From positions 2,108,001 through 2,172,000 of the forward strand of contig JAJFPB010000006.1 of the NCBI GenBank assembly GCA_020881915.1: a stretch of DNA of 64,000 bases, given 5' to 3'. The notes beneath the pieces were generated by a model. That model was given only the letters and a program-made list of their open reading frames with translations. It searched no databases and was not told where the DNA came from. Shown here one piece after another: positions 1 to 64,000 of the stretch (positions are counted from its first letter, which is position 1; each line of letters starts with the position of its first letter). Source of the DNA: Paramyrothecium sp. XJ0827. Lineage: Eukaryota; Ascomycota; Sordariomycetes; Hypocreales; Stachybotryaceae. The translations under genes and the position numbers were made by a program.

Positions 1-657
1 GGGGAGGGAGGGAGCATGGAGGAGGCTGGACGCGCTCGTGAGTGCGACATGTTCCACCGAAAACCGACAGACTGTGTGCTTCGCGGTAGAGGTCCCCATG
101 AACGACAGTGCGGATTGACGGAGCTTAGCAAGCACTGCAATGGTACGGTAAAGGTATGACCCGGAAAGAGGTGAATTGCGGGGAAGCCCGATCTGGTACC
201 GTAAATGTCCCGTGCGATTGCGCTGCACTGTGACGTTCACTGTGATTGCTCCGCTCGATGTGCCTTACGTAAGTCAAAGAGGTCAGCCAAGGGGAAGCTT
301 GGGCCACCTCAAGTACTGTCACCTCGTTAGCTCCGATACAAGCTTTCGAACAAATCAACAGCTCCATTTCGGTTCATTAACACCTACAATAGAACCGACA
401 AGGTGATAGCTTCTGGACCGCGAAGCTCCCTTACCGGCGCTAGTATTTACAGTATCGACGACAGGTTTATCGTGACGCTACTATCTACGCGACACGTCCA
501 TTGACACTTGTAGTATGCATGCGCCCTTTGACCTGGACCCCTCTGGAGGCCACAGCTTTAATTTGCAACATTAGTCTGGATGGTTTAGATATTTGCCAGC
601 AAATATTACATATTGAGGACTCTTTAATTGTTCATCGCTTTTATGCTCAAGCTACGT
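1..657. other. Intergenic, no gene recognised
   Basis: This stretch lies downstream of the lipase gene, so its right end should include the lipase 3' UTR. Open frames of up to about 80 codons exist on both strands, but they show no recognisable motif. Nothing else was identified. Confidence 0.5.
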
Positions 658-1806
658 CTACAAGATCCCTCCTGGTACGGTGCCGCCAATGAGGATAGCA
701 TCCGCCGCAGCATCATCCTTGACTTCCTCTCGGATGTCCTCGGGGAAGTAGATGCCATTGACCGTGTCAGGGTTGGTATCGTTGATGCAACTAATCCTTC
801 CAAAGTAGTAACTGTGGTCGGTGATGCTGATGGGGAGCGAGAGGTTGGCGTTGCATCCAAAGTTTTGGTTGCCCAGGCAAGTCTTGATGTCGGCAATCGG
901 CCAGCGGTTGGGGTCGGCCGGGGTGCCAGTGAGCCAGATTTCAGGGGATGTGTGCGCATATCCCAAAACTACCAGAGGCACCTTTGGGACCACGTCGCCG
1001 TTGTGCGTCACTCGGTAGAGGCGTCCTGGTTGACCGCTGATGAAGTCGCTGAACTTGTCATTGCCGACGCGCGGCTGCCCGTACGTGTACAGGTCCAGCC
1101 TGTAGCCGTCCACAGCGCGCAGGTGGGCCGCGGCGATCGTAACGATGGCACCCCCGAGGGAGTGGCCCGTGAGGACGACCTTGTAGTTGGGGTAGCTGAC
1201 GATGGTCTGAAACAGCGCGGTTCGCACGTCCCGAGCGATCTCGTTCCAAGCATTGTAGAAGCCGCGGTGCATCCAAGCCCCCGGGGCCAGAAGACTGTCG
1301 ATGGCCTTGAAGTCTAGGTTAGTTGCCCAGTTCTTGTCCGTGACGGTACCGCGAGCGGCGAAGACGATTTCTTTCCGCGAGTCCACGCGGGCCACGTAGC
1401 CTGCGATATCATTCCCCGTACTGTCGAATGCCATTCATTAGTGTTGGGGTTCTGTCGCCTGAAATGTGGATTAGGGCAATGAATACATGAATGACTGGAC
1501 AACGACACCCTTGTCCGTGAGAAGTCGGTTGCAGTTCGATTCACACTTGAGTGGCTGTCCGGCCGGTGTGTTGTAGTTGCAGTACGCAGCGCCGGCGTAC
1601 TCGGCGTAAAGGTCAAGACGATCTAGTTCCGAAGATGTGATCGCCACTACCCTCCATTGTCAGAAATTGCCGAAAAGAATGCACATACAAGCTGCGCTAA
1701 AGTTGTTGGTACCTGCTGTCTCCTCCCTCTCCAGCAAGGAGAGAGGGGTCGCAAGAGCAAGGCCGGCTACGGCGGCAAGCGATAGGACGGTTCGGCACAG
1801 CATCAT
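658..1806 (-). CDS. Secreted class 3 lipase (alpha/beta hydrolase)
   Basis: Predicted secreted triacylglycerol lipase or esterase of the fungal lipase class 3 family. The model has three exons: 1806-1689, 1622-1487 and 1420-658, with GT-AG introns of 66 nt each. It gives 338 residues. Residues 1-20 form a signal peptide (MMLCRTVLSLAAVAGLALAT). The nucleophile elbow GHSLGG places Ser172 as catalytic. Asp227 (in THNGDVVP) and His287 (in TDHSYYFG) complete the triad by family position. The RLDLYAEYAGAAYC segment near residue 41 is typical of the N-terminal helix of these lipases, and FAARGT is the usual strand before the oxyanion region. Splicing at 1421/1486 joins VVVQSF to ITGNDIAGYVA, which restores the expected family sequence. 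A TATAAA lies about 107 bp upstream. Substrate preference (fat, cutin or feruloyl ester) cannot be read from the sequence. The family call is firm. Confidence 0.93.
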
Positions 1807-1912
1807 GGCTTTCAAAATGCAGTATTCTGTCAGCTTGAAGCTTGCAAAAGGCCTAGTAGAGCTGGTGCAGAGACCGGACCCGCCTCTGGTTCTGGATCAT
1901 GGGACTGACGCC

Positions 1913-1918
1913 TTTATA
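1913..1918 (-). promoter_or_regulatory. TATA box of the lipase gene
   Basis: TATAAA on the minus strand, 107 bp upstream of the lipase ATG. This is a usual position for a fungal core promoter. The assignment rests on position only. Confidence 0.45.
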
Positions 1919-3019
1919 GTCTGCACCGTCAATCAAAAGATATCCAACAACGGATGTTCTTGTGGAGCTACGACAACTGTTCTTCGGTTACACTCGCTCG
2001 GGCCAACCAACATTCGAAAAATGCATGTTTGGAATGTGTCCGAGCCCCTGGTACGATGGGCATTCCTACCAGCTGCTCATGGGGTCTGGGACTGCGGCTT
2101 CTTTTCCACAGAAATTTTTCATGTCTCAGATCAGGAACATTCCCCGTTCGACTCTTGCTATTCACCCAAAAGCTCTCGATCAAAGAGTTATTGTTAAAGG
2201 CCTCTACTCCTCTCGATTTTAACATGCCTGTTTTCGAGAGAAACATCAGAAAGCCGAGTAAAATACCATGGCACTCGATCGAAGACTGTCAAGATAGTCA
2301 TGTCATGGATCCAGATCTTCAGTTTCCTGTCTGAGATGCCACATATTTGAGCATTGAGGGTGATGTGTTGCAGTGAAACATTGGAGATTGCCGAGGGTTT
2401 CCCAGATGCAGGCCTTCGGAAAAAAGTTTAGCGAAATGAAACGCAGCAGGCAGTGTCTTCCACGAAATGGAGTGACACGGATGTATGAGCGTAGTCTACA
2501 AGTCACAATGCTCTCAGCAGTAAGAGAACAATAGCGCATGGTGGCAAAGGCCATTCAAGCATAGTGAGACGCCACGATAGACATGCTGTCGAATTTTTCC
2601 GAGTGTTGGTTTGGCAAGTCTACGTGACAACCAAAGCCCGCCATGGGTCGGCTTATTCGCCTGAAAGGGTAGTTGCGTTGCCCTCAAACGGGCGGTCCTG
2701 TTAAGACATTTCAACCAAAACATGGGGGTATTAAATGCCAAATCTACTAGTTCAAACTTGGAATAATCTGCGACGGATATGCAGAAACAGGCAGCATCAA
2801 TTATACTCCGGGAAGATCAAAAGTCCTCATCATGTTAGTGCTAGTCCCATGCACTTCTCACAGTTGTCGAGTGAATGTAAGGAGTGGATAGAAGAGCCCA
2901 AAGTAAGTGCGTATCAGAAGAACAGCAGTCAAACATTACTCCGCTGCGATTTCAACAAGAGTATACTGAATCCAAACACTCTCCTGCAAATATATGCACG
3001 GCCCGACCTGGATGGATAT
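1919..3019. other. Intergenic, no gene recognised
   Basis: This interval contains the distal lipase promoter and the 3' flank of the first microprotein gene. Open frames of 80-186 codons exist between 1640 and 2740 on both strands. They lack motifs and partly overlap the spliced lipase 5' exons. Nothing can be supported. Confidence 0.45.
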
Positions 3020-3314
3020 TCATTCGTAGTACGGGGTTGATTGTACCAACACCATCACGGCTGTCCCTCGAGCAACGGGTCGGAGAGGTTCCGATTCGGC
3101 TTGGCTTCTGCCTGTCTCTAGATCGTAATCTTTTGATTTCGAGTTAGAACTAATCCAACCTTCGAACTCCATGTATTGGTGGCTGACAACTCTTACTTCT
3201 TGAGTGTCTTTGGATCAAGTTTCCTCTCCAGAGTTGCCAGGCTATCAGGGCCAGTGGAGGGAGGTTGACGACCACCCCCAGGATTGCAATGATGGCTTCA
3301 GTCGAGATCGCCAT
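3020..3314 (-). CDS. Single-pass membrane microprotein, copy A
   Basis: An unnamed 69-residue protein in two exons, 3314-3197 and 3111-3020. The 85-nt intron has donor GTAAGA, a CTAAC branch site and a CAG acceptor. The N terminus (MAISTEAIIAILGVVVNLPP) begins a hydrophobic segment that runs to about residue 29 and ends in AWQLW. A basic, polar tail follows. The protein has no signal-peptide look; a signal-anchor with a short lumenal end is inferred. The model is supported by a paralogue at 7700-7993, which has the same exon structure. The first 29 residues match at 24 positions, and exon 2 aligns without gaps around AESEPLRPVAR versus AEAELLQPLAR. The unspliced frame would give a 54-residue protein with a non-matching end. 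An acceptor 6 nt earlier is also possible. Function is unknown. Confidence 0.62.
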
Positions 3315-3606
3315 GAGTTAGTTGGACTGATTTGAGGTCTTTAGATCAGAAGACTGTGGAGGAATTTGGGGGAGAATGGCATGAATTGGTCGTAGTGATT
3401 TGACCGAATTTTCCTTGCCTTCGTCAAGTGCATAGCAGCTTATGTGTCGGGAGGTCGTTCAAGCACCGATCGAAACAAGGATTATCCGGTAAGTGAGGCT
3501 GTAGTGAAGGGTGAAAGTTCTGATAAATCAGGGCCCGTGGCCCCGTCCTTCTATATGCACAGTAATTTTTGTACATGACTTGTCGGCGCCATTAGTTTCA
3601 CTTTCC

Positions 3607-3706
3607 ACCATCCTCACGCACTACCACCACCCTCATGCACAGCACTACCAACATCCTCATGCACCAACCCCTTGCTCATGCACGACCCCCGTGCTCATGC
3701 ATGCAT
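3607..3706. repeat. Degenerate CCTCATGCAC-type tandem repeat
   Basis: Several imperfect copies of a unit containing CTCATGCAC alternate with CACTACCA-like spacers. The array ends in CATGCATG. It is non-coding by appearance. Confidence 0.6.
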
Positions 3707-4158
3707 AGCCACCGCCCATGATGCTTAGAGAATATGCCGGATCCTTCGGATTTTTGCTTGCCTCTGAAGTCCTGAGTAAATACTTATTATCGGTAGATTT
3801 GGGCTTCTCTATCGCAGATAATTATATGTAGCCGAAGGACGCAGGCGTTCTCTTGAATACGTGAAGACACTGCCGCCTGCTGGCCCTCGTTTCTCTACTG
3901 CATGTTGATGCTGTTCGTAGAAGTGTTTGCGCAAGGCTTAGCCGATGCATGGCCACGATCGCGGCTCTCAAGTAGGGCAGATTTGGGTGTGCAGATTAGA
4001 GAAATGGAATGATCCAGCGATAGTGATTGGCGCGACCTCGTGTTGGACTCTTCTAGTTTAAAGTAGCGGAACAAATTGGGGCAGGTCAAACTGACAGGGA
4101 ACACGGTGAGATGGCTGTCTACAGGTAGTTATGTTCTGCGGGGATGGGACGTATATTT

Positions 4159-4304
4159 TGGGACGAGTCGAGGGATGGAGTTTGGGACGATTTGGGATGA
4201 TTTGGGACGAGTCGAGGGACTAGGGACTAGGGACTAGGGACAGTGGACGAGGGACAGGGGACGAGAGACAGGGGACTATAGAGGGACAGGGGACGAAGGA
4301 CGAG
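4159..4304. repeat. GGGAC-based minisatellite
   Basis: Direct repeats of a core GGGAC followed by 2-5 variable bases. Three perfect GGGACTA copies sit in the middle, flanked by TTTGGGACGA units on the left and GGGACAG/GGGACGA units on the right. The plus strand is strongly purine-rich. It is not the fungal telomere unit (TTAGGG), so a telomeric origin is not supported. Confidence 0.75.
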
Positions 4305-7300
4305 TTTTAGGTATTGCAGGGCATTTTAGGCAGGTCTTTTAAGAACCTACCTACCTACCTACCTAGTAGTACTATAAGATTTAGTATTTGAAGATCTACC
4401 TAAGTACTGCGAGATTTAGGTCTGTATGAGATTACAAAGGCTTGACGAGAGCTTAGGTTGGGTTTACTGAGATAATACGTAGACTCTCAAACCCAATTAT
4501 AAGTCCTCACTACTCACCTCTCCTGTTGTCACAGGCTACTTTGTGAATCGTTCAAGACATCGAAAACTGATGCCCAGATTCCCTCTTGAACGGCTGTCGG
4601 TTTCCATAAACCGGATTCGGATCAGTTTCTATATTCAATAATCGCTAACCAATTCTTTGACAGGTTTGGCGACATCTCGGTATGGTTACAGAGAACAGCT
4701 CTGCAATTGAGGCAACAAACTTGCACAACATAGATTTCCCGGTCGCTGTTTACACTCTGCAAGACAATGAGCCACCAAGCTGCCTTTTAGCGACGCAAGC
4801 TTTGGTGACCTGTCACTTCTCAAGAGCCGAGGAATAGGGCTAGCGTGACTTCCCATTACTTGAGCTTGTTGGGCAAACTGTCAACTTGTCGCTAAGTCAG
4901 TTAGATAGATAAGTAGAGACTCCGGGCATGCCTGCTCTCCCGATGCCTGACTTCTTACTGCCGCCTGACACGGCCAGACAGGATCAGAGCTTGCAGCCTG
5001 ATTTGGGTTTCACCAGGTTCTCTCGAGTTGTATCAGCCAGTTACTTCGTTTTCTGGGCCCCGAAAATCCGCCTCGAAATTCGCCTCTCCGTGGAGAAAGG
5101 TCTTTTTAGAGGCGTCTTAAAAAGTCACGGTCTGGGGCCGCTCTAGTGCATCGATAGGCATTCGAAAGCGTGTCCAGAGCTCGGGGTATTGTGAGATCAA
5201 GCCGCGCACACAAGCGGGTTTGACGCCGCAGCGGTCTCAAGCGATGTACTAAAATGCTCCACAGTCTGACCTTGCGAAAGGAGAGGGAAAGCGGTGTGCC
5301 ACACGCCTTTTTGGGAGTAAGTACAAACAGAAACGCTCAGAAAAGAACTAGGAATAAGTAAAAAAACTCATGCCTGAAATGCATCTGGCATCGTAGAGCA
5401 GTATGTCACTCTCTTCACAAACAGCTATTGCATGACTGAACATCTGTGGTTTAGTGCTCTGGACTTTTTCATGCGAGGCCTGTCGTCGGCCCACCATGTC
5501 TGGAATTCCGCAAACACTCTACATTCAAGCAGACATTACAGCAATGGATATCTTCAAGCTCCCCTCTGGTACATTTTTCATAGCCGCAGAATGAGCGGTT
5601 TGCAACTGATCAATGTGTCAAGTGAACTATATTCCCTAGGTATACCCGCATTATCAAGATGATGAAAGGCGGTGTCTTGCATCAAGCCTTGTCCATACCC
5701 CTTTGCATTTGTGGGCCTCGGCTTATTCCATCATGGAAAGAGCAGCTGTCAAGACAAAATCTTACCATCTCAACAAATCTTTGACGCTTGCGACGCTTCG
5801 GCATTGCCGCTTCGAAACTCGCACACGCCGTATTTTTCTATTCATGATGGTGTATTTCACTCACAACATTGAAGATGAATTTCCCTTCTCGAGGGAGGAT
5901 TTCAAACCTAAGCTGGACTACGTTTGCAAGCCATAATTTTGCCGATATACATAAGGATCTCAGTTCGCTTTTCCAAGCTGCCCCTGGACAAATTTTATTG
6001 TTCGACACGAAGTGTCTCTTTATTCCGGCTTGGTCGATCATGGAGACTTCTTAACGACAAGATGACCGAGCGTCTTGTGAATTTTCTACGGAATATGTTA
6101 TCAGTGTGTGAAGAGCGGGTCCAAACGGACAATCCGGACATTGCTAGCTATAGCTCTCTCAAAACTCTGGTAATGGAAGTGACGGTCGAACTGGTCGTTA
6201 ACAGTCAAAATTATCCTTGTTTTGCTTTTGAATATTTGGGAGCGACCGTGGAGGCTGGAAAACCTAATGGATACCTGGGGTATTGTCAAAATTCCTGGGA
6301 AATGATTATTAGGGAAGATTAGTGGCTGTTATTGTGAAACGCTAAGAAATGAGTAAGGTGTGATGGGAAGACTCAGATGTTGCTTCGCAGAAATCATGGA
6401 AGAGCTTTGTGTACTAACTAACTCTGGAGAGGAATTGAAGCTGACTGCGTTGTTTTAACCTTGACATCCATATCTTTGCAAGTATCTCATCTTAAGAATT
6501 TTCAAGCAACCCTTGACCCCTGAATCTTCACAGCAAGCTTTGGACGCTGCTTTGCGAAAGGAAAAATAGGGCGGCTGACTCGTTTGCGCGCAGACATGAC
6601 TATGATATGCAATGAGCTAAGCCGTCTTTATTCTCATTCGTTTAATTTGCATCTTAGTATGTCTCCCCAAACTGGCTCGCGACGGCAACAAATTCACGTG
6701 GAGTATTCATGGGGCCTCACTGTACCAGTTGTCAGCGTTCCTGACAGTTTGGTCATTCTGAGGTAAACTTGCTCCAGCCATGGACACGCTTCGCTTCGCA
6801 ATGCTTCTGGCGAAGTACCACAGCAACTTGGGGATGACAATATTAAGCCCGAATAAACAACAGTGATGTTGGCTCCCTTGGCAATTCTCGGTATCACTGA
6901 GTTGCAGAAACCCATTTCCAAACAAATCGTACAAGGTTGAGATCGGTAGAGAATCCTTGCGCTTGAAATGACCAATCCTAAGGAATGTGCCCAGTTTATG
7001 GGCCGCTGTGGTTCGCATTGAAAGTGAGCTGCGATACGAATGCTGCGTAAAAAAGAATCGGAAAAATCCGATGATACATCATGCGCAAACTTTGTCGAAT
7101 TGCATCACAGCATTGCCTCAGTCGAGCTCGTAGAGGGTCTCACGTCACAGCCAGACCTCATGCTTCTTGTGCACATGCTGAGTCAAGATGTGGGATTCTA
7201 ATGCCGAATTTACTGCTTTGGCTCGAGGCCTGTATTTAGATGGTCACTGGTCATTGTCAGGACGTCCGGGATAGCCAAGAGGTGCGACAATCGTCATGCG

Positions 7301-7699
7301 CCAGTATTAAACATGTGAACTCAGCCTTAATATCTTTATCGTGGAAGACTTCAGGGCTTTGACTGGCACAATGTTTGGGCAGGTTGTGACGAATTTCGTT
7401 CAAGTTACGATGAACAATAAGAGACAAGCTGTTACAGGGTAACTGAGACACTGGGATCATAGCACCGGACAAGCCGGCGCCGGAACAAGGCCCACTAACA
7501 GCTATATAACGGCCGCTCCCCCGGGACCTAGCTAGTCTTCTCCTTCTTCCCCTTATGCAGTTAAATAACATCGTCAAGGACCGCATCCAGAGACCTCTAG
7601 ATGCCGCCCCCTTACACAAGCATTCCAGGGTCACATGGGAATACGTGTAAGCCCAGGCCCAATAATGAAAGCATGGGATACGAATATCCTTTCAAGCCA

Positions 7700-7993
7700 T
7701 CATACGATGCTATCAACGGACCGTACCAACAGTATCATGTCTGTCCTTCGAGCCAAAGGTTGGAGGAGCTCAGCTTCTGCATGCCTCCTGCCAGCGAATG
7801 ACGCGTGTTCTAAATTTAAAAAATTAAAAAAACCACGTTAGTGATTACACAGTATGGATTGGTTATTCGAGGGAACGTGAGAATACTTGCTTCTTGCTTG
7901 TTTTTCCCAAAGCTGCCATGCTATAAAAATGAGGGGTGGGAGGTTAATTACTACTCCGAGAATAGCGATGACGGCTTCGGTTGAGAGCGCCAT
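7700..7993 (-). CDS. Single-pass membrane microprotein, copy B
   Basis: A 64-residue paralogue of the protein at 3020-3314. Its two exons are 7993-7887 and 7787-7700. The 99-nt intron has donor GTATTC, a CACTAAC branch site and a GGCAG acceptor. A GC donor (GCAAGT) 3 nt upstream, paired with an ATTTAG acceptor, would also keep frame, so the exact junction is open. The N-terminal hydrophobic segment is MALSTEAVIAILGVVINLPP followed by LIFIAWQLW. The tail contains RHAEAELLQPLARRTD. Between the copies most codon differences in the membrane segment are synonymous, which suggests selection on the protein. Reading through the intron would give an unrelated, poorly conserved end. Function is unknown; an integral-membrane location is inferred. 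Confidence 0.62.
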
Positions 7994-9256
7994 AAGTGAT
8001 GCGAAGACGGGGGTAAAGTTGGGACGCGCAGCAAAAGGGGCGTAACAGGTCAAGGAATGAAACAAACGGATGGTATTTGTTGGTCGCTGTGGGAAATAAA
8101 ATCCCAATACTTTTCCTCCTTGTAGTCCATGTGAATGCAATGGTCATTTGGACACTATTTAATCTCACGCAGTTCTCCATCGGTTGGCCGTGGTTCGGGG
8201 ACTGTCTGGGCCACGAGGCTGAGTCCACCGGTGCCACAGAGTGCCCGATCGGAATGTCGCATTGCATTGCATTGCAGGGGTGTAATCGCTATTGACCAGC
8301 ATTTGTCCTTCCTGGTGTCCATGCCAAGGCGAGGACTCGGAAATCTTCCTGTGCCCCATCCCCTCATACCTAGGTACAGAGTTCGAAGCAAGGGTCTTAA
8401 TACCGAAGGTACCGGTACCTCCCATACAGGGCTCCTATTATGCAAATTCGTAGTAGAAGTCTAATGAGTTAGTTTCAGACCCTATTTAACAGATGAAGAG
8501 AGTCCGTAGCAGGGGTTTTACCTGTGTGCACCAGTACCAACGCGCTGCGAGGAGGTGTGCCATTCCCGCCGACAAGGCTCCTTACTTGCCATACCTTACC
8601 TTGCCCTGCCTGATCTTAACTGTTAGAGACAACGTTTTTCCTTCGGCCCTCCCCTCCAACTGCCCCATTGTCGGCTGTTCAGCTCAACCTTACAAGGTCA
8701 ACACAGCGCAAAGCAAGGCTGAAGTGCGCTGAACTATTCTGCGGAGCTTGCTAGCCGCGACTTGCGAAATCAAGGGTATGCCTGGATGTTTGCGCCTACT
8801 GGTGGGAACTGGTATACAATATTTGGGGCTTTGTGCGCCATGGTTTTGATAAACATGCAGCGCTCGCGCACAACATTATCTCTTGAATGAAACACTAGTC
8901 GCTTCTCGGAAGCGGAACAGCTCTTCAGCATTGATGACCGGAGGCCCACAGCTCCTGGCGAATGTGAATTCCTGTTTATGGAGATGATGGATGGCTCGGC
9001 CGAAGGAACAATGAATATGCTGGCTCCTTCTCAATGTCTACTGGGTTCTCTTTAAGGTCACAGGGTCAGTATGAGCACTCACTAGAAAGTCGATCAACAC
9101 CACGATTAAAAAGAGTCAACTCATGTTTGAGAGCAAGAAATGATCTGTTAAACACAGACTGTTCACAAGATATAAGTTGAATCATCACGATGTACAATTG
9201 AGTTTGTAAGGCCGCGCATTAGACTGATTTGTGACATGCATCTCTTGGTAGGAGAC
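7994..9256. other. Intergenic, no gene recognised
   Basis: This holds the upstream region of microprotein copy B and the 3' flank of the secreted-protein gene. Open frames under 110 codons occur on both strands without motifs. A run of CCTTACC/CTTGCC-like words lies near 8580-8610. No gene or structured repeat can be supported. Confidence 0.45.
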
Positions 9257-10120
9257 CTATTTCATAACCAACAAGAGGACCAAAGAGCAGACAAGAGTCA
9301 TCCCCAGCCATTTCTGTTGTTCCCCCCAGATACCTCCATGGGCGCCAGGCGCACTGCTGTCGGGATCTTCGTCCGAAGATGGGGGCGCATCCTCGTTGTC
9401 GGCTGTTGCCGTAGGTGGATATGCCCCTTTACAGCCAAGGGTGCCCGTGGCGGCCGTCTCGCCTTCTCCAGTGCACAGGCTGGGTCGGGGATCCACGCAC
9501 TCAGTGACCAACCCACTGTTGTCAGGACCGATATCCCCATCGATGACGGGAACGGCGTCGGGTTTGAAGTAGACGTCGCATCGAGACGTTGTAACGGCCT
9601 GTCCGCCAAGGTTGGTGCTGATGGTGGAGATGTAGGTGGTGACAAACTCGGCCAGGTCCGAGTTTGTTGCTTGCTCCTCGAGCTGAGTTGGCACACGGAC
9701 ACGAATGGAATCCGTGTAGGAGAACTGGGTCAGCGTGCAAGTCGATGGGTTGGAGACGATTGCGGGGACGTAGTAGGCCGTCGAGATTGTCGGTTCGGGA
9801 GTTTCTGAGGTAGGGGCATCAGAGGCGGCTGTCGGGAGGTCGACTGACGTGGGAAGACGGAATTCTTTGGTGGTGACATTTACCACAGCTCGTCCGAAGC
9901 CAGACTCAACGGCAGCGAAGTATTCGTCGCCGTACGCAGTCAGGATAGCCGTAGGCGAGACGGTAAGAGACCCAGTGAGATCTACCGTTTCAGAAATATT
10001 GTAGTCAGGCAAAATCCCCGTTGTGATGGAGCTCACAACCACATAGCGAGTGACTTCCCATGCCTCGGCTAGGGGTGCGATAGCCAGCGACAGGCTGAGA
10101 GCCTTCAACAGCAATAACAT
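9257..10120 (-). CDS. Secreted or membrane-anchored protein, unknown family
   Basis: An intronless 287-residue frame of unrecognised family. Residues 1-20 (MLLLLKALSLSLAIAPLAEA) are a clear signal peptide. The body is rich in Ser, Thr, Val and Pro and has five cysteines (in STCTLTQ, SRCDVYF, VTECVD, PSLCTGE and LGCKGAY), consistent with an extracellular fold. NIS and NVT are possible N-glycosylation sites. Residues about 230-262 are acidic, Pro/Ser-rich and likely disordered. The C-terminal hydrophobic stretch (WLGMTLVCSLVLLLVMK) could be a membrane anchor or a GPI-attachment signal. The final Lys makes a simple transmembrane end possible. A TATAAA lies about 67 bp upstream. Cell-wall or surface location is inferred and no enzyme motif is seen. 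Confidence 0.75.
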   Translation of the reverse strand: MLLLLKALSLSLAIAPLAEAWEVTRYVVVSSITTGILPDYNISETVDLTGSLTVSPTAILTAYGDEYFAAVESGFGRAVVNVTTKEFRLPTSVDLPTAASDAPTSETPEPTISTAYYVPAIVSNPSTCTLTQFSYTDSIRVRVPTQLEEQATNSDLAEFVTTYISTISTNLGGQAVTTSRCDVYFKPDAVPVIDGDIGPDNSGLVTECVDPRPSLCTGEGETAATGTLGCKGAYPPTATADNEDAPPSSDEDPDSSAPGAHGGIWGEQQKWLGMTLVCSLVLLLVMK

Positions 10121-10186
10121 TGTGACGAGAGGTATGGGGTGAAATAAGACAACATGTTAGGACTCGGAAGCAAGCCATAAGGCTCA

Positions 10187-10192
10187 TTTATA
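10187..10192 (-). promoter_or_regulatory. TATA-like box upstream of the secreted-protein gene
   Basis: TATAAA on the minus strand, 67 bp upstream of the ATG of the 287-residue secreted protein. The call is positional only. Confidence 0.35.
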
Positions 10193-11474
10193 TTCATAAT
10201 CTGACTGGGCGACGATCAGGCTGGTCCAAGCTGCATATGCGAGAAACACGAGAATGCAGGCTGTGCCGACAACCCAGCCGAACCCAGGGTATTTGCGAGG
10301 GCACAATGGTATTCACTTACATTGGTTGGCTGATAGCTGCAAGGATCGGCTCATGGTTTGTCTCGAATAGCACTAAGATCAATGCGAGACCCGCCGACTC
10401 TCCGCAGCGGCTGAAAGGAAATTAACGAGGACGTTGGGGCTGCTGTCCACAACAATGGCTAGTGCCGGCAGGCCCTTGCTACATCTGAAGCTGTTCCGAT
10501 ACCCGGGGAGACAACTTGTACAGCATGCGGCGGTAGTGCGGGCATTACCACTTCAGAAGGGGCCGCGGCAGTCTTCTTACGTTTCTTTGGGAGATCGGCC
10601 ACTACCGCTGCACGCGAGAAGTACAAGTATCAGGCGTTTGTTGAACTGATGGGTTGGCATTAAGCGAGTTCAAGATATAGTGGATGTATCTATATCTGAA
10701 ATCTGGTTGGCGAAGAAGATGGTGGCATTGAGGACGTCGCAGTCAATGCCGCCGGTATGAAACGACATGTCACGCTAGCAACTTCTACTGACCGGGGTTG
10801 GGAATCGCACGGACGCCGTTACGCTACCCTGAAGGGACGTTTTCCTAGAGTCCCAAAATAAGCCGGTTGGGCTGGGGTCCAATTTTCGCTCTCCTTCTTT
10901 TCTCGGTGATGTTGATAGGGGTGATGCTAGTCAGTCATGGTATTCAAAGGAAATCTATATTTGGGATTCAGACTCTTTTGATTTTCCTATCCCAATTCTG
11001 CACTAGGTTCATACTGTCTGTGCTTACATGTGAATGACTCGTGTTTCAATCACCTGTTTCCATGCGATGGACCCCATGCAGCTCACAACAATAAATTGAG
11101 AATATTAACTTTAGCTGTAAAACACCTTTCACAACAACACAGGCATGATACGTAATTCGCCGCCCAATGCGACATTCCGGGCCGGGAAACACGGGGCACA
11201 TTTTGCTCCCATCACGACATGATGCATTGCATACACCCAATCAGGACACTCGCTTGTGGCACTTTATCGCCTCACCTACTCTATGACGTACATGTAGCGA
11301 TAACAGGGACCCTTGTGTAATTGGCCCCTACACAATCCATGCTTCCGGCATCTAGCTTATTATGATGCAAAACCCCTCAAAAGTCCGGCGGCTGTGTTGC
11401 CCTTGCTTTGTTGTTTGAAGTCTCAGCTTTAAACCGTCTCGTTGCATCTGCGTGTTAGTTCTGCGAAGCTTGAT
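10193..11474. other. Divergent promoter region
   Basis: This is the intergenic space between the secreted-protein gene (-) and the PQ-loop gene (+), so both promoters should lie here. Small frames are present but none shows a domain. A CCCAAAATAAGCCGGTTGG stretch near 10853 is the only notable local motif and has no known meaning here. Confidence 0.45.
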
Positions 11475-12698
11475 ATGATGGATATGAAAATCACAGATGC
11501 GTCGCCGCGGTGCGCGGAGCTTTCGAAACCATCGATACCGCAGTTTGTTGTCTCCCTGTACGTCTGTCACGATTTCTTCCATCCCGAGCAGCATTTCACG
11601 TTGCAGCAAGAACCCAAAGTCCAACATGCTGACTGTTAAACCGCGAATAGTCTTCTTATGACATGGGTCCTCGCCGCGAACTTCCCGCAATGGGCTCGGA
11701 TAGCCTCTCGAAAGTCGGCAGAAGGCTTATCGACGCTGTACATTCTCCTTGGCTCGCTTTCGGGCGTCTGCGCGGTCGGTAACATCTTGGTGCTGCCTTC
11801 GACCGATGTGGATATAGGCTGCTGCAGGACAAACTCCACGTTTGCATGCATTAATGGAATGCTTGGCATGATGCAGGTGATTCTTGGAATCGCCTGCTTT
11901 TGGGTCATGTAGGTTCAAACCGTATTTCAACCGGCTGATGCATATTCTAACGGTTCTCGATGCAGTCTGTTCATGTACGTCTTCTACGCCGAGGACGAAG
12001 CGGACGCGGAAATTCACGGGCGACGAGCATCCCTGTCCGGGCCTGAACGAACATTCCGTCGAGCTCGCCGTGCTTGGATCGTCCTGGTCGTGGTCTGCTG
12101 CTTTGCTTTCACCATCATGCTCGTCTCGGCCGTCATCTTCCGCCGCTTCCCATGGGTGGCTCAGACTTGGGCCAACATACTCGGCGTTGGCGTTGCCTTG
12201 CTCGCCTGTGTCCAATGGGTGCCGCAGGTTATCACAACATGGCACCTAAAGAGTCTCGGCAGCTTGAGTCTAGTGTCTCTGTTCATAAGCGCACCTGTGA
12301 GTCCTTCTCCCATACCCGTCGCTAGTAGCTAAGCTAACCGCCCCAAGTACACGTGGATTTTCGGCATCAGCATGATCATGCGCGTTGGAGCCCAAGGCTG
12401 GAGTGCCTGGATAGTCTACCTATTGGTCGGCACCATGCAGCTTGTGCTCATCGCCACAGGAGTGACCTACTGGCTCCGCGACAGGCAACGCCCGCCTATG
12501 AGCGAGCATCACGAGCATCACGAGCATCACGAACATCACGAACATGCCCCTCAAGGACATTTGGGAAGCTTGAACCTTCATTTCGCTGGCTGGAATAGCT
12601 CCGCACGGTCACTCCAGTCGTCAAACATTGCCCCTGACGAGCAACGTCCTCTCCTGGCTGGGCACAGGTCGTCGGAGATGGTACAGACACCGATGTGA
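11475..12698 (+). CDS. PQ-loop membrane transporter with His-rich tail
   Basis: Predicted seven-helix PQ-loop protein, in the family that includes vacuolar basic amino acid exporters and cystinosin. Four exons (11475-11557, 11651-11908, 11966-12296, 12348-12698) give 340 residues. The first PQ-loop motif is NFPQWARIASRKSAEGLS. The second is VQWVPQVITTWHLKSLGSLS. Splicing at 11557/11651 joins VVSL to LLMTWVLAANFPQ and restores helix 1. Introns are 93, 57 and 51 nt. The cytosolic loop between the two halves is charged (AEDEADAEIHGRR). After the last helix comes a repeated Glu-His-His segment, then a Ser-rich tail with DEQRPLL, which may be an acidic dileucine-type sorting signal for the vacuole (inference). 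An in-frame ATG at 11442 is also available. The substrate cannot be assigned. Confidence 0.88.
12504..12545 (+). repeat. Tandem GAGCATCAC repeat coding for Glu-His-His
   Basis: Four to five near-perfect 9-bp units (GAGCATCAC, then GAACATCAC) lie in frame in the last exon of the PQ-loop gene. They encode EHHEHHEHHEHHEH. A short-unit tandem like this is prone to length variation. Metal binding by the His-rich segment is plausible but inferred. Confidence 0.85.
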
Positions 12699-13166
12699 TG
12701 CGACGACAAGAGGAATTTTATACTTATAAAGTAGCCAATATTTTGGATGGTTGATGGGTTAAACACCTGGCGCACTAAGATTGTTTTAAGGAAAGGGAAA
12801 CGGGAGAAATTAGCCGGTTGGTATACGAAGCGATCTTAGATGATGCACTTTTCAGAACAAGAAGCATGTCCTGCCTTGATACAGAGTTGCTGAGTTTTTG
12901 TATAGTAATAATGAAACACGATAATGATTTACCACAATCTTATCAAAGGAAGATCCATCTGTTTGGAAAATCATTGAGATGAAAACCGCTTGGAACTATT
13001 TACTTTTCATCGAACGACGTTATAACGACATTATAACGCTGTGGGCGGTTCAAGTAAACTTCACTTGACAAATTACTAATGGCAACGATGATGTTATGGT
13101 TGTTACATGGATATTCTACTTTACAGTTAACAGTCATATGAGGATGGATTACAGCTTCACCTGCAG
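12699..13166. other. Convergent intergenic region
   Basis: This holds the 3' ends of the PQ-loop gene (+) and the Gfa-type gene (-). It is A+T-rich relative to the flanking coding DNA and includes GTTATAACG/ATTATAACG near-repeats around 13019-13038. No gene is seen. Confidence 0.5.
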
Positions 13167-14040
13167 TCAATCCTTCTCCTCCTTTGACTCACCATCATCA
13201 ATCTCCTCGCCGTCATCATTCACCCTCTTGCTGTCTTTCTGCATCCCGCTCCACTTCTCCACCCCGTCCCCATGGAAGTCCACCACCCTCTGGCTGTAGA
13301 ACATGTGGCATTCTGCCTTGAACGCCTTCCGTCCCTCCTCCGTGTTGATGCCCTCGATCAGCGTCGGGAACAGGAGAATCATGTTGCGGCCCTCGTCCAT
13401 GATGGGTGTCCTGCAGTAGGCGCACGACACCTTGCACGGGAGGTGGTGCGTCGTCGATTTATTCTGGGAGTCGTACCAGCCGAGATCGTTGTGGCCGTTG
13501 GTGAAGTTGATGTCTTCTTTGTGGAAGATGGTGGCCCATTGGAACGGCGCCTGTTCAGATTGGTCAATGAATTTGACTTTTAGCTTTCAATGCGGCCAGA
13601 AGACTTACTCCATGAAGGCGTTGGCACGTTGTGCAGTGGCAGTACTTGCTCGAGAGAGGCTTCTCTCTGCTCAATTGATACTGGACCTTTCCACAGTGGC
13701 ATTTACCCTTCCACTTGACATCGAAGTCTTCGGCCTTGTCGTGTATGCGGTACGGCGCCCTGTGCTTCCACTGGTCTTCCTCACGGTGGGTGGTCTTGCT
13801 AGCCTGGAATTGGTGGGCTTCCTGCCCATCGTTTTCTTGGCCCATCTTGGCTTGCTTGTTTGGCGGGTCTTCGTCGTGCTTCGAGTTCTGGCGCGAGTGC
13901 TTGCCGGACATGGTGAATTCTCGTTCCACAGCTGGTACTTTCGTTATAAACGGTCTCGAGAGTTGTATCGATGAGGTAGGTGCTCGCGCGAGCACTAGGG
14001 TGGAGAGGCTTGTCCGGAGTCTCACATTCATTGACGTCAT
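13167..14040 (-). CDS. Gfa/CENP-V-type zinc enzyme, possible mitochondrial form
   Basis: Carbon-sulfur lyase-like protein of the glutathione-dependent formaldehyde-activating (Gfa) family. Two exons (14040-13609 and 13550-13167, intron 58 nt) give 271 residues. Zinc ligands appear in order: CHCGKVQY, CHCTTCQ and CAYCRT. Splicing joins CQRLHG to APFQWATIF, which is the usual family sequence. The first roughly 43 residues are rich in Arg, Ser and Thr with few acids, and resemble a mitochondrial presequence. They are followed by a charged, low-complexity linker (residues about 45-100) before the domain. The C-terminal tail is also acidic and Ser/Lys-rich. The start at 14040 is the first in-frame ATG; a later ATG (MSGKHSRQN) would make a cytosolic form. 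The family often acts on small thiol adducts, but the substrate here is unknown. Confidence 0.88.
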
Positions 14041-14160
14041 GACACACGGAATGACAGCTCGATGGCCAGTGAATTTTCGGGCAAAAAGCAAAGTGCTGGG
14101 GCTACGGAGATCGATCTGCGTCCAGATCTCAGGAACGTACGTTAGGGAGGCGTCGATTGA

Positions 14161-14166
14161 TTTATA
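14161..14166 (-). promoter_or_regulatory. TATA box of the Gfa-type gene
   Basis: TATAAA on the minus strand, 121 bp upstream of the ATG. A perfect cAMP-response-type palindrome (TGACGTCA, 14032-14039) overlaps the first codons. Its position makes a promoter role doubtful. Confidence 0.35.
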
Positions 14167-14937
14167 CCTAGATGGCTGGCGCTGTTCATGATGTCAACAT
14201 CGCGACATCCATCGCCGCGCCCACGCCCACGCCCACGACAGTCAACCTCATCGCGTTGAGCCCAAAGACGAAGGCAATTGGGTTTAAACCATTCGAGAAT
14301 TGCAAAAACAAACGATCATCAATGCTCGCTGCTTGATTCGTCTCTTGCTAGGCTGTCGTACGGAACTAGCCGGTGAGGCCTGCTATCACGCACAGCTTCT
14401 CACGCCCTAATAATTCTGTCCCGGATTCACTCGTGCTAGTACTGTCAAGCTCAATGGCATTAAGCCGATTGTTCGCATCATCGTTCTCTCCGTGACTCCA
14501 CAAAAACAGTTTTAAAGTAACGGCCGAACTAACGGCCTCCTCGTCCGTGGCCTGCAAAACGAGCCTCATCCTCCACCTCGTTAGTCGAGCCCCCAAAATT
14601 TCCGAATCGCTCTTTTTTAACATACCTCAGCAACGATATACATAGCGCCTATGTCCCAGTCTCGATCACGCCGGATTGTGGCTCTGCCGTCGTCCATGGG
14701 CAGAGCCATGCATGGTCGTTACAGCATTGGCCCTTCGCCACCTGCGCTGTTCATCATTAGGTTTATTGTCTCCTATTAGCTGTCTGGAGTAACATATTTA
14801 TATAGAATTAAGAATTTCTCTGCCAAGAGCAGTAAATGAACGCATTCGATGCCCAGTCTTGGTGGCAACCAATGGCTATTTTCAAGTCGTTCCGTATGCT
14901 AAGAATGGTCTTGGTCTATAACTAGCTACTAGATTGC
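14167..14937. other. Intergenic, no gene recognised
   Basis: This separates two minus-strand genes and must contain the 3' end of the hydrolase transcript and the distal Gfa promoter. An 85-codon ATG frame at 14366-14623 (-) has no recognisable domain. A short GCCCAC tandem occurs near 14217-14236. Confidence 0.45.
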
Positions 14938-15861
14938 TCATACTAGGAATTCTAGAATCGATGAAACTACATCTTCAGGCCTCTGCTCCGGAATAAAATG
15001 ACCCGACTCTACACTATGGCCCTGTACCGCTATCTTGGCATCGGTAACAGACTGCCACTCCTTGACAGCATCAAACCCCTTCTCAATCACACCGTACTTT
15101 CCCCAAAGCACAAGTAAGGGAGTCTGTATCAGCCGACCCTTGCTCAGGTCGTCCCTCTGCTCCTCTAGGTCAAGTGTCGCGCTGGCGCGATAGTCATTGC
15201 ACATCCCATGCACTGCTGCCGGGTCTTCCATGGCCTGGACATACTGGTCGAAGCAGTCTTTGTCGAAGATGCTCAGCGCCTTTCCGTCGCTTCCGCCCAT
15301 CGAGAGCTCAAGGAACCTGCGCGGGCTGGCGGAGATGAGCGTCTCGGGCAGCGGCGCCGGCTGGATGAGGAAGAACCAGTGGTAGTAGGCTCGCGCGAAA
15401 TCGAAGTTTGTGGTCGTGTACATTGCCAGGGTAGGGCAGATGTCTAGGATGATCAACTTGCGCACGCGATCTGGAAAGTCAACGCTGAGCTTGTGCGCAA
15501 CGCGAGCGCCGCGATCGTGGGCACATATGAAGAACGACTCGAAGCCTAGGTCGTCCATGACTGCGATGAAGTCGCGGGCCATCGCGCTCTTGGCGTAGTC
15601 GGCGACAGCGTCAGGCTTGGACGACTCGCCGTAGCCGCGGAGATCAGGAATCACGACGGTATACTTTTCTGTGAGCTGCGGCGCGACCCTATGCCACATG
15701 TGCCGGGTTTGCGGAAAGCCATGGAGTAGTAGCAGTGGTGGGAGGCTGTTGTCGGGAGACGAATTGGTCGGTTTACTTTTAATCCCACGAATGACCACTT
15801 CCGGGTCCTTTTGGGTTATAACCTCGAATGATTCGAAAGCCTCAAACATGCTGATGTGCAA
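14938..15861 (-). CDS. Fluoroacetate/haloacetate dehalogenase-like hydrolase
   Basis: A 307-residue single-exon alpha/beta hydrolase close to bacterial fluoroacetate dehalogenases (family knowledge). The oxyanion strand is LLLLHGFPQTRHMW. The nucleophile is Asp116 in HDRGAR, with Arg117 and Arg120 at the spacing of the two carboxylate-binding arginines. Asp140 (LDICPT) lies 24 residues after the nucleophile, as in the bacterial enzymes. His161-Trp162 (AYYHWFF) and Tyr224 (NDYRAS) match the halide pocket. His288 (SGHFIPEQRPEDV) is the catalytic base. The full set of key residues is therefore present. An epoxide hydrolase is the alternative, but the His-Trp pair and the D-R-x-x-R pattern favour dehalogenation of 2-haloacids. 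No signal peptide is seen, so it is probably cytosolic. It faces the same way as the Gfa-type gene and the Zn2Cys6 gene. Confidence 0.88.
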   Translation of the reverse strand: MHISMFEAFESFEVITQKDPEVVIRGIKSKPTNSSPDNSLPPLLLLHGFPQTRHMWHRVAPQLTEKYTVVIPDLRGYGESSKPDAVADYAKSAMARDFIAVMDDLGFESFFICAHDRGARVAHKLSVDFPDRVRKLIILDICPTLAMYTTTNFDFARAYYHWFFLIQPAPLPETLISASPRRFLELSMGGSDGKALSIFDKDCFDQYVQAMEDPAAVHGMCNDYRASATLDLEEQRDDLSKGRLIQTPLLVLWGKYGVIEKGFDAVKEWQSVTDAKIAVQGHSVESGHFIPEQRPEDVVSSILEFLV

Positions 15862-16321
15862 TATTGACGTGGTTGGCTGGGAGTCTTTGTATTAGTACAC
15901 TGCACGGAAATGGAAGTGGAGTGATGTTCACGCGGGGTTGGCGTTGTCATGTAATTCCACTATTTCAAATGGTCTCGGGGCTGCAATACGCATCATCTAA
16001 CGCGATATTAGTCATCGTCGACAATCATATGGTACACAAGCTACTGATCCCATGCCTCACAAGTAATTTGGTGCACAGTTTAAGTAACAGGATTACTGGC
16101 ATATCTTCATGAAAGATCGACCTCTTTGCCGTATGTGGGTCGTATTGTAGTGTCCTGTGGTTTCAATATTCCTGATTCAAAGACAAGCCTTGAATGCCTT
16201 CCAATAATAACTTCCTCGAATTTACAAGATGCTATGTCTTGCAATAGTTTGCAGACATGATTGTCTTCCCATCAGCACAAAACAGAAACGGTCGCTTTTG
16301 GAATCCCAACTCCTCAAGTCC
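15862..16321. other. Hydrolase promoter region
   Basis: The space between the hydrolase start and the end of the Zn2Cys6 gene, both on the minus strand. It should hold the hydrolase promoter. No clear TATA box or gene is seen. Confidence 0.45.
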
Positions 16322-18133
16322 CTATAATAAGAAGCCAGACCATATAATCATCCACGAGCTGGCCAAGTAGCTTCTCTCTATATTCGAGTCCTGTGGATTA
16401 TTAGTCACTTCCCTTTTGCACAGCTAATTCAACATACCTCTGCCAGCAACGCAGCTTGTCCGAGGCCCATCTCTGAATCAATCCAATTCAAACAAGCCTT
16501 GGCATACGTTCGCACGTCTTCATCAATGAATGACATCTTCGAGAGGATATAAAGTGGATGGAGAAGAAGCAGCCCTCCAAGTCTCCTCCCAATATCCGTC
16601 ACTTCTGTAAGAACCTGTGCTTCGCTCAGGAATAGTGGTAGGTTATCGACGAGGTGGTAAGGAACGGATGCAAGAATGTCTTCGGAAACAACGCGTTCAG
16701 CTTGGGCTTGAGCTGCGCGGCTGTCGTCGGACCCTACGATGCTGGCCAGCTTGTGAGACAAGTAAAAAAGCACGAGACGGGCGGAGCGAAAAACGTTCCA
16801 AGTGCCAGCAACGTATAAATCGAAATAGGTATCCACCCTGCCACTCCATAACCCAGCTGGAGGGGCTTTGAGCATTTCTTGGCGTTTGATGCTCCCTGCC
16901 GTTGTTGGCTGGAGACCAGGAGTACGGGAAGCTTGCCATTGATCAAATAATCGATGTAAAGCGTTCACCTCGTGTCGTAGAACAACATATTCAGCGGCGT
17001 CAACTATGCTCTCAAACTTTGTCCATAAGGCATCTGTTTGAATGAGCAGAGTATCTAAGCTGAGGCCTCCTTCTGTAAGGGCAGGCACATTGAAGACACC
17101 AGAGTACTGTAGGATGTCCACGTCAGAGCATGCTCGTATCGATGACTTTGAAGCAAGACTGACCTTGGCATTCTTCGAAGTCTTTCCTCTTGAAGATCCC
17201 AGTAAGCTGTGAGGTGCATGTTCCATCTCCATAAGCGCTGCTAGACCCTTCGAGTGTGCATCATAAGTGCTGTAAGGCCTCTCAGCTGGCATCACTATCT
17301 CCATAAACGTTAGTTGCGAACTGAACAATCCCTCAATGCCCCGAAAGATATCATGCTTACTTGGTAAGAGCCGAGGAGCAAAGCAATGTACTTCGCCTCG
17401 GCTGGAATGGCGGCTATTGGGTTCTGCAAAGTCTTGGCCATCGACCCTAGCAGCTCCTGGTAAGTTCCTTCAGCCCTATCGACCAACTGTGGTCGGCGCT
17501 TGGATTTCCCATGGCTTGCGCACGAAGTAGCTGAGCATGCCTTGGCGAGATCTGAATTGAGTCCCAGGCTACGCACCAGCCTTTCCAGGCCGCTCAGATA
17601 GCTGCGGGACAAACTGGGGTTGCCAGAGACAGTGCAATGGTCATACAAGAACGACCTTATTGCCAGCTCTTTGCTCTTGACAAGCGACACTTCGACGGGT
17701 ATGCCATCCTCTGGAAGCGTGTCAGACCCAGGGGTGGGTTGACGAGTCGGCAAGCTGCACTTCCGGGCAATGGACTTTGGAGGTGGTGGTTGATTGGTGT
17801 CCTGCACTGCATATTCCCGAAAAGCGGAGGCCGAGTCGACTTCGTAGCCCCCACAGACTCGGTTGGCCCTTGTACATCTTTCACACGACTGATAATCTGT
17901 TAGTCGTCTTTTGGACCAAGCACTCTGTTCAGGTAGCTTGAATTCCCTTTTGGGACAGTCAATTGAGACAGTGCTGAACTACCGCGCAAGTACACTTACA
18001 GGACGTGTCTCGTCACACTAGATTCGGAGGTCTGGTCAGTCAGAGTGCGGCTGGCATTGATGAATGGTGGGATTACCTTCTTGCGTCTGAGCTTGCACGA
18101 AGTACAGCCCCGGGAGGGCCCCAGGTAGACCAT
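16322..18133 (-). CDS. Zn(II)2Cys6 transcription factor
   Basis: Fungal-type DNA-binding regulator of 510 residues. Five exons: 18133-18077, 18017-18000 (an 18-nt micro-exon), 17888-17361, 17298-16438 and 16390-16322. The cluster is perfect when spliced: Cys10, Cys13, Cys20, Cys27, Cys30 and Cys37, in the pattern C-X2-C-X6-C-X6-C-X2-C-X6-C. It is built from RGCTSCKLRRKK, then CDETRP from the micro-exon, then SCERCTRANRVC. The rest is a helical fungal-specific regulatory region (for example YITALL-like and DVRTYAKACLNWIDSEM segments) typical of the family. The last intron is only 47 nt; without it the protein would end at LLAEVC. The gene is divergent from the MDR oxidoreductase and lies beside the dehalogenase-like gene, so these are candidate targets by inference. 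Confidence 0.88.
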
Positions 18134-18136
18134 CTT

Positions 18137-18181
18137 CGGACAACGGAGCTCTTCGGACAGCGGGGCCGGAGAACCCTGCCG
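18137..18181. promoter_or_regulatory. Cluster of CGG/CCG triplets at the regulator 5' end
   Basis: Six CGG or CCG triplets lie within 45 bp immediately upstream of the Zn2Cys6 ATG, including CGGGGCCG. Zn2Cys6 proteins bind CGG half-sites, so autoregulation or control of the divergent gene is possible. The cluster may also be chance in a leader. Confidence 0.3.
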
Positions 18182-18723
18182 GAAATCAGTCGACTCGGAC
18201 TCTGGATTTAGTCGCGGTTTGTAATCCGGCTGAGCAGCGTAATCCGAGCCTTTGTGCCACGTCTCTCTATGAATTAGGAGACGGTTGATGAAGATGCGTC
18301 GTCCCATGAAGTGGGAGCACTTAGTGGTCTTCGGAGATGTGCCGAGGGCGTTCCCGCTTATGGTTAGCCTTGCGCTTGACCCGCGATTCTGGATCGATTG
18401 ACGAGCGTGCCAAGTGCGCAACGCTAACTAGATGGAGATATCGCGACCACGGGTATCGGCCGCCGCCTCATCGACTTGCGATGGAGCACGGCAGGACCCT
18501 TGTGTTTGTAATGTGCTCTGCCTTACAAATCTCTCTGCATGAAGTCAAAGGGTTAGAAACTGTAAGCGGTTAGAGTTGCGCTTTGTCGAATGGAAGAGAG
18601 AGGTTTGCAAGGCTGTGCGCGATCAATTCTGCTACGCATGCTTTCAAATCCCATAGCAGCCGGTCAACAAGAACAAGATAGTTGCAAGTATAAAGAGGCT
18701 GTAAACGCCTCCGTTGATGTCGA
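18182..18723. other. Shared divergent promoter of regulator and oxidoreductase
   Basis: This separates the Zn2Cys6 gene (-) from the MDR gene (+). It holds both promoters. A further CGG/CCG-rich patch lies near 18455-18470 (TATCGGCCGCCGCC). No gene is present. Confidence 0.5.
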
Positions 18724-19890
18724 ATGTCCTGCACAATGTCACACATTCTTCGTCGAAGCGTCAATCCCAAAGCCATCCATCTTCTATCAAAGCTCAAGGC
18801 CATTACTTCTCTCACATTGAGCATCTCAAAACCCCCATTTCCCAATCTTTTACCGACCCAGCGAGCTTACACAATGGCCTCAAACACTGCTGCTTGGCTC
18901 ACTGCTCCCAAGGCAAGACCTCTCGAGATCAAGGCTGCGCCACTTGGAGTCCCTGGTGAGGGTGAGATTCTGGTCAGGAATCGAGCCATCGCCATGAACC
19001 CCATTGACGCCAAGCTGCAAGCGTTTGCCGTGTATCCAATGCAATATCCAACCATCCTTGGCCAGGACGTTGCTGGCGAAGTGGTGGCTGTCGGACCCGG
19101 AATTACCGGATTTGCGGTCGGGGACAGGGTAGCCGGTCTCGTCTCTGGCTTCGCGACGCAGAAGAATGAGGACAGAGGATTCCAAGCCTACACCAACCTC
19201 CATACTAGCCTGGCGAGCAAGATCCCGGACAACCTGTCATACGAAGACGCGGTCGTGGTTCCACTGGGCTTCTCCACGGCGGCGGCGGCCCTGTTCCAAG
19301 AGGACTTCCTGAACCTCCAGCTGCCAACTGAACCAAGACGAGAGGCGACTGGGCAGGCTGTACTGATTTGGGGCGGCGCGACAAGCGTGGGCAGCAACGC
19401 GATCCAGCTTGCTGTGGCAGCTGGCTATGAGGTCGTTACCACCGCGTCACCCAAGAACTTTGACTACGTGAAGGGCCTCGGTGCAGCTAGCGCCTTCGAT
19501 TACAAGAGCCCGACGGTTGTCGCAGATCTGATCGATGCTCTCAAGGGCAAGAAACTCGTCGGCGCATTTGACACAAACGGCGGCGAGGCATGGCAACCAA
19601 CTCTTGAGGTGGTTCAGAAAGCAGGGGCCAAGCTTGTGGCAACCGTCATTCCAGGATTTGCCGATCCGCCAGCGGGCGTCGAGATTAAGCAGGTTTTCGC
19701 GAACACAATCGCGCAGAATCATGTTGGAAAGGCTTGTTGGCAAGACTTCCTGCCAAAGGCTCTGGCGACGGGCTCGTACAAACCAGTGCCGGCGCCATTG
19801 GTCGCAGGCCACGGCCTCGAGAGCATCCAAGGAGCGCTGGACCTCTTGTTGGACGGTGTTTCAGCACGGAAGGTCATTGTTACACTTTAA
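18724..19890 (+). CDS. MDR-superfamily zinc-type oxidoreductase (enoyl-reductase-like)
   Basis: Medium-chain dehydrogenase/reductase of the fungal trans-enoyl-reductase/ToxD-like group. It is intronless, with 388 residues from 18724 or 338 from the ATG at 18874. The GroES-like N-terminal half has NPIDAKLQ and GQDVAGEVVAVGPGITGFAVGDRV. The Rossmann half has a nucleotide-binding turn in WGGATSVGSNAIQLA. Structural-zinc cysteines are absent, as in quinone or enoyl reductases that use NADPH without zinc. The 50 residues before MASNTAAW are Arg/Lys/Ser-rich with no acids and resemble a mitochondrial presequence. The 18874 ATG has a strong ACAATGG context, so two products are possible. The gene is divergent from the Zn2Cys6 regulator. 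The substrate is unknown. Confidence 0.88.
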   Translation: MSCTMSHILRRSVNPKAIHLLSKLKAITSLTLSISKPPFPNLLPTQRAYTMASNTAAWLTAPKARPLEIKAAPLGVPGEGEILVRNRAIAMNPIDAKLQAFAVYPMQYPTILGQDVAGEVVAVGPGITGFAVGDRVAGLVSGFATQKNEDRGFQAYTNLHTSLASKIPDNLSYEDAVVVPLGFSTAAAALFQEDFLNLQLPTEPRREATGQAVLIWGGATSVGSNAIQLAVAAGYEVVTTASPKNFDYVKGLGAASAFDYKSPTVVADLIDALKGKKLVGAFDTNGGEAWQPTLEVVQKAGAKLVATVIPGFADPPAGVEIKQVFANTIAQNHVGKACWQDFLPKALATGSYKPVPAPLVAGHGLESIQGALDLLLDGVSARKVIVTL

Positions 19891-21222
<1,332 letters not shown>

Positions 21223-21466
21223 AAGAGCAAAAGAAGAAAGAGAGAAGAGTGTGCGGCTTTGTTGGAGGAATGCCGAGTACGCAATGCTTGCGTATCTGGT
21301 TGGATGCGGCGTTGGAGGCGGAAAAGACATCTGGCCCTTATGATCTACTTAATACCACAAACCTTATATCTTGCGAGAAGTCCTACAAATGGCACAAATC
21401 GATTCCTGCGTTCAATCGCAATTATGATACTTGGTGTACAGGCTAAGCTTACCAAACGCCTTCGTC

Positions 21467-22412
21467 TTACATGTTCCTCCCACCAGTGACCATGATGGTC
21501 TGGCCCGTCACGTAGGAAAGCAACGGGCTCGCCACGGCCAGAATGCTGCTCGCCGCCTCCGTGGCCGTGCCCGCCCTCCGCAGCGGAATGTCGGCGTGTG
21601 CCTGTCCGCCGGCCGCCGCCACCGCCGCGTCCTTCTGCTTCTGCGGGATACCCAGGGCGATCTTCTCGCCGCCGGGCCCGGTCACGAAGCCGCCCTCCTC
21701 CTTGGCCGCCGTCAGCCGCGTGAGGATGTGCCCAAAGGCAACCGTGTTGGCGCGCACGCCAAAGGCAGGCCCCCACTCCTTGGCGACGGTCTTGGTGAAG
21801 CCGGTGATGCCGGCCTTGGCCAGCGCGTAGTTGAGCTGGCCGGCGTTGCCGTGGACGCCCGAGGTGCTCGAGATGCTGACGACGCAGCGCGGCTCGCCGT
21901 CGCGTACGCGGAAGTAGGGGCTCGCGGCGCGCAGCAGCTGGAAGGGCGCGGTGCAGTGCAGCGCCAGCATGGCGTCCCACTGGGCGTCGGTCATCTTGTG
22001 GATCACGCCGTCCCAGGTGTAGCCGGCGTTGTTGACGAGGATGTGGATCTTGCCGCCGCCGAACGCGGCCGCCTTGGCGACGAGCTCCTCGACGTACTCG
22101 GCCTTGAGGATGTCGCCCGGCACGGCGATGGCCTTGCCGCCGCTGCTGTTGATTGCATCGGCGACGGCGGCGCTCTTCTCTGGAAAGCAAGAGGTGTTAG
22201 TGCAACGCGAGGCACGGGGGGGATGAGGAAGCTTGGAGTCACGGACTAGCGTCGATGTCGGCGACGACCACTTTGGCGCCTTCGTTGGCGAAGAGACGCG
22301 CCGTTTCCGCGCCGATGCCCTGGCCGCTTCCGGTGATGATGGCGACTTGGCCGGCCAGCAAGCCCTTGGGGTAGTTGAGGTGGTTGGCGATTTGCGCCAC
22401 TCTGTCCGTCAT
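21467..22412 (-). CDS. Short-chain dehydrogenase/reductase (FabG-like)
   Basis: Classical SDR of 292 residues in two exons (22412-22247 and 22179-21467, intron 67 nt). The coenzyme motif is TGSGQGIG near residue 28, and the second Rossmann strand ends VVVADID, where Asp suggests NAD or a mixed preference. NNAG follows in the fourth strand. The catalytic Ser sits in SISSTSG, with Tyr and Lys in YALAK. The C-terminal [10 protein letters not shown] is the usual FabG-type end. The nearest functional class is 3-oxoacyl-ACP or other beta-keto reductases, but the substrate is unknown. A roughly 40-residue insert after the [10 protein letters not shown] turn ([11 protein letters not shown], rich in Ala) is longer than in bacterial FabG. 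The donor is the weak GTCCGT; the frame and the acceptor TTTCCAG support it. The gene is convergent with dpm1, with 244 bp between stop codons. Confidence 0.9.
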
Positions 22413-22829
22413 GATGGGCAGATTCTATTCGTGTTTTCTCCAATGCAGCAGGTCTACGCAATTGCAACGTTCTTGAGAGGTGTTCTCACTCAGGTCATTT
22501 ATGAAGAAAGAAGTGGGAAAGATGTTAGCTGGGTGGCCTTGTACCGAGCCGCTCCCGGATGCGATGCCGAGGTTCCCCGCGTAAAGTTGTGTGGGGTAGG
22601 ATACCCCGGATCCCCGAGTTGCTGGGGTCCTATGAATTGCATACTCTTCTGGTTGGAATTGAAGCTAGTCAGAACAACCAATGTGGAAATCCAATCATGA
22701 GGCTTGCTGGAGGCTTCGTGGCTAATGTTTTCCTTTTGGGCAAATGTCTCTACGGTCGTGTCATTATCTCATACCAAACCGATGTCCTGCTGGCATTGTA
22801 ACATAAATTTTGGTATCTAGGCATAGGTG
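22413..22829. other. Intergenic between SDR and TRAPPC12-like genes
   Basis: This holds the SDR promoter and the 3' flank of the TRAPPC12-like gene. A short inverted CCCCGGATCCCCGAG patch lies near 22603-22617. No gene is recognised. Confidence 0.45.
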
Positions 22830-24411
22830 CTACAGCTTAAAGTCTGCGTTCGTCTTCTCCCAGCCTGCATCGGTCTCGTCCATCCCTGCAACCCGTTCTG
22901 CCAGCTTCATCTTGAGACCTCGGCTCTTGTCTGTGCACAGCTCGTACATTGTGGACAGGTTGAAGAGCAGCGTATGCGAGGCCATGCCCTTGCCGACCAG
23001 TCCTTCTAATATTTCGCGACCCTTGTTCACGGTTAGCTTCTTCGCTGGACGTCTTTTCGTTCTTTCTCGCAGGAACAACATACTTCTTGTAATCTTCCAA
23101 GGTATAGTAAGCACACTGCCGCGTTGACCCCCACCATTTCGTCCTCCGTCGTCGTTCTAAGATCCTGCCACCGCTGCAAAGCAGATTCGTATTCTGCGTC
23201 GGCCATATCGCACAGCGCCAAGACGATCTGCTCTAGGGTGCCATCTTCGCCAGCACAATGCGACGCACATCGCTTAGCGCTACTGGCGTCTCCGAGATGT
23301 AGCCACAGCAGGGCCTTGGACAAGGTCAGCTTGTTGTCGCCCAGGTCCCGCAAGGTACTCAGGTGGTGCGCCGCGCCGGACAGGTCGTCCATGTCGATGA
23401 GGGCGCCGGCAACCTTAATTCCTAGGTCGTGAAGGCAGGCCTTCCAGAGCTCGCGGGCGGTGTTGTCATGCAGTGCAGTGGCTTTGATGATCTGTTCCCT
23501 GGCTTCCCGCGCAAGATCGTGATAGCTCATGACTGCGCGGCGCGGATCACCAAACCCGAGCGATTGCAAACGGACGATAAGGACGCGAAGATCCCATGGG
23601 ACTAGATGCTCCCCGGTGGCGTCGTCGATGTATGCCCGGGCATTGTTCACGTCCTCGAGTGCCTTCACTTCCTGTGCCGCCAGCGGCGTCGCGTCAATCA
23701 AGGTCAAACATGCCAGCCGGGTATACAGCAGATCGAAGATGGCTTTCGAATCTTGTGGGTCCACACCCCCGTTGCCAGCAGGGCTCGTCAACTTCTGGCC
23801 CGCAGCGATGGCGGCGGCACGGAAATGGCCTTTGGCGAGGAGTTCTTCAAGAGGGAGACTAGGGTCGGGCTGCTTGGGGGAGTTGCGAAACGCCGCAGGA
23901 ACATTGAGCGGCGTGAGGGGATGATAAATCTCAGGTCGTAGCAGGAACGAGAAATCTTTGGGCCGCACTTCGCCTAATTGGGGTACAGGTGAAGTTGCGG
24001 CAGAGCGTGCCCGAGCTGATGAGGCACTTCTCCGGGGAAGGTCAACGTTTGGACTGAGCTGACCTGCAGCTGCTGCGGCATTGGCAGCAGTCAAGGGGTC
24101 ACTGGAGCAGAGGGTGAGTGAAGTTCACAGTCAAGTGTTGAGCTCACAGGCACTTACTCGTCAATATCCAGGGGCCCTTTCGTAGAGGACCGTGGTCTGG
24201 TGGCTTCGCAAACATTAGCAACCACTTTGGCATACAAGCAGTCATGCGCACAGATGCTGTGAAGCTTCACCTGGCTCTTCCGCGCGCAAGAGTGAAGGTG
24301 GGGGTGCGAGCTTCAAGACATGATTGCAGGGCGTGCTCACCACGCACCTCTTGTGACGGATGATTTATTCCTTGAGTGGCCTTGGCTCGGCGTTCTTTGC
24401 GGCTCACTCAT
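22830..24411 (-). CDS. TRAPPC12-like trafficking complex subunit (TPR-like)
   Basis: Predicted TRAPP III-type vesicle-tethering subunit related to animal TRAPPC12. Four exons (24411-24348, 24203-24158, 24101-23084, 23021-22830) give 439 residues. The diagnostic C-terminal segment, spliced as NAAVCLLYLGRLQE plus GREILEGLVGKG and then LLFNLSTMYELCTDKS, closely follows the human protein. The middle is a helical TPR-like solenoid. The N terminus is basic and disordered (residues 1-60, with RPRSSTKGPLDIDDD). The start is chosen because MSEPQRTPSQ joins in frame over a 144-nt intron to ATRPRSS. The AAG acceptors (GCGAAG, GAACAAG) are less usual, but each gives the expected frame. It probably acts on Golgi or autophagy membranes. 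Confidence 0.85.
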
Positions 24412-25335
24412 GATTCTCCCGCTACAACCTGCGATGTGCCGTGCATGACTGTGACTGCGGATGATGCATGAAGCCGGGCCACGGGTAGAGACGCGCAGCG
24501 TGGCGGCTAAAGCTCGGGAGTCCACGTCCATTCATTGTGTGTAGGTACCTGAATGATGGAACTGATCTGTTTGTGCCATTCTGGGGGATTCGAGCTGTGT
24601 TCGTCTCGTAATTCTACGAGCAGATGTAGCTTCTGAGCAAATTTCGAGTCCGGACTGATGATGAGGTCAGAGTCTTCAATTACTAGCACATGTTGGTCCT
24701 GCTAAGCAGAAAAGATGTCAAGATTGCACCTGTTCTAGAGGCCTAACCTTGATGGCCCTACGGCCCCAGGTGAAACAGCGTAAGTTGTAGCTTGTAAAAG
24801 AGTTCACGGATTAGCTGAGTACTTGGACCTAAAGACGAGTCTGCGGGAGGAAGCCCTCCCCTGACACTGATCTTGCACAAAGCAATCGTGTTACTTACTT
24901 TGGGTGGGAGACGGGCAGTCAATGGCTTGCCAATTTGTCAGCCGAGTGCCGCCTTAGCCAACTTGAAGCCAACAGGGGACGTGCTTGTCGAAATGCTCCA
25001 GCAGTATGCAGCAGCAACTACCAATACAGTATCTGCAATGAACGGAGAACAAGCCTCTGCTGCTCCACAGACGAGCCGATACATCACTAATCCGGATTGC
25101 ATCACTAATCCAAAGCGGACCTGTTTAACGTTACTAGCATGACCAATAGTCAAACTGCGACCAAGTGCCAAGCTCAGAAGGCAGGGTAATATAGTATTAA
25201 AGGCCAAAGATGGGTGCTTCCGTGGACCTTGACTTGACTTAAATTGCATCATACGAACCGACAACATCACGACCTCAACATCTACTAAAGTTCCTTGCAC
25301 CAACTGCTCGACTTGTTGGTTCGGTCGCATCCCTC
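24412..25335. other. Intergenic with an orphan exon-like frame
   Basis: This holds the promoters of the TRAPPC12-like gene (-) and the SnoaL-like gene (+). On the minus strand at 24507-24701 there is an exon-like frame that ends in a stop and is preceded by a TTCTGCTTAG acceptor. Its translation contains VLVIEDSDLIISPDSKFAQ and PPEWHKQISSIIQVPTHNEW. Another exon-like piece precedes it (about 24748-24789). No ATG-bearing 5' exon could be joined, so no gene is called. Confidence 0.35.
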
Positions 25336-25791
25336 ATGTCCAGCACGAATAAGCACACGGCCCGCTCGGTGGTCAACAGGTTCTACGAAGCGGAGCTCGC
25401 CTTCACAACCGCCGCCCCCGAGGAACGTGACTTCAGCGGCATCGCCAGCGTCCTGTCCCCGGATGTCCTGCTGGAGCAAACGTCCGGCCTACCCTATGCG
25501 GGCATCTACAGAGGCCCCCAGGGAATCCTGGACTGGATCAGCAAGGCAGGCGAGTGGTTCGACAAGATAGACGTGCAGAACCCAGAGTTCTTCGAGCGCG
25601 AGGGCTCGGATCGCATTGCCGTCCTGTCCACGGTCAATTTCAAGGTCAAGGCGACGGGCGAGGAGCTCTACTACCCACTTGCTCAGAGCTTCACCGTTGA
25701 CAAGGAGAAAGGCGTCATCACGGAACTGCGGGCGTTTTACTGGGACGTTCATGCCTTGAACAAGGCTATAGGATACGAGCCAAAGCCTTGA
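25336..25791 (+). CDS. SnoaL-like / NTF2-fold protein
   Basis: A 151-residue intronless protein with the look of the SnoaL-like (NTF2 cone-fold) superfamily. It has an N-terminal helix (VNRFYEAELAF), a pocket-forming segment LSPDVLLEQTSGLPYAGIYRGPQGILDWI, and the long beta strands VLSTVNFKVKATGEELYYPL and ITELRAFYWDVHALN. Members are small-molecule cyclases, isomerases, hydratases or non-enzymatic binders. The length is typical. No catalytic dyad can be identified with confidence, so no reaction is assigned. No signal peptide is seen and a cytosolic location is expected. The ATG at 25336 begins the domain and is the only reasonable start. Confidence 0.78.
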   Translation: MSSTNKHTARSVVNRFYEAELAFTTAAPEERDFSGIASVLSPDVLLEQTSGLPYAGIYRGPQGILDWISKAGEWFDKIDVQNPEFFEREGSDRIAVLSTVNFKVKATGEELYYPLAQSFTVDKEKGVITELRAFYWDVHALNKAIGYEPKP

Positions 25792-26249
25792 GGCGTTGGG
25801 ACACTCAACCCTCAAAGCGCTTGTTATATGTCATGAATGAATGCTGCGTGATGGATCGGCAGGGGAGGTCCAGTTTACCATATTGGGCCAAGAGTCGCAT
25901 TAATTAAATGCACAAACTATGTCGCCGGCTATCAATACGTCTTTTCATTAACAGTTGTCATTGACAATTGTCTAGGAGTTCCAATCAGTACCACCATTTA
26001 CCGTACAAAGTGGTTCAATGCATCCATCAAACGTAGGCTTTAGCGCCATGTCCTGTGCTTCAGCGCTCTTTAGACCTGTACCTGCACGGCACTCCCAAGA
26101 ATGCGCTAAAGGACAAGATCTCCACTGGGCAACGCAACTTCAGCGTTTTGCGCTCTCACTCCACAAACGCATCTCACTCTTGAGACATTCAGAGCTCCCT
26201 GAACCACGCCTGATGACGCTCCCCGTCATGTCAAGATCTCAAGGACGCC
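25792..26249. other. Intergenic: SnoaL 3' flank and tfc6 promoter
   Basis: The region between two plus-strand genes. A short inverted repeat, TTAACAGTTGTCATTGACAATTG-like, lies near 25948-25971. No gene is seen. Confidence 0.45.
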
Positions 26250-28434
26250 ATGAGGACCAGAGAATCAAATCAAAGCAAGCGGTACACTGTGCAAAAATAT
26301 GACTTTGACGATAGCGAAGATGAGGCCCAGCCCGATACGGGACGGCGCCGCCGCAAGGCCGCCAGCGACGACGATGACAACTTTGACGAAACGGCCGTAG
26401 GCGCCGAGAGTGCCGGCGACGAAGATGAGGATGAGCATGCCTCTCAGCTCCCAGTATCCGACGTTGAGATGAGCGACGCAGAGGCGCCGGCAAAGAGCCA
26501 AGCTGCGCGCCGCCGCTCAAAACCTGCCAAGCCGGCCACCGCAGGCGCTGCCGCACGGCAGACGGGCTACCTGGACATTGAGCCTATGCCAACAGACGGC
26601 CATCCCCTGAGGGGCTATGCTGGTCCCTACGATAGAAGCTTTCGCGGCCAAGTGCTCGTGAATGCGTGGTATGGGCCCAGCCAGGACCGGATCGAGCAGA
26701 TGCAGGATATGCTCGACCAGTGGCAAGATTTCACAGTCTTGCCCCCGAAAACGGCAGATGACTCTGCTGAAAACACGATCAGTCCTTGGTTGCCTCACTT
26801 TTCCGAAGAGGAGGCACGGACTTCTGGACCTTGGTTAGAGCGGATGAAGGGCATCGTACCAACTGAAGCCGCCTGGTCGACTCTGTCTTTCGAAGAATCA
26901 CAACCTTACCGCATGCCGTTGCAGCAACTGCCCGTGCTTCTAGGGCCGTACCCGGAGCAGTTCGACGTCAAGTTCAATCCCGGCGACAGCTGTCCCCTCT
27001 CGCAGTCGTGTTCCCCCGTCAACCCAGGTGACCCCAACGCCAATATCCCCACAGGGTGGCTGCTCGATTGCGGCGGTCTCATCATCGGCATGGACTGGGC
27101 GCCGCGTCTATCGGGCGATGTTGCTCAGCTGCTGGCTTTGGCCATTATACCCCACGCCGACCAGGAACCCTACGACTTCGAGCAGGAGTCCGCGAGGCCG
27201 GATTTCGAAAAGTTTGGCGCGGTGCAGCTGTGGGAATTTGCCGGAAAGAGGGATGGAGATGGTGTCATGAGACCGTCGACGCAGAAGCCGAAGCTTCGGA
27301 AGACGATGTGCTTCGACTGTGGACGTGCACGGAGGGTCAAATGGAGTCCGATAGGGGGCTACATGGCCGTTCTGTGCGGCGATGGAAACGTCTACATTGT
27401 CCGGCCTGGGGATGGCGGTGATGACGACTACGGTAAGTGCAGTTTCGTTCAGCCATGGATGTTTTCTAATATTGTCTCTAGAGGTTATGACGCAGCCGAT
27501 TGCGGTTCTTGAGTTACTGGGAGAGGACGACATCAAAGCAACAGCAATGACGTGGATCAACGTGAACCGGTTCGTGGTTGGCTATTCCGACGGCTCGGTG
27601 GGTTTATGGTCCATCAACCCACAGCGTCTCATTTCGCGGCATCCAATTCACCACAATGCGGTAGTCGACATCGCCTCCGGATATCCGACCATGCCATATG
27701 TGCTAGCATGCACGCCTATCGGTGGAACAGCCAAGGTCGTCGACATACGAAGTCCCGGCTACGAGACGACCGCCGCTCAGTCCCTCCTGATAAACCCCCA
27801 ACCCAACCTGCTGGCCTACAGTGACCATCTTATGGGCTTCTTCTCCATCTTCCCTTCTTCCAACGCCCTCAACACGATTGTTGGCTTCATGCACCACGCC
27901 TCGTTCCCGCTGGTCCGCAGGATCTTCACCGGCGACAGCTTCCTCACGTGCCTGTCCGTGGGCCGCACCCATCCCTTCCTCCTGATAGGCATGACGGACG
28001 GGTCGCTCTGGGCGCTGAACCCGATGGTCGAGCTGTTCACCTCGCGACGCGAACCATCCGACCGTCGGAAGGTGTTCCAGCACGAGCACCGCCCCGCCAT
28101 GCTGTTCCCAGTGGACTCGCCCGCTTCTGCCAGGGGCGCTACACGCCTTCTCCAGGGCTTCAAGACGGAGAAGAACCACAACCCCAGGACCGAAATGAAG
28201 GCCGCCACCAAGAAAGCCAAGACGCCGAAAAAGTCAGGGGCGTCTGCGGCTGCCGCAGACGACAATGATGAAGAGGCTGGCTCAATGGATCTATCGCGGG
28301 GTGTTGTACATGATCCAATGACACGAATCACGATCGTGCAGTGGAATCCGAATGAGGGATATGGCTGCTGGGCTGCCGCTGCCATGGGCTCAGGTCTTGT
28401 ACGAGTGATGGATTTGGGATTGGATAGAGCGTGA
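26250..28434 (+). CDS. tfc6: TFIIIC subunit Tfc6-like WD40 protein
   Basis: Predicted subunit of the RNA polymerase III factor TFIIIC, which binds B-box promoters of tRNA genes. Two exons (26250-27432 and 27482-28434, intron 49 nt) give 711 residues. The N-terminal 110 residues are acidic and disordered with a basic RRRRK patch and long Asp/Glu runs. A conserved entry segment follows (GYLDIEPMPTDGHPLRGYAGPYDRS in two pieces). The WD40-like propeller includes WLLDCGGLIIGMDWAP, RVKWSPIGGYMAVLCGDG, VGYSDGSVGLWSI and LIGMTDGSLWALNP. A Lys-rich insert with acidic DDNDEEAG lies before the last blade. The first ATG in this frame is used. The gene converges on the AdipoR-like gene with only 42 bp between stop codons. 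Confidence 0.87.
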
Positions 28435-28476
28435 CGTCAAAAATTGATACCCATTCATATTACTCTGAGAGCAGTC

Positions 28477-29560
28477 TCAGTCTATCAAGCACTGCGATCC
28501 CATAACTGTATGGTGGTAGTCAAAGGCCTTGGCCATGCCGTAAAGGTGGGTTGCGGCGGCCAGCACCACAAACATGTGGAAGATCTGGTGAGAGTTGCCC
28601 CAAATGTCGTAGGATCCAGGTGCGCTTCTCTCTGGCCATCGGACCTAGCACGGCGGTTAGCAATTGTCACACGTGGCGAACAAGTAGGGTCGTACTGCGT
28701 AGAGAACAGCTCCGAAGATGTACATGGCGCCGTGGAGTGCGACCCAGCTAAGGCTCATCCGGTCCTCCATCCCTTGGTACCCGTAGATGCTGAGGCCGTG
28801 GATGATGGGAATAACCCCAGACAGGCCCAGGCCAATGAACATCATGGCGCGGACGTGGCGCAGCTCCGGGGTGCGGAACTTCTCAACCCACGACACGAGG
28901 CCGCAGCCAGCACCCAGGGTACAGATCTTGAGAAGTGTTAGCAGCTCTCCACTAGATAATCGTAGGGTGGGCGAATCAACTCACCAAGCCCAGGTAGAAG
29001 GTCAGCAGCTTGGGGTCGCAGAAGAAGCCGTAGTACAGGGCCGGGACGTAGCTGCCGACGATCAAGGCGACGATGCCCGTGTAGTCGAGCTTGTTCCCCC
29101 ACTTGGCGACGGCCTCGCTGTGGTTGAGCAGGGCGTGGAACGTGGCGCTCATGCCGAGGCACAGGACGGCGCCGCCGAAGAAGCAGGCGAAGACGGCGAC
29201 GTCGTCGCGGCGCGCCGAGGCGTAGCGCGGGCGGACGACGGCGTAGAGGTAGAGCGAGGCGGCGGCGGCGAGGGCGGCGCCGACGAGGTGCGACCAGATG
29301 TTGACCGACTCGTTGTGCACGTAGAAGAGGGAGCGCAGCGAGTGCAGGTAGGACGCGCGCGACTGGCGGTAGCCCGACAGGATGAAGGCGTTGTCGCGCC
29401 GCCACGCCGGCAGCTCGTCCCAGAGCATGAGCAGCGCGTCCTCGACCTTGCGCTCCACCGTCTTGGCCGTCTGGACGAGCGCGTCGGCGGCGGCGGCTGA
29501 AGCGCGGCGCTGGCGGAGGCCGTTGGCGCCGCCGCCGCCGGTTTTGGGAGAGGCTGTCAT
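28477..29560 (-). CDS. AdipoR/haemolysin-III (Izh-like) seven-helix receptor
   Basis: A 324-residue integral membrane protein of the PAQR family (adiponectin receptor and yeast Izh). Three exons: 29560-28985, 28926-28696 and 28644-28477. Hallmarks are the N-terminal cytosolic RQSRASYLHSLRSLFYVHNESVNIW segment (in two pieces), the zinc His in SATFHALLNHS with Asp in WGNKLDYTGI, and the C-terminal pair HQIFHMFVVLAAATH. The last intron joins LYA to VRWPERSAPGSYDIWGNS; reading through it would stop after 13 residues. Family members are zinc-site ceramidase-like hydrolases or sterol/zinc homeostasis regulators. Plasma or ER membrane location is inferred. The first 25 residues are Ala- and Gly-rich. 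Confidence 0.92.
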
Positions 29561-31687
29561 TGCTGCTGCGATGAGCCTTCTATCTCACTCTTTTTATGAA
29601 GAAACGCAATTACAAAGGGGGCTGGATCCCGGGTTTCTTTTTTATGTTGTTCGGCGACAATGGTTGGGTTTGTCTAGGTGTGGTCGTTTTGTTGGGAACG
29701 GCGCAAGGAGTGAGGCCGATTGTGCGGGTCCGAAGCTCCGAGGCCCACTGTCAGTCCTAACAACAAGTGAGAGCATTCACATGTGAACGTATACCACGAG
29801 AGGTGGGCAGATTTCTGGTAAGTAGATTAAGTATATTGGATATGACCAGTTGTTTTTGTAGCAATTCGATAAGTCGGGGAAAGTTATACTCTGCAACGGT
29901 AAGACTTCTCAACCACTTACTTGAGTGGTTGTTACCCTGTATAAGCCACCATCCTAGATTAATCTTCGACGTCGTCCTTCTCGCCAGCGTTCAAGCTTGC
30001 GACATTTCTCAATACACTCCTTATACTTTGCTTCAAAGAGCCCTAGGTTTTAATGTAATTGATGATTCAAGAATCGTCGTTTCGTCTTGGTACTTCCGCT
30101 TTGCTCATCCCGTGTTGTGATTTTACACACGCTACCTTATGACCACGTCTCCCGCAGAGCGACTCCCGAAAGGGCATCAAACGCAAGAAGACCTCTCGAA
30201 AATGTTCTTGTGATCAGGCAGACCCAAGCTTGCGGGTTCTCGTTCGACGATCCTTCCCACTGTATGTTAAAACTCGATGCCAACATTTTCCGGCACCGTC
30301 TCACATCTGCTAACAAATTTGAGTGCGTTGAGTAAAGGACTGAATCTTTCACAAAAGCGGGCGTTATTCTGGGCGCCCTCTTCAAGGTTGCCAGCGACGC
30401 TTTCGTTAGTTTGTCAAGTGAACAGGTGCACAATTTATGCAGCCACCTTGTCCCACGCAGCGTAGTTGGAAGCCCTGTGAGGAATGTCGAAGAATACGAT
30501 GCTGTAAGTGAAGACCAAAACATGGAGTAGCGTTCGGTGTAGCTGATTGTTTGTAATCAGTTTGTGTTTGGTGAAGCAGGGACAATAGGCGCGGGCTTCT
30601 GGTTCTCCTTCTAAGTGACTAGTATCGATACAGGTCTAACGGCGATTTTTAAGTAGAAGGAGCAGAGTATGACACTGGTCCAGGCTCTATGTTTATGTCT
30701 TAGAGACGAGCCTGCTAGGAGTGGAAGCTGAAGCAACGAAAGACTGTCGAGTTGTTGATCAGCCCCGTTCGGATTGCTTAATGCAACAGTTGATGTCTCC
30801 TTGACTTTCGAAGGCTCAGAATACGTAAGAGGCTGCGATCTTGACCTGTTGGAACTGGGTAAATTCCAAATTATTGAAGCCCCAGTAAATTGACCAATGA
30901 TGGATGCACCAGCATCTTCCCACGTTTTATACTGGATATATTACATGTAAATTAACCATAGTTATCTCAACACTTTGCGGGCCAGGTCTCAGTCCAGCCC
31001 TTTGGGGATCACTTCAATAATAGTAGTAGCCTCTTCAAGCCAGGCCTTGCCCAGACGGCTCTCGCGCTGACTTGCCATATCTTACCTACTGTATATCGTC
31101 AGGTACATCAAGTGTCATAGGAAGCAGCTTACGCGGGTAGTATTCTGAGCTTCAGCAGTTGCCTTAATTCGTGTACTGGCATATCATTGTGGGGCGGCTA
31201 CATATCCTCAGTCGTCAGGCAGTCAAAGGAATGTAAGGTGCACCGAGATAAGGCTACGGGGATTGGACAGTTCCTCGATGACTGGACTGCGATTTGACCT
31301 CTGTCGTCGAGCCTGGCTGGCGAGCCGCAGGTGAATCAAACGAAAGGACCTTTGCTTACGGTTCCATCATTTCGGCTGACAAAATTTGACATGCACATAC
31401 AAAGGGTATAGCGCTTTGACAAAGTCGTTTGTGCTGACAAGGCTTGGCTGCCAAAACAGTGCAAGACTAGGAGGAAACCCTGCACAAGAACAGGTATTCG
31501 TGGGTTTTGGAGAAACGTGGAGTGCGTGAGGATACATATTCGTGATTCATCAATATAAAGTGCTTCAGAAGCTCGCAAGATACGCCGAACGCAGGGGCTA
31601 CTCCACGCTACATTGCAACGGAGACGCCGTGTGGCTTCGCGAGGCCATCCGGAAAGTTGCCGAGACCGACAGCCAGGCGCGTCTTTC
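29561..31687. other. Long intergenic region
   Basis: About 2.1 kb holding the promoter of the AdipoR-like gene and the 3' flank of tma7. Frames up to 128 codons occur (for example 30137-30523, -), but they show no domain. A short ATG frame at 30437-30511 (+) contains CEECRRIRCC, which resembles half of a Zn2Cys6 cluster but has the wrong spacing. Nothing is called. Confidence 0.45.
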
Positions 31688-32061
31688 TTATTTCTTTCCG
31701 CTCTTCTTGATGCCCTGAGTACCGGTGTTCAAGGGGCCCTTGCCACCAGCCTTGGCTGCCAACTCCTTGCGGGCCTTCTCCTCTGTGAAACGAATTTTGT
31801 CAGCTTATCGTCGACAGGTGCGGAACGGTGTTGATGGAGCGGATCGTGGGGTTCGTACCGGCGCGCTTCTTCTCGAGGTAAGCCAGGTCGTCCTCATCGA
31901 GGTCCTTGGCAGCCTTCTTGGCCTGCTTCAAAGGCTTGACCTTGCCGCCTGTTGTGAGGTGATTTATCGTCAGCAACCGTAGGTCTCGGAAGTGGGGTGA
32001 TGGAATGGAGGGGTTCTCAGCGCATGCGCAAGGACTGACCTTCTCGGTTTGCGCCACCCAT
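31688..32061 (-). CDS. tma7: Translation-machinery-associated protein Tma7
   Basis: A 68-residue ribosome-associated protein, missed by simple frame scans because it is split into three small exons: 32061-32040, 31948-31859 and 31782-31688. The introns are 91 and 76 nt. The spliced protein starts MGGANREGGKVKPLKQAKK. It continues through DLDEDDLAYLEKK and ends with the conserved GGKGPLNTGTQGIKKSGKK. This is the full family length and signature, including the all-lysine C terminus. The charge pattern suggests an extended helix that binds ribosomes. The yeast homologue is linked to translation, but its exact role is not settled. It is divergent from prp4 with 619 bp between starts. Confidence 0.95.
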
Positions 32062-32680
32062 GTTGTAAGAGTTGGGAGAGGGGAAAGAGATGGAGAAAAT
32101 TAAAGAGTGTATGAGTCTGAGGAGCAGAAAATCTAGCCTTCTCCGGGAGATGGGTGAGATCGCGAAGCGGAATGTTCAGGGACAAAAAGTTGCCGCCGCC
32201 GAAGTCCGCGGGCGGTGAATGCGGCAGATAATGGACGTGCCGACTGGGAATGGCTTAGCTCTCCTTATGTAAGACAGCTCCGGGCCCCAGCGCAGGACCC
32301 ACACTGACTTTGCGATGCATCCGGAATCAGGGTCACCATCTAGTTACGTCAAACCTTTTGTTTCCGGAGCCAACGTTACAGTTCCGTTAATACCTCTCGA
32401 CAACACTCTCGTTGGCGCAGTCGGTAACTGATCAAGCTCTGAATCACAGCATCTTTATCCAATAGCCTGCTCCTTTTGATAGACGCTGCTTGCTCGTGCT
32501 CATAGACAACCTTTCCTGCTCCTGTCGCAACCCGTTCGCAAATGATCTGAGCTTGAGACGAGTCAACGCTGATCTGGTTGGACTCTATTCCTGCTACGCG
32601 CCCTTTCCTCAAGTCACCTTGCTGACCTTTTCTCCTTCAATCCCATAAAGATCCCTTTGCGGATCCAGCGCGCGGTCACC
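32062..32680. promoter_or_regulatory. Shared divergent promoter of tma7 and prp4
   Basis: A 619-bp head-to-head region. It contains TTACGTCA (32344-32351), a bZIP/CRE-type site. A pyrimidine-rich stretch lies just before the prp4 ATG. A GTTGGCGCAGTCGGTA segment near 32411 resembles a tRNA A box, but no B box follows. Confidence 0.5.
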
Positions 32681-35896
<3,216 letters not shown>

Positions 35897-38800
35897 GGTG
35901 GCTGTGGAAGTGCCAAATCAGAGCTGACGGTGGACTCGCCGTCAGTGCAAGTAGATGGAAACTTTGGGCACATACTTTACGTCACAGCGATGGGATTTTT
36001 CAGGCGTTTGGGAGGCTACATCCTTGGGTTTGCTGTAACGGGAGCACAGGTTGTATCTACATCGTGCGGGTCTGCCTGCCAGTTGTACATGTCATCGTTA
36101 GACGGCCAGCATACCATCATCCATATACTGTATTCAAATAAGAGATTGCCAACAGTCAGCCTACCAGGTGTACTGCCATGATGTTGAAGGCAACCAACAT
36201 GTCTGCGAATGAATCATGGGCTTGAGGTATCTGTAGTCTCCATATGCCCACGCCTCTTGAAGTCTGAGGTAAACTCCCAGACAACCACCAATAAGCCATT
36301 GCGCTCCTTTGTGTAGGAGCTCGGGCGGCTGCTGCGTTGATCCAGGTGTGGTCACTTCAGATACGCCATGCAACAGCCCTTTGCCCGTAGGACGTCGTGG
36401 CATCCGTGCTGTGCTACGATGTTGTTTGTGCTTATTCCTTCTGTGCAACATCAACGTTGATCGTTGTGAAGTGTTGAGGAAGATCGGTGTAGGAAGGGGA
36501 GTGGCATAGCTTGGTGACGGCTGCGGCGTTGGTGGTCGAAGGGCTCCTTGCCGTCCTTGTCTGCGAAATCGCAAGAGGGCTGAGCCAACTGGCAATGCCA
36601 TTCAGGCTCCTGAGCTTTGCGGTCTACGTTGCTCCAGTTTTAGGTCTGTTCTTTACGATCCATGTCTCTTTGCTGGTCCTCGGCTGAGGACATTGTATGA
36701 GGTTGAATCACCATTACACTTCACGTAGCACCACGTCCAAAGCCTCACGTAACACCCGCCATCGATCTCCAGCTCGGCAGGCGAAGTCGTGCATCGTCCT
36801 GACAGGATCACGGCACAAATCTCCCGAGCGAGCTGTGCGTGACATCGCCACGGCCTCAGCAACAGACACGTCCCTCGCCACGCCGCCCCATAGCCGCCCG
36901 CGGGATGCATGGTACGGCCGGTGAGGCGGAGGAGGATGAGCGGACTTGCATGTTTGCTCTCGATTGCGCGCGCTGGATTCAGGGTTGGGGCGCAACCGCG
37001 GAAGCAACAGAAGCCGCTGACGGAGGAACAGGCGACACCTGTGTGAACACAAGAGATCTCGCGGGGAGGGAGGGAGAAGGGAGTGTTGGCGCACGGGGCG
37101 CAGAGCAGCGCGCAGGATGCATCGGCAGGAAGAGACACAGCTGGCTCTGTTGGCGGAGAGAGGCTTGCTGCTGTGGGCAGTTTGCCTTTCTGGCCTTTTG
37201 TTATGATCTGTATGCCGCAGCTACTGCATGCAGCAGGTGTTGCAGTGGGCGGCAGTTGAGGATGGGCCACCTTGAATCAGCGACTTGCAGATGTGTGTTT
37301 AAGGTTGTCGGATGGGGGAGTTGCTATGAATAGATGGACGGTTTTGGGCGCTTGTCAAGGTCATCGGCCGGGTAGCGGGTCGACAGCCATGGGGCCTATT
37401 GGCGAAGGGGGCCTTTTGGTGGGCCAACGGTGCCCATAAGCCACAGGCTCTTACTCAGTGGTGTGCATTTTGTTTTGGCGCTTTCTTTTTGGCCAACGGA
37501 GAGCCGGACCATCGGTGTCATGACGGGGCGGGTTGTTGCCAGCAGCTTACGGGGTAGGGTATCATTTTCCTACGAGTCGGCGGCTACCGGCAGGATGAGA
37601 CGGTGCCTCTCTCTGTTGGTTTGTTCGAGACCTGAAGCGGAAGCAGGACATCAGAGCCTTGGTTGGTGAGATCTGTCAAACTGGAACGTCCCGTCTTACA
37701 GGTATTACGTGTTGGAGCACAAGACAAGACGGGCGGGTATGCAAGTTTGAGGCCCAGCTGTTGTCGAAGGGTTGTATTGTGTTGTGTGGTGTTGCGTGTG
37801 TTGTGTCTGTAGAATTGTTTCCCCATACAGGAAGGCCTTTGCAAATGGCCGATGCCGACTGCTACGTAGACGTCGAGCAAGGGCGGACACAGTTCCATGG
37901 CTGCATAAGATTATTCACACAGAGAGAGGCACCTCGCAAAACCTGAAACGCAGGTCGAACTGCCATACTGGGGCCAGTGGGTGGCTGCCGGCACGTCAAC
38001 AATTGGGGCTCGCTTGTGGATGGACAATTGGCGAGGGAGCGGAAATTGGGGCGCAGGACAAGCCTCACCCAACATGGGAATCATCTACCACAAAGCTTCA
38101 GTCCTTGACTGTGCACGGTATCCCGTGACAAGTTACAGTGGTACTGCAATGAGCAACCGCGGACCATGGGGCAGAATTAGGAAAGTCGAGAACATGGAAG
38201 CCGATGTGCGTACGAGGGACGTCATGGGCATAGGCTGGCCCGTGTACAGCTCGATCTCTAGTCTGTGCCGTGTTCACTGGCTCGCTCGCCTCGCTTTTGC
38301 TCGCGTTTGCATTGACGACTCCAGATGATATGCAACGATCCCAGAAGCAGCATAATCATCATCATCGCTGGGGCCATTCCGCATGACAGGGTCCTGCCTC
38401 GGGATCTTCAGCCCCGCGAAAAGGGTTCAGCAGTGCAAAGCGAGCGAGCAAGCATCTTCGCTGCACACTTCTTTGATGCGGTGCGGCGCAGGACTGCACG
38501 GTGAGCTGGGGTATCCTGTGATTGCGAAAGAACCTTTCCCCCCCCCTGCATGATGTCGGCAGCTTTCTCGACGAGACGCAAAGGGGCCGCGGACAGAGGT
38601 CCCTTGGACGATCGTGCTGGAGGATAAGCAATTGTGTGGGGGGCTCTTGGGGGCAGCGAAACAATACAGCACGGCATAATACTGGGGCCGGGGGTGTGTT
38701 GTTACTGGAGGGGTTCGGTTGATGATGATGATGACGGGCTGGTGCAATCCGGCATTACTCTGGGCAGTTTGAGGATTTCTACACAGTACCAGTCTCGCGA

Positions 38801-40684
38801 CGGATTGATCGCCGACGCTCGCTGCGTCATGATGGGCGTCATGACGGGACCGGTATCTATCTGCATTTACCACAATAGTCCCCACGGAGGAAGAAGACAA
38901 TGCGCCTTATCTCGGCAAAGGGCACTTTCGAAACTGCACGACGATCTGATGATGTCGTTGCGGTCACTAAAAGGGATCGATGGTTTCTACTGGTGTAGAT
39001 GTAAAGGGGCCAGCGTCATGGTGAACGTCCGCCTGCAGGAGCTGCACGACGTGTGCACAGCAGTGACGGAGTGGACGGAGAAGCCAAGCCAAGGGAAGGG
39101 GGGGAAGGACAGCAATGCGATCGTCTTGATGATGCTCGCTCATGTGACACGCAATCTATGTCGCGGGCGACAGAAACCGTTTTTCGACAACCCCCGGGGC
39201 GAGGCTGTCGATAAACGAGGCCCATCACGGGTTCGCCAATCACCTCCCTGAAGAACCGTGTCGCATCTCCGAGCCTGACTGTATTCGGTCCGCGTCCAGG
39301 GTTGCGGCCTGCGAGGATCAACAAGGGAGCTCAATTTGTGTCAATTGCGTAGAGCACAAAAAAAAAGCAAACGCGAAATGGTCGCCGCCTGGTCCGAGCG
39401 AACTTTTCTTTGCCCGTTTCAGCTACTGAGATGGTCGTGTGGAAGTGGATCATCAAGTCACGGCGGGCATCATAAGCAAGGCGAAACCATTTCGGTCTAA
39501 GAGATGGGCAAAAGGGCTGACTAGACTGCCGTGAGTCACCTTCTGCGCTTCGAACTGCGATACGTGTCCAAGAAGATTTTGTTTAGCTGGAATTGGCGTT
39601 GCGTCACGGGTGCGCCCCCGGTCATCACGGCGATTAAAGAAAAAAAATTCTGCCCGTCAGCAGCCTCATGAGTTAATTAGGTGTTCCTCCGGGGTGGGTG
39701 GCGAGAGAGATTGGGAAACGAGGTCCTATCGTGAGCCCATCCTTCCGATGCCTGGCATGAACAGTCATGCGAGGACGCGCCGCTTCGGGCTTCCGCGGCT
39801 CGGCATATGCGGGGACCTAGCCAAGCATTTGTGCCAGCTGTGCACTCTGCATGGAAAGGATTTTCGGGACATGGGGACGGGTTTTTTTCCTTTGCGATCC
39901 CTTGATGAGTTCAGCTGGTCATCATAGCACAGGCGCAGGATTTCCAAATACTAGCCGGCATCATGCGTAATGATGCAAACGCAGGAAGGGATGTCCGCAT
40001 CAACGAAACGCAGCGTGCTGGACAGAGTAGGGGGGGGGGGCAGAAGCACGGCCGAAGTTTCTCAACTTAGAAGGGATCCACAGGGTTTGCTATGCGAAAC
40101 GATTCCAGGGTCCAATGTTGGGAACGCCTTTTGGCGGGTCACGTCTCATACCAGGTCCAGGTCATGGTTAGGGATCCCCAGCCAATCCACGGCGGCCTGG
40201 CCGTGTTCAAATGTGTCCGACACCAGGTGGGGGGTTTGGTATGTGCGGGCTTCAGGGTAGGTCCAGCCGGTCGCGTGATGGAACAGACAGCTGCTTATTG
40301 AACGAATGGTCTAAGACAGAGACACGGCAAGGAGCGCCGGGAACAATAGGGCCTAGAATATTCGTGAGATGGAATTGTTTCGGCCGTCGGGGCGTGTCAA
40401 GGGATGGCTCGAGAGCCTCGTGATGTCTTTTACTTTTGAGCTGTTGTGCTTGCAAAAGATCTCATGCTGACGTACACAATTCTTTGTTGGAAACACGTCC
40501 ACCACCCTTATTCCAAACAATGCCAGCCGGCAGCAAATTAGATGAGCAAGCTCGAAATGCCAGTCTTAAACAAGGCGCCGTGTGGAGGATGTCCAAGCAG
40601 AAATGATAGAAGGAGCCCGCAAAAAGTAAGAAAGAAAGCGAATCAAAGGCGGCTGGCTCCCTACTGCCGTGCCGAGACCGTAGA
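35897..40684. other. Gene-poor region, left part
   Basis: About 4.8 kb without a recognisable gene. Long frames are present because the DNA is GC-balanced (for example 36653-37270, -), but the longest do not begin with ATG and have unnatural Cys/Arg/Ser-rich translations. It contains homopolymer tracts of C9 (38538), G7 (39098) and G11 (40030). It may be regulatory or transcribed non-coding DNA; nothing specific can be shown. Confidence 0.5.
40030..40040 (+). repeat. G11 homopolymer tract
   Basis: Eleven consecutive G residues, one of several long G or C tracts concentrated between 38.5 and 54.5 kb. Confidence 0.95.
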
Positions 40685-41140
40685 CTACCAGCCGGGATGA
40701 TGGCACATGAACGACCTGTACTCCCACGGCTTGCTCTTCTCGCCCTGCCTAGTCGGCTCGCCGCAGCGCGTGTTGTCCGTGAAGGAGTGGTCCGGCGCCG
40801 ACTTGCCGTCGCACGCGTCACCCTCGAAGGCGGTGCACATGAGCCGGTTGTCTCTGGCGATGGTCTCGTCGAGGACGCGCATCGAGACGGCGGGCCGCGA
40901 TACCCGGTGGCACGTGAAGTCCCTCACGCCCTCGCGCCGGAACAGCGTGCAGAACTGCCGCGCGTGCCGGTCGCAGGGGCAGTCCGAGTTGGTGATGGTG
41001 TAGTTTGCCCCAGCTTGGCCGATGGTCGATGGGGCCTGGGCAGGCGCTGCTGTCGTGGTCGCGGCGGTGCTGGGCGTCGGGCTCGCGAAGGCACTGGTCA
41101 CCCCGAGGGCGAGGAGGCTGAGGATTCGGGAGATGCGCAT
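40685..41140 (-). CDS. Small secreted cysteine-rich protein (effector-like)
   Basis: An intronless 151-residue protein of unrecognised family. Residues 1-19 (MRISRILSLLALGVTSAFA) are a signal peptide. A Thr/Ala/Pro-rich stretch to about residue 40 is a likely O-glycosylated or disordered pro-region. The mature part has eight cysteines (in SDCPCD, QFCTL, FTCHR, LMCTA, DACDG, TRCGE and FMCHH), enough for four disulfides. The Cys pair DCPCD begins the core and the protein ends in HHPGW. Size, secretion signal and Cys content match fungal effector candidates, but that role is inference. Antimicrobial or cell-surface roles are alternatives. It stands alone in a 12.5-kb gene-poor region. The ATG at 41140 is the first valid start. 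Confidence 0.8.
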   Translation of the reverse strand: MRISRILSLLALGVTSAFASPTPSTAATTTAAPAQAPSTIGQAGANYTITNSDCPCDRHARQFCTLFRREGVRDFTCHRVSRPAVSMRVLDETIARDNRLMCTAFEGDACDGKSAPDHSFTDNTRCGEPTRQGEKSKPWEYRSFMCHHPGW

Positions 41141-44100
41141 CTTCAAATGCTCGATGCGATCGACAGCTTATGTGCGTGGCTATTGAATTCTTGGTGTCCA
41201 GTTGCCCAAGTTCTGTAGGGCTGGCTACGCCTTACCTGTTCCTACAATCTGTCCCGTAGCAGCGCAAGGTTTACATAGATCAAGAAACTCAGGTGCATTG
41301 ATGCGTGTTGAAAAATGTTAATGGCCGTCGTGTACATGCGCTTACAAAGTCTGTCACTCATTAACATATACGGAAATCTGAAAATTCGCATGCGCATCTA
41401 CATAAATAAACCATCGTTCACATGCGATGGCGGCAGCATTTTGTGGTTCGCGATGCCTTAAAACCCCGGCTCCGGAGTGGATCCCGGAGGACCACGGCGG
41501 AGGTTGCGGCGTGGGCCACTTTCCACGCATTTCGGACAGTGTCCATCCAAGCGACTGGCCGCAGTGTAGGTTTTTGGTCAGACCGGCGGAGGGTGTTCCG
41601 ACCGTGGCGCCACGTTACCCTCAGCGGATCTGACAATTACAAGGCAATCTCTGCTGCGCGACTCGTACGAGATGCCGCCGCCGCTAGAGCCCACTGGCGC
41701 CACGAGGTTCCATCTCGCCTTTGGCGATGGCTTCTGGGGGCTTAGGACTGAAATTCCCGCCGCCAGCTTTCCAAACCGGCTTTTTGTTAGGGGAAAGCAT
41801 AGTGGGCGGACGTAGCCCCGAGGCCAATGGACATACACGGTTTCCAGAAAAACCGGAATTTGGGAGGAAAACGCCTGCATGGCTGAAAGGTGGGCATGGC
41901 AAACACGGTAATCTAGGAACACAGCAGGGCTGGGCGAGGCGTTAGGAGTTTCCTGCCCAGGTTTTCTCTTGTTGCTGGGCGTCGGCCACTTCAGCGCCAG
42001 CGTCGCTGTGGACCACGGTCTAGATTGCGAGACGAGGGCCAACGGCGCGCGTGGTTAGTGACCGGGCTTGCGCTCGTGATGGGGGTAGCAGACAGGCACC
42101 ACGGCAAGCGGCATCGTGTCGATGAGCAAGACAAAGCCCAGATGTTGGTCATATGCCATCCTTCCCGATGGGGTTCAGGCTGGCCAGCCTATTCCCTCCC
42201 ACATCCCATCCTGCGGCGTTAGTAGGCTTCCTTTTCGCAACGCTGGCAAATGGGAGCCGGCGAAATTGTGGCTCAGTGAAAAAGGTGGAGGGGGAGAATA
42301 AGTCCTACGGAGCGGTGACCTGGTGGTATCGCCACCATTGCAACCAGCGAGACGCTCGTCGGTCGGCGCCTTCTCCTTGGGGAGAACACTCGGTGTAGGG
42401 TGTAGGGGGGAAATGAAATCTGTTGGCTTGGGTTGTCTGCACTGGGTGGGTTGGCTGATGCAATGCAACGCTCGACCTGCACGGCATCTGCGGGTACCAC
42501 CATCAGCAGACAATCTCTCATTTCAACATTCGATATGAGATGAGAAATAGACTAAGATGCTACGCTGGAGGATACATCAAATGCTTCATCGTATTTCGCG
42601 TGAAACGATTTGTGTTAATTCGCTCTCAGGATGCCAACTGCCGATGACACCGTCTGCACAAGGCCCTCGCTTTTGCATTACAGCCAAGCTTCTCAAACAA
42701 CGCCTCCTGGCCGCGTTTGAACCGTGTCTGGGGCATTTGGACGGTATGTAACTATAGTGCCCGGGCAATCAAACAAGGCAAAGGGTGTTGGCCGGCAGGG
42801 GATAGCGAGGGCGTCATGGCCACATGTTCTCCTCGATTTAGGACAGCTGGTCCGGGCGCTACTGGATGCGCTCGGGATAAGCGGCCCTCCCCGGTACCAA
42901 CGCTAGGACTGGCGAGTTTTGTTGTCCTCTGCTTGCACTTGGGGCATCGCGATGAGCGAGGCAGGATGATGGGATGAGAGAGAAGGAGGGGAGCACGGAC
43001 AGTCGATGACATGCCCGATGGAAAATCTTCCCATCCTCCCCCACAGTCAGTCAGCAGCATTGATCGCTTGGCAGTGACATTCTGCCTGCGTAGGAATCTC
43101 ACCACATGTTGATGTGATGAGAGATGTGGCCGGGGCAAGGTTCCTATTGGTTCGTGGCGTCTGTCATTTGCACAAAGGCTCTCCCAGGTGTTGGTTTTGG
43201 GGCCCTTGTTTATGCACTTGCCTAGCAGGCAACATGCGCCGAATACTGCGGTCCTCTCCTTAGGATTGCGCCTGGCCGCGTGTTTGCTCTGTTTCCCGGA
43301 AGGATGGAGCCTTGCGGCTTGGACGGGCTCGCGACGGGGGCCGGCCAATGGGGTCATGTCCGCCCAGAGGCGGCGCCTTCAACTAACCAAGCGAAAAAAG
43401 ATTATTTGATGACGGGTCCGTTTTGGCCAGAAACCCACATGCCTCTTCCAGAACGAGCACGGCCACTCTGGAGGAGCGCGCACTCGGGATGCCGAGCCTC
43501 CCTCTCACCTGTCGATTACGCTTTGATACCGGCACTAAGTGTGATTATCGGGCCCCCCTCGTCTGCGGGCAGGGGTTGAAGAGATGGATAGTGGAGATGG
43601 CTGTCGATAGTAAATGAAGGGGGGGAACATGGTTGATGAGTTATTGGGACAGGGCCCTTGGCTGGGTTCTTGTCCAGGTGGTGGAACATCGATCTTGCAA
43701 TATCAAAGAGAAGCTAGTGGTTTGTTCGTTTCACCCCAAACTATGGTTGGAGGTTTAATGACATAGGCTACGTAATTTCTTGGACGACTAGCAGGACGTG
43801 CCACGAGCGTGCGTGCTCGCTGGTAGATCGCCGTTGCTTCCGCGGATCCAGACCCAAGGCTTATACGACGTACTACTTGGCGACGGACGCGCGGGCTGAG
43901 CTGGTCCGTGTCTGCGCCATGGTGCCGCTACTGTACGCCGGTGGACGAGTCCGCGCCTCAGCAACAGTGCGGGATCGACGCCGTTTGGGTGTGGCACTTG
44001 GTGTTTAGTCCACGGCGGACTGTGACGAATCTGATGCACGCGAAACATGCTATCGGAGACGATGATGGGACGGGCTGGTTGCGCCACCCATCGACGGCTG

Positions 44101-47100
44101 CTGCAACAATAAGGAGAGCAGGAAATCAAATCAATAATAGACAGGGATGGGAGAATGTAGAATGCAGGTGCAGGGTAGGCATGGGTCAGAGGTCCTTGTC
44201 AAGGTCCCAGGTAAAAAGTCCGACGATCGCGACTAGACCCAGGGGGGACTAGCGGCGCGTGACTTTTTGAAGGTGGGTGTCATTTGGCACCTCAGAATTT
44301 GCATGGGCGACAGACAGAATGACAGACCGCCTTTCTAGTGTAACTCGCCGCCCTGCAATGAGACATGGGGGACTTGCATTGCTCGTTCTCTCTCTCGCAC
44401 GGCGATGAAACATGTCTCCTCTCTCGGATCAAAGACAAGCCAAAGGGAACGCTTGGCCTGATACAAGAGTTATACCCAACTGGATCTGCCGAGACGTGTG
44501 CTGGGCTGGGAGGAGACCCGTCGGGGGGGGGGGGCCACGAAACGTAAACAATCAGCGATCACCATAACAGTCGCACCCAGCGTCAAGCTCCTGAACAAGC
44601 CTACGCAGAAGCGAGACGCCCAGGTTACCGTCACAGTCGTTTGTCCGTGTGAGATGCGCGCATGAGAGAAGCGTGGGAATGGAATGGAGGTCTCGATCCT
44701 GCTACCACTGCACCACTGCAACAGCGGCTGCCGTCGCTGCTCGCAACCCTGGAAAATGCCCTGTAATGCGTCCCCCCAGCGGGAAGCACGACCAACTAAG
44801 CGGTTGGATTGAACGAGGACGGAATATGCGCGGGTGGCCTGTCTGCGTGCATGAGGATGCGTGCCATGGTGGCCCCCGTGGACTGCCACCTCGAAAAGTT
44901 GCCCATTGGACGCCTCTTGTTTCTGTAACCCAACGGCAACGCACCACGGACAACAGCCTCACTTGTTCGGCAGCAAAAGGACTAGCCACTCACGGTGGGT
45001 TGGGCGAGGCTGAATGTCCTTCGTGCAGGGAAAAAAGGGACGACGGACCAGGGTCGGCTGCCGGCGCCTGGCTTGAGGCGCCAATCAGGCGGCGACTGTC
45101 GCATGCAGGTCTCTCCATCGGGCATCGCCCCGTTGCGTACGGGCCCTCATGCAAGAACGTGCTGGGCGTCCCAGTTTTTTTTCTTTGTCCCCATTCTCCC
45201 TTTTTGCCTCCTTCCCTCCCCCCCGGTCAAACCACTGGCCCAGGTTTACAACAGCCGAGTGGTGGGAGAGTGGTGTGGGTGGGCGCATGGGCCAGCGTTT
45301 GCCAACCCAACTTGTTGCCCTTTGGATGGAACACGATGGGAGCGCGATGGAAACGAGATTGGTGAAGGAGGATCACCGTTGACTGGGGATGCCTTCAAAT
45401 TTCGCGAACCGCTGAACTTTGGCATCAGCCCGTGCCGTCCTCTGCCGGCCAACATGGCCATTCTGTTCGTTTTCGGCTGGACGCCGCTCACATCTCCCAT
45501 CGTTCCCCTTTGGCGCCGGCCTCTTTGATGACCCGCAGGCGGCTACTTACCGACTGCTTGCTTGCTGGCTCTTAAACAATGTGTATTAATCGTGGGGACT
45601 CATTCAGGGCGTTCAGAGCAAACCAGGCTGAATGAACCTGTCTTTCGGCTCAGACCCTCTCTTTGTCTGACAACCCGGCGCAGCGTCCTTTCACTCAGAT
45701 GCGGTTGTGCATACATTTCTCAACTCCCGAACGGGGTGATGCCGCGCTCATTGGGCCAGGCCCTCGGCCTGGGTCACGCTTCAATTGTCAGAAACTAACG
45801 AAAAAGGACCACGCAAGCAGGCAAAGCAAAAGCAAGCCAGCCACTCATGCTGCATCAAAAACATGGCGACGATCTTTCACAGTGGAGTGAGGCCTTGCAT
45901 AACTTACGGGCACCGGCCGATGGCCATTGGCCGTTTGCAGAGAGGTTGAACGATAAACAAAGCAGGCTGCGCCAGCTTTATGCAGAGGATCGGTACTGTA
46001 TAGGACTTTGCACTAGCTGAGAGATGGAAAAGCGAATCTGGGCTGCCCCCCCCAGGCCTGTACGTATCTGGGTGTGCCGTTCTCTTTTGCATTCGTTGGA
46101 CCACGATGCGGTGCATCATCTTACGGACGGCCCACACCCTGTTCTGGCCCCCGCCTCCCTCAATCTCATTCGCTGCCCGCGCCGCCCGTCACAGATCTGC
46201 ACCGCACGTCCGCCGGACGCCGTCGTCTTACTGGTGCCAGCTTGCCTTTGCGGTAGCTCGTGGCATTAACGGACATGGGTGTGCTTGAAGGCGGGGGGCC
46301 GGCAGGGAGTCTTTTTGAGGGCGTTCATCAGGCAGCTTCTGCAACAGAGTGGCTGGCCCGTCTCATGAGACGGTGGACGGGAAGGAAAAGCCCTCTGACC
46401 ATACCGATTCCATGACTTCATGCATTCCGGCACGGGAAAAGGCACACACGCAACGGGCTGGCTTTTGAACAAGCATGATGGGCAAAACTTCTTTCTTACA
46501 GTGATCCCCGTCAGCTAAACCATTATCGGGCCAATCAGTGGGTCGAACTGGGCTTCGGTTTCTGTCGTGTTCCACCAAGATTCCAGCCCAGGCCAAGGTT
46601 TCTTCTTGCTCGCTCGAAAGAGGAGCCTTGGACGGCGAGTCGTGCAAACAAACCACTACTGTGACTACTGTGCTTGGCTTTTGCTTGTCGCTAGCTAGTG
46701 TACCTTTGATGCCGGAAACCTAGAGGCGTATGTGGCCACCTCGAACCAAGGCAAAGCTTCAGCGCATTGTTTGCGTCGCCTTTTTGATGTGTTGCGTGCG
46801 TCCGAGGCGGGCGTTCCAGTGTGACTTTACTTCAGCCTGTCTACCACTGTCTTATCCCGTTCGCGTCACGCTTCCGGGGTTAGCTGACATGTTAACCTTC
46901 ACTAAAAGGTGGTGCTTTTGGGGTCAAAGCGAAAACAAGGGAGAACAGGAGCGGCAAAAAAAGCATGTTCGCGAATCATAAACAAAAGTGACGGAATGAT
47001 GGGCGAAGCACAAGAGAAGGATGAACAAAGCAATGAAAAGTTACGTCTGTCACGGGGACCGTCGATTGTGACGATGTGCCCTCCACCCGCCGCCGATTTT

Positions 47101-48423
47101 GGATGGTGGGTGGGAAGCAACAGCGCGCACGGTTAGGAACATTGGCAACGGCGCACAGCGACAAAAGAAACAGAGCAGAGCAGGAAGGGTGTCAGCGGAA
47201 CAGGCTACTCAGCGGTTGTGGCTGTCCATACACTTGGCTTGAAGCTGGCTGGGGCTCCTTGGCGACAGGAAGCAGCACTGGCAGCAGGAAGGGAAGGACG
47301 GCTTGACCACCATCCATTCGGCCTTTGGCTCATCTAACCAGCCTACCGTTGGCGCCGTGACTGGTCTGTGACTCGCCCCCCTCCCACCTCCTACTCCTCC
47401 CAGGCGCCAGCTCGATCCATCCCTACCTTACAGTTGGTTGGTCAGTGGGCGGCCATTTGGCTGCACTGGCTGGTGTGGGTGTTAGTGCCAAAGCATCCAA
47501 GGGCCGGCCATGGGCCAAGGACCACGGAGGAGGGTGGAGGGGGGGGGGAGAACAGTGACACAGCGAACCACTTTATTTCGTGTGTCAGACTATCCTTGCC
47601 TCTCGTATATTGCTCAGCGTCACCACCGGCTGGATCCCTGCGCGCTAGTCGACGCCCCCCTCAAGGCAGGCGAACCTTACGGAGCGGTTTAAGAATAGGT
47701 GCTGCATTAGCCCCAGCCGGGCTAAGACAGCGCCCCATGTCATTAATCTTTCCAACAGTGCCGGGGTCTGATGAAGCCTGTGGGTCCTTGCTCTGGCTAG
47801 AAGGTGTGTCGTGAGTCCGAGAGGAAAAGCGTGTGGATGCTCCACGCAATCCTAGTTCGAGGCGCATGGGTACGTACCTTCGCCCGCCTCGTCTTGTTCC
47901 ACGCATCCACACCACCAAGCCGCCGTTATCTACCTCATCATGCCCGCCGTGGCCCGACCGAGGCTCTGGCCTTAGAATACTACTACATCGCCATCTTTCA
48001 CGACTTTCCTTTACTATCCTTTGACCTCCCACGACTTTCGCCAACTCTCACCCGTCCTACAACAACTCTTCCACCTCTCACTGCCATACCTCTAGGTCCC
48101 GTGGCGACATCTCACTCTCCGTTTGGACCCTTACGCTTACTGTCTCTGGCTGGCTGTTACTGCCCAGCGACGGTACATATATCCCCCAGCTGGTTCCTGA
48201 ACCGTTGATTCGGCCCCCAGGACTAATACGACCACCCAACGACACATCGCCATCCACGACCCACAGGACATCTTTTTGATACTCCACCCGTGCTGCCATA
48301 CTTTGGATTGGACTGAGCCTTCCGTGGAACTCATCTCCGTGTTTTCCAGTTTGCTCTTCTTTTTTGCTCTGTTCCATCTGGTGTTTCCTTTTCCCATCCA
48401 CTTGGAACCACAAACCGCATAAC
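41141..48423. other. 7.3-kb gene-poor region upstream of the kinase gene
   Basis: No gene is recognised in 7.3 kb. Many frames of 60-240 codons exist on both strands, but they are not ATG-led or have Cys/Trp/Arg-rich, motif-free translations. Homopolymer tracts include G7 (43619), G12 (44523), C7 (45218) and G10 (47539). The last 500 bp (47900-48420) are strongly pyrimidine-rich on the plus strand, which fits a promoter and leader for the kinase gene. Base composition is not A+T-rich, so this does not look like a RIP-degraded transposon graveyard. Confidence 0.5.
44523..44534 (+). repeat. G12 homopolymer tract
   Basis: Twelve consecutive G residues, the longest tract seen in the window. It lies in the gene-free zone upstream of the kinase gene. 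Confidence 0.95.
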
Positions 48424-50034
48424 ATGCAGCACCATGTCGCCTTTGGATACCCCACGCCTCCGGCTTCCCCGGCATACGACAACTCCAAGTACACAGTCCC
48501 CCAACAACAACAGCAAGCATATGCGCCGCGACGATTCCAGCCCCGATGCATCCCCCTCGCCCCTGAGGAGAGGTTAGGACGCCTCCTGGAGGGAAAGCTG
48601 CAGCTGACGGACATCCTGGGAACTGGTGCCTACGGTGTGGTCTACTCGGCCGTCGACATCAAGACTGGTGCCCGGTACGCCGTCAAGTGCCTGAGCAAGT
48701 TCAACGCCGACGGAACCCCCTTGGAGCGCCGACAGGTCCTGTACCAGCAGCGGGAGATTCGCCTCCACTACATGGCATCCGCCCACCGCAACGTGGTGTC
48801 GATGCTCAAGATCGTGGACGACCCTGACTGCATCTATGTTATTCTTGAGTACTGCCCCGAGGGTGATCTCTTCTTGAATATCACGGAGCGCGGCCAATAC
48901 GTCGGTAAGGATGAGCTTGCAAAGAACATCTTCCTCCAGATCCTGGATGCCGTCGAGCACTGCCATAACCTTGGAATCTACCACCGGGACCTGAAGCCGG
49001 AGAACATCCTGGTAACGGACAACGGCGAGACCGTCAAGCTGGCAGACTTCGGTCTGGCCACCTCTGACGACCGTTCCGAGGACTACGGATGCGGATCTAC
49101 CTTTTACATGAGTCCAGGTAAATTTTCACTCTTTCTTTCTCTGCAACCTCTTTCCCCATTGCATCCACTAACCTCTATTCCTTCCCTTACAGAATGTCTG
49201 GACCCTTCCACCAGGAGCCCATATTACATGTGCGCCCCTAATGATGTCTGGAGTCTTGGCGTGATCCTGGTCAACCTGACCTGTGGACGCAACCCGTGGA
49301 AGCAGGCCTCTTACCAGGACTCCACCTACCGCGCCTACACCCGCTCCCAGGACTTCCTCAAGACGATTCTCCCCCTCTCGGATGACCTGAACAACATCCT
49401 GGGACGCATCTTCAACGCCAACCCTGAGCAGCGCATCTCCCTTCCGGAGCTCCGCAGCAGGATCATGGCGTGCTCCAGCTTCACCGTGCCGGCTGTGCAG
49501 GCCATTGCCCCACCGACACCCCCAGCTACCCCTGATCACATCACTGAATACGTTACCGCCGAGGACGCCATTGTGGACGAGTACGACTACGACTCGCCCC
49601 TCTCCCCCGCTTCCACTTCATCTGATGAGGGCTCGCTCACCTCGAGCGGCTCGACCATTGATGACCTTGATGAGGAGTTTATCCAGGAACAGCAGGATGT
49701 TGCTACTCGCCAGGAGTACACAACCCAGACCTATGAGCCCGAGGAGCCCAGGACACACCACCCAGTCTACCACGGACAGGAGTTTGTGCCCCAGCAGTAC
49801 ACTGGACCTGTCCCCATCCATGCGGCCATGCCTCAGCAGCCCATGCTCTGCCAACAGGTCCCTCTTCCCGTACAGGCGCCCATGCCTCCCGTGCAGCAGG
49901 CTCCATGCCAGCCCAAGTCCTATCTTCCTCTGTGGGACATGGTCAAGTACGTCCAGCAGGTGCCCATCATGCAACATCCAGGCCACTTTCATCCCCAGAT
50001 GAACTTCCTTCCATCATTCCACGGCTGCTATTAA
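48424..50034 (+). CDS. Ran1/Sks1-like serine/threonine protein kinase
   Basis: Predicted kinase of the Ran1/Sks1/Vhs1 type, linked in yeasts to nutrient and developmental control (family knowledge). Two exons (48424-49117 and 49193-50034, intron 75 nt) give 511 residues. The glycine loop is [11 protein letters not shown]. Lys88 is in YAVKCLSK and Glu111 in QREIRLHYM. The catalytic loop is YHRDLKPEN, and the metal motif is ADFGLAT. The activation segment [11 protein letters not shown] is typical of the group, with SPE in place of APE. The domain ends near residue 345. The C-terminal roughly 165 residues are acidic, then Pro/Gln-rich ([18 protein letters not shown]) and probably disordered. The N terminus has TPPASP and a short Gln run. 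The start at 48424 is the first in-frame ATG. Confidence 0.9.
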
Positions 50035-53000
50035 TCATTGGAAACTCTGGATTATACCACGCCACCAATAACGAACCACGATGGTCCACCATCTCTCTAC
50101 TCACTCTCCGGCGCAACTCAACCTTGCCTGGAATCCGAAAACAAAAGAAAAAATGCCGGGTCATTTTCTTAACGTGTATCTATTGGAAACCAACACCACC
50201 ACAACCACCTTCGCTTCATTGTCACTACCCTTCCTTATTTCGTATACTCTTTAACACCAGCGAGGAGTTTAATGATTGTTTTGCGGGAGGGCGAAAGATT
50301 ACTATTTTTTATTGCAAGACGGCATGACACAACGGCGCAAGGAAATATGAGGGCGGGAACCACTTATACAGGACGCTTGGTGTTCTTCATTTTATGTGCA
50401 AGGAAAGCAGCCTGAGCGAATCGGGGTTTTATTATGGCTTGCGGAAAACAACCTTCTGTTCACGAAAGACAACATCTTTAATCATCACATCTCTTGCGAA
50501 GAGACGCACGCAGCCGACTCACCAAGTCACCTCCTCTGGGGTGGGGTGGAGCCGGTTGGAAGACATTCATTTTTGGGACCGGGGAGGATACCGGTCGAGG
50601 TTCCTCCACTGGACATTTGTCACGATTTTGTTTGGGTCAACGGAAAACAGGTTTTGGGGATCAAAGGTGTTTTTGATTCTTGGAAAGATTAGAGAGAGTA
50701 GTCGGCTCAATAGCCCTCACTCGCAATGCGCCGTCATAAGAAGCGCCGTTATACGTTGTTACGAATTGAGAGGACGAGCATAGCCTCTGGCATGTTCTGG
50801 CATATAGCTGCAATACAACAAAACGTTGAATTCCCCTCACAAACCTTGAAACATGGTGCTTGCTAGTCGAGTGAAACCCGTGATGAAGTCATGATTGAAC
50901 GCTCTAGGTGAAACGATGTGTCCCCCCCCAGCTGGTCCCCCATGCTTCCTCATTTCTGATTGAACTAAAACAACCGCAGGCTCAATACGACGGTCAACTT
51001 CCAGACCACGGTAAGCCAACGCCCTAATTTCCTCTGCGCAGGCGATCTGCAGGCACTATCTAATTTGTCAGTATCAATTCTGCAATATCGCCTGGGATGA
51101 GAGTCCGGCAAGCCAGCAGTGCTACCCTCCCCTGCACCAGGCATTACGACCCTAGCCAAGTTGCTCACTCTGCAGAGTGGGCCGGGCGCCTTGGCCTCTT
51201 GTGCGATTCTTGTCTACCCGAAGTGTTGGTGCGAGTCTGGCCCCCGTCTGTCCCGTCAGAACGAAACCAACTGCGGAAGGATTATGGATCGCTCGCTAGG
51301 CTAGCTAACTCGTAGTTCCCTGGGGACAAGGGAAGGAAAGCGAAAAGAAAAAAAACAGGGCGAGAGAAGGTCATAGTGGAGAGGGCGATCAGCCCAAGCA
51401 AGGGGGGGAAGCCGTCAAAGACCCAATGATGGAGCGCGGATAGCACGAGGCGGGCATTTTTGCATTTCGCGTGGTTGCAAGTCTGCATGGTGCGCCTGCA
51501 GGTGCATTAGCGTCCAGAGAGGGGAAAAAGCCACGGTGGACGTGTGCTCTATTGGGCTTGGCCTTGGGTTTCCTCGTCCTGGGCGCACTTTGTTTCCGTG
51601 CTTGATGGGAGCTAAGCTGCATCCGCTTCGTGGTGGAGGGCGGGCTGGCAAGGACATAGGCCGGTGGCTGAGAAGGTTCTGTCTGTTTTGTTTCCGACTG
51701 AGTGAAAAGGTGGGAGTTGTTACAGTAGTTGTCCCCCCTTGGCTGTTGATGGGGATTATTCCTCTTTGGTATCAGAGAACGGGCAGGGCGCCGGGACACA
51801 TGATAGATGGCCAAGAGGAGGGAAGCAGGGGGGGGGGAGCTGCAGGGAATCGCTTGGAAGACGTTTGTCGAGAAGGTACTGTAGCGTGCATGGTGCAAGG
51901 GAGAGAGACGATCACTCAGTGTCCTACACCATACCAGACCCCATGGTTTGGAGAAGACGAGCTTGCCGTTAGTGATGATTGGGGCGATGGGCCACACGGA
52001 AGTGGCCCGGGCGGAGAGTGTAAGTGGAATGATTGACACAGCTATGACAGCTTGGGGTTGCGACCGGCGATGCTGGCCAGGAGCTTAGATGGACGAGCAG
52101 CACGGGATGACGCTCGCCAGACCCAAGACCCATAATCCGTGCCTGTGGAGGTGATATGGCTCTGTTGGTGACGATGGCTTTCCGCTGGGCTGGTGATGCA
52201 GCCAGTCGCACCACCTCATGCGATGCGCCCATTGGGGAGGCATGGTGCCCACCCTCTTCACATTCCTTCAGCATAATGCACAGTATCTATCCATACACAT
52301 TGGTCCATACCACGTCGTCCCGCCTGCTCAGTCGTCTTGCTGCCGGACGGGTCCCGATGCCAATGCCCGCCTGGGCGCCCGGCAACAGACGCAAGCCTCT
52401 GAAAGAAGCGTGTCGCTGATAGTGCCAAAGCGGCCACAGCTACTCTGTATCTGGGCACGCGAGGAGTGTGTATGGGTGGATATTACATGGCACACACTAC
52501 GTCAAGCCTGGAAGCAAGGACCAACAGCTTTCCTCGGCATCGCGAGTCACGGCAGACGGAAGCGGACCCCTTCGCTGCCTTTGGACAATCGCAGACCTGC
52601 GCTACAGCAAATGCAGGCGCATTCGATAGATGACCAAAGGAGCATCACCCGAGCTCACCTCCTGTTTCCCTGACGGAGCGATCGGAGATGGGCGGCAGGA
52701 GGTCATGCACAATTCAACCTAGTATGGCTGAGTCTACCGATAATGCCTTATCCATATCCCCTCCTCGATGAGCAAATGTCTTGGTCATTTCTTCTTCCTC
52801 TTCTATGGCTTCATCTTTCGCGTGGTGGCTGGGGCAGAGAGATCGGCACTCTCCGCTTCAAGCCCACGTTGTCTAAGCCGTTGACTACTACAGAGTAGCT
52901 GGATGCTATTCTCTCTCTCTCTCTCTGTGTGTGTATGAGACTCAAATAACAGGGATTTGTCAAAAGATGCACATGGACAAAAGGACAATGAGGAATGGGG

Positions 53001-55478
53001 CCGAACCACAGACCGCAAAAAGAAAGCAAAGCGATCCAACTAAGCACGATCTTGGAGATTTGCTTTTTTTCCTCTGCACGATTCCTTGTACTGTACAGAG
53101 TACGGTAGTATCCAGATGCCCTGTTACTGTGTTATTCACCGCCAGGATTTGTAAAAAGCAACGAAAAAAGGGGGGCTGCAGGAGAATGCGACTTTGCATG
53201 TAGTGCTGCAAAAGCCTCGACCATACAGACCGTGCCCTCTTTTCTGACAGAAGGGCGATGGTGACATGGCGTGGCTTGTTGCCAGAGACATGCATCGCTG
53301 AAAGTCATGCACCCTCTTTCAAGTGGATGAACGGACTAGGCCGCATCTTCACGGTCCCGGATCATACGGGTCTTGGCTGCTTGTGCTGCTGCTTACACCT
53401 GCAGTCCTACCATGCGGTGCCAATGCATTATGCGCAGACAGTGGCTGACCGACCTGGACCCCCTCCCTCTTACTCCCAGCCGTATCAAAGATCATTGGCT
53501 GTTGATGCCTCAACCAAGGGAACAATCCGCCATACTCAACCGCCACGTAGGTCCCAGACCCGGAAGGTTCCACAGCAAAAGAGGTGGCTCTGGCACATTA
53601 GACCTGCGGGACTACAGCAAAAGCTGTCACGCTTTTTTCTTTTGTCAGCCACAAGGTCCTGCACTAAGAGGCGCGGGCAAAAGTTGGAGAAAGAGGCTTG
53701 CTTCTTGGGCCAAGACCCCGAGCCTGGGAAAGCTGCAGGTGGCCTGGTCAACCGGCATAAAGCAAACCGCCACATCCTACCCCAGGCTCCTTCTTGCACA
53801 AAGGAACGGCTGGGAAAAAAAAAACTGGCCGAGCATGCCCCGACGGGCGGCTTGAAGGCTTGGGGGCCAGATTGAATATGCAGGGCGCTGAGCGAGGCGA
53901 TTACCGAGTGCCTAGAACTGAGGGGACTGCATAAGGCGAATAATCCGTTGCGGCATGGTGCATTGTAGTGGAGCAACCCGGTCGCTCTCAGACAATGGCA
54001 CGTCCGGCCGCAGGCGGAGACTATGTTGGTTGACGGCGGGAGGAAACAGGCGAGTTGACGGCATAAACGAACGATACTTTTGCCGGTGGCGAAAGCTTGT
54101 CAAGTTGGAGGGCCCTGTCAGATTCTCCCGAAGGACACGAGGGAAGTCTGAGAGATGAGGACCAATTGTCTTTTGGCAAGGTATCGACGATCTCTGTTCC
54201 TACTTGAAGAGGGTTGCCGCTTATGGACCAGCAGAAGAGCAAACAGAGTTGCGTGGCCTGCTGCGGCGTCCACGCTCCCGGAGCCTTATCACCGGCCGAA
54301 TGCTCGCAGGAGTCATGACTAGCCACTCATAGTTCGGTTCTCGGCGGAGGGGCGGCCGCGGGTTCTATAACGCCCCGGAGCTAAATCAACTCTCCTTCAA
54401 GCCCGGTGATTCAAATAGACATGGATGACGTGAGTGCCCGATGAAGCAGGGGGGGAGCAAAGACCCTCTACTATGTTGTAAGCTTCGCTGGGCATCGAAT
54501 TCTGTAGAAGGCGAGTGTCTGACCACAAACTCTATGCTCCACTGATGACCGCACGCGTCCACGAGGCCTAATAGACTTACTTTGCCCCCAGAAATAGCTT
54601 CCCTTGCTCCACCAGCTGCTAACTCTCGTCGTTAGCTGACCGGCGAGTTGACGGGATGGCGCCGCGAACGTCCGCGGGAAAGTGGGAAGTCTGTTCGGGG
54701 CTGCACTAGTGGAAAGCATGCGCGAACGGCCGTTTTCGAGGTCACCTAGGGCATGGCTTGCGCCTCCTGTTTCGAGTGGAATGCGGGTGTTGGAGCCGTT
54801 TTAGTCTCAAAGTCTGTTCTCTCTGGCGAAATCTACTATCAGCCACGGCCGTTACACGGTGATAACATGGGAAGAAGCTGCGTGGGTCCCCGAAACATGG
54901 CCTAGACTCTCGAAGCCCACTGGGAGCTTTGCCAGGCAAACTTAAACGGGGGGATCCAAGGGGCAATTTGTTCCGTTTCTGCTTCTACACATCCCGTGGT
55001 GGCGTGACCACATTGGCGCGCAGAGCCTCAAGCACAACGGCGATGGACGACGAGTCAGGCCTCTCATACGATAATACCATAATGGCCTGATGGTGAAGCC
55101 TAATAGCAAGAATGAGAGCGGGGATACGATGATCTTCAAATCCATTAAAGCCAGTTGAACTATGATAGAGTGAGAGTGACAGGCGCCGTGAGCCTTCCGC
55201 TTGACATCACACCTCATGACTCGCCGAGGGAGTGTAACCTCCGTCTCTCAAAGACTCAACATCTCTTTTGCTAGTTAACGCAAGCTGCCTCCATCTTTGC
55301 ATTTCACTCCTCACATTTGTCTTGGTACACTCCATGCCCGACCCCGCTGCCCAGCCTGTTCCTGACGGTTCGGAACATGTCTTAGACAAAGGTAAGAGCT
55401 AGCTTTTCCTACTGAGACCTTGTTTTAGCCTTTGTGCCTCGAGGAGCGCTTCATCATCACGCATGGACGGGCACAAAC
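50035..55478. other. 5.4-kb gene-poor region downstream of the kinase gene
   Basis: No gene is recognised. Frames up to 216 codons lack motifs and most lack an ATG. It includes C8 (50922), G7 (51402), G10 (51828) and G7 (54449) tracts and a CT/GT microsatellite (52911-52934). The first roughly 300 bp should be the kinase 3' UTR. Confidence 0.5.
52911..52934. repeat. (CT)n(GT)n microsatellite
   Basis: Eight CT units run directly into four GT units. It is a compound dinucleotide repeat in non-coding DNA. Confidence 0.9.
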
Positions 55479-55994
55479 CTAGTTGTCGGGCTCCAGTTCG
55501 CCAACCTTGATGGGAGGCTTGTCTGGGATGAGGGGGCCGCCGGGGATAGTTGGGTCGGGGATGAGAGGACCCCCGGGGATGGTTGGGTCGGGAATGATGG
55601 GGCCCACGACGATCGGCTTGCCAATGATGAAGTCCTTCTTCGTGCTGGGGACGATGGGACCGCCGGGGATGTAAGGGTCAGGGACGATGGGGCCGACCTT
55701 GATCGGCTTGCCGATAATGATGTCCCTCTTCGTGCTGGGGATGAGAGGGCCGCCCGGAATTGTGGGGTCCGGGATGATGGGGCCGGTGATCGGCTCGCCG
55801 ATGATGATGTCTCCCGGCGTGACCGACTCCGGGATCAGAGGGCCACCGGGGATCGTTGGGTCAGGGATGATGGGTCCCACAATCGGCGGGCCGATGGTGA
55901 ACTGTCTCTTTGCAAGCTCTGAGGCATCCTGTCCTACTGGGAGGGCCTCGGTCAGGGCCGCAAGCCCGACGAGGATCGCTGTGATGGACCGCAT
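55479..55994 (-). CDS. Secreted repeat protein with Kex2-type dibasic sites
   Basis: An intronless 171-residue protein. A signal peptide occupies about residues 1-17 (MRSITAILVGLAALTEA) and a short pro-segment ends at Lys29-Arg30. After it the sequence repeats with a 30-residue period. Units start at 31, 61, 91 and 121. The core is GPIIPDPTIPGGPLIP with small changes (GPIVPDPYIPGGPIVP in the third). The units are bounded by KR at 89-90 and KK at 119-120, with TPG at the 60 boundary. The last unit has an extra DPTIPGGPLIP copy and a short tail. This layout matches kexin-processed repeat proteins of fungi, which include repellent-type surface peptides, pheromone-like precursors and RiPP precursors. 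There is no Cys and only one Tyr. The product and role are unknown. No UstY-type or tyrosinase neighbour was found in the window. Confidence 0.82.
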   Translation of the reverse strand: MRSITAILVGLAALTEALPVGQDASELAKRQFTIGPPIVGPIIPDPTIPGGPLIPESVTPGDIIIGEPITGPIIPDPTIPGGPLIPSTKRDIIIGKPIKVGPIVPDPYIPGGPIVPSTKKDFIIGKPIVVGPIIPDPTIPGGPLIPDPTIPGGPLIPDKPPIKVGELEPDN

Positions 55995-56079
55995 GTTGAA
56001 GGTAGAGAGCCGTCCGTAGTCTGACAACTATCAAGGTTGCTGCGCACGCGAATTCTGGGATCGTGGTCTGGACCAACAA

Positions 56080-56086
56080 CTATATA
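56080..56086 (-). promoter_or_regulatory. TATA box of the repeat-protein gene
   Basis: TATATAG on the minus strand, about 86 bp upstream of the ATG. It is a plausible core promoter by position. Confidence 0.45.
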
Positions 56087-59078
56087 CCCGTCGCTGCAGG
56101 ACCCTTGGACTGTCGTCCAGCCGGGCATTTCGCCCCCTCCTTGGCCAGATGAATGGAGTCATAACTACTTGTGAACAAATGAATCCTCAGCTGATGGCCA
56201 GGACTGCAGGTTGCTGGGTGTTTCCAGACGGATTGAGACCACCTGCTTTAATCTACTTAGATGAATTCGACGCGGAGGGGGATGCATTGCAGTATATACC
56301 CGACAGGATTTATCCGGGGTCCGTAGCCAAACGAATGGCTCGCTTGAGCCGTAAGCGCCGCGTCGAGTTACAACGGCCGTGCATTAAGCGACCTTTCACG
56401 ATGGTCTATTCATGTACGCTATATTGCGTGGATATGAAATGGCTTGACCGCGTCGAGTCTCGGCCTGCCTCGAGCTCTTCTGTGAACAACTTGTCCTGAA
56501 CCGACCGGGGGCCCAGCGCTCAGCGGAACATGGGCCCGACGCACAAGGGCCCGGGATTGCCCTTGTTCGCGGACACGTCGATGTCCCATGTCGCTATCGC
56601 AGGCTGGCAAGGCGCCTTGTGCTTGCGGTCCCTCACCGGCTTGGTCCCCTTCGATGCGACCGCAAGGCTGGAACGGGTCGCTCCGGGTCACCGGGTCGCA
56701 AACCTGATGAACCTCTCCGCAGCGCGCGAGGGCCGACAGACGCAACCAAGGTACGATCTGGCGAGGGTATCCTTGCTGCTATGTTGGCTCCGGCCACCGA
56801 ACGGAACGAAGCGTGCTGTCCAGAGCGGGGAAGTCGTGCTGGTGAGCCTATCGTCTCTGAGGACGAGACCTGCCTTCTCTTGGTTCTCTTTGATGATGCT
56901 AATATCTCTGTGATGTGATGACCATGGTTCACCGCAGCGGTCCACGGTGTTTACCCACACATCCAGATGACCGAGGTTGAGGAACAAGGCTAACACTTGA
57001 GTCGCAACCAGTTCTTGATCCGGTTTCTTCTGCATTGACAGCTCCCTGAAGCTGCAGACCCTCCATGCAGGACCTCGTCACAGGAAGTTTTGTCTCCGTG
57101 GCCTCGACCAAAGAAATACCTTGGCCTCATTATCGCCGCGTCAAAGAATGACATGTCAAGGGCAAGCGACCATCTAGATCGTCACCGGTGTCGAAGCCAG
57201 TCCCACAAACAACATGCCGCGGTCTCAACGATATACAGCGTCCCTCGTACTTGGAAACAAGGAACGCTGAAGAGCACAAATGAAAGACACGTATGGTGTT
57301 TTATTACTTGAGCGCTTCTCTCAGGCGAGGTTGTTCAGTGGCCATTCTCGAACCCTGGCCCTGGCATGGACACCACTTTCCAGCTGTGATGTAACACTGA
57401 CCCAAGTGATAGGAGCAAATTGTCCACGAATCTCTTCACTCCTTCCTATTCAGCTCCTAGGCAGCATGCTGGGACGAGTTCGCTATGACACGAAAGTGCC
57501 CGACGGCAACCGCCTCAGCCATGATTGGTGTCATTCCATGTCAGATCTGAGCGACGCGAAGGGCAGGAGGTCCTTGGACCAAGATCGCAAATTAGGTTGC
57601 ATGCATATGCCCTCGGATGGAGCTGGGCACGACATGTCGTGGCTCGGTGTGTTTCCCAAGATCAGGTTAGGATCAAGATGAGACATTTTACCAAGACCAT
57701 GGGACAAGAGCTCGGCGTTCTAGGCCTTCGCAGAGTCAAGCGAGAGGAACCCAACTTGTGCAATAATCCTGGGGTTTGCACAAGCGTTGCGAGCCTGCCT
57801 GCGTGGCCCAATAGAGGCGAGGCAAGACCGGCGAGTTTCGTATGCTACCGGTATACGGATGCAGACTGATGCATGCTCAAAGCAGCATTTTCAGGTGAGA
57901 TGCAATCCTTCGTAATCGCCAATGAGGTTCTGCCCGACGTTTGCTGGAAGACTCGGCTCATGACAGCAAAGGACTGCCTATCATGGCAGCAGGACTAGGG
58001 AAACAGATGAACTGAGATACCAGCAGAAGTCTCTTCGTATGGATGAACAAGAGAACTTGTGTGAAGGAGTAATGCAGAAATGCTGTTCTGATTCTCTTCG
58101 GGTTGGTTTACGTGCGAAGCTGAGAGTTAGCACCATGAAGTTTCTACCTTGTCAGAAAAGGCGCCTGTTTACACCATTGATTGAAGCACGAAATGTCAAA
58201 TAGTCCTCTCTCACCTGAAGGTACTGCACTTCCCAGAGATGGTTTCGGAGGAGGTAGCCATCAAGATTGCCATCTCATCGCTCTCATACTCGAGAGGTAA
58301 TATACGTAAGCCAACCCAGCCATTACTGCTTGGATGGGGTGAAATAGACCTCCAACGATGAAGTCTGACGATAGCGAACAGGCTATGAGGGTTGCAATAA
58401 CCTCGTGACGGTCAACACTCCCACCCATGTTGCCAGCTCCTCATCCTGAGCCTATCTTCGTGCTTTGGTGAATCGTGATCAACACCATTACGACTGTGAC
58501 GCATGTCCACTATAGCACAGGAGCGCTCCGAGACTTTTTGGAGAAGTTGTCAGGAAGTAGCTTGTCGTTTTCTCTTCCATCATGTCGACTCTGGTTCAGT
58601 GCGTGAGAATGTTCCGACGAAAGGAATGGTTGCGTCAGCGCATGATCTAATAATCGATCAATCCATCAGACAAAAATTGGCTTGAACAACCAACATATCA
58701 TATAGGTTACAAGGCAGAGTAATAGAGCATAGCTTGATACGTTCCATAGCCACCCCAAGTTGCCCCTCGTACTGGTGTCATTGGTGCACGTTGAAGTCAT
58801 ACCGCCACTCTTACGAAGCATGCTTTATTACTGGAAATTTCGTAACAGTATTCAATGATCAAATGCAACAGTCTATCCTTGAACGCCTTCCCACCCGTAA
58901 GCTCCCTGTGAGAGCAAGAGTCATCGTTGCTAAGGGCTTGTCCTAGGCCAACCGTGGAGAGCAACCAGCTCTTTCCCTAAAGAAGCCATTCTATATACAA
59001 AAGGAACTGATATAAACAAGAGAAATGATTGATAGGCGTAGCCCCTAACAGATGAACTTGCCGCTGCCACCGCGAACC
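56087..59078. other. Intergenic, no gene recognised
   Basis: About 3 kb between two minus-strand genes. Frames at 56149-56499 and 57280-57681 (+) and others lack domains. A search by eye for an HxxHC (UstY-type) or tyrosinase copper motif next to the repeat-protein gene was negative. Confidence 0.45.
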
Positions 59079-60000
59079 TCAGGCTGGCGAATAGGTCGAC
59101 ACCAACCGCCACAGCATAACAGCAGCAAGGATGAAGATGACGAGGTTCGTGAAGTAGCGGACCGCCACGTTGTACATTTGCTTGCGGTTGCGGCGACGGG
59201 AGCGAGTCACAAAGTCCGAATTGTCGTTGACATTTGGGAAAGACACTCCCTTGGGAATGGGTTGCTCGAGGAACTCGCACAACGGGCCCCAACCGTCGGT
59301 GACACGGTATTCCAGCAGGCGCTCTTTGGGAACCAGACTGCGGACCTCGGCGTAGTGGCGCTCGAAGACTTCCTTGCCACGGTTGGGGAAGTCGCCGTGG
59401 AAGAACGTGTCAAAGAACTTCTTCAGCATAGGATAGTACATGGAGGCGGCCCAGTCGAAGTGTGACAGCCAGCGCAGCTCGTGGTCTGTGACACGCCAAT
59501 AGACCGTCTTCATGGTAGATGCATGCCACGAGTGTACGTCGCGGTTGGTCAGGACGACCTTGGCCTCGGGATAGGCTTCGATGAGCTCGCGGGCAAAGGC
59601 GATGGCGGGCCAGTCGCACACGGCCTGGGCGTTGCCGAGGAGCTGGTCCCAGTCTTCGCGAGTAAAGGGCTTGCCCTTGCCGTCGTACTTTGCTGCGAGT
59701 GCGTCCATCCACATGAGAGCGTCGGGAGGGTTCTCAATGGAGCAGTTCATCATGTGGTATGTGTCGACGTAACCCAGCTGCTTCATCGCGGCCCGCATGG
59801 CTGAGAACGCAATTAGTTCCAAGAAGAGGTAAGTAATGAGAGGTAGTAGGAGGTGACGAACAAGCAGTACCGGTACGACCAAGGCCAAGGATTAGTACCT
59901 TCATGGGAACCTGTCGACTACATTGCCGGCGGTTGATGCAGGTATCATTGTTGAAGATGTCGGTGATGGGCTTGGGCTTGAACTTTGCGGAGTACGCCAT
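59079..60000 (-). CDS. Sulfotransferase-like P-loop protein with C-terminal anchor
   Basis: A 286-residue protein of the fungal sulfotransferase-like family (often annotated as Sulfotransfer_4). Two exons (60000-59862 and 59800-59079, intron 61 nt). The P-loop-like motif is rebuilt by splicing as GLGRTGTAS (residues 39-47) followed by MRAAMKQLGY. Further family segments are NPPDALMWMDALAAKYDG, CDWPAIAFARELIEAYPEAKVVLTNRD and SWHASTMKTVYW. The TNRD strand and the following Ser/Trp match the cofactor (PAPS) region of the fold. A basic stretch (RSRRRNRKQ) precedes a C-terminal transmembrane helix (TNLVIFILAAVMLWRLV), so it is probably a tail-anchored protein. Catalytic activity is not proved for this family. 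Donor GTTCGT is weak, but only it restores the motif. Confidence 0.85.
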
Positions 60001-60300
60001 GGTGTAGGAAGATGAAGGACGCGAATAGGGTATCAATGAAACACAATTGTCCTAGGATCGATATGATAGAATGAATATGTCTTTGACGAGCAATCTGAAG
60101 CATACACGGTTGAGGAGCGGAAGCCCTGATATATGCTTCTCTGGCAGAAGGTGAACTTGGGAAGGCGCTGAGCAGGCCGAATTCGAAGGAGGACTGATTT
60201 CTTGAATCAGACACACCAAAGGATCGACACCGCGAAAGAAAATAGTAACAGGGGTAATAGGGGATGGTATTGACCGCAGGAAGGACATCAAACCAGGGTA
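60001..60300. other. Promoter of the sulfotransferase-like gene
   Basis: Upstream region between the sulfotransferase-like gene and the small acidic ORF, both on the minus strand. No distinctive motif was found. Confidence 0.4.
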
Positions 60301-60525
60301 CTATGGTTCTTGACCACGCAACACTGTAGTGGTGGTTTTAACAATGCCAGGTTTGCCGGCCTCTTGTGCCATGTCGACACCGACACCACCTGCATCCCAT
60401 TCGTAATCGATAGTCGTCGTTTCATTAATATAGTGATATTCTTCTGCTTCTGCTTGAGGCACGTTGAATTGGGAAAAGCGAAGAGCCAACTTGAGCTCAT
60501 CTTGGGCACGGTCTCCTAGCCTCAT
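60301..60525 (-). CDS. Small acidic hypothetical protein
   Basis: A 74-codon ATG-led frame of unknown family. The translation begins MRLGDRAQDELKLALRFSQ, is acidic and has protein-like composition with no Cys. It contains YHYINETTTIDYEWD and ends in a Thr-rich KTTTTVLRGQEP. There is no signal peptide, membrane helix or known motif. Composition and a proper ATG favour a real gene over chance, but no splice or homology support is available. It could also be the last exon of a longer gene. It lies 301 bp upstream of the sulfotransferase-like start, on the same strand. Confidence 0.4.
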   Translation of the reverse strand: MRLGDRAQDELKLALRFSQFNVPQAEAEEYHYINETTTIDYEWDAGGVGVDMAQEAGKPGIVKTTTTVLRGQEP

Positions 60526-63450
60526 CCATGATCCAGATACAGCAATACAGTATTACCAGGAAGGATCCATCAAGATCCAGATATTGGCTGTCGAATAAAA
60601 TGCCAGATCCTAAGTCGCTGTCAGTAATTAAAACTGCGACGACCCGATGGGTCCTCTCAAGGGTGCGTTCCCACGAATGGTTGCACCCCCCCTCCAGGAC
60701 TGCAGATCCGCGTGTTCTTAGTCAAGGGTCAAGCATAGGTGTATGACCCCTGACAAAGTCAAGTTTCCTCTTTTGTGCATGTAAGTCTGACATGTGGTAA
60801 CGTACACATACGCGAAGCGATAAGCATTATCGTGGCATGGCGCCTTGTTATGAGCATGATAACCAGCGCGTAGCATCATCCAGAGAGGGAACGTCTAGCA
60901 CAGATGAGGTTTTACATGTAATGCTCATTTGTTCGGCTCGTCGGCCTGGTTGGTTCCCTGGCAGTCCCTGCCAAGATCAAACAAAATTGTCTCCATTCTT
61001 TCTCCCGACTGTCCGTTCTTAGAAGCCAGTGGCCTCTGTGTCCCCACCGGCTAGTGAGCAGTGGCTTGGTTGAGGTTGATCTTCACTAAATCCTTAGCGA
61101 ACAGGCTTGGAGAGCCGCCCTGCAAGATCAGTGCTTAGACTGTTCAAACGTGGGGGAAAGCCTCCCTCCGACGACCCGGTTGGTCACCTTGGCTCTGGGC
61201 TTACAGCCGGTACTGCAACAAGCGAACGAGCAGCTGTGCTGATAGGATTCTTGGCACTGGGCTTGTTGCAGGTTGCATGTCACAAGTGCCAGCAGTTCAG
61301 ACGGACAAGTGGCAGGGGCAATGCTCCTTTCCGCGAGTTGCCTGTATATTGTGTGTCCACTTATCTGCCAATTGACGGCGTTTCACCATTTTTGTAACAT
61401 CGCCGAGCCAGCATTTGGTCTATATTTACAAGCTCGAATGAGCATGTAAGCGAAGCCATGCTTCATTCTGATGTTTCCTGAACCCCATGAATGGAGCTGA
61501 GGTTCTTTCTCGGCACAGCCCTAGCATGACGATTCACTTTCATGTCACCTCGCCGACGTTCCATGGGCCGATGCGAACGTTTCGTGCTGGAGGGCAGACC
61601 AGCTGCCTAAGGCGTCATCAACCGCATCAGAAGTACACAGTAGCTAGATGCTCAGCTTTAATGAATGTTAATGAGCATTGATTGGAGGGTATCGTTCTTC
61701 GAAACCTCGTCCCTGGGGAAATGGTTTAAGGAACGATCGGCAGCGATGGCATGAACATTATCGGAGAATGGCTGCAATGCTCGTCCTGTCGCTTGCTCCG
61801 AACGCCTTCCCTATCTGTTGTGCTCGGGGCTTGGCTTGTCCATCCCAACTTCTTCGTCAAGCTGATCTACGCAGACTGGTCCCAACTCCCCACATTTTGC
61901 TTCAGCAGCATATATGGGTATCACATATCGTTGACAATTACTGTACACGACTAGGTCCGGGGCATTTTGTAACGCACTTCGAATCCAGCGGGAATGGCTC
62001 TCTGTGTACTCAACACCTGACTATTGTGAAACAGACGTGCGTCTCGCTCAAGGCGAATTTTGTGCAAAGGGAAATTGAATAGAAAGATATCGTAGTGGGC
62101 CCTGTATGCCAATAGAGGCCAGAGAAAATGCTGGCGCCGCGTTGTTCTCCTACTCACAGACCGTAAGGACCATTGGGAATGCTTGGGATTGTGTTTCAAG
62201 TGTTGAATGTTTGGCATATTTGTACGCTATTCTAGGCATCTCTCCAATTGCATACTCATAAGTACCTACGAAAGATGAGGATCGTCGGGAAGATGAGAAA
62301 GCATTCATTTCCCGGAAACGTCGCTGAGGGAGCGGACCCGATGGCCCGAATGGATGGGGACCAGTATCTGCAAAATAAGGCATCCATTGAAATCGATAAG
62401 CTTCAAATGCAATGTAGGGTGCCATAGCTACTGCTCACAGCCCCTTTCCCCTGGCATTAGCGTGCCTTGTCTTCACGCCCTCCTTGTCGAGCGGCTCACC
62501 TCGTGCGCCTGACTGCGGCCCATCGCACAGAAGTGTTCTGGCAAAGCCAAAGTCCCCTGTAGATCAGGGCTGCTATACCCACTAGGATCTGCTAGTAAGT
62601 CCATAACTTATGGCGGCCCATCTTGTGTCCACACTGACGCGCAATCCGCTACGGCATTGCCTCCCCACAGCGTAGACACCCCAGGCCCATGCTGCGTCTC
62701 ATCCTCATTGACCCCGGGAGCGGCATCCTTGGAGCACTCTATTTTCAGGATGGCTGCGTCCCAACGGCTCGGGCGGCCCTCGGGCTGTCGTCGCACCGAC
62801 TTCCTTGCTTGCGATCGACGCTGCAGCTGTGGGCGGAAGTCTGTGTGCATCAGCAATGAAGACATATGATTCGTGGTTTGAGCGGCGCCGATCTGTCCAC
62901 TGTAACGCCTCGGCAGAGTTGTTTAGGGAACCATCAGGAGGCAATTTGCCAATAAGCTAAATCCTTTCATTCATACCAAGTCGCGGCTCCTTGTTGTTGG
63001 AACCTGAGCTCTCTGTCGAGTTTATGCAGAAGGGGCAGGCACGGCAAAGACAGACCCGCAGCCATGTCGTGTGCCTGTTCATTCATCTCAGGATCCTGTC
63101 CACTTCCTGCAACATCTCCAAACTCGCTGGCCTTCTTCCCTGGGCAAATTTATTGTCCACCGTTCTCTTTTCTTACCTATTCAACATATGGCAGTCAATC
63201 CTTCGACCTCTTAGTGCCTTCCCCAACATGACACTCATCTGAGTCTTGTCTATTCTTTGTCCTCACTCCTATTGTAAATTGCGAGACTCCCTTTCTGCTC
63301 CTCATTTGGGTATTATATAGATCTGAGCTAGAAGCGTTTCACTGCATTTGCTTTACGCTCATTAGATACGAAACATCACACTCCACACAGTCCTGTTTGT
63401 CTTTTTAACTCACTACTCGCCGCCTTCCAGGCGGGACCTTTGTCGCTGTC
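60526..63450. other. Intergenic before the MFS gene
   Basis: About 2.9 kb with no recognisable gene. Frames up to 134 codons occur without motifs, and the longest plus-strand ones do not start at ATG. The right end is pyrimidine-rich and holds the MFS promoter. Confidence 0.45.
63314..63319 (+). promoter_or_regulatory. TATA box of the MFS gene
   Basis: TATATA in TATTATATAG, 137 bp upstream of the MFS ATG. Confidence 0.4.
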
Positions 63451-64000
63451 ATGCCTTCACACACGCGATCGTTCAGCAATGACATCTCGGGGACGTCGAC
63501 TCTAGAGCTACGCGGGCCTAACAGATCCAGCTTGCACGCCGTCAGACATTGGCCCGAGACTACGGGACGTGTAAGCGAGGAGAGCGACACCATGGCGAGG
63601 CTGATTGAAGATGACCTCGATGCCGAGTCTCAGCGACCGCTGACACCGCGAGGGTTCGGTGGAAAATCATCCACTACCGCATCCAATGGGCCTGTCACAT
63701 GGATGTCGCTGCCGCGCAAAGACCAGCTCGCCATCTTATTCATGTCGCGCCTCGTCGACTTCCTTCAAGTTGCATCGCTGCAGGCGTACGTCTTCTACCA
63801 GCTGAAAAGCATGGACGAAGACGTCTCCGACACGGTCATTTCCCAGCAGGCTGGCTTACTACAGGGCTGTTTCACCGGCGCGCAGGTCATGACGGCCATT
63901 CTCTGGGGCAAGGCGGCCGACGCAAGCTGGTGCGGCCGCAAGTGGGTGCTGGTTATTGGCCTCGGCGGCACTGCAGTGTCATGTCTGGGTTACGGGTTCG
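63451..64000 (+). CDS. Major facilitator superfamily transporter, N-terminal part
   Basis: Truncated by the window end, with 183 complete codons visible. The N-terminal cytosolic region (about 90 residues) is polar, with MPSHTRSFSNDISG at the start and acidic ESDTMARLIEDDLDAES. The first helix begins at LPRKDQLAILFMSRLVDFL. Helix 2 follows QQAGLLQGCFTGAQV. The MFS A-motif region is WGKAADASWCGRKWVLVIGL. The pattern fits fungal drug:H+ antiporter-like proteins related to the ZIF1/YBR293W group. The substrate is unknown. The frame stays open to the last base and no intron is needed so far. Confidence 0.88.
   Translation, partial: MPSHTRSFSNDISGTSTLELRGPNRSSLHAVRHWPETTGRVSEESDTMARLIEDDLDAESQRPLTPRGFGGKSSTTASNGPVTWMSLPRKDQLAILFMSRLVDFLQVASLQAYVFYQLKSMDEDVSDTVISQQAGLLQGCFTGAQVMTAILWGKAADASWCGRKWVLVIGLGGTAVSCLGYGF

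Follow-up and report, generated by a model that had tools for sequence, protein, structure and literature searches.

A dispersed family of predicted spliced membrane microproteins in Paramyrothecium sp. XJ0827

The 64,000-nucleotide stretch of contig JAJFPB010000006.1 of Paramyrothecium sp. XJ0827 that we analysed, hereafter the window, contains two minus-strand loci encoding short predicted proteins with a shared hydrophobic N-terminal anchor. The first-pass annotation had reported both loci at the positions below with spliced products of 69 and 64 residues, and we recovered the same gene models with identical intron boundaries. Copy 1 starts at an ATG at 3314 on the minus strand and its predicted spliced product has 69 residues, while copy 2 starts at an ATG at 7993 on the same strand with a predicted product of 64 residues. 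Their features are as follows:

3197..3314, minus strand: copy 1 exon 1, with the start codon, the membrane anchor MAISTEAIIAILGVVVNLPPLALIAWQLW and a basic flank (basis: coordinates, codon selection and the family profile of outside proteins, E 5.4e-13)
3112..3196, minus strand: predicted intron of copy 1, with donor GTAAGA, CTAAC at 3147-3143 and acceptor CAG at 3112; TAG at 3118 is a predicted alternative in-frame acceptor
3020..3111, minus strand: copy 1 exon 2, a polar tail ending PVARGTAVMVLVQSTPYYE, then stop (basis: gapless match to copy 2, weak selection and a tail score above all 1000 shuffles)
7887..7993, minus strand: copy 2 exon 1, with the start codon, the membrane anchor MALSTEAVIAILGVVINLPPLIFIAWQLW and flank (basis: coordinates, codon selection and the family profile of outside proteins, E 8.3e-10)
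7788..7886, minus strand: predicted intron of copy 2, with donor GTATTC, CTAAC at 7841-7837 and acceptor CAG at 7788
7700..7787, minus strand: copy 2 exon 2, a polar tail ending PLARRTDMILLVRSVDSIV, then stop; less certain than that of copy 1

Splice sites were scored with a rough model using approximate weights. The in-frame acceptors of copy 1 scored 19.5 (71 aa), 18.3 (69 aa) and 16.7 (75 aa), and an out-of-frame acceptor leading to a 56 aa product also scored 16.7. In copy 2, a TTTAG acceptor at 7810 (48 aa product, 15.9) outscores the CAG at 7788 (64 aa, 14.4), and by this model copy 2 may be spliced to a shortened tail. The intron had been described as lying at the same place in both genes, which is correct for the reading frame and incorrect for the exact position. 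The best donors follow 118 nt in copy 1 (phase 1) and 107 nt in copy 2 (phase 2), and because the donor and acceptor shifts sum to 15 nt, the frame is kept between the copies. Read without splicing, copy 1 remains open to 54 aa and copy 2 to 51 aa.

Homology between the two copies begins just 5' of the ATG and ends within exon 2, and their flanks have nothing in common. The spliced models agree with the earlier count of 24 identities in the first 29 residues, and recounting the first 20 codons again gave 12 synonymous and 3 non-synonymous changes. Over codons 1-30 there were 18 synonymous and 8 non-synonymous changes (pN/pS 0.15, Fisher p = 8e-9), and none of 20000 random-mutation simulations had equally few amino-acid changes. 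The proposed selection on the protein thus holds, above chance, for the N-terminal segment. Any selection on exon 2 is weak, with pN/pS at 0.77 over its 30 codons (p 0.25; equalled by 6015 of 20000 simulations) and 0.37 over the first 15 (p 0.048), where third positions hold 9 of the 13 changes. The exon 2 frames align without gaps, as first reported, and both reach TGA after 30 aligned residues.

While the pair itself is real, a count of two dispersed copies understated the family. A genome search with a consensus query identified six further dispersed copies, giving at least eight loci in total. All eight align from Met1 with this query, and the reversed query had no matches, although the consensus was built from the family members themselves and the empty reversed result alone shows little. 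The anchor pattern had six matches read forward and one read backward. Using a profile built from two outside anchors alone, the eight family loci topped 6063 ORFs, with the window copies ranking first and third and the next best ORF at an E-value of 1.2. Of the 28 pairs among the eight loci, which are not independent, 27 had pN lower than pS over codons 2-12 and all 28 over codons 13-27. Genome DNA searches with the two window loci returned only self-matches, the C15 copy retrieved itself and the C10 copy only, and the C14 copy retrieved only itself. Two additional matches to the C8 copy, C1:501524 (E 0.028) and C10:3467981 (E 0.28), cover the tail and miss the anchor, and were left out of the family count.

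Searched singly against protein databases, neither spliced window protein had a match; homologues outside this genome surfaced only when the alignment of the eight models was used. These were N431DRAFT_472912 from Stipitochalara longipes (E 3.5e-7), V8E51_018593 from Hyaloscypha variabilis (E 4.9e-7), F4859DRAFT_487286 from Xylaria cf. heliscus (E 4.5e-4) and, as a weak hit, HJFPF1_13222 from Paramyrothecium foliicola (E 2.9). All four are hypothetical proteins of 64-156 aa, and the homologues span two fungal classes. They have the same anchor as the window copies but different tails, of which only the Hyaloscypha one modestly resembles a window tail, that of copy 1; the tail of HJFPF1_13222 matches that of the C8 paralogue. 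None of the Pfam and NCBIfam models matched the family at its own cut-off, no PDB match was found for the family proteins, a literature search by anchor motifs and homologue locus tags found no publication, and none of the titles and abstract openings listed under general terms dealt with the family. Together with the selection on the anchor and the exclusively hypothetical homologues, this supports the initial designation as an undescribed membrane microprotein family. Neither the Rfam scan nor the tRNA scan of the window gave a hit, and a pattern scan of viral contigs gave 45 matches with no relative among them.

Some tiny proteins resemble the family in overall build. The yeast plasma-membrane proteolipids Pmp1 and Pmp2 are likewise tiny and single-span with a basic tail, but this is a functional analogy only: the Pfam model PMP1_2 fires on Pmp1 and not on family members, indicating no sequence relation. 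Pmp1 is not known to have the E-A-I-I-A motif, the mid-helix prolines or the long tail. Ost4, the smallest oligosaccharyltransferase subunit, is also a tiny single-span protein, and the Pfam Ost4 model fires on the yeast sequence and not on family members. Conserved fungal small ORFs of up to 80 residues have been surveyed (PMC7394265) and represent the same broad kind of overlooked gene; the family does not appear in the passages of that survey examined here.

The shared anchor, after which we call the family the EAIIA-anchor microproteins, spans about 30 residues and reads M-x-h-S-x-E-[AS]-h-h-A, followed first by a hydrophobic stretch that has one or two prolines around the centre and then by basic residues. 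In the family alignments S4, E6 and A10, counted from Met1, are conserved. Judging from these sequences, the anchor is under purifying selection and the tails vary by subgroup. Tail scores exceeded those of shuffled sequences within three subgroups, namely copies 1 and 2, the C10, C12b and C15 copies, and C8 with P0005 (Paramyrothecium). Outside these subgroups, uncorrected values were 0.003 for C12b and C8, 0.006 for P0002 (Hyaloscypha) and copy 1, 0.011 for P0004 and C10 and 0.041 for P0004 and C15, and the remaining comparisons (40 of 49) were above 0.05, all of these tail values being biased upward because likeness rather than splice score decided which exon 2 models were used for C12b, C15 and copy 2. 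By splice score, the chosen models ranked fourth in C12b and second in both C15 and copy 2. In exon 2 of the C10, C12b and C15 trio, pN was lower than pS in two of three pairs. By eye, it was tempting to see one strand motif at the C-terminus of every member, but we make no such claim.

Before the hydrophobic stretch, all 13 proteins examined have no K/R and one or two D/E, and in the 15 residues after it all 13 have one to six K/R. The proteins are probably single-span with an N-out/C-in topology. Such a protein would insert as a signal anchor, with a cytosolic tail and with the short acidic N-terminus on the outer or lumenal side, and the mid-stretch prolines would kink the helix. An AlphaFold2 model of the Stipitochalara protein has helices at residues 5-16 and 20-44 separated by a break and followed by an unstructured tail, at low confidence (pLDDT 64.1, pTM 0.27).

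Other readings of the gene product are less likely. The unspliced frames could be the real products, proteins of 54 and 51 residues in which a short polar end follows the anchor, with exon 2 an untranslated remnant. In favour of this, both frames are open, selection on exon 2 is slight, and in copy 2 the donor is weak and the homologous acceptor is not the best-scoring one. Still, the gapless alignment of exon 2 to a common stop and the third-position excess in its first 15 codons make this unlikely, and a similar tail closes the annotated homologues from Leotiomycetes (64 and 70 aa), though only P0002 with copy 1 exceeds shuffles (0.006, uncorrected). A cleaved signal peptide releasing the tail as a secreted peptide would fit the small size, the N-terminal hydrophobic stretch and the tails that vary by subgroup. 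However, the order of charges is the reverse of that in an ordinary signal peptide, since in all 13 proteins basic residues directly follow the stretch and none precedes it, and the conserved part is the hydrophobic segment and not the tail, so we regard secretion as improbable. That the loci are non-coding or mobile-element debris, open by chance, is scarcely credible: the synonymous excess is specific to the frame, homologues exist in two fungal classes, and the window loci match only themselves in the genome DNA search and have no common flanks. This holds despite the dispersal of the copies and the proximity of the C2 copy to hAT and Helitron-like ORFs and of the C15 copy to copia-type ORFs.

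The neighbourhoods of several copies raised the option that these membrane proteins execute or trigger fungal cell death of the NLR/HET type, each paired with a neighbouring NLR gene by way of a motif in its tail. The C10 copy has an NPHP3_N-type NLR at a distance of about 3.3 kb, the C8 copy has a HET gene at 5.4 kb, and the C14 copy is surrounded by HET and NPHP3_N genes. We controlled for the density of such genes with 130 of 139 NPHP3_N matches, leaving out nine second fragments of a neighbouring match and keeping three similar fragments, and with the 150 HET matches listed of 293 candidates, which makes the HET density a lower bound; ankyrin genes were left out. Three of seven places were within 10 kb of a listed NLR/HET match, which was equalled by 233 of 5000 random same-contig placements and 870 of 5000 local shifts. 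The corresponding figures were two of seven at 5 kb (345 and 1029 of 5000) and three of seven at 20 kb (907 and 2488 of 5000). With this control, the link suggested by the striking neighbours was not supported. The nearest listed match is 36 kb from the window pair, and the frames around the C10 NLR contain no matching motif by eye. A cell-death partnership thus seems very improbable.

We favour the reading that the window pair are paralogues from a family of single-span membrane microproteins in Pezizomycotina that has yet to be named, each acting as a small regulator or adaptor that would dock through its anchor. That the gene family and its anchor exist is almost certain, whereas the reading as a whole is finely balanced between right and wrong. 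Its regulator or adaptor role is the tentative part and somewhat doubtful; the results do not favour it over another membrane role. Under it, the first helix would touch a particular larger membrane protein through its conserved glutamate and small residues, and the microprotein would be a small subunit with a regulatory or adaptor role, its tail reaching a partner in the cytosol. A more specific and rather unlikely version is that one docking helix binds a single conserved Pezizomycotina membrane partner, while interchangeable unrelated tails bring different cytosolic partners; the tail types would be those of copies 1 and 2, of C10, C12b and C15, and of C8 with its Paramyrothecium relative. 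If the anchor does bind one partner, a pull-down would expose a membrane complex, together with whatever each tail type adds. This anchor occurs in a selected frame at eight or more loci of a single genome, and still we found no family model or name for it, which shows how spliced membrane microproteins evade annotation. For annotation alone, searching other fungal genomes with a profile of the 30-residue anchor would bring such genes to light.

Two short minus-strand loci lie in the window, which is C12:2108001-2172000 in a 51.8-Mb genome of 15 contigs, and the spliced models proposed for them in the first-pass annotation were reproduced as stated:

Copy 1: ATG at 3314, minus strand, spliced model of 69 aa (71 aa with a nearby acceptor)
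Copy 2: ATG at 7993, minus strand, spliced model of 64 aa

Comparison of their 2-kb surroundings yielded a single significant match, in which 172 of the 280 aligned columns agree (E-value 3e-17) and which starts 4 bases upstream of the ATG and reaches into exon 2; the two remaining matches had E-values of 0.63 and 1.7. A genome-wide DNA search with each locus as query returned the self-match only.

Between codons 1 and 30, the copies differ by 18 synonymous and 8 non-synonymous changes (pS 0.78, pN 0.12, Fisher p 8e-9). This synonymous excess is absent when the same stretch is read in the other two frames, and none of 20,000 random-mutation simulations gave as few amino-acid changes. An earlier count of 12 synonymous against 3 amino-acid changes in 20 codons proved exact. 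The selection signal is weaker in exon 2, where 30 codons contain 10 synonymous versus 22 non-synonymous changes (pN/pS 0.77, p 0.25; 6015 of 20,000 simulations equal) and the first 15 codons have a pN/pS of 0.37 (p 0.048). The exon-2 frame is still favoured because the gapless alignment ends at a stop common to both copies; the gapless frames first noted there were confirmed, with weaker selection than in codons 1–30.

Splice sites were scored with a rough model using approximate weights. The predicted copy 1 intron has a GTAAGA donor, CTAAC and several acceptors, the best two of which are in frame and give 71 and 69 aa. That of copy 2 has a GTATTC donor and CTAAC, and its TTTAG acceptor outscores the one homologous to copy 1's; the resulting product would stop at 48 aa. 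With donors in phase 1 and phase 2, respectively, the introns occupy neighbouring rather than identical positions, unlike the shared position first suggested, and the frame is preserved because donor and acceptor shifts sum to 15 nt.

Six paralogues elsewhere in the genome, named here by contig, were located with a consensus query:

C2:1469682, plus strand, C2 paralogue
C8:5421553, minus strand, C8 paralogue
C10:4945826, minus strand, C10 paralogue
C12:3795606, plus strand, C12b paralogue
C14:2713087, minus strand, C14 paralogue
C15:2400528, minus strand, C15 paralogue

In genome searches, copy 1 added three loci, C10 one additional locus, and a degenerate pattern found six loci versus one for the same pattern reversed. 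Via the anchor (the N-terminal ~30 residues), C15 reached one other locus, and C14 and C8 reached none. The consensus found eight loci (E-values 6.8e-6 to 0.015), all aligned from residue 1, and its reverse found none in the same genome; since the consensus was built from members, this result is a collection, not a test. Of the 28 non-independent pairs that the eight loci form, 27 had a lower pN than pS for codons 2–12 and all 28 for codons 13–27.

A protein search with an alignment of the eight models as query identified, among 3161 candidates, five proteins at E ≤ 10:

Stipitochalara longipes protein, E-value 3.5e-7
Hyaloscypha variabilis protein, E-value 4.9e-7
Protein without a name, E-value 5.4e-6
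Xylaria cf. heliscus protein, E-value 4.5e-4
Paramyrothecium foliicola protein, E-value 2.9, not significant

The four named relatives come from Leotiomycetes and Sordariomycetes. A cross-check profile from the Stipitochalara and Xylaria anchors only, two proteins originally found by an alignment containing the window copies, placed the eight loci at the top of 6063 ORFs. This set combined the ORFs of the window with those of thirteen stretches, of which twelve had been selected for surrounding family members. The window copies ranked 1 and 3 (5.4e-13, 8.3e-10), the lowest-ranked of the eight loci had an E-value of 0.0022, and the next ORF 1.2. The P. foliicola protein and the C8 copy have a long tail in common (score 105, above all 1000 shuffles). 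The C8 copy (9152–9592 of fetched stretch L035, minus strand) is a 134-aa open frame needing no intron, and its tail match to Paramyrothecium HJFPF1_13222 fits a gene retained in a related order. In another matched protein, P0003 (60 aa, source lgn), the first 30 residues are identical to the Stipitochalara anchor but lead into an unrelated tail, as might result if the ORF had run on into intron sequence.

The best hydrophobic stretch of 19 residues starts at residue 7–10 in all 13 proteins examined, preceded by no K/R and 1–2 D/E and followed by 1–6 K/R in the next 15 residues. Membrane orientation can be read from basic residues by the positive-inside rule, and their position after but not before the stretch therefore indicates N-out/C-in; judged from sequence, the proteins are probably single-span with this orientation. 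A low-confidence AlphaFold2 model of the Stipitochalara protein (four sequences; pLDDT 64.1, pTM 0.27) has helices at 5–16 and 20–44, a break before the second proline and an unstructured tail. Tails can be sorted into three or more groups (copies 1 and 2; C10, C12b and C15; C8 and Paramyrothecium), a result favoured by the use of exon-2 models picked for likeness in C12b, C15 and copy 2. The second type, common to dispersed paralogues, likely has a phase-0 intron after ~50–56 codons:

L037:9620-9868, minus strand, C10 copy
L039:9576-9848, with L040, plus strand, C12b copy, model chosen for likeness
L043:9367-9546, minus strand, C15 copy, model chosen for likeness

A conserved anchor that carries mid-helix prolines and a conserved glutamate, in front of tails that diverge, would fit a small membrane subunit that docks via its helix onto a larger membrane protein. 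Yeast Pmp1/Pmp2, described in the available text of PMC6521590 as acting on the H+-ATPase, may work alike, an analogy and not membership: Pfam models of Pmp1 and Ost4 matched the yeast sequences they are named for and none of the family proteins. As first proposed, the family is an unnamed one of membrane microproteins: no Pfam/NCBIfam model reached cut-off (weak DUF4401, DUF5324, DUF1418 and PRK10591 matches, E-values 0.063–0.24), and the named outside relatives are annotated only as 'hypothetical protein'. PDB sequences gave no match to copy 1, literature searches by anchor motif or locus tag did not find the family, and the available text of PMC7394265, which surveys ORFs of ≤80 residues in fungi, does not mention it. 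The family is unnamed; its kind, single-span membrane microproteins, is already known.

Pfam scans of 9 or 10 of the longest ORFs surrounding the loci, at seven places in all, found NLR-, HET- or ankyrin-type neighbours beside several paralogues. Genome matches listed comprised 139 NPHP3_N and at least 150 HET (of 293 candidates); 3 of the 7 places lie within 10 kb of a listed NLR or HET match, and the nearest listed to the window pair is 36 kb away. Random places on the same contigs equalled this 10-kb proximity in 233 of 5000 draws, and shifting the places locally did so in 870 of 5000, leaving a link to NLR/HET genes unsupported. Within 10 kb of the C14 copy (L041:1-6785, L042:945-2975) are two HET genes, an NPHP3_N NTPase adjoining a PNP_UDP_1 ORF, and an NYN/OST-HTH ORF. 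L037:169-2046 (minus strand) holds a protein-arginine deiminase ORF (PF03068, E-value 2.6e-117) in this fungal genome. In the window, a class-3 lipase ORF (PF01764, E-value 2.3e-33; 661–1434, minus strand) shares its strand with copy 1 and lies ~1.6 kb downstream of it, degenerate short repeats of gggactaggga / gggacga type were spotted by eye at 4190–4300, and a 182-aa open frame at 55479–56027 (minus strand) consists mostly of IPDPTIPGGPLIP-type repeats.
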